From Tetramitus jugosus (lineage: Eukaryota; Heterolobosea; Eutetramitea; Acrasida; Vahlkampfiidae): 64,000 nucleotides of DNA. The notes below the pieces were generated by a model. It saw only the letters and a program-made list of their open reading frames with translations, was not told where the DNA came from and made no database searches. Position numbers and translations under genes: made by a program. Numbering within the stretch: position 1 is the first letter of the stretch; the number at the start of each line of letters is the position of its first letter. Shown piece by piece: positions 1 through 64,000 of this stretch. Where the stretch lies: assembly GCA_937625935.1 (NCBI GenBank), contig OW569366.1, positions 62,001 to 126,000 on the forward strand, in the 5' to 3' direction.

Positions 1-1
1 C

Positions 2-1771
2 ACCACTATCAATACTAATACTAATAATAATAATATTGAACAATTACTCTATTACAATGTCAAGGAACGAACAAGTAGTGATTCATCATTGATACACATA
101 CTTCTCATTGTTACGTCATCCATCTCTATGACTGCCAACTTGTTTATTATGATTCACTATTATTTTGGTGTGAATTGTTGTGGATGGATGATACACAAAA
201 CGAATCATCCTATCGCACTCGTGTATAATGATGATGATGATGATGAAAATGAGAATGAGACAAGTACGTGTGATGATAAGAGTAGTTCTTCGTCTACTTT
301 GTCTTCGAATAGGAGTGTCAATAATAATGATCAAGAACATGAACATCATGAAACGAACAATATTGTGGTGAAACACAAGAGTAAAAATCATCATGATGTG
401 GAAGATGAGGATTCTGAAAATTCAGCTTGTTGTGTTTGTTGTCAGTCATGGGTGCAACGCATCAAAAATCTCTTGTTTCCAAAGAGAAATTTGCAAACAA
501 GACTCATTTTTTACATTTCAGTGGTGGATACAGTGAGATGTGTTGCCTTTTTAATGACATTGGTCCATGTGAGTGTTGCCGTGTCAGCAGAAACAACAAT
601 GGACAGTACTGCTCGCGCACTGAAACTAAAATGGGCAAAATACTTGTGTTTTACACAGGCGTTTCTCGTTCAATTCAGTAGCTTGGCCATCGTACTGTGG
701 ACCAACATTTATTGTTGTTTCATTTATGTGGAATCAGAGGTGTTTCAACCCTTGTCAAAGTCGATTGTTCGATGCGAGTGGATGTTTCATTTGTTTGTGT
801 GGCCTTGTGCGATATTGACTGCGATTGCTGCTCAATTGATGAACATTAATGGATCATCTGCACCAGTGTGGTGTTGGATCTCTCACCCGAGACTTGGATT
901 CTCCTTCTTTTATATTCCCCTGCTACTCGTATTTTTGACCAATTTGTTGGCTCAAGCGGTGGTTCTGATGGTCCAGTGGTATCGCATGTGGAAACGGTGG
1001 CGTCGCATGACTAGAGGAACCGGATTGGAAGAGGGTGCAGAGCATCCCGAAGTGTCTCTGTTGGCCATGCAGAGTGCTCATCCGATATCATTCTCTGTTG
1101 CTTGGCAACTGAGACTGTTTCTGTTGGCATTCATGACTACATGGATATTCGGACTCGTATTTAGAATCATCAATCTCTTTATGACGTATAAACCTCCTGA
1201 ATGGCTCGGTTATGTGCACTCGACATTGCTACCACTCAATGGCTTCTTGAACTTTTTGGCCTATTTGGTGATCACGAGAGGTGGTGCCATTGACTGGATA
1301 GTGTTCTCCGTTCGCTTGATCTGGCGTCTGCTCTCATGTCAATTGAACTGTCTTCCAAAACAACGGAAGATCAAGTCACAAACACTCCGAACACCCAATG
1401 ACCGTACGTCACTTTTGCACTCAAATCCAAATGAAGACAAGCAACCATATGCTGTTCCACCGAATCGCACTGCAATTGTCCCTGCTTCTCACAACAAGAG
1501 CAACAACTCTACACTGAACCGGTTCAGTGTGAATCCCGACGTGTTTATCAACAAGTCACTCATTAGCTCCTCACCAAAGCCGAACTTTAGGCTCTATGGC
1601 TCCACAATTCGTTCAATGTACATGAACAATAATTGTAATGATAGTCACAACAATGACAATCATAACAATGATGAGGATAGTACCAATACGGAAGACAATG
1701 AATCCATAACAACAGTTACACACAACGAGAACTTTATTGATGATGTTGATCAAAACAGCAGACAAACATAA
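2..1771 (+). CDS. cAMP-receptor-like (class E) GPCR, 5' partial
   Basis: The frame is open from base 2 to the TAA at 1769-1771 with no ATG before the first membrane helix, so the N-terminus lies outside the window or in an upstream exon. Seven hydrophobic segments can be counted: TM1 just after LIHILLIV, then an acidic, Asn/His-rich loop, TM2 (RLIFYISVVDTVRC), TM3 (FTQAFLVQFSSLAIVLW), TM4, TM5 preceded by the VWCWI motif, TM6 and TM7 (PLNGFLNFLAYLVI). CWI before TM5 and the NGFLNFLAY pattern in TM7 are typical of Dictyostelium cAMP-receptor-like GPCRs. The C-tail is long, polar and Asn-rich, as expected for a cytosolic regulatory tail. The likely role is a plasma-membrane receptor coupled to heterotrimeric G proteins; the ligand is unknown. 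Confidence 0.75.
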   Translation, partial: TTINTNTNNNNIEQLLYYNVKERTSSDSSLIHILLIVTSSISMTANLFIMIHYYFGVNCCGWMIHKTNHPIALVYNDDDDDENENETSTCDDKSSSSSTLSSNRSVNNNDQEHEHHETNNIVVKHKSKNHHDVEDEDSENSACCVCCQSWVQRIKNLLFPKRNLQTRLIFYISVVDTVRCVAFLMTLVHVSVAVSAETTMDSTARALKLKWAKYLCFTQAFLVQFSSLAIVLWTNIYCCFIYVESEVFQPLSKSIVRCEWMFHLFVWPCAILTAIAAQLMNINGSSAPVWCWISHPRLGFSFFYIPLLLVFLTNLLAQAVVLMVQWYRMWKRWRRMTRGTGLEEGAEHPEVSLLAMQSAHPISFSVAWQLRLFLLAFMTTWIFGLVFRIINLFMTYKPPEWLGYVHSTLLPLNGFLNFLAYLVITRGGAIDWIVFSVRLIWRLLSCQLNCLPKQRKIKSQTLRTPNDRTSLLHSNPNEDKQPYAVPPNRTAIVPASHNKSNNSTLNRFSVNPDVFINKSLISSSPKPNFRLYGSTIRSMYMNNNCNDSHNNDNHNNDEDSTNTEDNESITTVTHNENFIDDVDQNSRQT

Positions 1772-1962
1772 CACTCGAGCTATTGAAACACTAACGGAAT
1801 CATTATTATTTTTAAAAAAAGTGAAGGTAGTGACTTTGCTTTGTGTGCTCTTACATATTCGTAGCCAAAGCATCTCCTTATTTGACCAATCCTTTGCAGC
1901 AAAAAACATCTACTGGAACGTACGGATGACGACGAACACAACCGCAATGCCACATCCAAGCG

Positions 1963-2716
1963 AATGGGGAGTTTAGACAAGTATGATGATGAATGTTTTG
2001 AATCAATTGAAATTGTTTCAGCACTGTGCAGGGATACATGGTACAAAATTATTGAATTTTGTAACACTCGAGAATGGTTGCAATTGAGTTATACTTGCAA
2101 AGGAATCAATCGATTCAAATTTAATTGATTGCTCATGTCCAACAAGCAGAGAATGCTAAGACACACCCTAGATGAAAGCGAGATTGAACATGGGTTTCGA
2201 TTGGCAAAAGGAACGCTGTTCAATATCTACCTCCCAAAATGGCATTCATATGTGGTGGATGATCATTTCCAATTTTTAGAAGGCATTCACATACTAGATA
2301 TGAGTCATTGCGATCAAATCACAGACAACGCTTTTCCTCATTTGACTGGTATTCACACACTCAATATGCGCGGCTGCAAGAACATTACAGACAATTCATT
2401 TTCTAATTTAGCTGGGATTCACACTCAATATCGGGGAATGCTGTCAAATTACAGACAAAGCATTCACCCATTTGACTGGTATTCACAAATTCTCTATGTA
2501 CCGTTGCAAGAATATCACAGACAATGCCTTTTCTCATTTGACTGGCATACACACGCTCAGGATGGATCGATGTGACCAAAACTCGATCACAGAGGAACAC
2601 TATTGTTCTTGAAGGGTATTCACACGCTCAGTTGGACTGGGAGCGGACGAGATAGTGCCTTCATCAAAAAGGTGAATGAGTATTGTGAGTCCAATGCAAT
2701 AACTCTTACATATTAG
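1963..2716 (+). pseudogene. F-box/LRR protein, decayed
   Basis: Conceptual reading from the ATG at 1963 gives an F-box-like helix pair (LCRDTWYKIIEF, WLQLSYTCKGINRF) that stops at about 2128. Another frame (2129-2575) then carries leucine-rich repeats of the form GIHTLNMRGCKNITDNSF. A third frame continues the repeats (LTGIHKFSMYRCKNITDNAF) after about 2430. At least two frame changes and stops separate parts that would form one F-box plus cysteine-containing LRR protein, a common large family in such protists. Splicing does not explain it, because no GT..AG pairs fit the breaks. The call is a relic; a sequencing error could account for one break but hardly all. Confidence 0.6.
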
Positions 2717-2736
2717 TTGCGGAAAACAAAAAGGAA

Positions 2737-2764
2737 GATATTAAGGCAGTCCCACCTTAATATC
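2737..2764. repeat. 10-bp perfect hairpin with a third copy of its arm
   Basis: GATATTAAGG (2737-2746) and CCTTAATATC (2755-2764) form a perfect inverted repeat with an 8-nt loop. A third copy of GATATTAAGG lies at 2776-2785. It sits between the F-box/LRR relic and the 3' end of the next gene on the minus strand. It could be a 3'-end processing signal or a small mobile-element scar; function is unknown. Confidence 0.5.
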
Positions 2765-2889
2765 AATTAAAAACAGATATTAAGGGGTGCAACTGTGGCC
2801 CATTCATAATAAAGACAATTGCTTTATCTCTCATGATGTAGCTGGACAGTGTTGATATGTTCGATATAAAATAATAATTTAATTTGTTT

Positions 2890-3468
2890 TCACTTTGCTT
2901 TGGATGTCTCTGACACAGTCGGACCAGCAGGAGCAGCACTGCTATAAAATCTCCTTGATTGAATCGTGTAGATCAAGAATGACACAGCAGGAACACCACT
3001 CAACACTGGCATCGCATTCTTCATCTCCTTGGCGATCAATGATCTCAACAAGAGAACAGAAATGACATGAGAAGACGTGTCGAACACGAGGAACAAGTAG
3101 GCCATAACAGAGGTAAACTTGATTGAAACATCGGAGGCAAGCTCAATAATACCCTGTTTGTTTACAATGGTTGTAATCGTGTAACCCAGGTGCAATAAGC
3201 AATGGAAGACCAACAATTGTAACCACAATGGAGAACACACTTGATCAATGTTGCGCAATGCATTGGAACGCCAATAAGCATATCCCAGAGTACTGCCCAC
3301 TGACAAAAATTCGGTGAAAAAGAGTCGTGCACGTGTACCACCGCGGATATGTGTCTGGTACGGCTTTGTTTGACGTGTCGTTTTGAGGTACAGTGGAACT
3401 ACATGTAGCATCAACAGTGTCCACTCAATCATGTACAACAATATGGGAATAACAGTAGGAGCAATCAT
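2890..3468 (-). CDS. multi-pass membrane protein of unknown function (192 aa)
   Basis: The first in-frame ATG is at 3468, giving MIAPTVIPILLYMIEW. Four to five hydrophobic segments are visible: residues about 4-25, one near 50-65, one near 80-100, one near 120-150 and one near 160-175. An Arg/Lys-rich loop (TRQTKPYQTHIRGGTRAR) follows the first segment. The C-tail is short, Ala/Ser/Pro-rich and polar. I do not recognise a family. The gene is divergent from the OHCU decarboxylase, with only about 120 bp between the start codons, so both probably share one short promoter region. Codon use matches its neighbours, supporting a real gene. Confidence 0.6.
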   Translation of the reverse strand: MIAPTVIPILLYMIEWTLLMLHVVPLYLKTTRQTKPYQTHIRGGTRARLFFTEFLSVGSTLGYAYWRSNALRNIDQVCSPLWLQLLVFHCLLHLGYTITTIVNKQGIIELASDVSIKFTSVMAYLFLVFDTSSHVISVLLLRSLIAKEMKNAMPVLSGVPAVSFLIYTIQSRRFYSSAAPAGPTVSETSKAK

Positions 3469-3590
3469 CTTCACACACTGAGTTCAGATCTGATTTTTCT
3501 TCTCCGAGTTGTTTTTTACTTGAAGTCTGGTATTTTTAGCTCAAATTTTTTCTTCCCGCCCAAAAAATCAGAACCACACAAAATTCTAAG

Positions 3591-4259
3591 ATGTCATCAC
3601 CAACAACAACCAATAACAACGATGATCACAGACTGACCATCACAAAAGTCAGACAACTCTCTCGTTCTCAATTCGTTCAAACATTCAAAGACCTCTATGA
3701 ACATCACTCCATCATTGCTGAACAATTATTTGATGCGTTTCACAACACAAAACTCGCTCCACAACCATCAAGTCATGTCATTACAACAGCCAGTGAACTA
3801 TTAGACTTGTTTAATGAAACACTGGATCATTGGCTCATGGAAGATTCTCCGACTCATGCACTTGCGCTCATCCGCTCTCATCCAAAATTGGGTGTCGCGA
3901 AATTATCGTCGGCGCAACAACAACTACAGCAAAAAAATGCGGAGTCATCATTGACCAAAAATTCAATCAATGAACAAACAATGACTGGACTGGTCAATGA
4001 TGTATCACAACAAGAAATTGATGAATTTCATCAATTGAATGATGCCTATAGTGAAAAATTTGGTTTTCCATTCATTGTTTGTGTCAGAGCTCAAAAGAGA
4101 AAAGATGCCATTTTGAGTGCGTTTAGAAGTAGGTTGCAGAATGATGATGTATTGGAAGAACAGAATACGGCATTGCAGCAAATTAGGATGATTGCTGGAA
4201 TTCGATTGAGTGATTTGGTGGTGGATGATGATATGACACTGTCGCATCATAAATTGTAA
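3591..4259 (+). CDS. OHCU decarboxylase (uric acid degradation)
   Basis: The product should convert 2-oxo-4-hydroxy-4-carboxy-5-ureidoimidazoline to S-allantoin, the third step of urate oxidation, usually in peroxisomes or cytosol. The 222-residue protein has the all-helical family pattern: an N-terminal helix with FVQTFKDLYEHHSIIAEQLF, the signature SHPKLG (residues about 101-106, whose His is the catalytic acid/base in the family), FPFIVCVRAQKRKDAIL and the terminal QIRMIAGIRLSDLV. The length is somewhat above the usual 170-180 because of an Asn/Gln-rich N-terminus and insert. The end SHHKL is not an obvious SKL-type peroxisomal signal (H-K-L at the tip could be a weak variant). The ATG at 3591 is the first in frame. 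Confidence 0.9.
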   Translation: MSSPTTTNNNDDHRLTITKVRQLSRSQFVQTFKDLYEHHSIIAEQLFDAFHNTKLAPQPSSHVITTASELLDLFNETLDHWLMEDSPTHALALIRSHPKLGVAKLSSAQQQLQQKNAESSLTKNSINEQTMTGLVNDVSQQEIDEFHQLNDAYSEKFGFPFIVCVRAQKRKDAILSAFRSRLQNDDVLEEQNTALQQIRMIAGIRLSDLVVDDDMTLSHHKL

Positions 4260-4420
4260 AAAGCTTTTTATTTTTTTCCTTTTTGGTTTTTGTTGTTCGA
4301 AAGTTCCAACCATTTTATGACGAGAAAAATTTCTGGTCATTGTAAACTCGTGAAGAAATTCCCCTTATTAATTTGGCAGAAGAATAGGAACGTCAAAAAA
4401 ATTCAAAGAAAACGTCCAAC

Positions 4421-5584
4421 ATGTCAAGCATTGTCTTCACCCAAGCATTTACAAATACATTGTCTCAATACTTTAACAAACAGGAGTTGTCTGATTGCAA
4501 GATCTGGTTTCCTTCCACAAAATCAACTCTAAGGGGTCACAAGTTCATTTTGATGGCCCACAGTGAGTTCTTCAAGTTGTGCTTTCCAAGTGGAATGAAT
4601 GAATCCACTGACAATGAAATTGAGATTGATGATGATGAAAGATTGGTTTCGATACTGATCCAAAGTTTGTACTGTGGTACCCTGAGTATTCCAAGCAACA
4701 ATGATATTGTCCCTTTGATTTTACTGGCTGACAAGTATCAGATTGCATCTCTGGTTCCACTGCTTTGTGATCATTATGTCGAAAGTATGGACTCTAGCAA
4801 TGTTATGCAAGGATTGGACTTGGATCTGGATGACTCCAAGTATAGCCGAGTGAAGGCAAGAATGCAAGTTCTGACTCATAGTGTTTCTGATGACATTTTG
4901 ACACAAAGGTCTTACCTAAATCTGAGTGTTGAGAAATTCATGAGTGCTTTGGATTTACTTGGAAACAGGACCAATTCTTTGAATGCTTATGACGCAGTTC
5001 ATGCATGGATTGAGAAAGACGAAGAGAATAGGGCTCAATTTTCTTTTTCGCTGATGAAAGCTGTAAAACAAACGGCAGCACTTGGCCACAAATTGACATT
5101 TTATGATGTTTCCTGTCCAAAAGGTGTTGAAATCGTATCACCTACATCTATCCGCTGTGTTGGTAATAATGGTGGTCACAAGTTTGTATTCATGGATGCC
5201 AATTTGAGCATGCTGCCTGGGAATAAGATTGAATGGAAGATCAAGATTGAAAAATTGGATTGCTGGATTGGAATTGGTGTTGCTAACAAAGAACATGTTC
5301 GAAGTAGACAAAAATGGATGAATCGAAAGATCGGACATGGAGCATATTTATTATCGAGCAATGGATGCTCATGGTCACACACTAATCCTGCGGAAAACTA
5401 TCACCAAACAGGCTTAAAGTACACAACGAATGATATCATACAAGTATGCTATGACAAGACTACTCAAAGTTTGTCTTTCTGCAAAGAAACTGAAGTCGTC
5501 ACGATTAATATTATTGACATAGATGTCCATCCAGTGGTAGTGCTCCATATGTCTGGTGATTCTGTTTCACTCAGCCCAAACTAA
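4421..5584 (+). CDS. BTB/POZ domain protein with C-terminal SPRY-like domain
   Basis: The 387-residue protein starts with a BTB/POZ domain (about 5-110: LSDCKIWFPSTKSTLRGHKF, LMAHSEFFKLCFPSGM, LIQSLYCGTL). A BACK-like helical region follows. The C-terminal domain (about 220-385) resembles B30.2/SPRY, with INWKIKI-like strands, CWIGIGVANKEHV, HGAYLLSSNGCSWSH and DIIQVCYDKTTQSLSFCKE. In other eukaryotes such proteins act as substrate adaptors of Cullin-3 ubiquitin ligases, with SPRY binding the target; that role is inferred here. No intron is needed and the ATG at 4421 is followed directly by the BTB domain. Confidence 0.8.
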   Translation: MSSIVFTQAFTNTLSQYFNKQELSDCKIWFPSTKSTLRGHKFILMAHSEFFKLCFPSGMNESTDNEIEIDDDERLVSILIQSLYCGTLSIPSNNDIVPLILLADKYQIASLVPLLCDHYVESMDSSNVMQGLDLDLDDSKYSRVKARMQVLTHSVSDDILTQRSYLNLSVEKFMSALDLLGNRTNSLNAYDAVHAWIEKDEENRAQFSFSLMKAVKQTAALGHKLTFYDVSCPKGVEIVSPTSIRCVGNNGGHKFVFMDANLSMLPGNKIEWKIKIEKLDCWIGIGVANKEHVRSRQKWMNRKIGHGAYLLSSNGCSWSHTNPAENYHQTGLKYTTNDIIQVCYDKTTQSLSFCKETEVVTINIIDIDVHPVVVLHMSGDSVSLSPN

Positions 5585-5690
5585 CTTTTCACCAACAGTT
5601 TCTTTGGACGGCAAGTTGGTCAGATATCTGATAACAATCACGCTCAATCAATAGTAAAATAATCCGATTTATTATATACAAGGTAAGTTG

Positions 5691-6497
5691 TTAATTGTTG
5701 TTTGTTGGCTTTGAATTTTCACCAGTTTCTTGTCTTGGGGTCGGTTGTGTTTGATATGGTTGTTGATTCGACGACAATGGGTAAGAGTATTCTTGATACA
5801 GTTGCTGTTGTGGCTGATAGTACACAACTGGTTGTTGAGGTTGATAATGAACGAAAGCTTGTTGTTGTTGAACTAGTTGTTGTTGTGGTTGATACACTTG
5901 TTGAGGCAGTTGTGGCTGATGGGAAGCTACACCTCGCGTATCAACAATTTCAATAGTAGGTCCATTTTGCAAAATGATAGGTCCATGCCTGTCGCTGGTG
6001 TACGTGAAAAACTTTCCAAAGCCTCTCTCCGTATCATAATCCTTGAGCATCAACTGTAAATGAGATGGTGCGTAAATGGAAGCGTTCTGACCGGACAAGA
6101 AGCTCAAGAGCTCGTCTCTAATTTCTCGATGTGTCTTTCGATTCTTGTTCCTGATCATGAACGATGGCACCACTAGAGCCAACAGCAACAGGACAATGAG
6201 TAGAATGATCACGGGAAGAATCAGTTGAGGCAACCTGACCCACAGTGACAACCCAAGAATACTGAGTATGAGAGCAGGGGCAAAAACAAGAGTTGGCAAG
6301 AAGCCTGACAGTGCCACCATTAGTGCTCTTCTCTTTACAATGGACTTTAAGCGATCGTGCATGATTTGATCGCACTTGTGCAGTGTGGCAGCATAAGTTT
6401 GTGGGAAGATGCCATACGGTTGACTTTGGAGGATAAAAGGGAATTGGTGGTCCCAACTCATGGTATCAGAGTTGTATGTTATCTTGTAGATGCTCAT
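5691..6497 (-). CDS. two-helix membrane protein with Gln-rich tail
   Basis: The first ATG in this frame is at 6497 (MSIYKITYNSDTMSW), giving 268 residues. The frame is open further upstream to 6638 without an ATG, so a longer or spliced N-terminus is possible. Two long hydrophobic helices lie at about residues 58-110 (ALMVALSGFLPTLVFAPALI, then LILPVIILLIVLLLLALVVP), linked by a short loop and flanked by basic residues. The C-terminal 80 residues are Gln/Pro/Tyr-rich (repeats of YQPQQQ and YYQPQQ), a low-complexity tail likely cytosolic. No family was recognised. It is divergent from the F-box gene at 6717. Confidence 0.6.
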   Translation of the reverse strand: MSIYKITYNSDTMSWDHQFPFILQSQPYGIFPQTYAATLHKCDQIMHDRLKSIVKRRALMVALSGFLPTLVFAPALILSILGLSLWVRLPQLILPVIILLIVLLLLALVVPSFMIRNKNRKTHREIRDELLSFLSGQNASIYAPSHLQLMLKDYDTERGFGKFFTYTSDRHGPIILQNGPTIEIVDTRGVASHQPQLPQQVYQPQQQLVQQQQAFVHYQPQQPVVYYQPQQQLYQEYSYPLSSNQQPYQTQPTPRQETGENSKPTNNN

Positions 6498-6716
6498 GTT
6501 AAAGATGTCACTGGATTTGTTGGTTGTTTTGTTGTTGAGGTCGTGCCCTAAATCAGTGACACTTTTGAATTGGAGGGACGTTCGATTTTGTTCGTAGAAT
6601 GTCTGGTTACAACTCCGACGAAAGGAGTTTGAATCCAAGATGGATCAAGAAGAAAACCACTGTCTGTGATTTACAGTTGTGGTTGATTACATATCCATTC
6701 TCAACAACTTTTTCTT

Positions 6717-8192
6717 ATGGTGTGCAGAAGCTTTTGGCCAAAAGACTCTTGTCCGCTCAACAAAAGCTTTAGGACCAAGTTTGGGAATTCATGTTCCGCA
6801 GAACTCAAGCGGGAAAAGACAAAAACCTACAGCAAACCAACAATGTTGCATGAATTGCCCAGAGAGATCCAGTTGTCCATTCTCAACAACTTTGTCTTCT
6901 TTTACACACCTTCCATCACAAAACAATCGACATACTTTCTTCGCAGCAGTAATCTTCAACATTTCACAGATGAAGAACTGATGGAGAATGTGAGAAGTAT
7001 GTTGGCATTGTCCATGACATCGAAGCAATGGTATGAATTAGCAACGCACCAGAGAATGAGTCGTCTGTGGAAGAGTTGTTTATGCATGTTAACAAGGTCA
7101 ACCAATGTGATCAGTTGTCACCAAAACGGGGACAGTGATGCCGAAACTCTGGCTCTATTCTTTAAGCAGAGGTGCATTGATGAGTATCGAAGAACATGTG
7201 CAAAATGTTTTGTCGAAGCGCTGAGCAGTGATAATCATGCACTCTGTGAGAAATTGTTATCATCTGAAGCGTACACTGATTGGCTATACATGTGCACGAT
7301 TGAGATTAAGAAACATGTAACGCAGAGAGTCGGTACGATCGATTTGATTGAATTGCTGCTAAAACATAATAGATTAAGCAGTTTCAATCATTGGAAATTG
7401 TTGGAAGCCATCTTCCTGACCAATTCACCTCATATGAATCAAATTCTTGACAACGTCGTAAGATTGATGAAACAATATGGAACCAACTTCATTTTGGACC
7501 ATGATGAAGGAATAGAATTAGTTATTGCTCATTATGCATCCGTACATTTCTTGAATGTTATGAAACCCATAGTACTGGATCACAGAAAGCAATACCCTAG
7601 TCACTTTAGTTCTTGCTATGAAAACACATACACCTTTGGAGCCTTAGTAGAGAATAACTACAAGAAGGAAACAGCTGAGGATACATTAACAAGACTACAG
7701 TTTCTTCTTGCATGTGGAGTAAAACTTCGAACCAGAAACTCACTTGCTAGTCTAGCACAAGTCATGCAATGCTGGCACAACGGATGGAAGAATGGTGCAA
7801 TCGTTGTTCAATTCCTGTTGAATGAAGGATGTGGAATGAGTTCAGACGATAAGAACACTCAACCTCCAACAATAGTACACTACTTGATACAATCGAACCC
7901 TGATTTGCTAGCGGCATCACTGAACTCATTTTACAGTTCTCTCGGTCCAATGTTACTAATCAAAGAGGACAATGAGCTACCGATCCAACTCTATTGTCTC
8001 GTTTATCTTCGAAATCACACATTCAATAATGTGAGTCATGAACAACGACTAAAGATGTTCACCGCATTGATTTTAAGGTGTCCCAACCTTCGAGTTTACA
8101 AAAGATGTAAAGTGAAGGAAGATTTGAAGAGGGTGATCCTTATGACCCGTGATGACCAAGCCCCATATGATAAATTCCTGAAAATGCTGTAA
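6717..8192 (+). CDS. F-box protein (491 aa)
   Basis: The F-box is at about residues 43-100: MLHELPREIQLSILNNFVFF followed by MLALSMTSKQWYELATHQRM and LWKSCL. The rest is helical and Cys/Leu-rich with no recognised repeat. By family it should bind Skp1 and recruit a target to an SCF ubiquitin ligase; the target is unknown. Two starts are possible: the ATG at 6717 or the ATG at 6843 directly before the F-box. An 18-nt piece of the F-box coding sequence is also found upstream of the gene (6694-6711), see findings. Confidence 0.75.
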   Translation: MVCRSFWPKDSCPLNKSFRTKFGNSCSAELKREKTKTYSKPTMLHELPREIQLSILNNFVFFYTPSITKQSTYFLRSSNLQHFTDEELMENVRSMLALSMTSKQWYELATHQRMSRLWKSCLCMLTRSTNVISCHQNGDSDAETLALFFKQRCIDEYRRTCAKCFVEALSSDNHALCEKLLSSEAYTDWLYMCTIEIKKHVTQRVGTIDLIELLLKHNRLSSFNHWKLLEAIFLTNSPHMNQILDNVVRLMKQYGTNFILDHDEGIELVIAHYASVHFLNVMKPIVLDHRKQYPSHFSSCYENTYTFGALVENNYKKETAEDTLTRLQFLLACGVKLRTRNSLASLAQVMQCWHNGWKNGAIVVQFLLNEGCGMSSDDKNTQPPTIVHYLIQSNPDLLAASLNSFYSSLGPMLLIKEDNELPIQLYCLVYLRNHTFNNVSHEQRLKMFTALILRCPNLRVYKRCKVKEDLKRVILMTRDDQAPYDKFLKML

Positions 8193-8206
8193 GATAATCA
8201 ACTACT

Positions 8207-8335
8207 ATGCCTCGTAGAGTACCACGTATTCAACACTACAAGATCAAGGTCGGTCTGAACTCTATGCTTCTTCGTTCAACAATTTGTAGGGAGACTCTCC
8301 GATTCTACTGGCATAGAAGGAAGACCAAAGAGTGA
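8207..8335 (+). pseudogene. deleted relic of a Fanzor (TnpB-like) gene
   Basis: A 43-codon frame starts 15 bp after the F-box stop: MPRRVPRIQHYKIKVGLNSM. It matches the N-terminus of the intact Fanzor at 58446 (MPRGVP...HYVVKVGLKSL), including the 16-nt identity TCAAGGTCGGTCTGAA. It then jumps to LRFYWHRRK, which matches LKFYWHVQQ about 240 residues further into the intact protein (near 59170). So most of the gene was deleted internally and the RuvC and zinc-ribbon parts are gone. It cannot encode a nuclease. Confidence 0.65.
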
Positions 8336-8414
8336 AATGAAACTCCCATTGATTGAATTCAAAAGGTTGGATGTATTTAATAAAGTGACAATTTTTTGTT
8401 ATTATAAACTTGAT

Positions 8415-9965
8415 TCAATAGTGAATCTCCTCTTCCTCTTCGTGTTGCTCTTGTGGCTTCTCTTCAGAAATACCTGTAATCTGTTCGATGGTCTTTCCCT
8501 TTGTTTCTGGAACCATGAGAATTGTGAAGATCAAAGTGAGCAGAATGATTCCAGTGAATGGGAAGAATGTGTACTGCTTCAATGCCTTGGTCAATGGTAA
8601 GAAAGTCAATGCAACAGCAAAGTTAGACAACCAATTGATGGCAACAGCGAGCGACATGGCATATGGACGGCATGACGATGGGAACAACTCACCCATAATC
8701 AACCATGGAATAGGTCCCAATGCAATAGCAAATGAAATGACAAATCCAACCACAGACACCACAGAGATGTAACCAAACACAACAGGTGAATAATTCTTGA
8801 GCACAAACGACAGAGTGAGAACCAAAAACGAGACAAATTGACCTGCTTGACCCACAATGAGCAACAATCTTCTACCAGCAATATCCATGATAAAGAAGGC
8901 CACAACCGTAGACGCCACATTAATCACACCGACAATGGCAGTCGCAGCATCTGCATTCTTCACACCAGCCGACTGGAAAATAGAAGTACTGTAGAAGAAT
9001 ACTGCATTCACTCCACACAATTGCTGCGCCAATTGTAACACAACGGCGACAATCAACGGACGAATCAACCTTCGATGGAAAAGAGCACCAATACTGCTCT
9101 TGTTCTGCGATCCACCACTCTGTTGGAATAGTATAGCTTCTTCCTGAGAGACATCAGGACTCTGTCTCAACATGGACAACGCAAGACCAGCAGCCTTTGT
9201 CTTATCTCTGGATGCGAGCCATGTAGGTGACTCTGGACAAAATGGCAAAAGCATGGATTGAACCACTGGGAGTACAGCAACCCAACCAAGCAACACTCTC
9301 CAGCCCACTGGTCTCGTCGACAAGAAAATACTCAATATCTGACTAACAAAAATACCGATCGTAGTCATGAGCTGCGGCAACACTCCAATGGTGCCTCTGA
9401 GTGCCGTAGGTGAAATCTCAGTCAAGTACATGGGCACGACAACAGTGGTCACACCACTGCCCAAACCAATCAAGAAACGCCCCGTACTAAACACATAAAA
9501 ATTGCTAAACAGACTCATGAGAGCAATCGCAAGCACAAATGTAAGGTTATTGAGCAAAACAGCCAATCTTCTGCCCACAAAATTGGCAAGTGTGCCTCCA
9601 AATAGGCCTCCTACGAGACCTCCAATAGCAAAAATGGAGACTGCAACAGACCATTCGTTTGTGCTCATGGGAATGCACTCCTTGAAGAATTTGTTGCTGC
9701 TCGGGTGAGGCAACGGAGACCCTGGTGGTTGGCACTGAATCGCCGTCTGCGGAGTATTAATTACTCCGATTGCATAACCAAATTGGAAGGAAGAGAGAAC
9801 AAATACGGCACTGACACTCAACAGAAAGAGATTGAATTTTTGGTTGGGCAGAGTTTTGTTTTGATCTTGAATGTTGGTGGTGGTAGTAGTAGTAGATGAC
9901 AAGAGTGAAGCAGATTCAACAACATTGCCTGTTGTTGTTGTTTGATAGCTTTGTTGCCTGCTCAT
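8415..9965 (-). CDS. sugar transporter, MFS / GLUT family
   Basis: This should be a facilitated or proton-coupled hexose carrier of the plasma membrane with twelve helices. Family motifs are all present: FQFGYAIGVINTPQ in TM1, NFVGRRLAVLLNN (loop 2-3), RFLIGLGSGV and PMYLTEISPTALRG, PESPTWLASR after TM6, QQLCGVNAVFFYSTSIFQSAG in TM7, DIAGRRLLLI, GPIPWLIMGELFPSSCRP in TM10 and VPETKGKTIEQI after TM12. The start is placed at the ATG at 9965 (MSRQQSYQTT, 516 aa), because the 73 extra upstream residues are low-complexity and begin in apparent 5' UTR. The N-terminus is Thr/Ser-rich and the C-tail Glu-rich. Confidence 0.9.
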   Translation of the reverse strand: MSRQQSYQTTTTGNVVESASLLSSTTTTTTNIQDQNKTLPNQKFNLFLLSVSAVFVLSSFQFGYAIGVINTPQTAIQCQPPGSPLPHPSSNKFFKECIPMSTNEWSVAVSIFAIGGLVGGLFGGTLANFVGRRLAVLLNNLTFVLAIALMSLFSNFYVFSTGRFLIGLGSGVTTVVVPMYLTEISPTALRGTIGVLPQLMTTIGIFVSQILSIFLSTRPVGWRVLLGWVAVLPVVQSMLLPFCPESPTWLASRDKTKAAGLALSMLRQSPDVSQEEAILFQQSGGSQNKSSIGALFHRRLIRPLIVAVVLQLAQQLCGVNAVFFYSTSIFQSAGVKNADAATAIVGVINVASTVVAFFIMDIAGRRLLLIVGQAGQFVSFLVLTLSFVLKNYSPVVFGYISVVSVVGFVISFAIALGPIPWLIMGELFPSSCRPYAMSLAVAINWLSNFAVALTFLPLTKALKQYTFFPFTGIILLTLIFTILMVPETKGKTIEQITGISEEKPQEQHEEEEEIHY

Positions 9966-10235
9966 GTCTGTTGTCTGTGTAATTGTATGATTTGTTTTTG
10001 TGTGTGTCTGTGTGGTTACCAAGAGAGAGAGGGGAGAGGTTGTGTGTTGGTGGTGGACGAACGGTGATGATGAGATCTTGTTTTTGGCGGTGTGACGCAA
10101 GAAGAAATATGTCCCGACAAGAATTTCGATTTTGTGTTCCCGAGAAAAAGGTTGGCTGGCATTTATCGAAGGGACCAACCACACGATTCACCCACTGAAA
10201 TTTTTTTGTTTTAATACAACCAATGATTGCACAGT

Positions 10236-11872
10236 TTATTTCGTAGTTGGTTGTCTGTACTCTACGTACTTTATGGCGATAATGTAGAAGGTGGTGCTAG
10301 TGCTGGGATCACTGAAGTCCTTCCTGGCATCGGTATACTCCTTACGAAACATGGTTGATTCAAGCACCTTGAAGATTGAGACAGTGAGGGGAGTCCCCCA
10401 TTGAAGATGTTCTTCGTAGTGGGACAGTTTGATACCTGGAAATGCAGTTGAAAAGAATATCTTTTGGGCGAGCGATTGTTGCCATAATAATTTAAACATG
10501 TTTAATTCGTAGTAAGAAGAGTGATATCACAAAGTAGTCCCATTTGCTGAGCAACAAGTAGCTTGCTTGGTATAATAGAATGTGGGATCGGGACACGATA
10601 AAGGAATGTGTGTTGGCTTCCAGTTTGACCACAGGCTACACGGAGCTCACTGTCAATAGAACCTTGACAAGTCCTTGGTAAACTAATTTCCATCAATTCA
10701 TCATCATCTTGCGATGAATCTTCATTGGGACTGAAGCCACAGTACATTTTCTCGCCATATACATAAACACGTCCCTCCATTGATACAAGCACAACATAGT
10801 TTTCTCCACAATTGTAATCAAGTACTGTCCCTATCGACAAAGGAATCTCCGTGATTATGGATTGGAAATTACCCTTGTAATTCTCTCCACAACCATAAAA
10901 TTTGTTGGACTCTGTTCGAAACACTGTGAAATCCTGACCACATCTCGCATCTGCCAATCTTTCACTTTGAGGAAGATTCGTGATCAAAACAGGGCTTAAT
11001 ACATCATGCCGAGATCTAGACTCCCGTGACTCCAAGCCACATTGGCCATGATAGTTATAACCCCAAGAGTAAGCGGACCCATGTTCTGTGATGACTATGG
11101 AATGATATCGGCCACAGCTTACAGCCTTGATCGCCATCACTCCACAGAGATCAGGATGATTCACTCCAATAGGAACGGAACTTGGTCTAATCTTGTGTCC
11201 CTGACCCAGAGATCCAAATGAACAATATCCAGAAGTATAAACACAATTATCATCTGTTACAAACACTGTGTGATACGCACCAGGTGCAACAAGTTTCAAC
11301 TTTTTGTCCTCTATGCTCTTCCACTGTTCCACGCCATAAATCTGTGATGCAGTGAGTACTCCACACTCTCCATAACTGTTGCGGCCTGTGACATACACGT
11401 GCTCATACCCTGCACTAATGAAAAATGTATGATGTTTTCCACTCTTTGTCTCCACGATATTACAATTGGTCAACTCTGGTATCAATGTCACTTGTTCCAC
11501 AACGAAAATCGACTCTGGCAAAGCACAACTACCATATGCATTACTACCACAACAAAACACGCGTCTATGATTGGTCACAAACACACTGTGAGCTTCCCCA
11601 CAGGAAACATTGACCACGTATTCACCCCGCGCAAACAGTTCTCTCTCAGATGCAAACTCCTCTCCAATAGAGCCATACTGCACAACTGAAGCAAACGCTT
11701 GTACGAGCTCGGATGTCTCGGCATCAGGTCTTTTGCGGGTCAGATAGTCGCCAATAGTGCCCTGTTGGGCATAGAAGGAACGGTTGAACCCAGTTTGATG
11801 GAAATTTGAGAGTCCAGCACCGTAGACGTTCAACTCTCTTTGAAGGTGTTGGCTTCCGCCAAGTGTGCACAT
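10236..11872 (-). pseudogene. RCC1-repeat protein with BTB domain, frameshifted
   Basis: The first part (10502-11872, 456 aa) has several RCC1 beta-propeller repeats, e.g. VSCGEAHSVFVTNHRRVFCCG, CGRYHSIVITEHGSAYSWGY and CGQDFTVF. It ends LLCDITLLTTN, the first strand of a BTB domain, at a TAA (10504-10502). The likely continuation (FKLLWQQSLAQKIFFSTAF) is in another frame from 10499 down to 10236. The two parts fit the RCC1-BTB architecture if one frameshift at about 10500 is assumed. It may be a recent pseudogene, an assembly error, or an active truncated propeller protein. The start codon lies only 49 bp from the 3' end of a 5S rRNA gene on the same strand, leaving little room for a promoter of its own. 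Confidence 0.6.
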
Positions 11873-11920
11873 GTGTATCTCGATAATTGTTTCCGCAAAA
11901 CAAAAAAAACAAGAACAAAA

Positions 11921-12039
11921 GCCTACATTACTGAGGGTTCTCGAGTAGTCTCCTATCTCAATACTAACTCAGCCAGATGGTGCTTAACTTCTCTATTCGA
12001 AATGGGAAGAGGTGGTTCCACCATTGTATGAACGTAGAC
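11921..12039 (-). rRNA. 5S ribosomal RNA (copy 1)
   Basis: The reverse complement begins GTCTACGTTCATACAATGG and ends CAGTAATGTAGGC. The ends pair over nine positions (helix I), and the conserved loop-B/C and box-C-type motifs TCCCATTTCGAA, AGAAGTTAAGC and GAGTTAGTA are present. Length is 119 nt. It is identical to copy 2 at 14004-14122. A T-run follows the 3' end (11917-11920, then a longer run from 11910 down), fitting Pol III termination. A 32-nt block upstream is also shared with copy 2 (one mismatch). Confidence 0.95.
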
Positions 12040-12061
12040 ACTCTAAAACTGGAATTGAGCT

Positions 12062-12718
12062 ATTTCCACATTATTATTATGGGCCAAGAGGGCAACAAAC
12101 CGGTTCCGATACCGGAACAAGAAGTTGCACAAAGAACTGCTCCTGGTCTGATGGAGACAGAAGAACAAAGGAGTGCAACACCACTGCCAACAGTGCCTGT
12201 TGCACAGCTCAGCGCTGAAAATCAGCAAATCCTGGAGCAAGTGAATGTTACTTCTCCAGTGTTTGCTAGAGCGAAGAAGGAAATTGCTGCATTGGCACTG
12301 GCCAGTGCACGCAAAAGGTATGGTTTGACTGAGGACGAACCAGTCATTGTGGATGTGGACGACGACTCCGAAAAGGAGATTCAAAGTCCACAACTCAATG
12401 ACAACAAGAAGAGGAGTGCTAGGATCACACTGGGTGATCTGAGGAGCAACAAGGCCCAAAACAAGAAAACAACAACAGATGGCTCTGTGTCCATCGGCGG
12501 TCCTACTACAAGGTTACGCTCTTTGATGAAGGGCATCAATCAAAACACTCACTTGAGTGATTCTTCCAACCTGTAGGTGCACCGTCGGGGACAACAAGAG
12601 AAGAAGAGTGAGCGACGCCCTACGGGTCGTCACTCACAAAACAAGTCAATAAATGAGCAATCGTGTGCTTGCGCACACTTGGTTGTATGGAACAAAAAAA
12701 AATTTCCACATTATTATT
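12062..12718 (+). mobile_element. 623-bp non-autonomous non-LTR retroelement with 17-bp TSD
   Basis: The 17-nt sequence ATTTCCACATTATTATT occurs at 12062-12078 and again at 12702-12718. Between them lies a 623-bp unit that starts exactly with ATG (12079), carries one 165-aa ORF, then two hairpins (about 12606-12637, loop CCCTACGGG; and GTGTGC-TTGC-GCACAC near 12663-12678), then GGTTGTATGGAAC and an A-run at about 12693-12702. The TSD, poly(A) and hairpin tail mark it as a product of target-primed reverse transcription. It lacks endonuclease and RT, so it must use an enzyme in trans; LINE-A at 29642-34866 has the same tail plan (two hairpins, TGGTTGTAT, A-run). The insertion point is 23-39 nt upstream of 5S copy 1, reading away from it. 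Confidence 0.8.
12079..12576 (+). CDS. ORF of the 623-bp retroelement (165 aa, unknown)
   Basis: The ORF starts at the first base after the target-site duplication (MGQEGNKPVPIPEQEVAQ) and stops at 12576. A longer frame from 11977 reaches back through the 5S gene but that part is only chance reading. The protein is polar, with a Pro/Gln/Glu-rich N-terminus, an acidic middle (VIVDVDDDSEKE) and a basic C-terminus (KKRSARITLGDLRSNKAQNKK, TRLRSLMKG). I see no RNA-binding domain or zinc knuckle and no clear similarity to the LINE-A ORF1 proteins. It may be an ORF1-like nucleic-acid-binding protein or the remaining tail of one. Confidence 0.55.
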   Translation: MGQEGNKPVPIPEQEVAQRTAPGLMETEEQRSATPLPTVPVAQLSAENQQILEQVNVTSPVFARAKKEIAALALASARKRYGLTEDEPVIVDVDDDSEKEIQSPQLNDNKKRSARITLGDLRSNKAQNKKTTTDGSVSIGGPTTRLRSLMKGINQNTHLSDSSNL

Positions 12719-13205
12719 GTGCTGGCGGAAGACATATCGGTTTCACTCCTTTCACGTTAGTTCTTGCGTTCTTTTCCACTACTGTTGCTTTGAACTGTTA
12801 GTAGACACTCCCATGCTGAACGGTTCCTTGCTCACTGTCAGTGCTAGACAACCTCTAGAATAGATCGACAACTACGAACCAAACACTTTTTGGTGACCAA
12901 AAAATGTGCCTTGTGATTGGTTAATTCTCTAGCTTCATTCCGTTCTTCGCCAGTGCATCAGTAACTTCGTCAAGAGCTTCACTCTCAATGCCCATCATTC
13001 CCGTGAGGTACTCCCGACAGGACTTCCGAGATCTCGGGAAAGCAACCCGTTTCTGAACACCACCTTGTCAAATCACAAATTTACAGTCGATCCTCGATGC
13101 AATGGAAGTCTGAGCAGTTTGTTTTAAACTTCCAACAAAAGTTTTCGACCAGTATCGATTGCACACTGGCACCTGATCAGACATTGAATGAGGTATCATA
13201 CACAC
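12719..13205 (-). mobile_element. decayed LINE ORF2 C-terminal relic (LINE-D)
   Basis: On the minus strand, frames in 12921-13080 read FDKVVFRNG and then CREYLTGMMGIESEALDEVT, which match the LINE-A tail FDNVVWKDG and SKEFLSGMMGVENEAVEQVT (34480-34600). Stops and frame changes interrupt it, including an in-frame TGA where LINE-A has the Trp of IWFD. A later stretch reading EKNARTNVKG near 12760 resembles EKKAKSFVNR of LINE-A. Only the last part of ORF2 survives. Confidence 0.6.
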
Positions 13206-13212
13206 CAAAAAT

Positions 13213-13972
13213 TGTTTTTTCCATACAACACTTGTTGCCACTTTATTCTATACACTACAGTGAGACATGATTCCGCTCAGCACCGTTAGGTGACGACCAG
13301 TGTTTCATCTCTCTTCACAACAGAATTGATAAATACCTTGTGTAGTGCCTTGATGCAGGCACGTTTGGTTGAGTCGACGACTCCCTTAATCCTTTTCTCT
13401 GCCTCCCTCTTCTTGCGTCCTTTAAGATTTAGTTCCTCCAGATTTAGTTCCTCCCTATGTCTTCCTCTTTACCCATCAATCGTTCAAGAAGCCCCTCTGC
13501 AGATCTTTTGATGTTTCGTGGTTGGATCTCCCCTCCCCCAAAAATTGCATCATTCGAACCATAGAGCCAACTTGGCAGTGTCTGGTGGTTTCATCCTTAC
13601 AACTTGTCTTTTAGTTCCTCTGCCACTTTACTTCTTGCTGCTTTGGCATGATCACACTCAACCAGCAGATGAATGATGGTCTCGGACTTTTGCCACAAAG
13701 AGAACATGAAACATCGCCTAGGACATTGTACAACTTCTGCATGACCTCTTTCGTATGCAAGGTACCACTCCTGACTTGGTGGTAGAACCACAGTTCCTTC
13801 CTGTCCAGTCCAAAAGGACATTTCAAGAAATAGTTCCACTCCACCAAACGCCGAATCAAGCCACCATCCTCCATTTAATCCAATAATCTCTGTCCTCTGC
13901 TTTGAAAATGATACCACTACTCCTTCTCGAATGTTAGGATTCTCGTTGGCCATTGTTAGGCACCCCAAAAAA
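13213..13972 (-). mobile_element. decayed LINE ORF2 C-terminal relic (LINE-C)
   Basis: The minus-strand frames contain a reverse-transcriptase C-terminal zinc knuckle split by one frameshift: SCSLCGKS in one frame and ETIIHLLVECDHAKAARSKV in the next. It matches LINE-B (ETISHLLVECDEAKRVRKEL near 38850). Further on, RIKGVVDSTKRACIKALHKV matches the end of LINE-A (FVNRVKRRCVDTLHRL). The 3' end reads GTGTTGTATGGAAAAAAC (about 13212-13230), close to the tails of the other elements. Its 5' end abuts the 32-nt block upstream of 5S copy 2, about 31 nt from that gene, and it reads away from it. Confidence 0.7.
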
Positions 13973-14003
13973 TGTGGAAATAGTTCAATTCCAGTTTTAG
14001 AGT

Positions 14004-14122
14004 GTCTACGTTCATACAATGGTGGAACCACCTCTTCCCATTTCGAATAGAGAAGTTAAGCACCATCTGGCTGAGTTAGTATTGAGATAGGAGACTACTC
14101 GAGAACCCTCAGTAATGTAGGC
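14004..14122 (+). rRNA. 5S ribosomal RNA (copy 2)
   Basis: Identical in all 119 positions to the minus-strand copy at 11921-12039 and in opposite (head-to-head) orientation. TCCCATTTCGAA, AGAAGTTAAGC and GAGTTAGTA mark the family and nine terminal positions pair. TTTTT follows at 14123-14127, a Pol III terminator. Upstream, 13972-14003 is shared with copy 1 with one mismatch, so the promoter-proximal flank is conserved while everything beyond it is retroelement DNA. Confidence 0.95.
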
Positions 14123-14170
14123 TTTTTGTTTGTGAGAATCTGGAAAGTTTAAACAAGAAATTATTTAATA

Positions 14171-14581
14171 TCAATTACTTCTTGTTCTTTTCAAGTTCTG
14201 ACACCTTAGATTTGTTTTGTGTTTCTCTTTCCTCGGCATTGAATAGGTTGTTTTTTGTGCAACCTTTTTGTAGCGAAGTATTTTGTAGATGGTGCCTGTG
14301 GTCCAGTCACAGAAGAATCTCTCAGTGTTGTAGCACACACCATTGCAACATCTCTCATTCTTTTCACAGACACAGTTCTGTTTGGGATTGTACTTATCTG
14401 GCAAACATGAGTGAGTGAAAGGGTTGTAACAAAGTTGGCGATTTCCCATCACATAGATCTTACAACAAAGATCATTTGTTAGGCATTTCTGCTTTCCACA
14501 GTACAGAACTTGGGCAGAGCAGGTTGCATACCCAATGAAACTAAGAACAATAGCAATGAACAGAATCGGAAGAGTGTTCAT
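14171..14581 (-). CDS. secreted cysteine-rich protein (136 aa)
   Basis: The start is placed at the ATG at 14581 (MNTLPILFIAIVLSFIGYA), which opens a classic signal peptide ending near TCSA. The frame is open upstream but that part lacks signal-like sequence. The mature part has about twelve Cys with the spacing pattern CGKQKC, DLCCK, CYNPFTHSC, CVCEKNERCCNGVCYN, suggesting several disulfides. It resembles the CC-x-G-x-C patterns of small secreted Stig1-like or knottin-type proteins, but I cannot place it in a family. The C-terminus is basic (KKVAQKT, RKEKHKTN). Likely secreted or lysosomal. Confidence 0.6.
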   Translation of the reverse strand: MNTLPILFIAIVLSFIGYATCSAQVLYCGKQKCLTNDLCCKIYVMGNRQLCYNPFTHSCLPDKYNPKQNCVCEKNERCCNGVCYNTERFFCDWTTGTIYKILRYKKVAQKTTYSMPRKEKHKTNLRCQNLKRTRSN

Positions 14582-14789
14582 TGTTTCCAGAGTGTTTCCT
14601 TTGTGTTTGATTTTTTCTTGACTTTCCCAATTCATTTTAAACAACGATGTTCTTCCTTCGTCATTGTATTGATGGCAATTTGTCCGAAATCCTTCTATCG
14701 GAGTTAGAATCCAATAATAATCCAAACTCCTTAAGAAAACAACAGATGAGATTGAATTGTAACATAAGAAAGAAATAGATGTTTAATTG

Positions 14790-17455
14790 TCAGTTTATTT
14801 GTTGTTGCTGGTGGACCTTTTGTATAGCCTCTAGGATTGCCGTGTGACAAAAAATGTATTGCTCCTTGTTTTGAACCATTCCTATCCGTTGCATCTTCAG
14901 CTGTTTCACTATATTGTACACATTGAAATCGAACTTGTCACCAGAGTTGGTGATCGACACACCATGATCCTTGATCCACTTGAGGTATTGACGATACTGT
15001 GAAAGTATAATGTGTATACAGCAAAACGTTCCTGTCCGCCCTATACCAGCACTACAATGTGTCACAATAGGTTTGTTTGCAAGTGAGGCATCTCTCTCCT
15101 TGATATCCTCAATCTTGTTAATCATTCTTAGTATGGTATCTGTGTGAGCTGGAACACCCATGTCAGGCCATCCCGTGTACTGGAAAAAGTAAATCTTGCG
15201 TTGTTGTGTCATGAGAGTCGTGTAGCCATTCGAGTCTGCAGCTCCAAAATCATCGACATGATCAGGCACACACTCACCATGGTGATCATCGACCATGCTT
15301 GAGTAGCGCGTGGAGGCTGTTGTGGGTGTTTTTGAGTCGTTGGGAACGATGGGTGTTATGTACATTTCTCTGAAAATCAGATCACTAAAACCACTCTCAC
15401 ACACAGTTTCCAATAAATAGGATCCATTGTCCACAGGCATACAATCGCCAATCGAAGGCCAGTACTTGTGCACTCGATTCTTGTTGAAAGCCATGTCAAA
15501 TGGACTGCAGGATGATGAAGATGGCACTTGTTGCATCATATCACTCTCATCATCAACAAGTTCATTTGTCAGCATGACAATGATGCGAGTATCTTGTTCG
15601 TACACCATTCTCCAAAAGTCTCCAATCGTCTTTGGCAACGGTGCTTGTGTGGCAATGTACACTGGTGGTTGAGGCTTTGGCACTTGTTGAAAGTGCTGTT
15701 GCGATGACTCAATTGCAATATAGTTGGCATTGATGTAGTCTGTGGGGACAGTTGGCTGAGAACAGAAGAATGAACCAGATTTCGTCGTCGTTGTTTTCAC
15801 ATTGAGCTTAACTCTTGTACTCTCATCTGCACATACACACATTGAAAAAAAATATGATTAGTTTTTAAATCCTGTCCATCATTAATTACAATCACAAAAA
15901 AATAAAAGATGATATGGTTGTCTCTCCAACTGGTACCAACAACAATAAACTTGCTACAAAAAAACAAGTTCAAAAAAAATGACTTACTGGGCAGCACATT
16001 CTTGTACCGGTTCTTGGCCGAATTTGAATATCCACTCAAGTACACACCACCGCACCGCTTCATCTGTTCATCCAACTTTGACAATTGACTAAACTCTAGT
16101 TCATATCCATCGGGCTTTGCCGCCGTCGAATCAGATGACGACATGGAAGGAGAATTTGAAAAGCTCTCTCTTCGTGCGTTGGCCTGCATCCGATGTTGCT
16201 TAAATTGTGCCAAATCCTCTTTGACATCAAACACATCGGAACTGGACGATGCAAACGAAAAAATGAGACTTCCATTCTTTATCCTCGTGCTATTACTACT
16301 ATTACTACTACTACTACTATTGTTACCATTGTTATCCAAAGATGTTGACGATGTGGATGACGACAATGTCTGTGGTTGAAACGCCTGTTTCAATTGTGAA
16401 ACATGCTGTGACAAGTGAAACACTGGACTCATCATTTTTTGATCATTCAACTCATCACACTGAAAATGAACCAATGGTAAGCACGGTGTCGTCGTCATGC
16501 ACGATCCTCCAGAAGAGTTAAACGTCGATGATGTCATGGTTGGTTGTCTCTTGAACACAAACGTATTTTGTTGTTGAGACTTGCAACTTGCATATTGACT
16601 CCCATTCGCAGCAGTAGAAGCAAGTGAAGTAGTAGTAGTCGATGGTGGTAGTGGTGGTGGTGGAGAAACAATGGCAGAATCAACGAGCTTACTATGTTTT
16701 TCTTGTCCCAGAAATCGACCAAATGTCTTCATCATTTCAACCTTGAGTGCTCTCTTGTATGAAATCTTCTTCTTGACTGTCGTAGGTGTCGGCGTACTAC
16801 TCACACCTTGACAACTATTTGGACTACTCTGATGATTACTCTGATGATGATTATTGACATTGGATGGTGATAATAATAATGAAGATGATGATGATGATGA
16901 TGAACCAAATTGAATATCAATTGAACAGGAAGAAATGGGTGTGTGAACAGAGAGTGATGAAGTAATGGTTGTCACTGGAGAAAAACCACCTCCATTACCA
17001 CTACTACTATTGTTATGATTGTTCATTTGAGGATGACTATGATGATGACTATGATGAAATGAATGATTGATTGATAGTAACGACGATGATGCTGATGATG
17101 CTGATGATGCAGATGACGATGATGGGGATATGGATGATGCAGACGATGATGAAAATGATGATGATGATGCTGCTGGTACTATTTGATGTGACTGATGTGG
17201 TTGTTTCTTATGAGAAATGACAAGTGGACTCGGTAGTGTAAAATTATGATTGTGCATGTGTGTTGTAGTAGTAGTAGTAGTAGTTTGATTATCCATGTAA
17301 TTATCAATAAAATTTATGCTCTTGCTATTATTATTATTATTGTTGTTATTGTTACTATGATGTTGTTGTTGTTGATGATGATGAGGGGTATCCATGGAAT
17401 CTAAAATGTGCTCGCTTGTTGATGATAGTTCACTTTTGCTTGAGAATGAATACAT
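14790..17455 (-). CDS. non-receptor protein tyrosine phosphatase (2 exons, 834 aa)
   Basis: Exon 1 is 17455-15988 and exon 2 is 15826-14790. The intron has donor GTAAGT and acceptor GTGCAG and joins KNRYKNVLPN to ESTRVKLNVK in frame (total 2505 nt, divisible by three). The C-terminal half is a classical PTP domain: NRYKNVLP, DYINANYI, the WPD loop (TGWPDMGVP), the P-loop HCSAGIGRTG with catalytic Cys and Arg, and the Q-loop region NKEQYIFCH. It dephosphorylates phosphotyrosine; there is no membrane segment. The N-terminal 480 residues are low complexity (runs of Ser, Asn, His, Gln, Thr), probably disordered. An upstream ATG for another start is not evident. Confidence 0.9.
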
Positions 17456-18919
17456 ATTGTGTTTGTTATCGTTGTTATCGTTGTTGGAATAATGAGCAAA
17501 ATATTCAGGAGGAGGAGATCTCTCAAAAATGGAATGTGCGCCTGGTTTTTTTTTCTATTCGTACGTTCGGATGGGTGTGTGATCCAACAGAAAGGAACTC
17601 TTCGTTTGAAACTTGGGGGGGGATTTTTTTTCACGCGTTGAGAGGTTCCTTTTTTTTTGTGGGAGAGAATAAAAGTGTCAGTCGCTGTTGTTGCTTGCTG
17701 ATGTTTGTTGTTTGGTGGACCAAGCTTTTGTCTGTTGTTGGTAATGGTGTGGTGGTTAGATTCCAAGAACAAGTTTCTAGTTCACGCCGGATATTTTTTG
17801 TCTCTCAGCAACTGTTTTTTTTGGGTCGAAAGAGAGAGTTGGGGAGCAAAATGTCTGTCTCTCTATGTGGTTGGTTTGTTTGTTGCTATGTTGCGTAGAC
17901 AATTGGGAAATGACAAGCAAACAAAAGTAGGGTCACCAGATTCTGGACTAGCTTTGGGTTAAAAAAAGAGGGGAGGAATTCGTGTGTTTGTGGTGTTGTG
18001 ATTAGTTGGGACACAAGGAGCTTCAAAACACTGTGGTCGGTCTCTGCTCGTTTTTTTTTAATTGGAAACTAACTCAACCAGATGGAAAATTGATCAGACC
18101 TTCAGAGAGAAACAAAAGGTGTGAAGAGATCGAGGTGAGAAGGGAAGAGACGCAGTGCGTGATGAAAAACAGGAGAGATGTGTTGGTTTTGGGAGAGTCT
18201 CCACGCTGTCTTGCTCTGAGGGAAGTTTGGCCGTTTTCTTGGATTCAGTCGCGCGCTGAAAAAAAATAAAGTTCGGTCAAGGCTGTGACTTCTGATTCAG
18301 GCAGGAAGTCCTGACGAACATGAGACAACGTCATTTACTCCAGACTGAAGAACTCCCTCACAAAACGTTTTGTGGCGATGATCGTAGTCTAACAAATGTT
18401 CTGAGGAAACGAACAGCGTTCGGCAGGAGATGAAAGTCAACCAAATCTCAGTTGACCAAAAATTTCTTCTTTGCATGTTCCAAGAACTAAAATCAAGTTC
18501 TTGTGAATACCCTAAGGATAAATTGTCGGGTGCCCGCACATTCTGAGAAAACGGAAGAAATCGCACAACAAAACCCGATTCTACGGGATGTAACGCTTGA
18601 CAGAGCTCAAAGTTGGATATCAATCCTGCAGACAGCCGTTTTCATGTCAATTCTTTGCGTCTAACAAGTGAACACCTATTGTTATTATCTTCGAACCACA
18701 ATGAACCCTCCAGAAATTCGCGAGAAAAGGTCGGTGTTTATTTGTCGGAGGATTCAAAATTTTTACCGTTACTCCTGAAACTAAACGTTATCCCCGACAA
18801 GAATATTGGGTCTGATGACCAGAGAAACACACTCAACACTCGAGCAGCAAGCCACTAGTCACTAGAAGGTTGAATTCTTCAGCAACAAACAAACGACAAA
18901 ACAGAACGAAACTGTACTC
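17456..18919. other. 1.46-kb intergenic region, no gene seen
   Basis: The stretch separates the divergent tyrosine phosphatase (minus) and the two-exon gene at 18920 (plus). The first 500 bp are rich in T-runs and likely hold the phosphatase promoter and 5' UTR. Frames of 60-160 codons exist on both strands but have no recognisable domain, no consistent codon use and much homopolymer. No tRNA, 5S or LINE similarity was noticed. Confidence 0.5.
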
Positions 18920-20885
18920 ATGGAAACTCTGACACAAGCTTCCAACAAGGAAAATACGCACCAAATTTTTCAATGGACAACTGGTAACCTGGACGAATAC
19001 AGGGCCAGAATTCGTGCTCAATTCAAGTAAGTAATTACTGACTGCTTTTCTCTTGCCACTTTACCCAATACATTTACTGAAATTAACAACATTTGTTTGA
19101 CCACTCAGCCCCAACAATGTCGAACCTCATCGTCACGAAAGACAACTCACAGAAATTCACAACTTGCAAAATATCTTGAAGGCAACGACTCCAAAAAAGG
19201 AACACTCGACAAGCAAAAAATTGTCGAAAGGCAACGATACTTCCTGCATAATACAACCATCGACGAGAAGTGCCTTGAACAAATCACGTCAATCACTCTC
19301 TGCCAGTGCTCTCAATACTTCTCGATCCACAAATGCCAATCGTCTTCTTGCTCCAACGTTGGCTTCACAAGGCAGAGCTCTTGCGGTCAAATCATCTCAG
19401 AACCAAAGTAAGAATCAACCAAAGACGCCCAAACGCGATGTTCCTGATTTTCAGAGACGATTCCAAGTTTTGCACGAGAAGGAACAGCAGAGATTGACCA
19501 AATTTCAACAAGGTCGAAGAAAGAGCACAAAACCATCAGAGTTCAACTTGAGTTCGTCACAGCGCGTCAACAATAGCTCTACAGCTTCAAATCGTTCCAT
19601 GAATGACAGTAGAGTTTCACTTTCGCGCCAATCCCTTGGTTCATCCAAATCGATGAACCACCCTGCTCAACCACACTTGGAGTTTGAAGCTGATCCCTCT
19701 GCTTTGCAATCCATTTTGAACTCGCACTACGATGAACAGACGAATCGAGTCGAAGAAGTGAATCACGATGCACGAAGAGCGACAACAAATGGACACTTTT
19801 TAAACTCTTCTCAAAAATCAACAGATGTCAATCAGAGCTTTTCTGCTGACAATAGCAGATTGTCTCTTAGGAATACACTTGGATCTTGCTCTAGACCTTC
19901 TCTTGGCCTTCCACAGCGAGTAAAGAAGACGGTCAAGCCGACACTGAGTCGTGTGGGCACAAACTCTCTTTTGAGCTCGGATCAATTTGGAATGAGCACT
20001 GAAATGAAGAAACAATATCAAGATATTATCAAGTCGGCATCCAAGGAGTCTGCCATCAAGAAGAGAAACATCAATGCAACTGATTTCTCTCATGCTCGGG
20101 ATTTGTTTGCTGATGGAGGGTTTGGTTCTTCAACAACAAGCAATGCCAATGTTAATACATCAATGATAGTCAGTGACACTGTTGTTGATGAATCAATGAC
20201 TAATCATTTGCGATTTTCAATGGGTGGTGCAATGGACAAGAGAATCATGACGCCTCACAGCAGTCGTCGAAAGTCGGATCATATTGAGAACTTTTCTCAT
20301 TTTCTAACACCATCCACCAAGAAGTTGCTGAGTAGGAGTGTTGCTGCTGAACAAGCCGCGTCAACAAATCGGGCCTCAGTCAATCCCGTGTACAATTCTA
20401 ATGCAACTCAAGCAACATCCTCTTCCTCACTTTACGATATGGAGGACGATCCAGAGTTGACCAACCTTATTTATCGAATTACAACTCAATCACCTGTAAG
20501 AATGACACCTGTTCGAGTTTTATCTAGCTCGATTCGGCCTACAAAACCAATTTTTAATGAAGAGAATGGAGCCACTCAACCATACTACGATTCCGGAAAG
20601 ATGGACATTACCCCTCACGATCGAACTGGAGCAGAGAATCCAATTAGTAAGATACTGTCTGATAGAACACTTCGAACATCGAGCGAGTATGTGATGGGCG
20701 ATCATCCTTCTGTTAAGCGGATACTCGACTTCTATTCATTCAATGAACCCAACGAGAATGATAGCCAACGGTTTAATTACGCTCCCACAATGTTTAGGAG
20801 CCTAGATTTTAATTACGAGGATGGTACTGAGGAAGTACATCCATCAGATTTCAATCGTGGTGATTCCATGTTGACATCACCTTAA
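18920..20885 (+). CDS. Ser/Asn-rich basic protein, possible spindle-associated (2 exons, 627 aa)
   Basis: Exon 1 is 18920-19026 (METLTQASNKENTHQIFQW) and exon 2 is 19109-20885. The intron (donor GTAAGT, acceptor CTCAG) joins RAQFN to PNNVEPHRHE in frame, giving 1884 nt. The protein is basic and polar, with repeated patterns such as RQSLGSSKSMN, SRVSLSRQSLG and SRPSLGLP, and many Ser/Thr-Pro sites, as seen in cell-cycle-phosphorylated scaffold proteins. The segment PDFQRRFQVLHEKEQQRLTK (about residue 150) loosely resembles the FKKLHE motif of nucleolar/spindle-associated proteins (NuSAP); that is a weak hint only. Function unknown. Confidence 0.7.
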
Positions 20886-20932
20886 TGAGAATGCCAGAGA
20901 TTAAATTATCACTTTTTGTACATAAAATTCGT

Positions 20933-22978
20933 TTATACAATCTTCAAGTGTAAATCCTTCAATTGTTGATCGTCAACTTCGCTCGGAGCTTGGGACAATG
21001 GCTCATTACCAGTGGCTGTCTTTGGGAATGCCAATACCCTGCGAATATTATCAGAGTGACAGAGCATGGCAATCAATCGATCGAATCCAAGGGCAATACC
21101 ACCATGTGGAGGAGCACCATAAGACAATGCGTCGAGCAAATGTTGGAATCGTTCCTGTGTTCGTTGTTCACCCAACTGCAAAACATTTTGCAGAACGTGT
21201 TTTTGAAGATCAGAGTTGTAAATTCTAATGGAGCCACCGCCGAGTTCAACACCGTTCAGAACAACATCATAATGCAATCCACGAATCTTAATAATGTCTT
21301 CATAGTTGAGTGTATGTTTTCCAGTTTCTGGATCAATAATATACTTCATGTCATCGGGATGAGGCGAAGTGAACGGATGATGCATACTGGAAAGTCCCTG
21401 GGCTGTATCCAAACCGGCTTGACCTCCTTCTTCGGTTTCAAACAATGGAAAATCAACAACCCACATAAAGTTATATTGATGAGGATCGACGTGCAACAGA
21501 CCTTTCTCTTCCAAGTGCTTTTTAGCGATCAGTCTAGCTCTACCCAAGGCATTGAGAGTTTGAGACCAATTGGAACCAAATCCAATCACAACTAAATCTC
21601 CGTCTTCAAGCTTCAATTCTTCTTCCAATTGCTTCTTTTGAGTCTCTGTTAATTTGTCAGCAAATGACTTTGGGAATGGATACTTATTGGCATAAATAGT
21701 ACCCTTGCTCTTTTGCATAGCATCTGATTGTAGCGTAGAGATAGCATCCTTTGAGAATGCTTTTGCAGCATTAGATGCCTTGAAGGCATACAACAAGCCA
21801 TCCTTTTCTTTCATTGCATTGTTAATTGGTGCAATGCCACAATCTTCCTTCTTGAATGTGTCAGTCAAGTTGGAGAACTCCATACCAAATCTTGTATCTG
21901 GTTTATCAGAACCAAATCTCTCCAATGCGTCCTTGTATTTCATGTGAGGGAACGGTGTTGGAATATCTACATTCAAAATATTCTTCCACAACTTTTTCAA
22001 AATACCTTCAATCAGACGATAGATGTCTCTCGTTGTAATAAACGACATTTCCAAATCAATCTGAGTAAACTCTGGTTGTCTATCACCTCTACCAGTCTCA
22101 TCTCTGTAGCATCTAGCAATTTGAAAGTATCGATCTACACCTCCAACCATCAACAATTGCTTGTATTGCTGAGGACTCTGAGTCAACGCATAAAACTTTC
22201 CTCTGTGTCTCGTAGGCACCAAGTACTCTCTGGCTCCTTCTGGTGTGGACTTGAACAACGTAGGAGTCTCAATCTCCAAAAATCCATTCTCATTGGCAAA
22301 GTAATCACGCACGATTCCCAAAGCCTTTGATCTCACCTTCAAATTGTCCAACAATTGAAATCTTCTCATCTCCAAGTAACGATACTTTAGCAAGAGCTCT
22401 TCATCCTGTGCATTGACAAGCTGAAGTGGCAATTGTTTGGCTTCGTTCAACACTCTCATCTCACTCAATTCAATTTCATATTGACCCGTTTTCATTTGAG
22501 AGTTCAAATTGTCTCCTGGCCTCTTGATGACAGTTCCCTTGACAAACACTACACTCTCAACACTCAATGAACTCAACTGATCAAAGATCAAAGACGATGA
22601 TTCATTGTCCTTCTTGTTATAAACAACTTGAATGGTACCAGAACGATCACGCAACACCAGAAAGATCAAATTATGACTCATAAATCTCACATTTTCAACC
22701 CATGCGTTCAATTGAACAGTTGTGTTGACGAGAGAGTCAGATGCAATCTCTGCACAGTAGTGAGATCTTTGTAGCTCCTGTTGGAACGGTTCTTGCTTTG
22801 TCGCATAAAATTTTTGATCGCGGCAGACACGAGCAAAAACCGTAGATGAAAATTTTGGCGCGTGAATGGAGAATGACGGAGAATTGTTGAGAAGAATAGG
22901 AGAGAAAGAGGGCAAGTGAGAAGATCGATTCATCATGGAGCCAGTGAACTGGCGAGCCTTCATGACACGAGATTGCAT
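20933..22978 (-). CDS. aspartyl-tRNA synthetase, bacterial/mitochondrial type
   Basis: The enzyme charges tRNA-Asp, here most likely in mitochondria. The 681-residue protein begins with a Ser/Arg-rich presequence (MQSRVMKARQFTGSMMNRSS), then the anticodon-binding OB-fold (VQLNAWVENVRFM, LIFLVLRDRSGTIQVV). Class II motif 1 lies near FLEIETPTLF. Motif 2 reads FQIARCYRDETGRGDRQPEF and motif 3 reads GIALGFDRLIAML. A bacterial-type GAD insertion lies between motifs 2 and 3 (from about DALERFGSDKPDTRFGMEF). The length matches the bacterial/mitochondrial form rather than the shorter cytosolic enzyme. It is divergent from TFIIA gamma. Confidence 0.95.
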   Translation of the reverse strand: MQSRVMKARQFTGSMMNRSSHLPSFSPILLNNSPSFSIHAPKFSSTVFARVCRDQKFYATKQEPFQQELQRSHYCAEIASDSLVNTTVQLNAWVENVRFMSHNLIFLVLRDRSGTIQVVYNKKDNESSSLIFDQLSSLSVESVVFVKGTVIKRPGDNLNSQMKTGQYEIELSEMRVLNEAKQLPLQLVNAQDEELLLKYRYLEMRRFQLLDNLKVRSKALGIVRDYFANENGFLEIETPTLFKSTPEGAREYLVPTRHRGKFYALTQSPQQYKQLLMVGGVDRYFQIARCYRDETGRGDRQPEFTQIDLEMSFITTRDIYRLIEGILKKLWKNILNVDIPTPFPHMKYKDALERFGSDKPDTRFGMEFSNLTDTFKKEDCGIAPINNAMKEKDGLLYAFKASNAAKAFSKDAISTLQSDAMQKSKGTIYANKYPFPKSFADKLTETQKKQLEEELKLEDGDLVVIGFGSNWSQTLNALGRARLIAKKHLEEKGLLHVDPHQYNFMWVVDFPLFETEEGGQAGLDTAQGLSSMHHPFTSPHPDDMKYIIDPETGKHTLNYEDIIKIRGLHYDVVLNGVELGGGSIRIYNSDLQKHVLQNVLQLGEQRTQERFQHLLDALSYGAPPHGGIALGFDRLIAMLCHSDNIRRVLAFPKTATGNEPLSQAPSEVDDQQLKDLHLKIV

Positions 22979-23188
22979 GTTGTTGTTTGTTTTTGTTTGT
23001 TATGTTTGTTGTTCACACGAAAACGAGTTAATTTTTCCATCCAGATATTTTCCCTCTTGCCGCAAAATCCGCACAACAATTTGGTCGATCGCAGAATAAG
23101 AGTCGCAAAAAAAAACAACGAACCTTCAACAACAAAGCTTTTGGTCTCATCATTTTCATCATCACTCATCGACAACAACAACACAACA

Positions 23189-23590
23189 ATGCCAAAGCAA
23201 AAGAGGGAATCATCATCATCTGCGTCACTAGACTCTCTTCCACCTACTTACACTCACTACAGAAATGCAACCATTGGTACATCACTCAATGATGCAATGG
23301 ATGATTTGATTCAAAAAAATATGATGACCGAAGAGTTGAAATCATCAGTCATGGCACAATTTGATAAATCGATATCTGATGTGTTGAGAAATAGAGTGAA
23401 AACAAAGGCTTCTTTCAAGGGAAATTGTGATACGTTTCGTTTTGTTGACAATGTCTATATGTTTGAGTTGAAAAATGCCACGTTTACAATTGAGAATGAT
23501 CAAGTGACTTGCACGCAGGGAGTAAAGATTTTGGCATGTGATTCCAAACCAAATGTCGTCACCAAGGGCAAAGGAAAGAACAAGAAGTAA
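23189..23590 (+). CDS. transcription initiation factor IIA gamma subunit
   Basis: TFIIA gamma (yeast Toa2) forms a heterodimer with TFIIA alpha/beta and stabilises TBP on the TATA box. The 133-residue product has the family order: N-terminal four-helix part (YTHYRNATIGTSLNDAMDDL, VMAQFDKSISDVLRNRV) and the C-terminal beta-barrel part (FKGNCDTFRFVDNVYMFEL, followed by LKNATFTIEN). The start is the ATG at 23189, since the upstream open frame (from 22916) runs antisense through the AspRS 5' end. The C-terminus is lysine-rich. Confidence 0.92.
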   Translation: MPKQKRESSSSASLDSLPPTYTHYRNATIGTSLNDAMDDLIQKNMMTEELKSSVMAQFDKSISDVLRNRVKTKASFKGNCDTFRFVDNVYMFELKNATFTIENDQVTCTQGVKILACDSKPNVVTKGKGKNKK

Positions 23591-23926
23591 ATTCCATTTG
23601 CGACCACAAAGAAAGCAATTTGCAACACAAAGAAATTTGCTCTTTAGATTCCAAAAAAAATTGAAGGAAGAACACCACACAATCGACGCAGTGTGGTGTA
23701 ATAATAATAAGACAGAGGATGGTAGTCATGTGTTTAAAAACAAGATGATAACAAGTGTGGTGAGTGAGCACCCAATGTTGTCAAAGTTGAGCTCTGGTTT
23801 TGAGCTCAAACCAGCAACCTGACCTCAGTAAAATACATTATCCCGATTTTTCTCCCGCCATTTTTTCCCTCTCTTTTTCGCTTCCTTTTGTTGCTTGAAG
23901 AAGAATAAACAAAGCACACAGAGCAA

Positions 23927-24631
23927 ATGGACGAAAGAGAACGATTACTCGCAGAGTTGGACAATAGCAACACTCACTCCCAACGCAGTCAACACAACTT
24001 TACACATACCACCCATGGCAAACAAGACTACAACATAATCGTTCAACAATTCATGAACGAAACCATGTCACCAGAGATTCTGCCATATGAGACAGTAGCT
24101 GTACAACGATTGAACCAAGCACTTCTCACTCAAGAAGAACAAGTGATTGAGTTTGAAAGTGATCATTTTGTTAAGAATTTGCTCCAGATTGAGTTTGATC
24201 GGATTCGATTTGCACTCTGTTCCTACATGAGAGCCAGATTGATCAAGATTGAGAGATATGCACGACATGTAGTTGAATCAGGTGATAATAGTGATGATAG
24301 TGATGGTGGTGAATCATTATTGAGTCGATTAAGTGCCGGAGAGCGTCATTTTTGTACTCGTTTTGCCAAATTGGAGCGTGAGGCTCTGGAACGGGGCAAT
24401 TTTCTCAAGAATTTGGATCAGTCATTGATGGAGGGAGACCAGCCGGCAGTCAATCGGCCCAACATGGAACAATTTGTATTTTGTCAAGTGTTGTCAGACA
24501 TTGGAAGAGTTCAGTTCGATGATGACGATGACGAGGGAGGAGCAGTGAGCTTGTCCAAGGGTGACACTTATATTCTGTCCTATGACATGATTAAGAGATA
24601 TGTCCAGGATGGAAGAATAAAATTAATTTAA
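23927..24631 (+). CDS. GINS complex subunit SLD5
   Basis: SLD5 is one of four GINS subunits that join Cdc45 and MCM2-7 in the replicative helicase. The 234-residue protein follows the family layout: helical A-domain with ETMSPEILPYETVAVQRLNQ, LLQIEFDRIRFALCSYMRAR and LIKIERYARHV, SAGERHFCTRFAKLEREALE, and the small B-domain at the C-terminus ending GDTYILSYDMIKRYVQDGRI. The tail is what docks to other GINS members in known structures. The size is close to the human protein (223). Confidence 0.9.
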   Translation: MDERERLLAELDNSNTHSQRSQHNFTHTTHGKQDYNIIVQQFMNETMSPEILPYETVAVQRLNQALLTQEEQVIEFESDHFVKNLLQIEFDRIRFALCSYMRARLIKIERYARHVVESGDNSDDSDGGESLLSRLSAGERHFCTRFAKLEREALERGNFLKNLDQSLMEGDQPAVNRPNMEQFVFCQVLSDIGRVQFDDDDDEGGAVSLSKGDTYILSYDMIKRYVQDGRIKLI

Positions 24632-24824
24632 CATGAGACATAAGTTCCCAAAATGCCAATTTTTCGGCGGAGCGGATTTTTTGGTTCAACTCCGTCTGGC
24701 CCTCAAACGTCATAGAGTCGTTTAAAATGGATGTCAAACCATGGGAACAGTAGGAACAAGCTCAAAAAAACACGAATAACCAATTACCATTCACACGTGA
24801 TTATAGAGCACTAGTAGGTTGACG

Positions 24825-27800
24825 ATGGATCACGCCATCTCCCCCAATAGTATACTTCACCATCACCATCATCAACCGACTCTCTCATCATCTTCCTCAT
24901 CATCGTCATCTTCGTCATCCTTGTCATCAACCAAAAAATCGAACAATTCAATCCGAGCAACTATAAAGACTATCGAACAGGATTCTAGTGGAATCGTAAG
25001 TACTACATACATACACTTCACATATTATCTTGTTATCAGTTGATTTAACATTTAGTTTGTTTGTTTGTTTGTTTTGTGAATGAATGAATGAAATTGGATG
25101 GCGATGATCAATGAATCCATAGTTTTATGTTATACATGTGGCGACGATTGTAAACACAAGTACCGGAAAAAAATTAAACAAGTGGACAGTGAGAAGAACA
25201 TTGGACGAGTTTGAACGACTTGAAAAACAGTTGCATGCCATGTTTTTGGATGAACAGATTAGTGTTCCACTCATTAGAATGCCACCCAATGAAGCAGGTG
25301 GTCATCTCCATGGAAAAAGTTCTTCAATAGGGTTTATTGCCGGTAGTTCTACACCAATGATTGCTCCGTCCTCTCCCAAGAAGCGATCCTTCAATGGTTC
25401 TTCGTTGCGCACAGTGATTGAGAAGAAGAGTTCGTGTCAAGAGTTTTTAACACTGGTGCTCAATGATCGAAATTTGTCTGGTTTGGCACCTGTGTTGGTG
25501 TTTTTACAAGTGACGTTTACGAATGGTGAGGTGAATATTGTGGCGAATTATGAGAATGAGATGAACAGTTGGCTAGCAATGAGAGTAGAGTGCAGCAGTG
25601 CTCCTTCGCCATCCTTTTTCGCTCATCGCCGTTCTCACTCTCGTGATTCTCTTCTGAGTACATCGTGGCCCTCGTTTGGTAGTAGCAGTAGCAGTAGTAG
25701 CAGTAGCAGCACAAATCTGATGGAGTCCACTACTACGAGTACTATTACATCTCTTCATCATTATCAATCAATTGTCGGACGACGGAGGCGGCAATCAGAG
25801 AGTCAAAGCACGCAGTTCACCTGGGTCAATCTTTTTGTTGTTCTCAAGGAGAATTATTTGCACTGTTTTGAGACTGATTTGAGGAACAAGGGAGTGTTGA
25901 AGTCTGTTCGGTCCATACCCATGTTCCGGACGATAATCACAGAAGTGGGTGAGTCCAATGAGGAGAGAAATATTTTTAATGAGAAATCGCACGTATTTAA
26001 GGTGCAGGTACCTGATTCTTCCGGTGCTATTCATCGCAGTCAAACAACATTTTACTTTTCAGTGTTAGAGGAACATAAGAGTGCTCAACAATTGAAAAAG
26101 CAGTGGATCTCAGTTCTAAAGCATGCATCGAGTCGAAATATGATTCATTGGGATCGGTTATTGTCTAGTGGAAGCAACAAACATACTTCGATTCATATGG
26201 CAGGTTGGTTAACAAAGCTGGGAGAGCGAGTACATAATTGGAAGAGAAGATTCTTTATTTTGGATCGAACAAGTGTCTCTTATTTTAAGAATGAGGGGGC
26301 AATCGCTCCATTAGGCGAGTTTTGTGTGAGTGGTTGTTCGGTTCGATTGCTGTCGGATAGAGTTTCTAGTTCGACCATTCAGAAGACGAATGTGATATGT
26401 GTTGATACGTATGTATGATGATATTTTAGGCATGAGTAACATTGATGATAACAATTCTTATTTTGATATTGATGTCAAATATTTTGCATGCATGTATCGA
26501 TGAACAAATTATAGACCGAAGCGCAATTGGAAATTTGTTGCAAGTTCCAAGGAGGAAGCATTCCAATGGTATCGTGTTCTTTTCCAGAGTTCTCTGCTCA
26601 TGAACGGAAAGGTTCACTCTGTACATAATACTGAACAATTGTTCATTGCAGTTCGGATGGCAAATGAAGCAGATATAATCACAGTCGAACCAGGTGACTA
26701 CAATATATTCAATCTAAAGGTATCAAAAAGTTTAATCATCCGGGCTTCAGATCCAAACAACAAACCTGTGTTTTTGGCCATAGGATCAAAACCAATGTTT
26801 CAACTGAGTGCTAGGTGTTTAATCATTCAGAATATTGTAACAAATGCCACAGATGCTCCTTGCTTCCATCTAACGGGAGGAAACACGATCATTTATTCTT
26901 GCCAGATGTGTATGTATTTTGATACTCAACTCATATTGCCATAGAACGGTCAGATTTTCTTACTTCTTCATTTTAGCTTCTCTCAACAATTCAGCTGTTG
27001 TAGTGGATGAAAATGCCCAATTAACAATTGTTTCATGTTCCTTAAGCAAGTGTACAAACAATTGTGCGATTCATGTGGATGGAGGTCTGGCAATAGTTGA
27101 TAGTTGTGATGTATCTGATAATGAAGTTGGTATTCATCTCACTGGAGATGTAAGTTGCGAAGTTGTTAGTTCAACAATTACTAGCAACAATATTGGTATT
27201 AATTGTGAAGCTGTGAGTGGTTCTCGGATTATTGTACAACGATCTAACATTAGTGATAATTTAACATACGGCTTTTTAGCAATGAATCAACATGTCAAAT
27301 CAATGCATATATTTGACAATTATATGCGTGAGAATCATTTGTCTGCTGTAAGAATTGGAGAGTATGTGCATAGCACATCACCACACGGATGCATGATTGA
27401 TAATATTATACTAAACAAAGAGAGCAATATTGAGTCACCAATGAGTAGTCTCATGTCTTATTTCACAGGTGAGAAAGTGTATCGGTTTGATGAGCTGGAT
27501 ATGAATACAATTGTACATATTCTACAATTTACTTCGTTCCCATTTGGTCAATGTCTCAGAAGACTTAAAGACATTTGGATACACGGATCTGTCAGTGAGT
27601 ACGATGACTATGAGTCATTAGTCATTAAGAATCTTTATGGTTTCAAACGATCATCGAGATACGATCAATCTCGAAGAATATCCTTGCTCTATCGAACATT
27701 GGACATGTCTATCATAGATAGCGATGTTGATCTATTTGTTTGCTTTCAGAGTGGAATTATACCAACAGTTGGTGTGACATCACTACAATTGAACGAGATA

Positions 27801-29252
27801 TGGATCGACAAGAACGGATTGAAGTTGGTTGACCTCTTGAGGGATAGTCTTTCATCCTTGACAATCAGTTTCTCATCGAATTTAACGAATGAAGATGCTC
27901 GTCGTTTGAAAGAGTGGTTGCGTCGGGCACAGATAGGTCAAACAGTAAATATTGACATAACGGGTCCGATGGAAACAAGCATCCTGGATGGTGCCGAGGG
28001 TATCAGGGTTTTACGACTCAGATGTCTCGAAAACACCAGTGAGGACCTTGAAAATTTGGCTCAATTTATGTCCAAAGGAGGTCAATTCCTTACCACATTA
28101 GAGCTCTCTTATTACCCATTGGGCATAAGGGGTGTATGTTCTGTTATGACCAACATTCATAACTGTCAACGCTTGGCAATTGTTGGTGCTGATATCGAAC
28201 CAGAATACCCTAGTGTTGACGATGACGATTACTATCCATGCATGACTTCCCCGCAGATCATCTCTGCTTTAAATCAGCTCTTAATCAATAATCATGTTCT
28301 GACGCGCATAGACTTACAGGATAATGGCTACCTAGGTGATGAAGCGGTAGAGATTTTAGCACATGCACCAAATTTGAAAATCGTGAACGTGGATGCCTGT
28401 GGATTAACTTCTCGGTCAATGATTGCTATTCTAACGTGGAGTAGATCCATCGAGAAACTAAGTATCGCTGTCAATGAACTTGATGACTCTGCTCTGGATC
28501 GACTATTGCTTGAAAGAAACGCAACATTAAAGGAGCTTGACTTATCTGGGAATAGCTCTATTACTGATGTAGGTTTCAGTAATCTGATGTTTAATCGAAC
28601 GATTGACTCACTTTCAATCAATCGTTGTCCGGAGTATGTTTCTGATGCCACTGTTCAGCAGTTGAGTTGTATGGCCAGTCTGACGGCCATGCACATTTCT
28701 GGCAATGACCTTACGTATTCGGCGCTCTTATGCATTAAGCACTCTAAAATAACCGAGTTGGATGCAAGTTATAATCAGATTACTGATGAGGGCGCAATTG
28801 TACTTGTACAACATCCGTCAATCAGATCTTTAAACCTTGCAAGTAACCAGATTACATGGATTGGTGCGAGAGAGTTGTTTCAGAGCAAAACACTGGAGTG
28901 CTTGGACTTGTCCAACAATGCTGATGTGGATGATTCGGCAATATCTACATTTCGACATTTACAAAAGAATACAGTCTTAAAACATCTGGAACTGGCCAAC
29001 ATTGAAGGTATTTCTTCGTATGATACACTTGATTATGTATTGAACAAGAATCAGTCTTTGGAATACATAAACCTTCGCGGAACAAAGCTGAGTGTAGATG
29101 TCAGCCAAGCATACATGAACAGAGTGAGACTTGACCATCAATCCTCAAACTTACGGTATCTGGGACTGCTGGAAGACGATGATGACAGTGAAGTTCTTGC
29201 ATTCTCTCATCACCAAACAGCTCCAAGTCAAATGTACATCTATTTGCAATAG
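24825..29252 (+). CDS. PX-PH-PH-beta-helix-F-box-LRR protein (4 exons, 1375 aa)
   Basis: Exons are 24825-24995, 25123-26408, 26515-26909 and 26977-29252; introns of 127, 106 and 67 nt have GTAAGT or GTATGT donors and AG acceptors, and all four exons join in frame (4128 nt). Domains: poly-His/Ser N-terminus; PX (about 40-175: VFYVIHVATIVN, KWTVRRTLDEFERLEKQL); first PH (about 290-390: WVNLFVVLKENYLHCFE); second PH (about 416-508: MAGWLTKLGERVHNWKRRFF, closing helix EEAFQWYRVLF across intron 2); right-handed beta-helix repeats (about 515-720); an F-box-like helix (DELDMNTIVHILQFTSF, about 789); and leucine-rich repeats (about 1035-1350). PX and PH suggest phosphoinositide membranes; the F-box and LRR suggest a ubiquitin-ligase adaptor. 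Function is inferred. Confidence 0.8.
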
Positions 29253-29519
29253 GATAATGTTCTTTTTATTGAGGACATAAGTTCTAAGACTTCCCAATAA
29301 ATTTGTCACAATAATCTTCCTTTTCCGTCGTTGTTTGCATTGAATTCTACAGAAGTTCCATTCATATTCAGCACCACCAACAATCCATCAGTTCAGCATG
29401 CATTAAAGAATAAGAGTATTAATTCTTCTTCGTCTGACATCCTGTCTCTAATCCAACATTATCAAGAAAATAGCATGTTCTTCCACAGCGCCTGAAGCAA
29501 CAGGGATTTGTGACAAAAG

Positions 29520-29592
29520 TACCGACGACGGGACTCGAACCCGCGACCACTGGATTAGAAGTCCAGTGCTCTTCCAGCTGAGCTACGACGGC
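29520..29592 (-). tRNA. tRNA-Arg (anticodon TCT)
   Basis: The reverse complement folds as a standard cloverleaf: acceptor GCCGTCG/CGTCGGT (one U-U mismatch and a terminal G-U), D-arm GCTC/GAGC, anticodon stem CTGGA/TCCAG with loop CTTCTAA (anticodon TCT), and T-arm GCGGG-TTCGAGT-CCCGT. No intron. The discriminator base is A. TTTT follows at 29518-29515, a Pol III terminator. The A-box-like TAGCTCAGCTGG and B-box GGTTCGAGTCC are internal. LINE-A is inserted 39-49 nt upstream of the 5' end. Confidence 0.97.
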
Positions 29593-29643
29593 TTGATATG
29601 GACAAGAACCTCGAATTAATCAAAAAAGTGCATTTAAAAACAC

Positions 29644-29976
29644 ATGGAAACAAACGCAAACATTCCATCCTCAGCTGAGGCTAGGGAGTACTCCCGGGAA
29701 GGGTACGCGGTATGGACAGTACAGAATGTTGGGAGTAGCATCAACAAAAATGAGGTGGTGATCAAAGGTTCACAATGTCATAACACGGCACCAACAATTG
29801 CAAGAATGATTGGTACGAGATACAAGGGTTGGGTCACCAGAGCCCATGTGAGAAGGTGGGAAAAAGGTCAGTTCATTGCTTGGGTCAATGTGAAGGACGA
29901 CAAACTGTATGAGTTTGTTGAAACTTTCAATGATTCAAAACATGAATGCCTATGCCTCCATCAAGAGAGAAGTTGA
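29644..29976 (+). CDS. LINE-A ORF1, first part (110 aa)
   Basis: METNANIPSSAEAREYSREG is followed by a compact segment with AVWTVQNVGS, EVVIKGSQCHNTAPTIARMI, RAHVRRWEKGQFIAWVNVKD and DKLYEFVETFND. The same segment, with substitutions, is found in LINE-B (YVVWTKMSKEAATKRDEVVI ... WIIVRDDKVWEFIQWL at 34915-35150), so it is conserved. Its beta-alpha pattern could be an RNA-binding (RRM-like) fold, as in L1 ORF1; that is a guess. The frame overlaps the next one (29909) by 68 nt, shifted +1. Confidence 0.7.
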   Translation: METNANIPSSAEAREYSREGYAVWTVQNVGSSINKNEVVIKGSQCHNTAPTIARMIGTRYKGWVTRAHVRRWEKGQFIAWVNVKDDKLYEFVETFNDSKHECLCLHQERS

Positions 29977-30475
29977 CGCGGAGAAAAAGTTGGTCATCCA
30001 CAAGGTATTGGGAAAGTCAAGGGACTACATAGCCAAACTGGTCGGAGAAGAAAAGGTCAGACATGTTGAGGTCAAGGGCAACACTGCGTTTGTAACCATG
30101 ACTTCTCAGTCTTATGCTCAAGCTGTCATAGGCGATAAGCAAATTTCAGCAGAGATAAGCCCATACATACAAAGAAGCCAAGATCCTGTGAAGCTACTTA
30201 CGAGAAAGTTTCAGAGAACTACTGACACTTTGAAACAACAAATGGAAGAACTAATGAAGAGAGTCAGACAACTGGAGATGGAAATAAGTCTGATAGAGGA
30301 AAAGAAAAGTGGGAAAAAGGCTGCCAAAGCAGTGAAAAGAACTAGTCGCCCAATCCAACCTACTATACTCACTGTCCTTGAATCTGAAGAAAAAGGAGAG
30401 GAAGATGCAACAATGGAAGCTGAAGTTATCACCATAGTGCCTTTGGTTCTCCGCATAACCTTGACAGGGACATGA
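29909..30475 (+). CDS. LINE-A ORF1, second part with coiled coil (188 aa)
   Basis: This frame is +1 relative to the first part. After the overlap it reads VIHKVLGKSRDYIAKLVGEE and HVEVKGNTAFVTMTSQSYAQ, again an RRM-like alternation. A strongly charged helical region follows (FQRTTDTLKQQMEELMKRVR, LEMEISLIEEKKSGKKAAKA), likely a coiled coil for trimerisation as in other LINE ORF1 proteins. LINE-B has a matching coiled-coil region (KRSVAQLQRDMNKMLDDYRR) in the same relative frame. The TGA stop overlaps the next start as ATGA at 30472-30475. Confidence 0.65.
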   Translation: MSLLKLSMIQNMNAYASIKREVDAEKKLVIHKVLGKSRDYIAKLVGEEKVRHVEVKGNTAFVTMTSQSYAQAVIGDKQISAEISPYIQRSQDPVKLLTRKFQRTTDTLKQQMEELMKRVRQLEMEISLIEEKKSGKKAAKAVKRTSRPIQPTILTVLESEEKGEEDATMEAEVITIVPLVLRITLTGT

Positions 30476-30945
30476 CAGCAAACGGAGAGAATAGCGATGT
30501 GACCATGCTAGTAGAGAACGGTGAGGTAGTTCCACGTCAAGATACAGTCGTGACTCCTACCAATAGCGTGGAAAATCAAACACAGCCACCAAATGTCAGT
30601 GAACCGCCCGATGAACAAAATATGGAAGAACGAAAGAAGCTCTTAATTAGTGCTAGACGAGCTAAGAGGAGAGAGCGTGCTCTCTCGGACAGCCAAGCAC
30701 TCATTTACAACTACGCCGTAATAAGGGAGGACACACCAAGAAAAAAGAATGGCAAGCGTGGAACCAACACAATACTCTCGGAGAACTCGAGGAAGAGAGC
30801 ACTCCTCAAAACTCCCGAAAGGATGGCTCAGATGAAAGATTTGGTACAAGCCAGCAAAGAGGTTGCATCAACAATAGTTAATGTACACGCGACTCACAAG
30901 GATGTAGTGAATCACCCCCAGTTAGACCATACCCCACCATGTTAA
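30472..30945 (+). CDS. LINE-A accessory ORF between ORF1 and ORF2 (157 aa)
   Basis: It starts within the stop of the previous frame (ATGA) and ends inside the start of ORF2 (ATGTTAA at 30939-30945). The product is polar: an Asn/Val/Pro-rich first third, then a basic stretch (RRAKRRERAL, PRKKNGKRGTN, SRKRALLKTPERMAQ). No domain was recognised. It could be a separate small protein or the C-terminal nucleic-acid-binding tail of ORF1 reached by a frame change. Confidence 0.55.
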   Translation: MTANGENSDVTMLVENGEVVPRQDTVVTPTNSVENQTQPPNVSEPPDEQNMEERKKLLISARRAKRRERALSDSQALIYNYAVIREDTPRKKNGKRGTNTILSENSRKRALLKTPERMAQMKDLVQASKEVASTIVNVHATHKDVVNHPQLDHTPPC

Positions 30946-33900
30946 AAGTGATGTGGTACAACATCAATGGCATCAAAGGGAAGGCCAATGATGTCGTAGA
31001 CTTCCTGGAGTCGGAGCAAATAGACGTACTGCTGCTGCAGGAGGCCACAAATATAGATGAATATTGGCTGAAAACAATCAGCAAGAAATTGATGAGGATC
31101 CAGTGCATACTGGTATGTGAGGTCCCCAACAAACATCTGGCTGCAATTATCAGAACCACTACAGTGCCATCGTACGGAGTGATGCACAGTGGGGACAGAC
31201 TACAGGTCCTCAAGATCACTACGGTGAACGAGTCATTTGTTGTTGCAAACCACTACGGCCCGCACAAAAAGGATCGAGAACACTACAAGCTGTTTGGGGA
31301 GACAGTAAGCAAGTTCGCAAATGAGGGTAAATTTCTTTTAGGGGGTGATCATAATGCTGTAACAGTCGCGTCGGACAGGTCACAGAAGCGACTTGATGAA
31401 AACTCTGCATTACTTCTGCAGGCACTGATGGAGAACAACCTACAAGACGTTAATGAGCTGAAAGGTGTAGAAAGGTTTCACACATTCTACAGAAGTGGCA
31501 GCTCGTCAAGGATTGACCATGTGTGGTGCAACAGAGCAGGAGGTGAGGCTATCAACACCATAGAAATGTTTACAAGGAACGGTGTACACAGTGATCACTT
31601 TCTTACAATGATAACACTGAGAACCGATACTCAGCGCTCCCTGAATCACAACAGAACGGTCTATAGATTCCCAAAGAATAAGGAGGACCCAAAGTGGCTT
31701 CGGTACGGGGCGGAGCTCATCAGCGTTCTCGAGAACAACCTGCTAAACACGATTGAGGATGTGGATGAACAATGTAGGATCATCACTTCCTCCATTTTTA
31801 ACCAGGCCAAAGTGTTTGAACATGCCGGTGAGGTGAAAATATGGCGCAATAGTAGAGCCGTCAAACGTTTGTTGAAAAGAAGAGAAGTGCTTGTTAAGTT
31901 CTTGGCAAACCGCGAGTGGACTGGCGAAGTTGAATCAATGTGTGGATGGGACACTATCGACTCTCGGGAGTCAAGGGTATGGTATTCGTTGAAAAAGGTT
32001 AGCGAATCTCTCCACAAAGTAAGAGCCCACAAAGCGAATCAAAAGTTCAGAAAGTGGGAGTGGAAGGCTCGAACGTCAGAATTCTCTGATCCATCATCGT
32101 TCTTCTCGGCCTCTACGGCGAAGAAGAGCTCTAGGGTTCGGCTGTCAAGAGTAAAAGTCGGTGGAATTGAACATATGGATGATGCCACTGTTGGTGAAGT
32201 GGCGGCCGAGTACTTTGAGGGTGCGTTTGCTCCTGCAGTTGCAGACATGACTTACTTAGATGGTCTGAGAAGCAGTGGAAACAGAGATTTGATCCAACAG
32301 GCCTTCACCCCCATCACCACAGAAGAGGTCAGCAAAGCAGTAGGTTGGCTCAGAAATCGTAAGTGCCCTGGGCCAGACGGTATACACAACGAAATGTTGA
32401 AAGTTCCATGCACAAAGAAGAGGGACTACAGATGGGAACTCTCCGACATTTTAGCTGGCTTTTTCAACAACATCACTAAGCAGGGGAAGTTTCCTGCCAT
32501 GTGGAAGGAAGCTACGATTATCTCAGCTTACAAGAAGGGTGACGCTACTAACCCGGCTAACTACAGACCAATATGCCTCCTGAGTACTGTGTCGAAATTG
32601 TACACCAAGTTGATTAATAGAAGAATCTCTGTTGCTGCTGAGACAGGAGGGATTTTCTCTAATGTTCAAGGTGGCGGCAGAAAGTTCCGGGACATTCGGG
32701 AGAAGCTGTCCATAGTAAGAGGAATCATTGACCATGCCAACAGGGAAAACAAGCAACTGTTCCTGCTTTTGACAGACATATCTAAAGCGTTTGATTCGGT
32801 ACCACACAACGCAATCAAGGCAATTTATGAGTTCTTTGAATTCCCTGACAATGTTGTCAGATTGGTGAGTGGAATGGTGGAGAACAATTTTGCTGGTGTT
32901 CTGACGAGAGCTGTCTCAAGAAGGTTCCCTATCGGAAAGGGAACAAGGCAAGGTGACTCTTTATCACCTACCACATACATTCTAGTGCACCAAACGGTGT
33001 TGATGTATGTTGACAGGAAGGTACTAGGTTACCGAGCTATGTCTCAAGGATTGTGGAACGCGGCCTACATCGACGATTGCAATTTGTTCGCCGAATCCAG
33101 GGCAGATATTGAGCGTGCTGCACAGGCGATGTCGGAGGTTCTATCACTACGGATGTCGATGCACCCTGACAAGCTTGAACTGTATGTGCGACAAATGGAG
33201 AAGGACACAGGGTATGACATAGAGGTGGATGGAACAGTTGTTCCCGCGAGAGACAGTTCTCGAGTCTTTCGAGCACTGGGTCTTTTCACCAACCTAAAGG
33301 GGAATACAAAACAACAAATTGAGCAGGCATGGAACAAGTCCCAAAGAGTGGTGACTAGGTTGAAAATGATGAAGCTTACTCCCAGACAGGTGGCAAGAGT
33401 AGTGAACACATGTATTCACCCTATTTTCAAGTATGCATCTGAGTTCACTGATTGGACTGATGGATGGATACTCAAGGTGAACAGACTGGGTAGGATGCTG
33501 GTCAAGCACGGATCGGTAGCAATGAAACGCTTCCCCTCCGAACTGCTCCCGGTCAGCAGTGATCGTGGATCGATCGGTCTGAACGATATAGAAGAAACTA
33601 TCACGACGCAAACCGCCTGGTTTGTCAGTACCATGGTGTCTGGTAAGAGAGATACCGAAGCGAAACAGCTGTTGCTTGACACGCTTGAGGAGATCAAGCA
33701 AAAACAAACATTCCAATCAGAGAATGTATTTCAGTCAAGCAACAGGCTGGAACACGCTAAGCACTCTTACATGAAGTGGTGTGCGCTAAGAATGCACAGA
33801 TACAATATCAAACTAGGGAAGGAACGGGTCTACAACAACTGTGATGACTGCAATATCGCACGATATGTGCCATCAGTTATCCTCAAAAGGCTCTACCTTG

Positions 33901-34322
33901 GTGGTATTACAAACAGGGACCAATTGGTCCTGGACAACAAGCTCAAAAGTCTGAAGGACATCAGAATTGATTTCCCGGGGTGCAAGATCGGGACAAGATC
34001 TCATGAGATGCTGAAAATCGTGGTGTCACAAATGAACGGTTGTGAGTGTCAATCACAAAGGGAGGATCCCTCCAGCAGTAACGCAGAATCCCTCATGATG
34101 GGGGACTCCCGTATCGAGAGCAGAGAGCAGCTACAGTCAATGATGGATCAACAAAGGACCGAAAGAATCTCGGGAATGGGGCTCTACTGGCTGCAAGCTG
34201 ATGCAATACGAAGCGGAGCTGACTTCAGCTTTCTGAAGTACCCACACAAGATCAATAGGCAAGTGGAGTGGTTCTTCACACAAAAGAGACAAAGCGCTGT
34301 CTATATGGCAAGGATGAAGTGA
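30939..34322 (+). CDS. LINE-A ORF2: AP-like endonuclease and reverse transcriptase (1127 aa)
   Basis: The enzyme should nick the target DNA and copy its own RNA from the nick. Endonuclease motifs appear in order: WYNINGIKG, LLLQEATN, NHYGPHKK, LLGGDHNAV, SSRIDHVW and GVHSDHF (residues about 3-230), matching the N, QE, Y, D-x-N, RID and SDH positions of APE-type LINE nucleases. RT motifs follow: RKCPGPDGI (about 470), NYRPICLLSTVSKL, DISKAFDSVPHNA (about 612), GTRQGDSLSP, YIDD (710-713, the catalytic Asp pair) and HPDKLEL. The frame ends just before a zinc-knuckle coded in the next frame (34322). Confidence 0.92.
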   Translation: MLKVMWYNINGIKGKANDVVDFLESEQIDVLLLQEATNIDEYWLKTISKKLMRIQCILVCEVPNKHLAAIIRTTTVPSYGVMHSGDRLQVLKITTVNESFVVANHYGPHKKDREHYKLFGETVSKFANEGKFLLGGDHNAVTVASDRSQKRLDENSALLLQALMENNLQDVNELKGVERFHTFYRSGSSSRIDHVWCNRAGGEAINTIEMFTRNGVHSDHFLTMITLRTDTQRSLNHNRTVYRFPKNKEDPKWLRYGAELISVLENNLLNTIEDVDEQCRIITSSIFNQAKVFEHAGEVKIWRNSRAVKRLLKRREVLVKFLANREWTGEVESMCGWDTIDSRESRVWYSLKKVSESLHKVRAHKANQKFRKWEWKARTSEFSDPSSFFSASTAKKSSRVRLSRVKVGGIEHMDDATVGEVAAEYFEGAFAPAVADMTYLDGLRSSGNRDLIQQAFTPITTEEVSKAVGWLRNRKCPGPDGIHNEMLKVPCTKKRDYRWELSDILAGFFNNITKQGKFPAMWKEATIISAYKKGDATNPANYRPICLLSTVSKLYTKLINRRISVAAETGGIFSNVQGGGRKFRDIREKLSIVRGIIDHANRENKQLFLLLTDISKAFDSVPHNAIKAIYEFFEFPDNVVRLVSGMVENNFAGVLTRAVSRRFPIGKGTRQGDSLSPTTYILVHQTVLMYVDRKVLGYRAMSQGLWNAAYIDDCNLFAESRADIERAAQAMSEVLSLRMSMHPDKLELYVRQMEKDTGYDIEVDGTVVPARDSSRVFRALGLFTNLKGNTKQQIEQAWNKSQRVVTRLKMMKLTPRQVARVVNTCIHPIFKYASEFTDWTDGWILKVNRLGRMLVKHGSVAMKRFPSELLPVSSDRGSIGLNDIEETITTQTAWFVSTMVSGKRDTEAKQLLLDTLEEIKQKQTFQSENVFQSSNRLEHAKHSYMKWCALRMHRYNIKLGKERVYNNCDDCNIARYVPSVILKRLYLGGITNRDQLVLDNKLKSLKDIRIDFPGCKIGTRSHEMLKIVVSQMNGCECQSQREDPSSSNAESLMMGDSRIESREQLQSMMDQQRTERISGMGLYWLQADAIRSGADFSFLKYPHKINRQVEWFFTQKRQSAVYMARMK

Positions 34323-34729
34323 TGGAAAGATGTGAGCGATGTCTCAAAGAGCCAGAGACGATACAACACTGTCTCATACGTTGTCCAAGGGCCATCGTGC
34401 GCCGAAGATGACTGGCATTGTCAGTAGGTAAAGACCTTGACAAGCTGGGTATTCATCATAAGCAGCAAATCAATATATGGTTTGATAATGTTGTGTGGAA
34501 GGATGGTAAAGTCTCTGTGAGAGAAAATCGTAAGACAAGCAAGGAGTTCCTATCTGGTATGATGGGGGTTGAAAATGAAGCAGTGGAACAAGTAACAAAA
34601 GGTTTGAAAATGAACGGTGTGAAGAAGGTCATGGCGGAAAAGAAAGCGAAATCGTTCGTGAACAGGGTGAAGAGGAGGTGCGTCGACACCCTTCATCGCC
34701 TATTCATCTCCCACAAGGAAGACACATAA
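34322..34729 (+). pseudogene. LINE-A ORF2 C-terminal zinc knuckle and tail, out of frame
   Basis: The frame begins at an ATG overlapping the ORF2 stop (TGATG, 34320-34324). It reads MERCERCLKEPETIQHCLIR then CP, i.e. a CxxC...HxxxxC zinc knuckle typical of LINE RT C-termini, then meets an in-frame TGA at 34409-34411 and continues to 34729 (IWFDNVVWKDG, SGMMGVENEAVEQ, VNRVKRRCVDTLHRLF). The tail is conserved in LINE-C and LINE-D, so it once belonged to ORF2. Either LINE-A has just lost it by one frameshift and one nonsense change, or it is reached by recoding. Confidence 0.65.
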
Positions 34730-34801
34730 CAATGACGCTCTACGAGCGTCATTGTGAGAAATGAAAAGTAACGGAGGAGATAACGCTCTTCGAGCGTTAT
34801 C
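34729..34801 (+). other. LINE-A 3' UTR double hairpin
   Basis: Stem 1 is ACAATGACGCTC (34729-34740) with loop TAC and a perfect 12-nt complement (34744-34755). Stem 2 is GATAACGCTC (34779-34788) with loop TTC and a perfect 10-nt complement (34792-34801). Both share the core ACGCTC-NNN-GAGCGT. They precede TGGTTGTAT and the A-run. A pair of hairpins at the same place in the 623-bp element suggests they are the RT recognition structure. Confidence 0.7.
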
Positions 34802-34885
34802 CAGTGTAAATAGTCAGAAAATAAAATCGGAGCAACCGAAATGGTTGTATTAAAAAAAAAAAAAAACATTTAAAAACGCGAACAC

Positions 34886-35750
34886 ATGTCACAAGGACCG
34901 TCAGTACAGGCGGTAATGATCCGCAGAAGTCAATATGTTGTATGGACAAAGATGAGCAAAGAAGCAGCTACGAAGAGAGATGAAGTAGTCATCACTATGG
35001 GAGGTGCAGCAATGTAACTCCAGAAGCAATAGCAAACAAACTAGTTGCGGGCTGCTCGGAGTGGGTAGAGAGGGTACAAGTAGTTAGGAGAGGTGAAAGC
35101 TACAAGGCGTGGATAATTGTCAGAGATGACAAAGTTTGGGAATTCATTCAGTGGTTGCAGTTGCACAAAAGTGTTGAAGGATTCCACTGCAAGTGTCAAT
35201 GGAAGAATGAGAGCGACACATGACGTAGTAATTTCCGGAGCTGGGAAGATCAGCAAGGAAGATATTGAAACTTGGGCTGGTCGGGATAACGTGCAACAAG
35301 ACTAGGAAATTTGTTCACAAAACACTCGAACCAATGGATTTATTGAAGAGAAGTGTAGCTCAGCTTCAAAGAGACATGAACAAGATGCTAGATGATTACA
35401 GGAGGAGTGTGGAAGAAATTCGATTTCTTAAGTCGGAAATGATGAAGATGAGACTTCGGGTGAGTAAGCTGGATGGAGCGAACAAAAGCACCATACAAGA
35501 GAAAGTAACTAAACCTAGGGACATACTGGAGGAACCACAAAATGCAGTGCAAACGATGGACGATGATCCGGTGAGCACACCAGTGGCCCAGATAAAAAAC
35601 AGAGGGAAACTAATGATTGATGAAGGTCAGAGGAGAATGGATGATTTTGTAAGCAACAGAGGAAAGAAGCGAGATGCTAGGGAAGTCGACGATGAAGAGG
35701 TACAAAGGAAGATAATTATGACTAATTCCCCTATGGAACGATTCGAGTGA
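34886..35750 (+). pseudogene. LINE-B ORF1 region, broken
   Basis: MSQGPSVQAVMIRRSQYVVW begins the first frame, which stops at a TAA near 35018 after a one-base loss. The next frame (TPEAIANKLVAGCSEWVERV ... DDKVWEFIQWL) matches the first part of LINE-A ORF1 and stops at 35220. The coiled-coil part (from about 35117, then 35265-35750: SVAQLQRDMNKMLDDYRRSV) again lies in a +1 frame. No counterpart of the LINE-A accessory ORF is clear. The tail is basic and acidic in turn (NRGKKRDAREVDDEEVQRK). Confidence 0.6.
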
Positions 35751-35802
35751 ACAGTACTCAAGAGAGTGTGGTTCCACCACAAGAGCTCGGACATAGCGAG
35801 CT

Positions 35803-38800
35803 ATGAGTACGACACTCAATGTCGTTTGGTACAACATCAGAGGGTTAGGAGGGAAACGAAACGATGTTGTTGCCATGATGGAGACGATCCTCCCAAGGAT
35901 TGATGTTCTGATGCTGCAAGAGGCGAGTTGCAAGAGTGAAAAGTTCAAGGCGACTTTTGAAAAGCAGCTGGAGTATGCCGGGTGTATGTTGATACACACC
36001 AACACAGATGACAGAATAATGACGATATTAAGAAGAGAGAGTATTCAAGAGTACAGAACACTGTTGACGAACCAAAGATTGTTGGCTGTAGAGGTGGCAA
36101 GCGGAGATCTGCGAGTCACCCTGGTCAATCATTACGGACCTCACAAAAGAGCTGAAGGCGGACATCACATATGTGATGGTCAATGAGGCATTGAGAGTGC
36201 TCTCATGCAGGGGAAAACTATTGTTTGGTGGGGATCACAATACAGTGATAAACAGTACTGAGCGGACCTCTCAGTTAGATGACAATAGTGCACATTTTAA
36301 GGCAATGGTGGAAGGGTTACAATTGAGCGATGTTAATACGGTTACAGACACACCCCATTTTCACACGTTCTTTAGAGGCGAGTTCTCTTCTCGCATCGAC
36401 TCAGTCTGGTGCAATTCACCAGCCACTGACATTGTTAGAGATGTGGAAAAGTACACAGACAATGGGGTAAGGAGTGATCACATACCTACGATGGTAAAGG
36501 TATGGTGGACAAAGGTGGAGGCACAAGGGCCCACAGAAGAAAAGCCCAAGTTCCCAAAGAGTGACAGCAAGATGTGGATAGAGTACTCTAAAGAGGTGGT
36601 TGAGGAGCTAGATAAAATCAACATGGCGGAAATGGATGTTGATGAACAATGTGACCGGATCACTATGATCTTAAAGGAAAGTGCAAAGAGGTTTCCTAAG
36701 TGTAAACCAATTGCGAGAGGAATTGACAACCGCAGAGTAAAACGTTGGCTGAAGGATAGAATGGTTTTAGTGGAGCGGCTGTCTTCCCATGACACCGGTT
36801 CACCGAAACTCATGAGGGTTTGCAAGGCGTACAATGAGGACTGTACTCTGAGAGGTATTTTGGCATCACTGAAGATTGTCGATGGGCTTGTACAAGTTGA
36901 AAGAGCCCGTAGGGCTAACACGTGGTTTTCCAAGTGGTTGTACAAAGCCAGAACTACAGAATTCGTGGACCCCCGATTCTTCTTCAATGCTGCCACAGGC
37001 AAGAAGGCACTGAGGCTAAGATTCAAGAGTTACAAGAGTGGAGAAAAGGTGATCACTGCCCCGGAAAAGGTAGCTGAGCATGCTGCTGATTACTTTGAGG
37101 AGGTGTTTGAACAAGAATATGCAGACATGACGTTCCTAGACGAGATGAGATGCAGGACTGAGAGTATGGAGGATATTTTTCCCCCGTTCAAGTTGGAGGA
37201 GGTGCTGCAATCCTTAAAGTGGCTGCGAAACGGTAAAGCATCGGGGGTCGACAAGATATTCAATGAAATGCTCAAATTGAGACACACCAAGGAAAGAGAC
37301 TATAGAGTTGAGTTCACAGAGGCGCTGATGACTTTCTTCAATAGAATATTAGAGACCGGGCAATTCCCGTGTGAATGGAAGAGGTGTGTTATAGTTCCGG
37401 CGTACAAGAAGGGCTGCCCTATGATGATAGGGAACTTTCGCCCTATATGCCTGCTCAGCGGTCTATCAAAGGTTTTCACTCGGTTTCTTAACCAAAGAGT
37501 GTCAGCTGCTGCTGAGAAAATGTGTGTATTCAACAACACACAAGGTGGGGATCGTAAAATGCGTGACATCAGAGAAAAGCTGTCCATCATTAGAGGAGTG
37601 ATCGATCACGCAAATAGAAATGATAAGCAGTTGTATCTTCTGCTTACCGACATCTCGAAGGCATTCGACAGTGTACCACACAATGCCGTCACTGCTGCCT
37701 ACCGGTTTTTCAACTTCCCAGAGGGTATCATCACGCTCGTCAGGAACATGTTGGAATCGAATGTGGCAACAGTCGGTACACAACACACATCCCGGTCGAT
37801 TGATATCAACAGAGGCAAGGGGACTCATTGTCTCCCACGACTTATGTGATAGTCCATCAGCTAGTGTTGCTGTATGCAAAGCTAAGAGCAAGTGGCTACC
37901 AAGCCATGAGCCAGAGAATCTGGAATGTAGCTTACGTAGATGACCTTTTCAGTGATGATCTCCAGGACATCCAGTCGACGGCTAATGATATGTACAGGGC
38001 GCTCAAGTGGGTTGGTCTGAGTATGCACCCAGACAAGCTGGAGTTCTTTGAAAAGTGGGTGAAGCTCCTGTGACGATCAGAGTGGCTGATAAGGTGATTA
38101 CTGCAAAGGACAAACACACAGGCTTTAGAGCACTTGGGCTGTTTACAAACCTCAATGGGGACACAGAGGCCCAGAAGAAGCAAGCAAAGCAGAAGGTATT
38201 GAGAATCCTGAATCGGTTGAGGATGCTGAAGCTGGGACCAAGTCAGGCAGCGAGGATAGTGAACACATGTATCCATCCTGTATTCTTGTTTGCTTCAGAG
38301 TTTACCCATTGGCCAAAGAAATGGCTAAACGAAATCGAGGGTATTGGACGCAAGGCAGTGAAACATGGATCGAGTGCCATGAAAAGGTTTCCCTCTTTGC
38401 TGCTGTCAGTGGAGAGGGACAAAGGAGGTATTGGACTCAATGAATTCAAAGAGAGTTTTTTGAGATCTCTGCCTTTGTCGTGGGGATGCTGCAAGGTAAG
38501 AGAGACACGGAAGCACGGACACTTCTGTTGGATACGCTTGATGATGTCAAGCAATCGCAAACGCTCGTTCGGTCGAGCATATTTCAATCCAACAATCGTC
38601 TTCGTGAGACCAAACACTCTTACCTGTCTTGGTGCGCCAAACTTCTACATGGCTCGAAGGTTAAAGTGGGTCCCAAAGGAGATCATGAATGTGAGAAATG
38701 CAGTATTGGGTGGCATCTCCCTACGGGAGACGCAAAACTACTCATTCAAAGTGGAATTTCCAAAAACTCCCAACTCTTCGATGAGGATGGGATAATGGTT

Positions 38801-39000
38801 ATCCCGTTTGAGTAAGCTCACTGTGCGAGTGCGCCGGAGACGATCAGCCACTTACTGGTGGAATGTGATGAAGCCAAAAGGGTAAGGAAAGAACTGGTGG
38901 AGGAATTTAAAGCCAAATTGGACAAGCTGGAGTTTATGAGACCAGTCAAGCTAAAGATATGGTTCGATGATGTGGTTTACGAGACGATAAGCAGGTTCTC
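35803..39000 (+). pseudogene. LINE-B ORF2 (endonuclease/RT), broken in several frames
   Basis: Pieces are 35803-36186 (VVWYNIRGLGGKRNDVV, LMLQEAS, NHYGPHKR), 36173-37849 (LLFGGDHNTVI, SSRIDSVW, GKASGVDKIFNEMLK, NFRPICLLSGLSKVF, DISKAFDSVPHNAV), 37828-38073 (AYVDDLFSDD, HPDKLEF), 38055 to about 38470, about 38470-38815, and 38820-39000 (PETISHLLVECDEAKRV, KIWFDDVVYETISRF). At least five frame changes separate parts collinear with LINE-A ORF2, so this copy cannot make an active enzyme. The YVDD box differs from YIDD in LINE-A. Confidence 0.8.
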
Positions 39001-39007
39001 AATTGAA

Positions 39008-39275
39008 GGCAAATTTCTTTTAGAAGGATGGAGAACAACCTACAAGACCTCAATGAGCTTAAAGGTGTGGAAAGGTTTCACACATTCTACAGAAGTGGCA
39101 GCTCATCAAGAATTGACCACGTGTGGTGCAACAGAGCAGGAGTTGAGGCTACATGTTTACAAGGAATGTTGTACACAGTGATCACATTCCTACAATGATC
39201 ACACTGAGAACCAATACACAGCCCTCACTGAATCACAGCAGAACAGGGAATATGCATAAGGAGGAACAGACTACC
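39008..39275 (+). repeat. fragment of the LINE-A endonuclease region inside the LINE-B 3' part
   Basis: GGCAAATTTCTTTTAG (39009-39024) matches LINE-A 31325-31340, then the match resumes at GATGGAGAACAACCTACAAG (LINE-A about 31427) and follows LINE-A closely through TTTCACACATTCTACAGAAG, ATTGACCA(C/T)GTGTGGTGC and up to about 31690. About 85 nt and some shorter stretches are missing. The segment is not a 5'-truncated LINE end, since it comes from the endonuclease domain and lacks any 3' end. Confidence 0.75.
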
Positions 39276-39537
39276 AAACTATGTGTTAGTTTCAATTCCA
39301 GAGTATGGGGGATTCATTTGCTGTAGATCCTGTAAGCGATCCACCTCCGGAGGTATGATCCAGGATCTGTTTAGCTAAGAATATGATACTTCCGAGGATG
39401 ACACGGAATGTCGCAACGAGGAATCCTCTGTTCACATCGTTTGTAAATAAGAGATGAAGTTAGTTAGAACAACATTGTGTTACAAGGAACAAAGTTTGGC
39501 ACCGGATAGACTGGTGCTACTACACTTGTATTAAACA

Positions 39538-40188
39538 TTAAATGTTTCCAGATAAAACATCTTTCCATGATTGACGAGCAGAAATCTTCTCCCACCATAA
39601 CTTGACATGTGGGCGATCATTAATCAATGAAGACAATCCAATCTGCTCATGGAACAAAAAGTTTGCATATGTCAAATGGAAAAGATCAGCCAATGTGAAA
39701 CTATTTCCTCCGATGTACTCTTGCTTGCTCAAAATCTTCTCATACACATCCAAGTATCCAGTGAGCTTTTCTATTTTGTCCTGCACCAGTGCTTCATCTG
39801 CACCACCGAGGCCATTCAATGCTTTGAACACCTTTTCAAAAGTAATAATGGATGTATGTGGATCCCAGTATGACATTTCGATCGATGCTCCCTGTTCAAA
39901 CAGCCCCAACTCTTTCAAATCAGTGGGGATCAATTGCGTTCCACTATCCTTGTATTTTGCTTCAATGTATCGACAAATGGCACGCGATTCGTACACTAAA
40001 AATCCATCTTCATCTTCCAATACTGGCATTAAGCCAAATGGTTGTTTCTCCAGGAATTTCTCGCTCTTCTGTTCTTTATTGTAGAAATCAACGTGAATCA
40101 ATTCATAAGGCACTTGTTTCTCTTTCAGTGTGATGAGCACTCGTTGGGTGGGTGTTGAGGATGCAAAGCCATGAATCTTGAGTACCAT
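39538..40188 (-). CDS. glutathione S-transferase
   Basis: The 216-residue protein has the thioredoxin-like N-domain (KIHGFASSTPTQRVLITLKE, PFGLMPVLEDEDGFLVYESR, where MPV holds the cis-Pro and ESR binds glutathione) and the helical C-domain (YIGGNSFTLADLFHLTYAN, the conserved N-capping box with the structural Asp). The Ser near residue 10-11 (SST) fits a catalytic Ser as in phi/theta-like classes. It conjugates glutathione to electrophiles in the cytosol. The stop codon is within a few bases of the LINE-B 3' end, so its native 3' UTR may have been replaced by LINE-B sequence. Confidence 0.92.
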   Translation of the reverse strand: MVLKIHGFASSTPTQRVLITLKEKQVPYELIHVDFYNKEQKSEKFLEKQPFGLMPVLEDEDGFLVYESRAICRYIEAKYKDSGTQLIPTDLKELGLFEQGASIEMSYWDPHTSIITFEKVFKALNGLGGADEALVQDKIEKLTGYLDVYEKILSKQEYIGGNSFTLADLFHLTYANFLFHEQIGLSSLINDRPHVKLWWEKISARQSWKDVLSGNI

Positions 40189-40297
40189 ATTGTTGTTGAT
40201 TGCTGCGTGAGGACATCTGGGCCTGGGTTCAAGTTTGAACAGTGCATGTTCTCAAGGTTTACAACGACGAAACTTCAACCAACCAAAAACTGTGCCC

Positions 40298-40334
40298 TGC
40301 AATTAGAAGCAGTTGTGTACAGTTTCTAATTGCA
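40298..40334. repeat. 11-bp perfect inverted repeat
   Basis: TGCAATTAGAA (40298-40308) and TTCTAATTGCA (40324-40334) are perfect complements around a 15-nt spacer. They lie in the 465-bp gap between the divergent GST and adhesion-GPCR genes; no gene was seen in the rest of that gap. Possible roles are a binding site for a dimeric regulator or an RNA hairpin in a 5' UTR. Confidence 0.5.
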
Positions 40335-40653
40335 AGGATCTTGAAGGTGATGAGCCGTCTCAAGAGAAGGTGGTTTTGTTACTGTAAAGTTTTTCATAGA
40401 TGGACAAGGATATTCCGCCAAAAAACAAAAAACAGGATCATGGAAGTTATCGATCACAGAAAATTCAGATGTCTCTTCCCCTTGCGCTGTTTTGGCATGT
40501 TCTTTTCTGAATGCCTGGTGGATGTTGTCTGACAGTTGACTTTTATCATTCTCCCTCGGGCTATCGCATGGCGGATCATGGAGGGTATCTGTCTAGAAAA
40601 ACCAACAACTTCTTTTGTCCAACGCGAGGGTAATCAACACATCAGTAACAAAG

Positions 40654-43600
40654 ATGCACTCTGTTCGCAGTACCTGCTGGTCTCTCCATTCATTGGTACT
40701 ATTCATTCTGTTTGTGAGTATGATGCTCCTGTCGTCTGTTCCTCATCAACTCTCAATTGTATTTCTACGTGGAACGATGAACAATCAGAATGGTAACTTG
40801 CTGGTGTCTGGAACAATAAAAAAGTGGAATTACTTGAAAGCTTTTACCAACATAACGGACTTGACCTTACCTGCTCAGTCCATCAAGGAAGGCATACTGA
40901 AGACAGCACCCTATGGAAACAATGAACTGATAATCGTTGGATTCTTGAACTCGTTGGATCGAAATGAGATTGATGGAATTCCTTACGATACTGCATCCTC
41001 ACCAGCGTTCATCTCGAGAGTGAACCGGAACGATGGGAACACAATTAACCGTGTCCAAGTAGGTCTTGCGAACAACACCAATTACTACTATACAAACTTG
41101 CATGTTTCAAGCTCTAGAATATTTGCATCATTCTCAGTGTACTGCACTACCTTGGGAGGTTGCCCATTTTTTGTGGGAGGAGCTTCATTGTTCACAGTGG
41201 ACAATATGATGGGATCCGTTGTTGTGATTGAGTTCGATTCTTCTCTATTGGTCGTCAGGTTCTCAAGTGTGCCGATCCAACAATCACAGTTGTATAGCTG
41301 GGGTCTCGTTTACTCAGTTAAAGAAAACACACTTTTCTTACTGGCTCAATACACGTGCAACGGTGCCTCAGTCGACCTTATGGGACAGACGTATGTCTGT
41401 TCGAACAATGGAGCCCAAACCATATTGATAGCGCTCAAGAGTGGGTCTCTTTTGTGGGTAAGAAACTATGTTGCTACGACACTCAATGGCTTTTGCAAAC
41501 CAGGAGGGCTCTCCCTTGACAGTAATACGAATGACGTATTTGTAGGTATCACAGGGTATTCTACGCAATTTTTAGCAATAGATGGATCAACGCCAGTCGA
41601 TCTGGGTGCAACCAAGGATTCTATTCTACTCTTTGAAAGGCTCTCTGCCTCAAATAAGACGCTCATGTGGCGTCAATCATACGGGAAAATGGACAGCGGT
41701 ATAATCACAGCACTCGACAGCAGTAATGACGGACTTTATGTGGTTGGATTATTTGGTGTTTCTGATCCTTTCAATCTGAATTCACTTTCATGGCCATATT
41801 CTTGTGCGTTTATCTCCAAGCTTAACCCGGTAAACGGTAACTTAGTATGGTTCCGAGTTATATCAGACAATATAGTACTTGCCGGGAATCTGGCGCATAT
41901 GTTAGTTTCTGCACGACCAGATACAAGTCTCTACTTCGCTGTGACATCGTCCGCCTCAAATATATCTCTTTGGTCAAGTGACCAAATTTCGCTTGGGAGT
42001 TTCCCTCGCTCGGCAGGTTACGCTCTATCGACCCTAATCGGAATGCTCGATAGTGAAGGCAACTTTCTCTGGCTTCTTACGCTCCCTGGACGATCAGGTC
42101 AGATATTTAGAAGTATTCATTCACTCGTGGACTCTCCTTCTCTCATTGTATCTGGTATCTATTCCGATACAGAGTCACTCTCAGGTCGAGGAGCTTTACT
42201 AGGTAAACTTGATGTGATTCCACTTTGTACTGGTAATTGCTCGAATGTCGGACTTTGTGTTGCTGATGAGACTTGTGCTTGTAACACTGGATATTATGGA
42301 CAAAACTGCTCTGACTTTTCTTGTTATTCTGTGTCCAGACACTACGATATCGTTTGTTCAGCAAACGGTCGCTGCCTCTCTCCAGATGTCTGTGTGTGTA
42401 ATGAGGGAGCGTATGGGGATGATTGTAGCCAAAGTGCACCATCCGTGACGATTCTCCCTGAAAATCCAGGAACTGTTGGATCGTGTATGGTTCCCAGTTT
42501 TGTACTGGATTTCTCGTTGTCTACATCAGTCTCCTTGCATAATGTCACATGGTCAGTGGTACAAGACAACAAAACAGTCCAACAACAATTCACGTCAGCG
42601 ATTTCTTCTCCCTTTGCTCCATCTATTGAATATCTCCATCATGGCAGTTATTTAATCGTTGCCAAACTTCAATCAGTTGTTTTGGGTAAGAAAAATGTTT
42701 ACATTACAACGGATTCTCAATACTCTGGAATGGCTAGTTGCTCTGTTTGTTCGAATCCGTCGAATACTGAGTGTAGATACAACGTTTTCCTCGGCAACGG
42801 TATTGTGAATGGCTCGCTAATACCAATAAGTCGCATGAAGAAATTCACAATTGATGCATTTGATCAGGACATGACAACCTCAAACGCACAAATTACTGGT
42901 TTACAGTTAGAATGGTTGACCAACATTACGGCAAAAAACAATAATGTGGCATCAACATCTTCCCTTCGGTCTCTTTCTATCTTCCCACTCGATGCAACAT
43001 TAGGGATGAATCCCAACGTACTGATTGGCGTAACCCTACGTTTCAAAGTGCCATACATGGAATGGATGACAATAATTGTCAGGATAAGCACAAATGCATC
43101 TCGAGATATTACTCCTGTCGGTAATACTCCCCTCTCAATCACTCCAGAGGAGGGATATAGTCTGAGAGATGATTTCAACATTCAGGCTACAAATTGGATC
43201 GGATCAAATTTGATCTATTCATTCTCCTATCTAGACTTGTTTAGTAGAGAATACATTAGACTCGGAGAATCTACAAAACCCTCCATTGTCACTGTTTTAC
43301 CATCAGGTAATCAAACCCATTTCGAGCTACATGTCCGAGTTAGAGTCATTAATCCAGATAATGGTGATTTTGGGTTAGCCGAGCGTATCATTCATGTTAA
43401 ACCTTCATTTGTAGGTGGATTGCTCACTCAAAAGTTCGAAGAAGCCATCGAATCAGGAAACTACACGACAACACTCACGATAGCTTCGCAAATCATAGAA
43501 GCATCTCAAACTCAAGTCTTGGAAAATTATGATGAGTTAAAGGTGTTGGTTAGTCGAATTTTGAATTATACAGCATTACTTGTCGATCTCAGCCCAGTAT

Positions 43601-45843
43601 CTATCGAACAGCAATTCCTTGTTGTAAATATGGTTACACAGAATAGTATTATCTTATCAGATAGAGACAAGGAGACAGCGCTTGGCATCGTTGGTAATGT
43701 GATTAATGTTGATCAGAAGAATAGTTCTACAACTTTGGTGACCAAAGGTGGCTTCCAGAATGTTGTTAATATCATTTCTAACGTTGCCGCAAATGGATTC
43801 ACAGATCGACATGTTGGCAATTTAACTGTTCAAACAGCTGAAGATTTGGCAAAGCTTATAACCTCAGGGCTATTGGCTCGTGATCCTCCCACTACCTTTA
43901 TCTCTGACAACTTCAGATTGACAGTAGTAATTGGTCAGTTGTCAGATCTTGCAAATTCAACAGTTGGCACCAATAGCGAGAATGATGTTGATTCACTCCA
44001 GATTCCATACAAATTCGCGAGTGATATCAGTGCAGATACCATTACATCATCTATTCTCGTGTTTCAAACAAATCCTTATCAAATCAAATCCCTGGGAGAG
44101 TCTGACACTGCATCCAGCTCCGTCATCGATATCAAATTCAAAAATACCGATGGTTCTGTTATACCTGTGGCCAATCTGACAGAACCTTTAATGATATTAT
44201 TTAATAGGAGTAAGGCAAGATCACAGGGAGCTTGTTCAGATGCCAAATTTCAGTGTCAATACTGGAATGAGCATGAAAAACAATGGAAAACGGATGGTTG
44301 TTATTGGATCGAACATGAAACTGATGATTTTATTTCATGTGCTTGTAATCACACTACCAGCTTCTCAGCTTTTGTTCTCGAAAAAGGAGATACTTGCGTT
44401 GCCTATGCAGGCATTAAGATCACTGGAATTGTGTTTAACTCGATCTACATATTTATTTGTGCTCCCCTGTTGGTTGGACTGTTCTTAGTCATGTATCAAC
44501 AACCCATCAGATCAAGATTTATAGCACCATTCCTAGGTATTGCTGCCATTATTGTTGATAGTGTGTTACAAGGTTGGATTCGAAATGCGTTGTCTCTTGC
44601 CAAGAAACATGCCGTCTCTGATGCCTTTTCCTATATTATCATACTGACTGCGAATCCATTGTTTGTGACTTCGTTATTTGCATTCTTATGGCAACAGATG
44701 AGATTCCTAATGTTGCAAAACATTTACAAGATGATGCCATCCGCAAACAAGTCATACCAGCAAAAGTTCATCCATCTCAACCGTGTTCTGGCTTCGAAGT
44801 TCGTTTTTCTCTCCATTTCCATTTTGGTTGGGGTATCAACAATGGCTTACTTTGTTATTCTGGTCGGTCTAGCTGCCCATTATAATGATATTGGATCAGT
44901 GGACAAAAGAGACTCGATTGTAACGGTTCAGGCAGTATCATTTGCTGCCATGCTTCTCATTCTATCTATTGGCATTGTCATCACACTGCTCATTGATATC
45001 ATGTACTCTATGAAACAAGAATCAGCGGCTACATCCACCTTTGACGATCACGACAGAGATCAACAACAAATATATGTGAAGAAAACCAAGGGTTTAGGTT
45101 TACTCAAGAAATACTTCATTGGCGACCCATTGCTCTTTCGAACTGAAGCAGGTATTATTATTATCGCTGTGCTAATCATCCTTGTTCTTTACTCGATAGG
45201 TATTGCAACCATTATTCAGGATCCAAGACTTAAGACCCCGATCATGATCGTTCGTACTGTTATTGAACTGATATTCATGTTTGTAAGAATATTCGCATTT
45301 GGAGGTTTCATTTTCATTGTGAGCTTGAAAAATATGATACAGAAGAGAAGATCCTCTCATTATAAGCTACTATCTTCCGCGTCAGAACTTTCCTCCAAAG
45401 AAACTGTGCACGACCAGAAAGTTTTGGACCTGTTGAGGCATCAGGTGGGATATAATCTAGTGCATGATTATTGCCGCAAAGAATTCTCACTGGAAAATGT
45501 ATTGCTATGGAAAGAGTTGGAATCTTTGCGCTCTGATAACCTACTGATGAGCACAGAGGACAGAAAGAAAATGTTGCACGACATTCAGGAACTGTACATT
45601 GAGAATAATAGTGTCAGGCAGCTCAACATCTCGAACCAAGGAAAGCAAGCCTTCTTGAAGGTGGCAAAGTTGGAAGAGCCTTCTGCTGCAGATGCTGAAG
45701 GAGCATTAGCTAAACTGTATGGCGTTTGTATGATGAACATTGCAGATACAATGACTCGATTAGGAGCTACTGAAGCCTATAAGAACTATATGTTAGCAAA
45801 AGATGCATCCAACGAGCTCAAGGATGATTTCTCGAGTCATTAA
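40654..45843 (+). CDS. adhesion-type GPCR with EGF, REJ-like, GPS and C-terminal RGS domain (1729 aa)
   Basis: The ATG at 40654 opens a signal peptide (SLHSLVLFILFVSMMLLSS). The first 500 residues look like a beta-propeller. Two EGF-like modules follow at about 523-590 (GLCVADETCACNTGYYGQNC; GRCLSPDVCVCNEGAYGDDC), then a REJ-like region, a GAIN/GPS motif near 1200-1240 (Cys pairs plus CACNHTTSFSAF, where autoproteolysis occurs in animal homologues), seven helices at about 1255-1560, and an RGS domain at about 1590-1716 (YCRKEFSLENVLLWKELESL). RGS domains speed GTP hydrolysis on G-alpha, so the receptor may both sense and switch off its own pathway. No intron. Confidence 0.88.
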   Translation: MHSVRSTCWSLHSLVLFILFVSMMLLSSVPHQLSIVFLRGTMNNQNGNLLVSGTIKKWNYLKAFTNITDLTLPAQSIKEGILKTAPYGNNELIIVGFLNSLDRNEIDGIPYDTASSPAFISRVNRNDGNTINRVQVGLANNTNYYYTNLHVSSSRIFASFSVYCTTLGGCPFFVGGASLFTVDNMMGSVVVIEFDSSLLVVRFSSVPIQQSQLYSWGLVYSVKENTLFLLAQYTCNGASVDLMGQTYVCSNNGAQTILIALKSGSLLWVRNYVATTLNGFCKPGGLSLDSNTNDVFVGITGYSTQFLAIDGSTPVDLGATKDSILLFERLSASNKTLMWRQSYGKMDSGIITALDSSNDGLYVVGLFGVSDPFNLNSLSWPYSCAFISKLNPVNGNLVWFRVISDNIVLAGNLAHMLVSARPDTSLYFAVTSSASNISLWSSDQISLGSFPRSAGYALSTLIGMLDSEGNFLWLLTLPGRSGQIFRSIHSLVDSPSLIVSGIYSDTESLSGRGALLGKLDVIPLCTGNCSNVGLCVADETCACNTGYYGQNCSDFSCYSVSRHYDIVCSANGRCLSPDVCVCNEGAYGDDCSQSAPSVTILPENPGTVGSCMVPSFVLDFSLSTSVSLHNVTWSVVQDNKTVQQQFTSAISSPFAPSIEYLHHGSYLIVAKLQSVVLGKKNVYITTDSQYSGMASCSVCSNPSNTECRYNVFLGNGIVNGSLIPISRMKKFTIDAFDQDMTTSNAQITGLQLEWLTNITAKNNNVASTSSLRSLSIFPLDATLGMNPNVLIGVTLRFKVPYMEWMTIIVRISTNASRDITPVGNTPLSITPEEGYSLRDDFNIQATNWIGSNLIYSFSYLDLFSREYIRLGESTKPSIVTVLPSGNQTHFELHVRVRVINPDNGDFGLAERIIHVKPSFVGGLLTQKFEEAIESGNYTTTLTIASQIIEASQTQVLENYDELKVLVSRILNYTALLVDLSPVSIEQQFLVVNMVTQNSIILSDRDKETALGIVGNVINVDQKNSSTTLVTKGGFQNVVNIISNVAANGFTDRHVGNLTVQTAEDLAKLITSGLLARDPPTTFISDNFRLTVVIGQLSDLANSTVGTNSENDVDSLQIPYKFASDISADTITSSILVFQTNPYQIKSLGESDTASSSVIDIKFKNTDGSVIPVANLTEPLMILFNRSKARSQGACSDAKFQCQYWNEHEKQWKTDGCYWIEHETDDFISCACNHTTSFSAFVLEKGDTCVAYAGIKITGIVFNSIYIFICAPLLVGLFLVMYQQPIRSRFIAPFLGIAAIIVDSVLQGWIRNALSLAKKHAVSDAFSYIIILTANPLFVTSLFAFLWQQMRFLMLQNIYKMMPSANKSYQQKFIHLNRVLASKFVFLSISILVGVSTMAYFVILVGLAAHYNDIGSVDKRDSIVTVQAVSFAAMLLILSIGIVITLLIDIMYSMKQESAATSTFDDHDRDQQQIYVKKTKGLGLLKKYFIGDPLLFRTEAGIIIIAVLIILVLYSIGIATIIQDPRLKTPIMIVRTVIELIFMFVRIFAFGGFIFIVSLKNMIQKRRSSHYKLLSSASELSSKETVHDQKVLDLLRHQVGYNLVHDYCRKEFSLENVLLWKELESLRSDNLLMSTEDRKKMLHDIQELYIENNSVRQLNISNQGKQAFLKVAKLEEPSAADAEGALAKLYGVCMMNIADTMTRLGATEAYKNYMLAKDASNELKDDFSSH

Positions 45844-45918
45844 ACACTTTGTATGGCCTCCTAATCTCTTATTTTTCTTCCCTTGTTGGAACTCCATCCT
45901 CAGCCGCGTCGAAAACAA

Positions 45919-46230
45919 TAACTGTCACAAGTGCTTTGCCATAAACCAATTACGCAACTCTCGTCTCATCACCCAACAGTGACTGCATCGGGTCAAGCTG
46001 ACCAAATTTTCACTTTCGAAGGATCAAAGTGTTTTGGTCACACCATTCGATGGAATCAAAAAAGTTTGTACGTAAATTTGCCATGTTGTTAGAGACCTGC
46101 ATGAATTCACACGACACCAACATTTGGCCGAGCAAGAAGGCGAACAAATGAGAAGAGAACATGCCCAACGTCAAGCAAGAAAGAAAGGAACAAGATGATT
46201 GCTCTCTGTGTGGTGCACTTAAGAGGTTCG
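45919..46230 (+). other. coding-like remnant or short spliced gene, unresolved
   Basis: A frame open from about 45919 reads QADQIFTFEGSKCFGHTIRW up to a GTACGT donor (46070); a TTGTTAG acceptor at about 46092 joins it in frame to DLHEFTRHQHLAEQEGEQMR and stops at about 46190. The last part then seems to continue in another frame as KEQDDCSLCGALKRFVT (stop near 46238). No ATG fits and one frame change is needed, so this may be a degraded small gene. The codon content looks more coding than the surrounding spacer. Confidence 0.25.
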
Positions 46231-46298
46231 TCACATGAGATCAATAAATTGCATCAAAACAACAAACTCAGCCCGCAACAAAAAAACCAATAAAAACG

Positions 46299-47672
46299 AT
46301 GCCACAAAAATCATCCATTCAAACATTGCCTCCCTATTGTGATCAAGAGCCTCTGTCTGGTGCGAATGCTGGTGGATTTACTTATACTTCCATTGTCAAG
46401 AGATTACCTGATATTATTGACTCTGTTGTTCATCACAATCGGACGAATTCTGGGTTGACTGCTGATCAAATTCAAAGATTGAATGCATTAAAGAGTGATA
46501 TTGCATTGTCTGATGGTGGAAATCCCACAAACAGTGCCCTTCATTTGAAAGAAATGAATGATATTGATGATGAGGAGAGAAAAGATTGGATTCAATATCA
46601 GAAAATGTATAAAGTAACGGAGAAGAGCTGGTTGCAGTTGCCATGGTTTTTTGTTGAGAATTGGATGTACAAGTTGGTACTTGATATCTGTGTTGTGAAG
46701 AAGGAACATGATGATGATGGTGAAACAGTCATCACGGATCCATTTGAGCAACAAAAGATTGAGTCGTTGGATCAGGCTTTCGAATCGGGGTCAGTTTCTG
46801 TGATTGCGCGCACAGTGCAGCACTACTTGGACAAACTGAGTGCTTCTTCGTCGTCTGATGATGATCAGCACGAAGATCGAAGAGAGTTTTTGGCGTATTT
46901 GATTGGTGCTGATCTGTGGGGCAATAAGGCTGATTTGTCCTTTAGTGGTGGTGTTGTTGAGAACAACGATGAAGAAACGCATGATCACTCTACGATTTCT
47001 AAAGAACTGAGATCGCAGTACATTGTGGATGATGACTCGGAACTAACGATAAATACGATCGAAAAGGACGAACCACAGAGCTACAACTTTATTGTTGATA
47101 ACTGTGGTTTAGAGCTCGTCTGTGATTTATTCTTTGGTTATTGCCTCAATCAAGTGTTTCATGCGAAACATGTGACGTTTTATGTCAAGACACAACCTGT
47201 TTTTGTCTCTGATGCAATGATCAAAGATGTATATTATACAATCGAGCGCATGGAGCAGTCCAAGGATACCATCATTGAAAAGTTTGGAAGATTGTTCAGA
47301 GAGAGCATTGACAGTGGTCGATGGATCATTCAATCTCACAAGTTCTTCACGAGTCCTACTCCATTTTATCAAATGGACAACGATTTGTATGACAAGATTG
47401 CTCAATCTGGCCAATTGACCATTCTGAAGGGTGATGCCAATTATCGACGATTGTTCAACGATAGAAATTATGATATTAGTGAACCCTTCGAAGAATTGGT
47501 CGACAATTTCCCAACTGATCTTCTTTCCTTGAGGACACTAAAGTCTGATTGCTTGGTGGGTCTCTCCAGCGAAGAGCAAAAACAGAAAGCAAAGAGTCTC
47601 TATGAAAGCGATCCAGAATGGAGAGTCAATGGCAAATATGGTGTGATTAGTTGGTCGAAGTTTCGATCATAG
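46299..47672 (+). CDS. DUF89/ARMT1-like damage-control phosphatase
   Basis: The family are metal-dependent phosphatases that hydrolyse damaged or overflow sugar phosphates such as fructose-1-phosphate; human ARMT1 is the closest type. In the 457-residue protein the typical pieces are seen: PPYCDQEPLSG and FTYTSIVKRLPDIID at the N-terminus, LQLPWFFVENWMYKLVLDI, the metal/substrate motif FIVDNCGLELVCDL (Asp-Asn, residues about 265-280), HVTFYVKTQPVFVSDAM, and KGDANYRRLFNDRNYD with the second conserved acid, followed by LSLRTLKSDCLVGL. Cytosolic, no signal. Its start is the first ATG after an in-frame stop. Confidence 0.85.
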   Translation: MPQKSSIQTLPPYCDQEPLSGANAGGFTYTSIVKRLPDIIDSVVHHNRTNSGLTADQIQRLNALKSDIALSDGGNPTNSALHLKEMNDIDDEERKDWIQYQKMYKVTEKSWLQLPWFFVENWMYKLVLDICVVKKEHDDDGETVITDPFEQQKIESLDQAFESGSVSVIARTVQHYLDKLSASSSSDDDQHEDRREFLAYLIGADLWGNKADLSFSGGVVENNDEETHDHSTISKELRSQYIVDDDSELTINTIEKDEPQSYNFIVDNCGLELVCDLFFGYCLNQVFHAKHVTFYVKTQPVFVSDAMIKDVYYTIERMEQSKDTIIEKFGRLFRESIDSGRWIIQSHKFFTSPTPFYQMDNDLYDKIAQSGQLTILKGDANYRRLFNDRNYDISEPFEELVDNFPTDLLSLRTLKSDCLVGLSSEEQKQKAKSLYESDPEWRVNGKYGVISWSKFRS

Positions 47673-47723
47673 ATAACAGAACTGAAACTTTTCAGTACAT
47701 ATATTTTATTTTCCTTTATATCG

Positions 47724-48866
47724 TTACTTCTTACCGAATAATGCCAACAACATGCATCCTGGCAGCAAAAACAGTAGAGTAAATACAGTGAACTGTAGAA
47801 TAGCTTTCCAACCTCTGAGTTCTCTGAAAAAGACAATTCCAATAATACCACCCACAACAAGTGCACACTGAGTCAACGGAAATCCAACAGTGAGTCCCAA
47901 TGGAGAAAGTGCAGCCACAGTGCTACCTACATTGCCCAAATTCCAAATAAAACCAACCAACAAGCCTGGAAACAGAGTCTCCTTTGGATGAAACTTTGGA
48001 ATCTCTCTCTTCACCAAAAAGTATATCACAAACAGAACTGGTGTCACAATAAGAACTCCAATTCCAAAACTAAGACAATAAATAATGGACTTATCAGGAT
48101 TGAAACGAGCAGGAACCATCATCGAACCATTGAAAAGACCTAGTCCCACGCAACACAGCACTCCCAGAATAAAATCCTTTGATTTCTTCAATAGAGCAAT
48201 TGCCTTCTCCTTTTTTGTCATTGGCACATCCATCTGTTCTGTCAACTGAGTTTCAATCTCGTGTCGATCATCAGAGGCAGTGACAGAAGACACGACAGCA
48301 GTTGACCGAACACTGGGATTCGTAGACTTGGAATGCTGTAACCTTGACTCGACATCATCATGATTCAGGTGTGCACTCTCAGAATGCTCTTGTTTGTCGT
48401 TTTCAGCAACAGCAACAGCATCATCGGACTTGCACATGGCGACACCAAAGATACCTAGCAACAACAATATCATTCCCAATGCAGTGAGCCATCCATTCTT
48501 CACAGGATCCCTAAACACTACAGCTCCCCACAAGAATGAAACAAGAATCGTGAGACCACTCCACAAACCTTGAGCTACACTCAATCCCAAAAACCGTAGC
48601 GCGAAAATGGAAAATAAACTGGCGGGAACCCACAAACTGGCGCCAATGATGCCCCAGTAGGAAAAATGGAAGGGCTTATCGGAGAATAGCAACAACAGCC
48701 AACTACTTGCAAAGATGGTAAAGGAATAGTAGAGTTGGAGAACCATGGGATCAACCTTTGTTCTTTGCACAGGAGGAATCTTGATGGGAACATTCATGAT
48801 ACCAAAAAAGACGATGGCACTAGCCACACCAACCCATCCAAGTGTTGAAGTGATCTCTTGAGTCAT
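47724..48866 (-). CDS. TMEM144-like transporter (DMT superfamily)
   Basis: The 380-residue protein has about ten hydrophobic helices in two five-helix halves, separated by a charged loop (residues about 160-225, Ser/Glu/His-rich). The first half has GWVGVASAIVFFGIMNVPIK, VDPMVLQLYYSFTIF and LWVPASLFSIFALRFLGLSV; the second has GLFNGSMMVPARFNPD and LVGFIWNLGNVGSTVAALSP. This is the pattern of TMEM144 and the related glucose/ribose-uptake-type carriers. Substrate is probably a carbohydrate, by family; this is not shown. The C-terminus ends in KK. Confidence 0.8.
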   Translation of the reverse strand: MTQEITSTLGWVGVASAIVFFGIMNVPIKIPPVQRTKVDPMVLQLYYSFTIFASSWLLLLFSDKPFHFSYWGIIGASLWVPASLFSIFALRFLGLSVAQGLWSGLTILVSFLWGAVVFRDPVKNGWLTALGMILLLLGIFGVAMCKSDDAVAVAENDKQEHSESAHLNHDDVESRLQHSKSTNPSVRSTAVVSSVTASDDRHEIETQLTEQMDVPMTKKEKAIALLKKSKDFILGVLCCVGLGLFNGSMMVPARFNPDKSIIYCLSFGIGVLIVTPVLFVIYFLVKREIPKFHPKETLFPGLLVGFIWNLGNVGSTVAALSPLGLTVGFPLTQCALVVGGIIGIVFFRELRGWKAILQFTVFTLLFLLPGCMLLALFGKK

Positions 48867-48941
48867 GATGTTAAAAATTTGTGTTTTTTGTTTGTCGTTG
48901 TTTGAGAGAGTTTATTTGCTTGGTTTGTTTTTTTGGATCAT

Positions 48942-49238
48942 GACGAAACGTTCCAAGGAATTGAGAATTCCCGAGGAGGCGAAAAGCGAAACTGAGTGCC
49001 AGGATATGCATATCCTGCCAAAACCGTTTCAGTATCAATCTTTTGTATTGATCTCGATTCTCATCTGTTCATTCTCCTGTTTTAACTTGCGGCACTCCTC
49101 ACGACTCTTCTCACATGCGAAAACGGCAAACCTTCGTGCCACTTTGGGTGATACAGAAGAGTATCGATATGCATCAGAGATCTGCGAATTGTTGTTGGGT
49201 TTTCGAGCTTTACCTGCCAAGGTCTCAGATCGGAAAAT
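48942..49238. other. short ORFs on both strands between TMEM144-like and TRM5, unresolved
   Basis: Plus strand: an ATG at 48942 opens a 100-codon frame (MTKRSKELRIPEEAKSETEC ... one hydrophobic stretch SFVLISILICSFSCF). Minus strand: a frame directly continuing TRM5 past its TAA runs 67 codons without an ATG and ends in a coiled-coil-like CEKSREECRKLKQENEQMRI. Both look partly coding, and only one can be real. I could not decide; the minus frame has the more natural protein composition, the plus frame has a proper start codon. Confidence 0.3.
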
Positions 49239-50945
49239 TTAAATTTTTATCTTTTTGTGACAGTCGTTGTCATCAGAGTTGGTTGCCTCAAGCTCCAGTT
49301 TACGCTTGGCAGTGGTTGAACTCTGAGTGTCGTTATCCTCGATGGAAGTAGAGTCCTTCTTGAGACCGACGGATTCTGGTAGCTTGAAACTGACACAGTA
49401 CATGTTCTTCTTTGGAGCGACATCTCTGACATCAACCACCTCCGTGTAGTCAATCGTGCTTGGGTCTGTTATGCTCAAGTATTTCTCGACAACTCTCTTT
49501 GCATCTTCAACCATCTTTTGTGATTCTGTCCTCGTGTCACCCTTAATAAACGTGTACACATGGATCATTGGTAATCGACCGACGTATGACGCAGGGAACA
49601 AGTTGACAAACACGTCCAGGAACTCCACAGCCGAACCTGGTAAATTCATCAGCACGTGATCAAATTGTACGCCCTTGTCTACGAGCATACGAACAAAATC
49701 TCTTCCGTCCATGTTGTAACATGACACCAAATGATTCACCTTGTTCAATTTGGCATTGATACACATGTACTCGTACGACTTTGGATTCAAATCATTGGCA
49801 TGAACACGACATCCGATATTCTTGGCTGCAGGAATTGCAAATGGACCAATTCCAGCCATCATATCACACACGACATGTTCCTTCTTCACATGCTTCAATA
49901 CTCGTCGATGTTCGTGCGCCAATCTCGAATTCCAGTACACTTCTGCAAAATTCAATCGAAACCTCATTCCGTGCTCCTTGAGCTCCACATTCAAATCGTC
50001 CTTTCCTGCCAACAATTCCAATTTTGCCTCTCTAAACACTGAATCAATCATTCCTACCTTGTTGACCACTGTTTCAATCATGGGTGACTTGTCCAGAATC
50101 ACTTGTCCAATCAAGTGCTTGTAAGGCAAAAATTCTTCTCTCAAATTCAAGTGAGCCACGTGCCCCACTTGTTCAAAAGCAGATGGAATCTCTAGTGTAG
50201 TTGTTCCTGATGTTCCTGATGCTGAAGATGATGAAGATGACAAGGCAGGCAACATCAATGCCTTCAACACTTCTTCCGTAGTCATTTGAGCATAACCAAT
50301 CACAATTGAAAAACGAGTCACAAGTGGATTGGACTCTGTGAGACCATGACCTTCCAAAAACTGTGTAACAGAACTAGGTAAATCACTCCATGATTGATAC
50401 TTTGGATCAAGAAGTACCATACGATAGGCATCAACAGTTGATGTTGAAGAGGAAGAGGTGAGAAAGAGGTGAGAGAGCTCAGTAGGCACCGTGTGAACAG
50501 CTCTCAATTTTTTCATGGCCAACAAGTGACCCTTGAGTTGTTTCATAAAGAGTGAACTGTTGGAGGCAGGGATGAGAAGAGCAATGAGAGACACTGTCTT
50601 GTCAAATTGGGATCGATCGAGCACTTCATGGTTCAAGTGTTGCGTCTTTTGTGTCTCTGTCATTTTTTGTCGCAGTTTTTTTCGGTGAAAACTTGTGCTT
50701 TTTTGTTGTTGGTCCTGTTGAGCTTGCATGGTGGAAGAGTAAAGCTTTTGCTTTGCAAGGTTTTTTTGAACGTTTGAAAAGCTTTTGTTGGTGAGGAGGA
50801 GTGATGATGGTGTTGAGTGGAATTGTGGAGCGGTGCAAGAGGAGAACAACCTAAGAGCGTTACAGGACGAGTGGTGGTTGTGGAGCCGTGGTATGAAGCC
50901 AAGTTGGTGGCAAGAGGAAATTGCAGTTTTGTGCAAGCGAAGCAT
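49239..50945 (-). CDS. tRNA (guanine-37-N1)-methyltransferase TRM5
   Basis: TRM5 methylates G37 next to the anticodon with S-adenosylmethionine and prevents frameshifting, in cytosol and mitochondria. The 568-residue protein starts with a Ser/His-rich, possibly mitochondrial presequence and a second ATG 72 codons in. The core has the D1 region (LNVELKEHGMRFRLNFAEVY with WNSRLAHEHRR), the SAM site MMAGIGPFAIPAAK, the acidic loop VHANDLNPKSYEY, NMDGRDF and the catalytic-type VLMNLPGSAVEFLD motif. The C-terminal tail is charged and not conserved. It is divergent from the E1 gene. Confidence 0.92.
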   Translation of the reverse strand: MLRLHKTAISSCHQLGFIPRLHNHHSSCNALRLFSSCTAPQFHSTPSSLLLTNKSFSNVQKNLAKQKLYSSTMQAQQDQQQKSTSFHRKKLRQKMTETQKTQHLNHEVLDRSQFDKTVSLIALLIPASNSSLFMKQLKGHLLAMKKLRAVHTVPTELSHLFLTSSSSTSTVDAYRMVLLDPKYQSWSDLPSSVTQFLEGHGLTESNPLVTRFSIVIGYAQMTTEEVLKALMLPALSSSSSSASGTSGTTTLEIPSAFEQVGHVAHLNLREEFLPYKHLIGQVILDKSPMIETVVNKVGMIDSVFREAKLELLAGKDDLNVELKEHGMRFRLNFAEVYWNSRLAHEHRRVLKHVKKEHVVCDMMAGIGPFAIPAAKNIGCRVHANDLNPKSYEYMCINAKLNKVNHLVSCYNMDGRDFVRMLVDKGVQFDHVLMNLPGSAVEFLDVFVNLFPASYVGRLPMIHVYTFIKGDTRTESQKMVEDAKRVVEKYLSITDPSTIDYTEVVDVRDVAPKKNMYCVSFKLPESVGLKKDSTSIEDNDTQSSTTAKRKLELEATNSDDNDCHKKIKI

Positions 50946-51207
50946 TGGTTGAATTCAATTTTTTTGGAACCAGAGTTTGGTTGAGGATCAACACGAGCTG
51001 TGATTAATTACCCCAGCTCCAATCGATGAATCAAAATGCAGAAGTTGATGATCATGACTCTTGAGCAATTTCTCTCCCAGTGTCAAAGGTTGTGAATCGT
51101 GAGTCTAAAAAAACTCAGACTTTTCGTAAAGACTTCACTTCATTGTGGAAGTGGAACTCAACAAAGCAAACCAAGAAGAGACCCACTACCCAAACAACAA
51201 AGAAAGT

Positions 51208-54200
51208 ATGGCGAGTGAGCATCACGAACTAGATGAAAATCTGTACAGTCGTCAACTGTATGTTCTTGGCTATGATGCCACGAAAAGAATGCAACATAGC
51301 AACGTGTTGATTGTTGGTCTCACTGGTCTAGGTGTTGAAATTGGTATGTGAGCTCGTCACTTTTCTCAAGTCCCTCTCAAGAATTCTGTGTTTTCGTTGT
51401 ATTTATTGCATGTTTTCTCACTCGTACTAACATGATTATCATAATATGATAATCATAGCTAAAAATGTCATCTTGATGGGTGTCAAATCAGTGACCTTGT
51501 ACGATGATCAATTGGTTCAATGGTCTGATCTCAGCTCTCAATTCTATTGCTCTGAAGACAGTATTCACCAAAAATTGACTCGATCTGATGCTTCGCTCCC
51601 TCATCTCAAAGAACTGAATCACTATGTCGCAGTGTCCGTCTATCATGGCGAACTCAGCAACCAATTGCTCTCGAGCTTCAATGTGGTTGTCTTTGTGAAT
51701 CAACCTATAGCTCAACTGGTGGACAAGAATGAGTTTTGCAGAGCGAACAATATCAAGTTTATTGCCTCAGAGAGCAGAGGCCTATTCGGATCCGTGTTTT
51801 GTGATTTTGGTGATGGATTTGTGATCAATGATGAAGATGGAGAGAATCCGGTGGTCAATATTGTGACAAACATTACGAACAGCAATCCTGGTGTCGTCAG
51901 TGTTCACGATGAGGAGCCTGTTCATGGTTTGCGCGATGATGACTTTGTCGTGTTTGAAGAAGTAAAGGGCATGGACGAATTGAACTGGGGAATGCCCGTT
52001 CAGATCAAATCCACTGGAAAGCACACGTTCACGATTGGTGACACTACTCATTTACCACCGTATGTTGGGGGTGGATATGTCAAGCAAGTGAAACCGCACA
52101 AGACTGTCAATTATCAATCTTTGGCCACACAGTTAGAGCAACCAACGATCATTGACTATGACTTGTCAAAAGTTGGTAGACCATTACAACTTCATGCCTT
52201 CTCACTCGCTCTCTCCGATTTCTACACTCAAAACAATGAACTACCAAGGTCGTACAATGAAGTTGACGCGCAGCAACTGTATCATTTGGCTCAGAAACAC
52301 TTTGCCAAGCTTTGTCCAGACAATGCAAGTTCACTGGACGAGAAGATGATCAAATTGTTGGCAAATGGCAGTAGAGGAAACTTGAGTCCAATGGCTGCTC
52401 TACTCGGTGGTATCGCTGCTCAAGAAGTGCAAAAGGCAACATCCGGCAAATTTACACCTCTGAATCAATGGTTGTACTTTGAAACACTGGAATGTGTGCC
52501 TGATTATGCCATTCCAACCGAGGCTGATACTCAACCTCAGAGCAATCGTTATGATGGCCAAGTGGCTGTCTTTGGCCGAACATTCCAAGACAAACTATTC
52601 AAGTTCAACAACTTTGTTGTTGGATCAGGTGCTCTCGGTTGCGAGTACCTAAAGAACTTTGCCATGATGGGAATTGCTTGTGGTGGCGGCCAAGTTACGA
52701 TCACCGATATGAGTAACATTGAAATGTCTAACTTGAACAGACAATTCCTGTTCAGAAGACATCATATTGGTAAGCAAAAGTCTATTGTGGCGGCTGAAGC
52801 TGCCAGGGAGATGAACAAGAGCTTTAATGTGATTGCTATGCAACACAAAGTGGTACTGGAGACGGAAGAAGTGTTTGATGATGCATTCTGGGAAAGCTTC
52901 ACTACCGTTACCAATGCATTGGACAACGTTCAAGCGCGTCTCTATGTAGACTCTCGTTGCGTGTACTATAGAAAGCCATTGTTGGAGGCTGGCACGTCGG
53001 GCACCAAGGCCAATGTTCAAGTCGTCATCCCTCACTTGACAGAGTCCTATGTGTCCACAAGAGACCCAGGAAATACTACTCTTTCCTTTACAAGTAAGAA
53101 TTCTACTTTCCCTTTTTTCATTGAACACTGTATCCAATGGTCCAAAAACTTGCTTGAAAGTATGTTCAACAAGGCACCATTCGATGCCAATGACTACTTG
53201 AGCAAGCCAACATTTATTGATGAGACAGGAGTGTCTAACAGAGGAATAGTGGAGTCCATCTATGAGAGTTTGGTATTATCCAAGCCTCAGAACTTTGAGG
53301 ATTGTATTGTTTGGGCTAGAAAGAAGTTTGAACAATTGTTCAACAACTCCATTCACCAATTGTTGCACGCCTTCCCTCTTGATCAAGTCACTAGCAGCGG
53401 CACTCGATTTTGGAGTGGTCCAAAGAGACCACCAAGACCATTGAAATTTGATGCCCGTAATGATGCTCATCTGGACTTTATCGTTGCTGCAGCTAACTTG
53501 CGCGCCTATGTCTATGGCTTGACAGGTCACAGAGCAGGTGATTTTGATTTCCAAGGAGTATTGTCCAGAGCTGATGCTCTAAAATCCTCTCCAAAGTCTG
53601 TTGAGGTCAAGGATAGGCAAGCAGTACAACACTCCAATTTAGATGAAGATGACATTGTGGCTCAATTGATAAGCAAGCTGCCAAAGCCCTCTGATTTAGC
53701 TGGTTTCAGATTGAATGTTGTTGAGTTTGAGAAGGATGATGACACAAACTTTCACATTGACTTCATCACTGCCGCTAGTAACTTGAGAGGTGACAACTTC
53801 AAGATTCATCCAGCTGACAGACATAAGACAAAGGGGATCGCAGGAAAGATTATTCCAGCTATGGTGACGACCACAGCAGCTGTTACTGGTATTGCGTCGT
53901 TCGAATTGTACAAGGTATGTTACCATCATTTATGAACTGTTCTTAAGATATGGAGGTTGATTCGCTCGAGTTTTGAGATTAGTGCGTGCCCGTTGTACCT
54001 CCTTTTTTATGCTCCAATGTGCATCTTCCTCTCACACTGCTGTTTTGTTAACTAGTTTGTGCAAGAGGTCAATCGATTGTCTGCACACAAGAACGCTTTT
54101 ATCAACATGGCACTTCCATCTGTCACATTGAACGAACCTGGAGAGCCAGAAAAGCTCAAGTACGGCGAGAATGAATGGTCATTGTGGGACAGATTCGAGG

Positions 54201-54490
54201 TAGATGAGGGTAGAGATATCACATTGAAGGAGTTCTTGGAGCTTTTCAAACAAAAACACAGGCTTGAGGTTACATTTATGAGTGCCGGATCAGGTCTCAT
54301 TTATGCCTCTTTCTATCCTCCATCCAGGATTGGCCAGAGAATGTCACGAAAGGTGTCAGAACTCATCAGAACATGTTCAAAGATCAACTTCACTCCAAAG
54401 CAAAAGCATGTGAGCATTGAACTCTGTTGTACCAATGCTGACACGGATGAGGATGTTGATGTACCCTGCGTTCGGTACAAGTTCAAATGA
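51208..54490 (+). CDS. ubiquitin-activating enzyme E1, UBA1 type (3 exons, 1008 aa)
   Basis: Exons are 51208-51343, 51459-53914 and 54056-54490. Introns of 115 and 141 nt (GTATGT donors) join [13 protein letters not shown] and [13 protein letters not shown] in frame. The start is the ATG giving [17 protein letters not shown]. Both ThiF-like halves are present ([48 protein letters not shown]), as are [26 protein letters not shown], the adenylation-domain [16 protein letters not shown] and [20 protein letters not shown], and the ubiquitin-fold domain ([20 protein letters not shown]). At the catalytic-Cys loop (ICTLKNFP in other E1s) this one reads [10 protein letters not shown] with Phe589 where Cys is expected. 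Confidence 0.9.
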
Positions 54491-54766
54491 ATGTAAAACA
54501 ATGATATTCTTATTCTCTCCGCAAAGTCAACCTGTTTTGAAGCCATGTTGAACCTACTTCAAATAAGAGACCGTCAAAGTTCAAGTTCCATCAATAGCAG
54601 TCACGAACTCTTTCTGAACCTCCCGTACATTGAGAACTGGCACATGAAAAAAAATGGCGGGCAACCCACTGTATGTTCAAGTTGTAATCAAAAATGACGA
54701 ATTAGTGATTCGTTGATGACATGCTTGACGTGAGCGATCATTTTTCACATTCCCATGAATCCATGG

Positions 54767-54776
54767 TATTTAAAAG
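54767..54776 (+). promoter_or_regulatory. TATA-like box of actin
   Basis: TATTTAAAAG lies 107 bp before the actin ATG, followed by a pyrimidine-rich then CAAAA-repeat leader. In the leader AACCCTTTGTA occurs twice (54831-54841 and 54849-54859). The position fits a core promoter, but it is assigned by sequence only. Confidence 0.4.
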
Positions 54777-54882
54777 CTCGACATCATTCACTTTCACTTT
54801 GATCCACAACAAAACAAAACAAAACAAAACAACCCTTTGTAAAACAAAAACCCTTTGTACTAATATAATAATAATAAGAAAT

Positions 54883-56010
54883 ATGTGTGACGACGTTCAA
54901 GCCCTAGTTGTTGATAACGGATCTGGTATGTGTAAGGCTGGCTTTGCCGGTGACGATGCACCAAGAGCTGTCTTCCCTTCCATCATTGGTAGACCAAAGC
55001 AAAAGTCCATCATGGTCGGTATGGGTAACAAGGATGCCTATGTCGGTGATGAAGCTCAATCCAAGAGAGGTATCTTGACCTTGAAGTACCCAATTGAACA
55101 CGGTATTGTGACCAACTGGGACGACATGGAAAAGATTTGGCATCACACCTTCTACAATGAGTTGAGAGTGGCTCCAGAAGAGCACCCAGTCTTGTTGACT
55201 GAAGCTCCATTGAACCCAAAGGCCAACAGAGAAAAGATGACTCAAATCATGTTTGAGACCTTCTCCGTTCCTGCCATGTACGTTGCTATCCAAGCTGTCT
55301 TGTCCTTGTACGCTTCCGGAAGAACCACTGGTATCGTCTTGGATTCTGGTGATGGTGTCTCTCACACTGTCCCTATCTATGAAGGTTATGCTTTGCCTCA
55401 TGCCATCTTGAGAATTGATTTGGCTGGTCGTGACTTGACTGACTACATGATGAAGATTTTGATGGAGAGAGGTTACTCATTCGGAACTACGGCCGAAAGA
55501 GAAATTGTCAGAGATATCAAGGAAAAGCTTTGCTACATTGCTCTTGACTTTGACGAAGAAATGAAGAAGGCTGCAGAGTCCTCTGTCGTTGAAAAGTCCT
55601 ATGAATTGCCTGACGGTAATGTCATTACTGTTGGTAACGAAAGATTCAGATGCCCTGAAGTCTTGTTCCAACCAAACTTTATTGGTATGGAAGCTGCTGG
55701 TGTCCATGAGACCACCTTCAACTCCATTGGTAAGACTGATATTGATATCAGAAAGGACTTGTACGGAAACGTTGTCTTGTCCGGTGGTACAACCATGTTC
55801 GAAGGTATTGCTGAGAGATTGACCAAGGAATTGACCAATATGGCTCCTGCTTCCATGAAGATTAAGGTTGTTGCTCCACCAGAGAGAAAGTACTCTGTCT
55901 GGATTGGTGGTTCCATCTTGGCTTCATTGTCCACTTTCCAACAAATGTGGATCTCCAAGGAAGAATACGAAGACTCTGGTCCAGGTATCGTCCACAGAAA
56001 GTGCTTCTAA
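54883..56010 (+). CDS. actin
   Basis: The 375-residue product is full-length conventional actin ([20 protein letters not shown] to GIVHRKCF). Nucleotide-binding loops ([31 protein letters not shown]), the His73 region ([17 protein letters not shown]) and the C-terminal Cys are all present. It starts at the ATG at 54883, not at the upstream in-frame ATG at 54721, because actin N-termini are fixed. Codon use is strongly biased (GGT, GTC, TTG, AGA, CCA, AAG), unlike the neighbours, as expected of a very highly expressed gene. No introns. Confidence 0.98.
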
Positions 56011-56286
56011 ATCTTCTTCTTCTGACCGAATTCGTCAACTTTTTTATAAAATCAATCTTCAAAAATCACAACTCTATTGGCTGATCTTCTGCACGTGTCT
56101 TCTCATGATTAGCTCTCTTGTCTGCAGGGGTGTGCATTTCAAGCTGCTCCTTTTCAGCAAATACAATACATTCCCGTCCAAGTTTTTGGCGCGAACGATC
56201 AGAGCAAGTTATTTACAGATCATTCCCAAAATGATCAAGAACAAACCTTCGAGAAAACAACTCAAACACGATTATTGATCGATCCA

Positions 56287-57000
56287 ATGGTATGTTTCCA
56301 CACATTCACATCGATCAGCTCAAACCCATTGTTCATTCTATTTTCTTTTTGTTCGACTTGACCTCCACAGAGTAAAATAAAGGACGTTATCAAGGAGTGG
56401 GAAGAAAGAGAAGGTCAAAAGATTACGGAAGCTGAAACGATCAAGCTCTATGGTATCTTGCCTCCACTGGAGAAAATTGATCCAGGTTTCTTATCTCAGA
56501 TGAAAAAGTGCAGATATCTCTCACTGTCCACTAACAATATTGAAAAGATTCCCAACTTGACTGGCATGACATCCCTTGAGGTACTGTCTCTCGGTAGGAA
56601 CCAAATCAAGAGAATAGAGAACATGGACGGTGTGGCAGACACGCTCCGTCATCTCTGGGTCAGTTACAATCAGATTGACAAACTGGGAGGAATTGAAAAA
56701 TTGAAGAAATTGCAAGTGTTGTACATGTCCAACAACAAGATTGAAAAGTGGAATGAGTTTGAGAGATTGAAGGAGTTGCCAGAGCTAGAAGACTTGTTAT
56801 TTGTGGGAAATCCTCTGGAGAGAAACACTCGGGAGAAGGGAGAGAACTGGAGAGTCGAAGTGATGAAACGATTGCCAAATTTGAAGCGATTAGATGGAAA
56901 ACCGACGGACGATGTCACTGAAGGCCTGGGAGAATCGCAGAACGAAGAGGAAGGAGATGGAAATCCACAACAACAAGACGCAGAAGCAGCTCCACAATAA
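56287..57000 (+). CDS. axonemal dynein light chain 1 (LC1/DNAL1), 2 exons
   Basis: LC1 is a leucine-rich-repeat protein that binds the motor domain of outer-arm dynein gamma/beta heavy chains in flagella. The start codon alone forms the coding part of exon 1 (56287-56289); intron 56290-56370 (GTATGT...CCACAG); exon 2 56371-57000. The joined protein has 210 residues: SKIKDVIKEWEEREGQKITE, AETIKLYGILPPLEKIDPGF, then LRRs (LSLSTNNIEKIPNLTGM, VLSLGRNQIKRIENMDGV, LWVSYNQIDKLGGIEKL, LYMSNNKIEKW) and the LRR cap DLLFVGNPLE. These match human DNAL1 position for position. Presence of this gene shows the organism builds motile flagella. Confidence 0.92.
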
Positions 57001-57076
57001 ACAATCACACGAATCGTTAAAATGATAATATTGTTTCTTCTTTTTAAGGATGTAGTTCGTTGGACCGACCTCAACG

Positions 57077-57085
57077 TATAAATAG
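57077..57085 (+). promoter_or_regulatory. TATA box candidate
   Basis: TATAAATAG lies 78 bp upstream of the ATG at 57163; a second TATAAA follows at about 57096. It is the best TATA match noticed in the window, so the short ORF at 57163 could be expressed. Confidence 0.4.
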
Positions 57086-57162
57086 AACTCTACCTATAAA
57101 TTTTCCAGACTGCCCAAAAAAACAGGTGCACGACACCCAATCACAAACACAAGCTTACGATC

Positions 57163-57351
57163 ATGGTTGCCACATCTCATCAATGGTTCTGTTCCGGCTG
57201 TGGTTCCTCTTACTTTTCTTTTGACTCCAAACTTTACCAATTGTTGGTGTTGGTTATGTCTTCTTTTGGCGCCTTTTCCTTGTTTTCCCATTTGTTCATT
57301 GATTTTTTTCATCAAAAAAAACTTGCAAAAAACAGAAAACAAACACTCTGA
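57163..57351 (+). CDS. possible small membrane protein (62 aa)
   Basis: The frame MVATSHQWFCSGCGSSYFSF is followed by a hydrophobic stretch (YQLLVLVMSSFGAFSLFSHL) and a basic tail (KKLAKNRKQTL). A CxxC pair precedes the helix. A good TATA box lies upstream. The codons look coding, but the gene is short and no family is recognised. It may be a single-pass membrane protein, or the leader of a larger gene whose rest has been lost. Confidence 0.35.
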   Translation: MVATSHQWFCSGCGSSYFSFDSKLYQLLVLVMSSFGAFSLFSHLFIDFFHQKKLAKNRKQTL

Positions 57352-57445
57352 AGGACATCGTGAGTGCGAGTGACCTGATGATGAGTATGAGTTTTCTGAC
57401 GTTTGTCAAATTCTGTCCTATTGATACCATTAGAGAGGTGTTGAA

Positions 57446-58081
57446 TTGTCCGATAACTTGAGTATTCAGATCTCATTGATGACACTTGCTCTTCAAACAT
57501 ATCCTGATAACACTGACTATGTCAACAAGATTATTAATAACATTGCTAGTCAATTGAATAGCACTGCACTTGCTTCAGATGAAATTGTAGAGATGTTGAA
57601 GCGATTGTTGTTGGTGCCACTCGAGTCATACAACAATGTGCTAACAGTTTTGAAGTTGGAGAAGTATGGTGATATTATTCATTCTCTTGGATATGAACAG
57701 AGAAAGTTTATTGCACTGAGCATTGTGAGATGCGCACTTGACAATGGACACAAGATTTCAACATTTGAACAAGTGAACAAACTGTTTGATTTGATTCGTC
57801 CACTGTTGAAGGATGAGGAAGACCAAACAACATTCTCACCTTCTGACGACTCACCAATAGCTGCAACATTGCTCGAAGATTTCGAAGAAGAACAGAACTT
57901 GATTGCCAGATTGGTTCATTTGTTTGATAATAGCGATACTGATCAATTGTTTAAAGTTTTGGCCGCAGCCAGAAAGCACTTTGGTCAGGGTGGTGTCAAG
58001 AGAATTCAATACACATTGGTACCGCTTGTATTCTCCTACTTGAAACTTGCTCAGAGAATCTACAATGCACACTGCAAATAG
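57446..58081 (+). pseudogene. VPS35 (retromer) middle fragment
   Basis: The 200-odd codons match only the central alpha-solenoid part of VPS35, roughly residues 430-640 of the 796-residue human protein: LALQTYPDNTDYVNKII, VPLESYNNVLTVLKLEKYG, YEQRKFIALSIVRCALDN, LEDFEEEQNLIARLVHLFDN and ARKHFGQGGVKRIQYTLVPL. The N-terminal half (VPS26 binding) and C-terminal third (VPS29 binding) are missing on both sides; a TAG lies just upstream and a TAG follows YNAHCK. First ATG at 57479. It could still be expressed as a short protein, but it looks like a partial gene copy. Confidence 0.7.
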
Positions 58082-58117
58082 ACACCTCTTGTCGACTCTC
58101 CATCTTTTTTGATTGAT

Positions 58118-58190
58118 TTGGTTGTTGTTGTTGTTGTTGTTGATGTTCGTTGTGCGACTTGTGTTTTTCGTTGTTGTTGTTGTCGTGTCA
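58118..58190. repeat. TTG/GTT simple repeat
   Basis: Runs of GTT (58118-58143) and again near 58160-58180 lie in the spacer between the VPS35 fragment and the Fanzor gene. On the minus strand they would code poly-Asn/Thr, but no gene frame supports that. A second element there is GTTGTAAA/TTTACAAC, an 8-bp inverted repeat near 58298-58335. Confidence 0.5.
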
Positions 58191-58445
58191 GAGAGAAAGT
58201 TTTTCGTTGGTTCAAGATTGGATAGATAGGTGGATATATTTTAAAAAAATACAATAAATGTTGTATCAGTTTCCTCTAAGCTGCGGAATTGGCGCAGTTG
58301 TAAAAATTTCCGTTGAGACTGTCTTTACAACGGCAACGGCCATCTTCCTCGGTTTAAAAAGCGCTGTCTTTTTCGCTGTTTGATTCAACTCACACAACAA
58401 ATATAACACACAACAAATACACCACACAACAAATACAATAACATT

Positions 58446-60359
58446 ATGCCACGAGGCGTGCCGAAGGACGGCAAGAGAAAGAGAAAGAGAGAGACTGTCA
58501 AAAAAAATGAATACTCATCACATTACGTGGTCAAGGTCGGTCTGAAGTCTCTGTTGTTGCATCATCCAACTCTGTTACCAATCATACAGACTCAAGCTCT
58601 GGAGATTACAAGGATTGCTCTTCGACTCACAAGATTTATAAACATATTCGTTTTGAGGCACTTGGAGTCTGACTATCAAATCCCTTTATTAGATCAAGTG
58701 TTTCTTCAAAGATTAGGTTCTGTGTTGTTTGGACGCAATTCAAAACCAAGAGACAATAACTTAAGTCTCATCAACGAGTCTGTCAACATGGACGATGTAG
58801 TAGTCAAACTCAGAAAGATTTATCAGAGTTTTGCCACGTCCATCAATTATGTTGCCAGGTCTCTCAATGTCAACATCTCCAACATGCTCAAGTTCACATT
58901 GGAACCAAGACTGAGGAAGTATCTGAGGGTCAGAATGAATCAACTACACAGTGACTCATCTATTCCAAAGTCAGAACAAAGAAGGGTTGTTGAATACATT
59001 ATCAGAAGGTTGACATTTAGCACTCCTGTCCACGATTTTATCAAATTGCCTCCAAAAGAGTTGATAGAGACGATTCCTGTGTTGATCCGAGAGGTTCGAA
59101 CACTTGTTGATGCTAAAACTGATGAAGTAATTGATGAATCATTTGTGAAGAACAACACCAATAACATGCTGAAGTTTTACTGGCATGTTCAACAATTTCT
59201 GATCAACAATGATATGAAATCGTTTGCACTACTTCCTTTGTCTCATTTCAAGTGCAGGTGTATGGAGATTGGCACAAAGGAATTAGTTGATATGCTTAAA
59301 CAGAAGAAACAAGGAAGACAAAAGAAGGGCGAGGAGTCAACTGAATTGAAGTGTAATCTCAAGTGTTTGAATGTTGGAACAAAGAAGATTCAAATCGACT
59401 CAATCAGAACTGACGGTATTCAGGCCTCTGTTGTTCTCAGACATCAACTCGTTGACAATCACAAGAACAATAAGGCAAAGGAATCCAAGGACCAGAAAGA
59501 AGCAAAGAAGAGAAAGAAGGAAACAAGTATGAACGAAGGTGCTGAATATTTGGTTGGGATTGACCCGGGTATTGTTACGTTGGTGAGTTGTGTTGATTCA
59601 GATGGCAAGAAGTGGGAGTTGTCTAACAAAACATATAGACATCTGTCCCACCATTCGAAAAACTCCAAGCGATTGTTGAAATACAAAGCAGAATGGAACG
59701 AAATGAATGAGAAGAACTTGGATGAACTCCAAAACTCAATCAAACAGGCCGGTGTACCAACAAGTGGTCTGTTCCTTGAACACATCAATTCTGTATTGAA
59801 AGTCGAGGATGATTTGTTGAATTTTTATTGCACCCCAAAGGTGAAGAGACTGAATTGGGATAGCTATATAATGAGAGATAAGACGATTGCCAATGTTATG
59901 AATGACTTTCGAAAGAGAGCAAATGGAAGAAGCATGTTAATTGGGATGGGCAATGCTGGTTTTGGTCATTGTTACAAAGGACATGCTCCAACACCAAAAG
60001 GAAAGCTATTGAAAAAGTTGAATGAGCACTTCAAAGTGAAAATGATCGACGAGTTCATGACAAGTCAGAAATGTCATCATTGCCATTCTCACATGAAGCC
60101 AGTCAAGCATAAGAGAATAGACAAGAATGGAACGTTGAATGTCTCTGTCGTCCGAGGAGTTAAACAGTGTGCAACCACTAAATGTTTAGTGACTCACAAC
60201 AGAGACATCAATGCGGCCAAGAACATGCTCCATCTACTGAGAACAGAAATGGATGGACAGTCACGTCCCGATGCCTTCAAGAGGAAGAAAAAGGTCGCAA
60301 AAGAATTAATCAAAATGGTGGAACACCTCCAAGGCTCACTCCATCAAGCTGCTATGTAA
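58446..60359 (+). CDS. Fanzor (eukaryotic TnpB-like RNA-guided nuclease), intact
   Basis: The 637-residue protein has a very basic start (MPRGVPKDGKRKRKRETVKK), a helical N-terminal half, and a split RuvC nuclease with a zinc ribbon. The first catalytic Asp is D373 in YLVGIDPGIVTLVS. The motif IGMGNAGFGHCYKG and then E536 in MIDEFMTSQKC fit the rearranged second acidic residue of Fanzors. The ribbon uses C543/C546 (KCHHCH) and C575/C580. The last Asp is D587 in NRDINAAKNML. Fanzors, including one from Naegleria lovaniensis, are known to cut DNA using a guide RNA. No stop or frameshift, so it may be active. It is flanked by unrelated host genes, no terminal repeats seen. Confidence 0.9.
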   Translation: MPRGVPKDGKRKRKRETVKKNEYSSHYVVKVGLKSLLLHHPTLLPIIQTQALEITRIALRLTRFINIFVLRHLESDYQIPLLDQVFLQRLGSVLFGRNSKPRDNNLSLINESVNMDDVVVKLRKIYQSFATSINYVARSLNVNISNMLKFTLEPRLRKYLRVRMNQLHSDSSIPKSEQRRVVEYIIRRLTFSTPVHDFIKLPPKELIETIPVLIREVRTLVDAKTDEVIDESFVKNNTNNMLKFYWHVQQFLINNDMKSFALLPLSHFKCRCMEIGTKELVDMLKQKKQGRQKKGEESTELKCNLKCLNVGTKKIQIDSIRTDGIQASVVLRHQLVDNHKNNKAKESKDQKEAKKRKKETSMNEGAEYLVGIDPGIVTLVSCVDSDGKKWELSNKTYRHLSHHSKNSKRLLKYKAEWNEMNEKNLDELQNSIKQAGVPTSGLFLEHINSVLKVEDDLLNFYCTPKVKRLNWDSYIMRDKTIANVMNDFRKRANGRSMLIGMGNAGFGHCYKGHAPTPKGKLLKKLNEHFKVKMIDEFMTSQKCHHCHSHMKPVKHKRIDKNGTLNVSVVRGVKQCATTKCLVTHNRDINAAKNMLHLLRTEMDGQSRPDAFKRKKKVAKELIKMVEHLQGSLHQAAM

Positions 60360-60360
60360 G

Positions 60361-60420
60361 TCCCGATTATGTAGGAGCGTTAAGGTGTCTTCTCGGGAAA
60401 TCATAATTTTTTTATTATGG
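60361..60420 (+). ncRNA. candidate Fanzor guide-RNA (omega-like RNA) 3' part / element right end
   Basis: Two bases after the Fanzor stop, TCCCGA (60361-60366) can pair with TCGGGA (60393-60398) around a 26-nt loop. Then CATAAT/ATTATG (60402-60419) form a T-rich hairpin-like palindrome. In TnpB and Fanzor loci the guide-RNA scaffold overlaps the 3' end of the ORF and the guide starts at the element's right end. This hairpin is at the right place; the exact RNA is not known from sequence alone. Confidence 0.4.
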
Positions 60421-60474
60421 GTTTTATTTCACCGAACTACATCCTTAATAATCTGATCAGTTTTGAAATTGAAA

Positions 60475-61738
60475 TTACATGACAATCTCTCCTGGTTGCA
60501 AAATGTTTTCTGAAACAGACTTGTGCGGCAGTACTTTGCTTCCGTTCAAATACACTTCATCACTCACGTGGACATCCTCACCCAAAACAGTCACATTTTC
60601 CAATCTGGCCCATTTGCCAACAGAACTGTTCCATCCGACAATGGTACTCTGGATCCAAGAGTGTGATCCTATCGTTACATCATTCATAATTGTTGATCTC
60701 TGCAATCGCACACCATCTCCAATCACTACATTCTCACCAATGACAACATTGGGTCCAATGACACACCCGTGACCAATCTTTGCAGATGGAGCACAAATCA
60801 CAGAGTCACCAATAATCGTGTAGGAACCGTCTTGTGCGCTGTGTGCCAATTGATCCTTGTTGGCCACTTTTGACCTATCGCTGGCCAAGTACATGCACAT
60901 ACCAATCAAGTAATCCTTTGGTTGTCCAATGTCCATCCAGAATCCGGCCAAATCCATGGCAAACAACTCACCAGTGGATGCCATGGCAGGGAAAATTTCC
61001 TTTTCAATGCTCGTTGGACGCAACTCAATCCTATCCAGAATACTCTTGTTGAACAGGTAGAGCCCGGCGTTGATTCTGTTGCCGACAAACACTTTTGGCT
61101 TCTCTACAAATCTCTCAATTTTGCCTTCCGTGTTTCCTTCAGTGACCACTACACCGTACTTGCTTGGTTCTTCGACTCTAGTCACCATAATCGTTCCTTC
61201 CTTTCCATGTTTCTTGTGAAACGAGATCAAATCATGCAATGGATACTCACATGTGATATCACTGTTCAAAACAAAGAACATGCCATCTTCATTGTCTTGT
61301 ACAAGTGTTTCTCGAGCGAGTGCCAATGGTCCAGCCGTGCCCAATGGTGTAGTCTCATGAGAATACGTAATTTTAATGTTGTAAATTTGTTCATATCTCT
61401 CCATTTCTTTAATCATGGCACTTGGTTTATAATTGACTGCCAAAACAACTTCTGTGACTCCTGCCTACGATGTTTGATTTCATTTTTTTAATTGTGTGTG
61501 ATTTTTGGTGTTAGCTTTTTAGCTTTTTGAGTTTGTTTTATGATGATTATGTGATGGTGATGATCATTTTGTAATAAAACATGTATGTTGTGTGTGTGAC
61601 TTGACTTACATTCTTGAGAGCTTCAATTTGATGAACAATCATTGGCTTATTCGCAAAGTGAACCAGTGGTTTAGGCACAGAGAGAGTGAGTGGTCTGAGA
61701 CGTGTTCCGTATCCTCCAACAAGAATTAAAGCTTTCAT
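60475..61738 (-). CDS. GDP-mannose pyrophosphorylase (GMPPB), 2 exons
   Basis: The enzyme makes GDP-mannose from mannose-1-phosphate and GTP, for N-glycans, GPI anchors and other glycoconjugates. Exon 1 is 61738-61610, exon 2 is 61464-60475; the 145-nt intron (GTAAGT...TAG) is in phase 0 and gives 372 residues. Family signatures: [20 protein letters not shown] (nucleotide loop), [38 protein letters not shown] (metal-binding Asp), [20 protein letters not shown], and the left-handed beta-helix C-domain with hexapeptide repeats ([20 protein letters not shown]). Ends in GEIVM like other GMPPB proteins. Cytosolic. Confidence 0.95.
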
Positions 61739-62024
61739 GGTTTGTTAGTATGAGTGCGTGTGTGTGCGTGTGTGATGGGGTTGATTGGGTTTGATTTTGA
61801 ATTTTTGCTTGTTAGGTTAGAGATGTTTGCTGAGCAAAATGATGTCCAGTTTATTCCCCAACGATCACCGATTGGATTCTATTGCGGTGAGAAAACAGGC
61901 ACAGTCGGAAGGCGCCAATTTGATGTCGGAGTATACAATGATGTCCATTGAAACTTCGATTTGAGATTTCAACAGAGAATACAAAAAAGAACGGAGAAAT
62001 TACCAAGCTTCACAGAAAAACAGC

Positions 62025-64000
62025 ATGTTTTCAGCTTCAACACGAACTTCATCATCGTTGTCGTCAGCCACAAAACTCTTTTTTGTGAGAAACACGCCAT
62101 CAAGCTTTTTGTTTTCATCAAAGCTATCCACCCAATTTTCCACCACCACAACAACAAAAAAACGAACAACAACAACTCAAGCAAAAGCTTTCATGACTCC
62201 ACAAAAACAGCAACAAAAACAACAACAAAAACAACAACAAAAAAAGCTTGCAAAGAGAATTGAACACAAGACACTTGTTCATGACATAGAAACCATTGAT
62301 CACTATTCATGGATCAGAAACAAGGACAATGACAATGATGTCATGCGCTATATCCACTCTGAAAATCACTATACAGAAAAGTATTTGATTGATCGTACTC
62401 GTTCTCTTCAGAACACTCTGTTTGAAGAGTTTAAATCAAGAATAAAGGAGACTGATGTGTCTGTTCCGTTCAAAAATGGTCCATTCATGTACTATCATCG
62501 AACAGTCAAGGACTCTGAATATGCCATTTATTGTCGAAAGCCCATCATTGTCAACAACTCGGTGTCAGTGTCAACAAGTATCAAGCAAGGAACTGAAGAA
62601 GAAGTGAAAATGGAGAGTGATGATGATTGTGTGTTGGGTGAAGAACAAGTCTTGTTGGATTTGAATGAATTGGCAAAGCGTGAAAAGAGTGGATTTTTGA
62701 GTTTGGGAACGTTTCATGTGTCGCCTGATCATTCCATTCTGGGTTATTCGATTGATACGGAGGGTGATGAAGTGTATACCATGTATTTTAAGTGTTTGAA
62801 GACAGGGAGATTGTTTAATGATGTGATTGAGGAGGTGACTGATGATTTAGAGTGGATGAGTGACAATCGAACCATCTTTTATGGTACAATGGACTCTGCA
62901 ATGCGGCCGTACAAGGTATACAAGCATGTTCTCAACTTGGAACTTCAAGAAGAGACGGAACAGGATGACTCAAAGAACAGAGTCAATGAAGAGGACGAGG
63001 AGGAAGAAGAAGAAGAAAATGAAGAGGATGGAGAAGAAGAGGAAGAAGAGGAAGAGGTTGATCGAGGAAGTGACGAGTGTGTCTACACGGAATCGGATGA
63101 AAAGTTTAGTTTGGCTCTCGGAAGAACATGCAATGAGCGTTTTATCATGATACATACTTCATCGCACACGACATCCGAGGTACTGTACATGAGAATGAAT
63201 GATCCGAGTGATACGTTCAAAGTACTGTTCCCTAGACAGCACATGATCGAGTATGATGTGGATCATCATGGTGAACATTTCTATGTCTTGGAGAATATGG
63301 AAGGAAGAAGTAACTTTAGATTGGTTAGAACACCCGAAAAAAATCCATCACTGACCAATGTTGAAGAAATATTGGCACATGATGAGAATAGAGTGTTGGA
63401 GTCTGTGACGTGCTTCAAGTCATTTCTATTGCTCAATGTCAGGGAATCTGGCCTATCAAAGTTGCTCATTCTGAACCCTGAGACATTTGAACAACAGTAC
63501 ATTGCATTCCCTGATGCATCCTATTCGTTGGGTGAAAGTGATAATGATGAATTCGATACAGATTTCATTCGATTGTACTATACTTCCCTGGTTACTCCTG
63601 CCACCATTTTCGATTATCATGTTAAGTCGAATGAGTTGAAAATGGTGAGACAATATGATGTCTTGAACTATGATCCATCACAGTATTTCACAGATCGGCT
63701 CCTTGTTGACTCGACCGTTGATTCAAACATTAAGATTCCACTCACAATCGTGTACAAAAAGACGGACAAGGTACTGGATGGTAGCTCTCCCTGCTTACTG
63801 TATGGATATGGCTCCTATTGCACATCTTATGATGCAGAATTTGATTCAACAATGATCAGTTTGTTGGACCGCGGCTTCATCGTAGCAATCGCGCACATTC
63901 GAGGTGGTGGAGAGTATGGTAAGAAGTGGCACGACCAAGGGAAGCTTATGAACAAGAAGAACACCTTTTCTGACTTTGTTGACTGTGCCAAATATCTAAT
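62025..64000 (+). CDS. oligopeptidase B-like serine protease, 3' partial
   Basis: The frame is open from the ATG at 62025 to the end of the window without a stop. The first 60 residues are Ser/Thr/Lys-rich with an amphipathic look (LSSATKLFFVRNTPSSFLFS), suggesting a mitochondrial presequence; a second ATG at 62193 could give a cytosolic form. Then the prolyl-oligopeptidase family N-domain is seen (DHYSWIRNKDND, FMYYHRTVKDSEYAIYCRKP), the beta-propeller with SPDHSILGYSIDTEGDE, an inserted Glu/Asp run, and the start of the catalytic alpha/beta-hydrolase domain (LLYGYGSYCTSYDAEF, FIVAIAHIRGGGEYGKKWHD). The catalytic GxSxGG motif and His lie beyond the edge. It should cut small peptides after basic residues. 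Confidence 0.9.
   Translation, partial: MFSASTRTSSSLSSATKLFFVRNTPSSFLFSSKLSTQFSTTTTTKKRTTTTQAKAFMTPQKQQQKQQQKQQQKKLAKRIEHKTLVHDIETIDHYSWIRNKDNDNDVMRYIHSENHYTEKYLIDRTRSLQNTLFEEFKSRIKETDVSVPFKNGPFMYYHRTVKDSEYAIYCRKPIIVNNSVSVSTSIKQGTEEEVKMESDDDCVLGEEQVLLDLNELAKREKSGFLSLGTFHVSPDHSILGYSIDTEGDEVYTMYFKCLKTGRLFNDVIEEVTDDLEWMSDNRTIFYGTMDSAMRPYKVYKHVLNLELQEETEQDDSKNRVNEEDEEEEEEENEEDGEEEEEEEEVDRGSDECVYTESDEKFSLALGRTCNERFIMIHTSSHTTSEVLYMRMNDPSDTFKVLFPRQHMIEYDVDHHGEHFYVLENMEGRSNFRLVRTPEKNPSLTNVEEILAHDENRVLESVTCFKSFLLLNVRESGLSKLLILNPETFEQQYIAFPDASYSLGESDNDEFDTDFIRLYYTSLVTPATIFDYHVKSNELKMVRQYDVLNYDPSQYFTDRLLVDSTVDSNIKIPLTIVYKKTDKVLDGSSPCLLYGYGSYCTSYDAEFDSTMISLLDRGFIVAIAHIRGGGEYGKKWHDQGKLMNKKNTFSDFVDCAKYL

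Follow-up and report, generated by a model that had tools for sequence, protein, structure and literature searches.

The closest described counterparts of the elements presented here are the Dictyostelium TRE5-A.1/TRE5-A.2 retrotransposons, non-LTR elements of the L1 clade which, as in our case, are built on ORF1 and an ORF2 for an APE-type endonuclease and reverse transcriptase (RT). TRE5-A inserts upstream of Pol III genes in opposite orientation, at a distance of ~40-54 bp for tRNA and ~35-41 bp for 5S rRNA genes, a TRE is found at about 60% of tRNA genes, and TRE5-A.2 is an ORF1-only element mobilised in trans (PMC5911963, PMC5391098, PMC5006619). TRE5-A also provides the precedents for a contact of ORF1 with TFIIIB, for an ORF1-only partner such as TRE5-A.2 and for the shorter distance at 5S genes (PMC5391098, PMC5911963). 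NLTR-B of Polysphondylium pallidum, a non-LTR element distant from TREs, is inserted upstream of tRNA genes at a distance of 39-64 bp (PMC5911963, PMC5006619). Ty3, DGLT-A and Tj1 are likewise placed upstream of Pol III genes, Ty3 through TFIIIB (PMC5911963, PMC5006619), but these are LTR elements with an integrase, inserting at or near the transcription start.

The locus analysed here belongs to a 64,000-nucleotide stretch of Tetramitus jugosus contig OW569366.1, referred to as the window (GC content 41.8%; assembly size 26.3 Mb), and its features are listed in Table 1. The sequence-only reading had described a LINE (LINE-A) with an 11-bp target site duplication (TSD) just upstream of a tRNA-Arg gene and reading away from it; this was borne out, with CATTTAAAAAC present at both element edges. 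LINE-A is an APE-type non-LTR retrotransposon in which endonuclease and RT share one ORF2, matching the Pfam models Exo_endo_phos (E 1.4e-8, 35.2 bits against a cut-off of 24.5) and RVT_1 (E 1.8e-23, 83.8 bits against 29.6). NLTR-B encodes RNase H (PMC5911963, PMC5006619), while the LINE-A ORF2 gave no hit to any Pfam RNase H model even with the E cut-off as high as 1. The 3' UTR is structured (z -6.0 over 34730-34860), and poly(A)-type 3' ends, TSDs and 5' truncation are all observed among these LINEs. The best PDB matches of the LINE-A RT, with scores close together, are R2 proteins and 8c8j (human L1 ORF2p); the few named RT matches (best 120 of 169) include no dictyostelid protein.

Table 1. 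Positions of the elements, their duplications and the adjoining Pol III genes in the window
Feature	Position	Strand	Remark
5S rRNA gene	11920..12039	-	target of the 623-bp element
623-bp element, gene-proximal TSD copy	12062..12078	+	ATTTCCACATTATTATT; 23-39 nt upstream of 5S
623-bp element	12079..12701	+	5'-truncated copy of ORF1-only element E; TTGTATGG tail
623-bp element, distal TSD copy	12702..12718	+	
LINE-C	13236..13968	-	5'-truncated LINE; TTGTATGG tail; points away from 5S at 14004
5S rRNA gene	14004..14123	+	upstream of LINE-C
tRNA-Arg(TCT) gene	29519..29592	-	LINE-A target
LINE-A, gene-proximal TSD copy	29631..29641	+	CATTTAAAAAC; -39 to -49 from tRNA 5' end
LINE-A	29642..34866	+	near full length; TTGTATT-tail class; points away from tRNA-Arg
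LINE-A ORF1	29644..30475	+	split over two frames (29644-29976, 29909-30475)
LINE-A ORF2	30939..34322	+	1127 aa, with APE-type endonuclease and RT
LINE-A 3' UTR	34730..34866	+	three hairpins, then TTGTATT tail and poly(A)
LINE-A, distal TSD copy	34867..34877	+	CATTTAAAAAC
LINE-B	34872..39533	+	frame-broken; TTGTATT tail; behind LINE-A in the same stack

A 623-bp element and LINE-C had also been reported upstream of 5S genes with the same polarity. For the former this is confirmed by a 17-bp TSD, ATTTCCACATTATTATT, which spans -23 to -39 relative to the 5S gene; for LINE-C the orientation stands, but no exact TSD was seen in the flanks checked by eye. The 623-bp element is neither a SINE nor a full element, as it corresponds to the 3' part of element E.

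Copies scattered in the genome with no enrichment at Pol III genes would speak against targeted integration, and the counts on contigs C1-C11 do not show such a scatter. Genome-wide, 116 TTGTATGG and 181 TTGTATT tails were counted. On C1-C11, the only contigs used because their lists are complete, a divergent tRNA or 5S gene is located no more than 6 kb upstream in 48/77 element 3' ends, against a mean of 4.3 and a maximum of 12 in 1000 random placements. Two palindromic B boxes were counted on a single strand each, and for the shuffle C10 was taken as 600 kb long. Genes in the same orientation are upstream of only 4/77. No divergent gene is listed within 6 kb for the remaining 29 tails; at least four of them have a tRNA gene missed by the B-box word, and some of the others may belong to stacks, not all being accounted for. 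Counted from the genes, 31/53 tRNA genes have element DNA in the 250 nt upstream of them and 17/30 5S genes in the 300 nt upstream, the latter serving as the gene-anchored downstream control with 0/30 on the other side (Fisher p 6e-7). Before counting, 10 of 63 rows, on C54 and C56, were left out as mitochondrial, which is a guess. Directly upstream of LINE-A-type 5' ends (n=16) there is a tRNA gene in 12 cases, and the other four stand behind another element. Two apparent insertions point toward the gene (L045 at a 5S, L152 at a tRNA), and of the 26 tRNA flanks that match an element, four have the match beginning more than 100 nt out (L123, L127, L135, L141). Proximity beyond chance, as proposed from the window, is therefore upheld by both the tail count and the 5S asymmetry.

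The exact positions were mapped with TSDs, searched for in away-reading elements 15-100 nt outside the genes; mismatched pairs gave 84/4918 chance matches. Three of 38 rows were dropped (an overlapping second L029 row, and L073-T at 50-60 and L045 at 86-100, both likely chance), leaving 35 insertions from one genome, many of them at loci picked for holding elements, with a median TSD length of 15 nt. Their starts form two registers. In elements with TTGTATGG tails the upstream distance from gene to TSD start is 27-31 nt for tRNA genes (36 in L073 alone) and 22-26 nt for 5S genes; with TTGTATT tails it is 39-41 and 34-37 nt. Rounded, the values are ~30 versus ~40 nt for tRNA and ~24 versus ~35 nt for 5S. 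The tail classes differ at both gene types (Mann-Whitney p=2.5e-4 for tRNA, 2.2e-3 for 5S), as do the gene types within both classes (p=1.4e-4 for TTGTATGG, 2.7e-3 for TTGTATT). The gap of ~10-11 nt equals about one DNA turn, and the register goes with the 3' tail class of the element, not with DNA sequence. The suggestion that three insertions in the window share one distance holds only roughly, since the TSD map resolves two registers instead of one. The 5' junctions are spread more widely than the TSD edges (E 35-49, LINE-A 43-62 nt), covering 35-62 nt overall with medians of 43 (E), 54 (Z) and 55 (LINE-A).

Both registers are also used by elements smaller than LINEs. Element E (~1.35 kb, at least 40 copies) is ORF1-only; its 382-aa ORF is kept in 16 of 20 copies read, with dN/dS about 0.26 after L068, L070, L074 and L075 were left out. 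E carries the TTGTATGG tail and its TSDs are in that register; directly upstream of 40 copies we noted a tRNA or 5S gene in 27, a tRNA relic in one and another element in seven, five having no assignment. Element Z has the tail and positions of the TTGTATT class; its length of ~1.5 kb and a 414-aa relative suggest that it is ORF1-only too. ORF1 is predicted to contain two RRMs and a coiled coil, and that of E is 46% identical to the Z-like P0014. HAL1 half-L1 elements are ORF1-only LINE derivatives as well; they are not known to target Pol III genes.

With the enrichment on C1-C11 and TSD positions varying by only a few nucleotides within each class, the Pol III-targeted integration proposed earlier is supported, and we consider it very probable that LINE-A is one of a genome-wide set of non-LTR elements that keep fixed upstream distances to tRNA and 5S genes and read away from them, most likely through an insertion complex held by TFIIIB/TFIIIC. 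These initiation factors would hold the complex through contact of ORF1 and/or ORF2 with TFIIIB and so set the position of the endonuclease cut; the first strand would be nicked at the TSD edge nearer the gene, and target-primed reverse transcription would follow. Two LINE lineages may dock so that their nicks fall on one face of the DNA, separated by a helical turn, E and Z being presumably copied in trans by the ORF2 protein of the LINE with the same tail. We give even chances to the fuller scheme, in which both lineages measure from one and the same Pol III complex, their rulers differing by a helical turn, the 3' tail of the RNA picks the ruler via the ORF2 protein that recognises it, E and Z take over the register of the LINE with their tail, targeting arose independently of dictyostelids, and tRNA stacks are a time-ordered record with the youngest copy nearest the gene.

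A less likely but serious possibility is that the register is set by the ORF1 of the element itself and not by the ORF2/3' tail lineage, since TFIIIB subunits are bound in vitro by TRE5-A ORF1 (PMC5391098, PMC5911963). Register and tail are common to E and the LINE-C-like copies L034, L044 and L048, themselves 3' fragments, which points to the tail. This sharing does not separate the two readings, because ORF1 may co-evolve with the tail, as the 46% identity noted above illustrates.

It is improbable that the endonuclease recognises a sequence or a bend in the DNA, such as a conserved promoter element upstream of the gene, instead of bound Pol III factors. By eye, a CTATTTCC..TTTTT stretch is common to many 5S upstream flanks and TATA-like words begin many tRNA flanks; however, the two kinds of flank look unlike and still both serve as targets, the shift between them being constant, and neither TSD edge shows a strong target consensus apart from A/T bias, so a strong sequence motif was rejected. 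Moreover, some later insertions sit at the set distance within the start of an older element, whose first bases are found inside the newer TSD (LINE-A/LINE-B in the window, L005/L082, L010, L024, L029). In the window the AAAAAC ending the distal LINE-A TSD resembles the 5' start of LINE-B, for which a TSD was searched and none found, and LINE-B is inferred to be the older. Under tethering by Pol III factors, new copies would insert between the gene and older copies, shifting these outward, because the ruler starts at the gene.

Very improbable is random or broad insertion with selection sparing copies near Pol III genes as harmless spots. In compact genomes the flanks of such genes count as safe sites (PMC5006619), but few-nucleotide registers, mostly fixed orientation and the 17/30 versus 0/30 asymmetry at 5S genes are finer than harmlessness could select, and near-identical E copies (L061-L063, 100% identical to the window copy) show the same pattern. 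That the genes form part of a mobile unit, or were copied jointly with the element by segmental duplication, is hardly credible: 5S genes are indeed dispersed (121 matches in the genome), a few standing head-to-head with elements between them (window, L022), but TSDs whose sequence differs by locus separate gene from element, which excludes the 5S gene as a part of it, many tRNA isotypes serve as targets, and among the flanks read no sharing between loci was seen beyond the TSDs.

Mutsu-type site-specific LINEs insert inside an RNA gene at a fixed sequence. The elements described here do not belong to that class: the adjoining genes are complete (tRNAs by ARAGORN; 5S matches 115 nt or longer), junctions are outside them and there is no strong consensus. 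The likeness to Dictyostelium TREs noticed at the outset proved to be a close anatomical match to TRE5-A/TRE5-A.2. Orientation is the same, junctions at 35-62 nt are near, though not identical, to the ~40-54 nt of the TRE5 family, 5S genes are used at a slightly shorter distance, occupancy of 31/53 tRNA genes compares with about 60%, and E, with Z as a probable second, represents the ORF1-only partner, which may be mobilised in trans. Unlike TRE5-A, two registers tied to the 3' tail occur in one genome, ORF1 is predicted to have the RRM and coiled-coil architecture, and the 5S targets are dispersed, whereas those of Dictyostelium are on an extrachromosomal rDNA element.

With placement in Pol III gene flanks, hundreds of copies would do little harm to a compact genome. 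Obtained results add another genome with nearly TRE-like distance, orientation, 5S shift, occupancy and an ORF1-only partner. Should the RTs turn out not to be related to those of TREs, the way the Pol III complex is built would steer LINEs to a single solution. Registers ~10-11 nt apart in one genome would give a direct handle on what tethers TRE5-like elements.

All three element placements described in the sequence-only reading are found in the window: a LINE with an 11-bp target-site duplication (TSD) lies directly upstream of a tRNA gene, namely LINE-A beside tRNA-Arg(TCT), and two further elements, the 623-bp element and LINE-C, stand upstream of 5S rRNA genes. LINE-A carries an ORF2 of 1127 aa that combines APE-type endonuclease and reverse transcriptase domains, and an ORF1 interrupted by being split over two frames. 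LINE-C reads away from the second 5S gene of the window; an exact TSD was looked for at LINE-C and none was found. Close to the 3' end of LINE-B, which stands behind LINE-A in one stack, 218 bases (39027-39244) are 86% like an internal part of the LINE-A ORF2 (31427-31657) and appear to be a mosaic or nested fragment. The end of a glutathione S-transferase-like gene (39538-40188, minus strand) lies directly behind this stack.

Coordinates of the Pol III gene and elements in the window
Feature	Position	Strand	Remarks
tRNA-Arg(TCT) gene	29519-29592	minus	
LINE-A	29642-34866	plus	flanked on both sides by CATTTAAAAAC
LINE-A TSD, 11 bp	29631-29641 and 34867-34877		CATTTAAAAAC
623-bp element	12079-12701		17-bp TSD at -23 to -39 relative to its 5S gene

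The same arrangement recurs in the genome assembly (G000; 26.3 Mb, 56 contigs). The first 900 bases of LINE-A gave 21 matches there, 16 of which include the element 5' end (query start 1-7). A divergent tRNA gene stands directly upstream of 12 of these 16 (the window and 11 fetched loci), and in four the preceding sequence is a different element's poly(A) tail. Behind one of the four (L094) stand a copy of Z, a second putative ORF1-only family, and then tRNA-Ala; behind another (L092) no gene was found in a 401-base stretch farther outward (L118). The 623-bp element is a 5'-truncated copy of E, an ORF1-only element, and as a query it gave 40 copies scored among 108 candidates. Besides the copy in the window, flanks were examined for 38 of them, over about 1.5 kb per side for 20 and over a 301-base stretch for 18; the remaining copy lies near a LINE in L015. 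A tRNA or 5S gene is directly upstream in 27/40, the tail of another element precedes 7/40, 5/40 are unclassed, and one copy (L069) has upstream what was judged by eye to be a tRNA relic. This apparent relic lacks the 5' acceptor strand, the TSD of the E copy is still there, and the target tRNA may have decayed after insertion.

Elements end in two tail classes, with TTGTATGG tails (tail word GTTGTATGGAANAAAAA, 116 occurrences in the assembly, control 0) or TTGTATT tails (tail word GTTGTATTNAAAAAAA, 181 occurrences, control 1). On contigs C1-C11, for which the lists of tails, 5S genes and B boxes were complete, the 6 kb upstream held a divergent Pol III gene for 48 of 77 tails; random placement, repeated 1000 times, averaged 4.3 and never exceeded 12. 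The scatter that the sequence-only reading named as refuting was not seen on these contigs. A same-orientation gene was upstream of 4/77, and the two downstream configurations numbered 4 and 8. Of the 29 tails with no listed gene, at least four (L099, L106, L111, L114) do stand by a tRNA, which escaped detection by the B-box word.

Seen from the genes, 31/53 tRNA genes had element DNA within 250 nt upstream (26 of 48 fetched flanks and five earlier loci: window, L071, L085, L110, L117), the sample being 63 genes listed among 1593 candidates less 10 rows on the mitochondrial-looking contigs C54 and C56. The match began more than 100 nt from the gene in 4 of the 26 flanks, and reversed tRNA flanks gave no element matches. 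In Dictyostelium about 60% of tRNA genes have a TRE (PMC5006619). Among the first 30 of 47 listed 5S genes, element DNA was within 300 nt upstream in 17 and downstream in none (Fisher p 6e-7); at 1000-1300 nt it was found in 3/30 on either side. Against the polarity rule, apparent element fragments at L045 and L152 point toward the Pol III gene. The 5S genes occupy 121 places in the assembly, and the first 100 listed are scattered across numerous contigs, most of them standing singly and not in one array. Judged by eye, the first 40 nt of their upstream flanks (L031-L060) are of two kinds, CTATTTCC..TTTTT and TTTTTCACA..TTTTGGCC, perhaps two promoter types.

TSDs were searched by script for all tRNA and 5S genes in the window and loci L001-L080, as direct repeats shared by the flank 15-100 nt from the gene and the sequence that follows each tail reading away from it. 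Three of the 38 rows obtained were removed (one overlapping L029 row, and L073-T and L045 as likely chance matches); among mismatched gene-tail pairs, 84/4918 showed a repeat. With TTGTATGG tails, the gene-proximal TSD edge is 27-31 nt upstream of tRNA genes in 13/14 cases (36 in one; mean 29.9) and 22-26 nt upstream of 5S genes in 8/8 (mean 23.8). With TTGTATT tails the distances are 39-41 nt (7/7, mean 40.1) and 34-37 nt (6/6, mean 35.3), respectively. The tail classes do not overlap within either gene type (Mann-Whitney p 2.5e-4 for tRNA, 2.2e-3 for 5S), and thus stand 10-11 nt apart, about one helical turn. The single common distance assumed from sequence inspection holds only roughly and resolves in detail into two tail-linked registers. 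In both classes the 5S register is 5-6 nt closer to the gene, the same kind of shift as in TRE5-A of Dictyostelium, which likewise inserts nearer at 5S genes, at 35-39 nt (PMC5391098). TSDs are 11-19 nt long (median 15), and no strong base consensus was found at them. At intact starts, partly in the same loci, the median 5' junction distance is 43 nt for E (35-49; 22 tRNA loci), 54 nt for Z (53-55; 5 loci) and 55 nt for LINE-A (43-62; 7 loci). Intact copies of all three types have a variable run of 2-14 A after the TSD and then a fixed sequence, start slippage or untemplated addition being candidate origins of this run.

Stacked copies in the window and at L005/L082, L010, L024 and L029 show a TSD that includes the apparent start of the older element standing next in line, and at L002 and L014 both registers occur at one tRNA with overlapping TSDs. 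In the simplest reading, the insertion position is measured from the gene irrespective of local sequence, and older copies are displaced outward. Insertion would proceed by target-primed reverse transcription; the initial nick is probably made at the TSD edge nearest the gene, and the complex is presumably tethered by TFIIIB/TFIIIC. The register would be set by an ORF2 that reads the tail; that ORF1 acts as the ruler instead is somewhat less likely. The 3' UTRs of LINE-A (z -6.0) and E (z -3.5) have hairpin folds stronger than expected by chance.

E is about 1.35 kb long and encodes a single 382-aa protein, intact in 16 of 20 copies examined; a 17th (L068) has the identical stop and an earlier start. 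Among 16 copies its ORF has a dN/dS of about 0.26, calculated from those 97 of 120 pairs that differ by 20 or more changes; 20 closer pairs give 0.21. These values, slightly biased by the restriction to intact copies, suggest that ORF1 is maintained by selection in source elements. The modest AlphaFold model (mean pLDDT 63, pTM 0.33) combines two RRM-like domains with a coiled coil, and its best Foldseek matches are tandem-RRM proteins with low whole-chain TM-scores (0.22 by query). Protein relatives of E-ORF1 (P0012-P0016) lie on short contigs. Z, a P0014-like family with at least 40 copies among 75 candidates, would also be ORF1-only, judging from this protein and a ~1.5-kb copy between tRNA-Ala and LINE-A (L117/L094). 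Both E and Z would be mobilised in trans, and a known analogue is the ORF1-only TRE5-A.2, for which PMC5391098 reports mobilisation in trans.

In the parts consulted of the Naegleria and Heterolobosea literature we found no description of retrotransposon Pol III targeting, and earlier mention in subscription papers is possible; for N. fowleri, LINEs are given as 1.85% of the nuclear genome, the consulted text giving no genomic placement. Set against the comparison literature (PMC5911963, PMC5391098, PMC4559204, PMC6831594, PMC6125883, PMC12344493, PMC2888827, PMC5006619), we rate this kind of targeting as already known from Dictyostelium TRE5-A and the variant described here as new.
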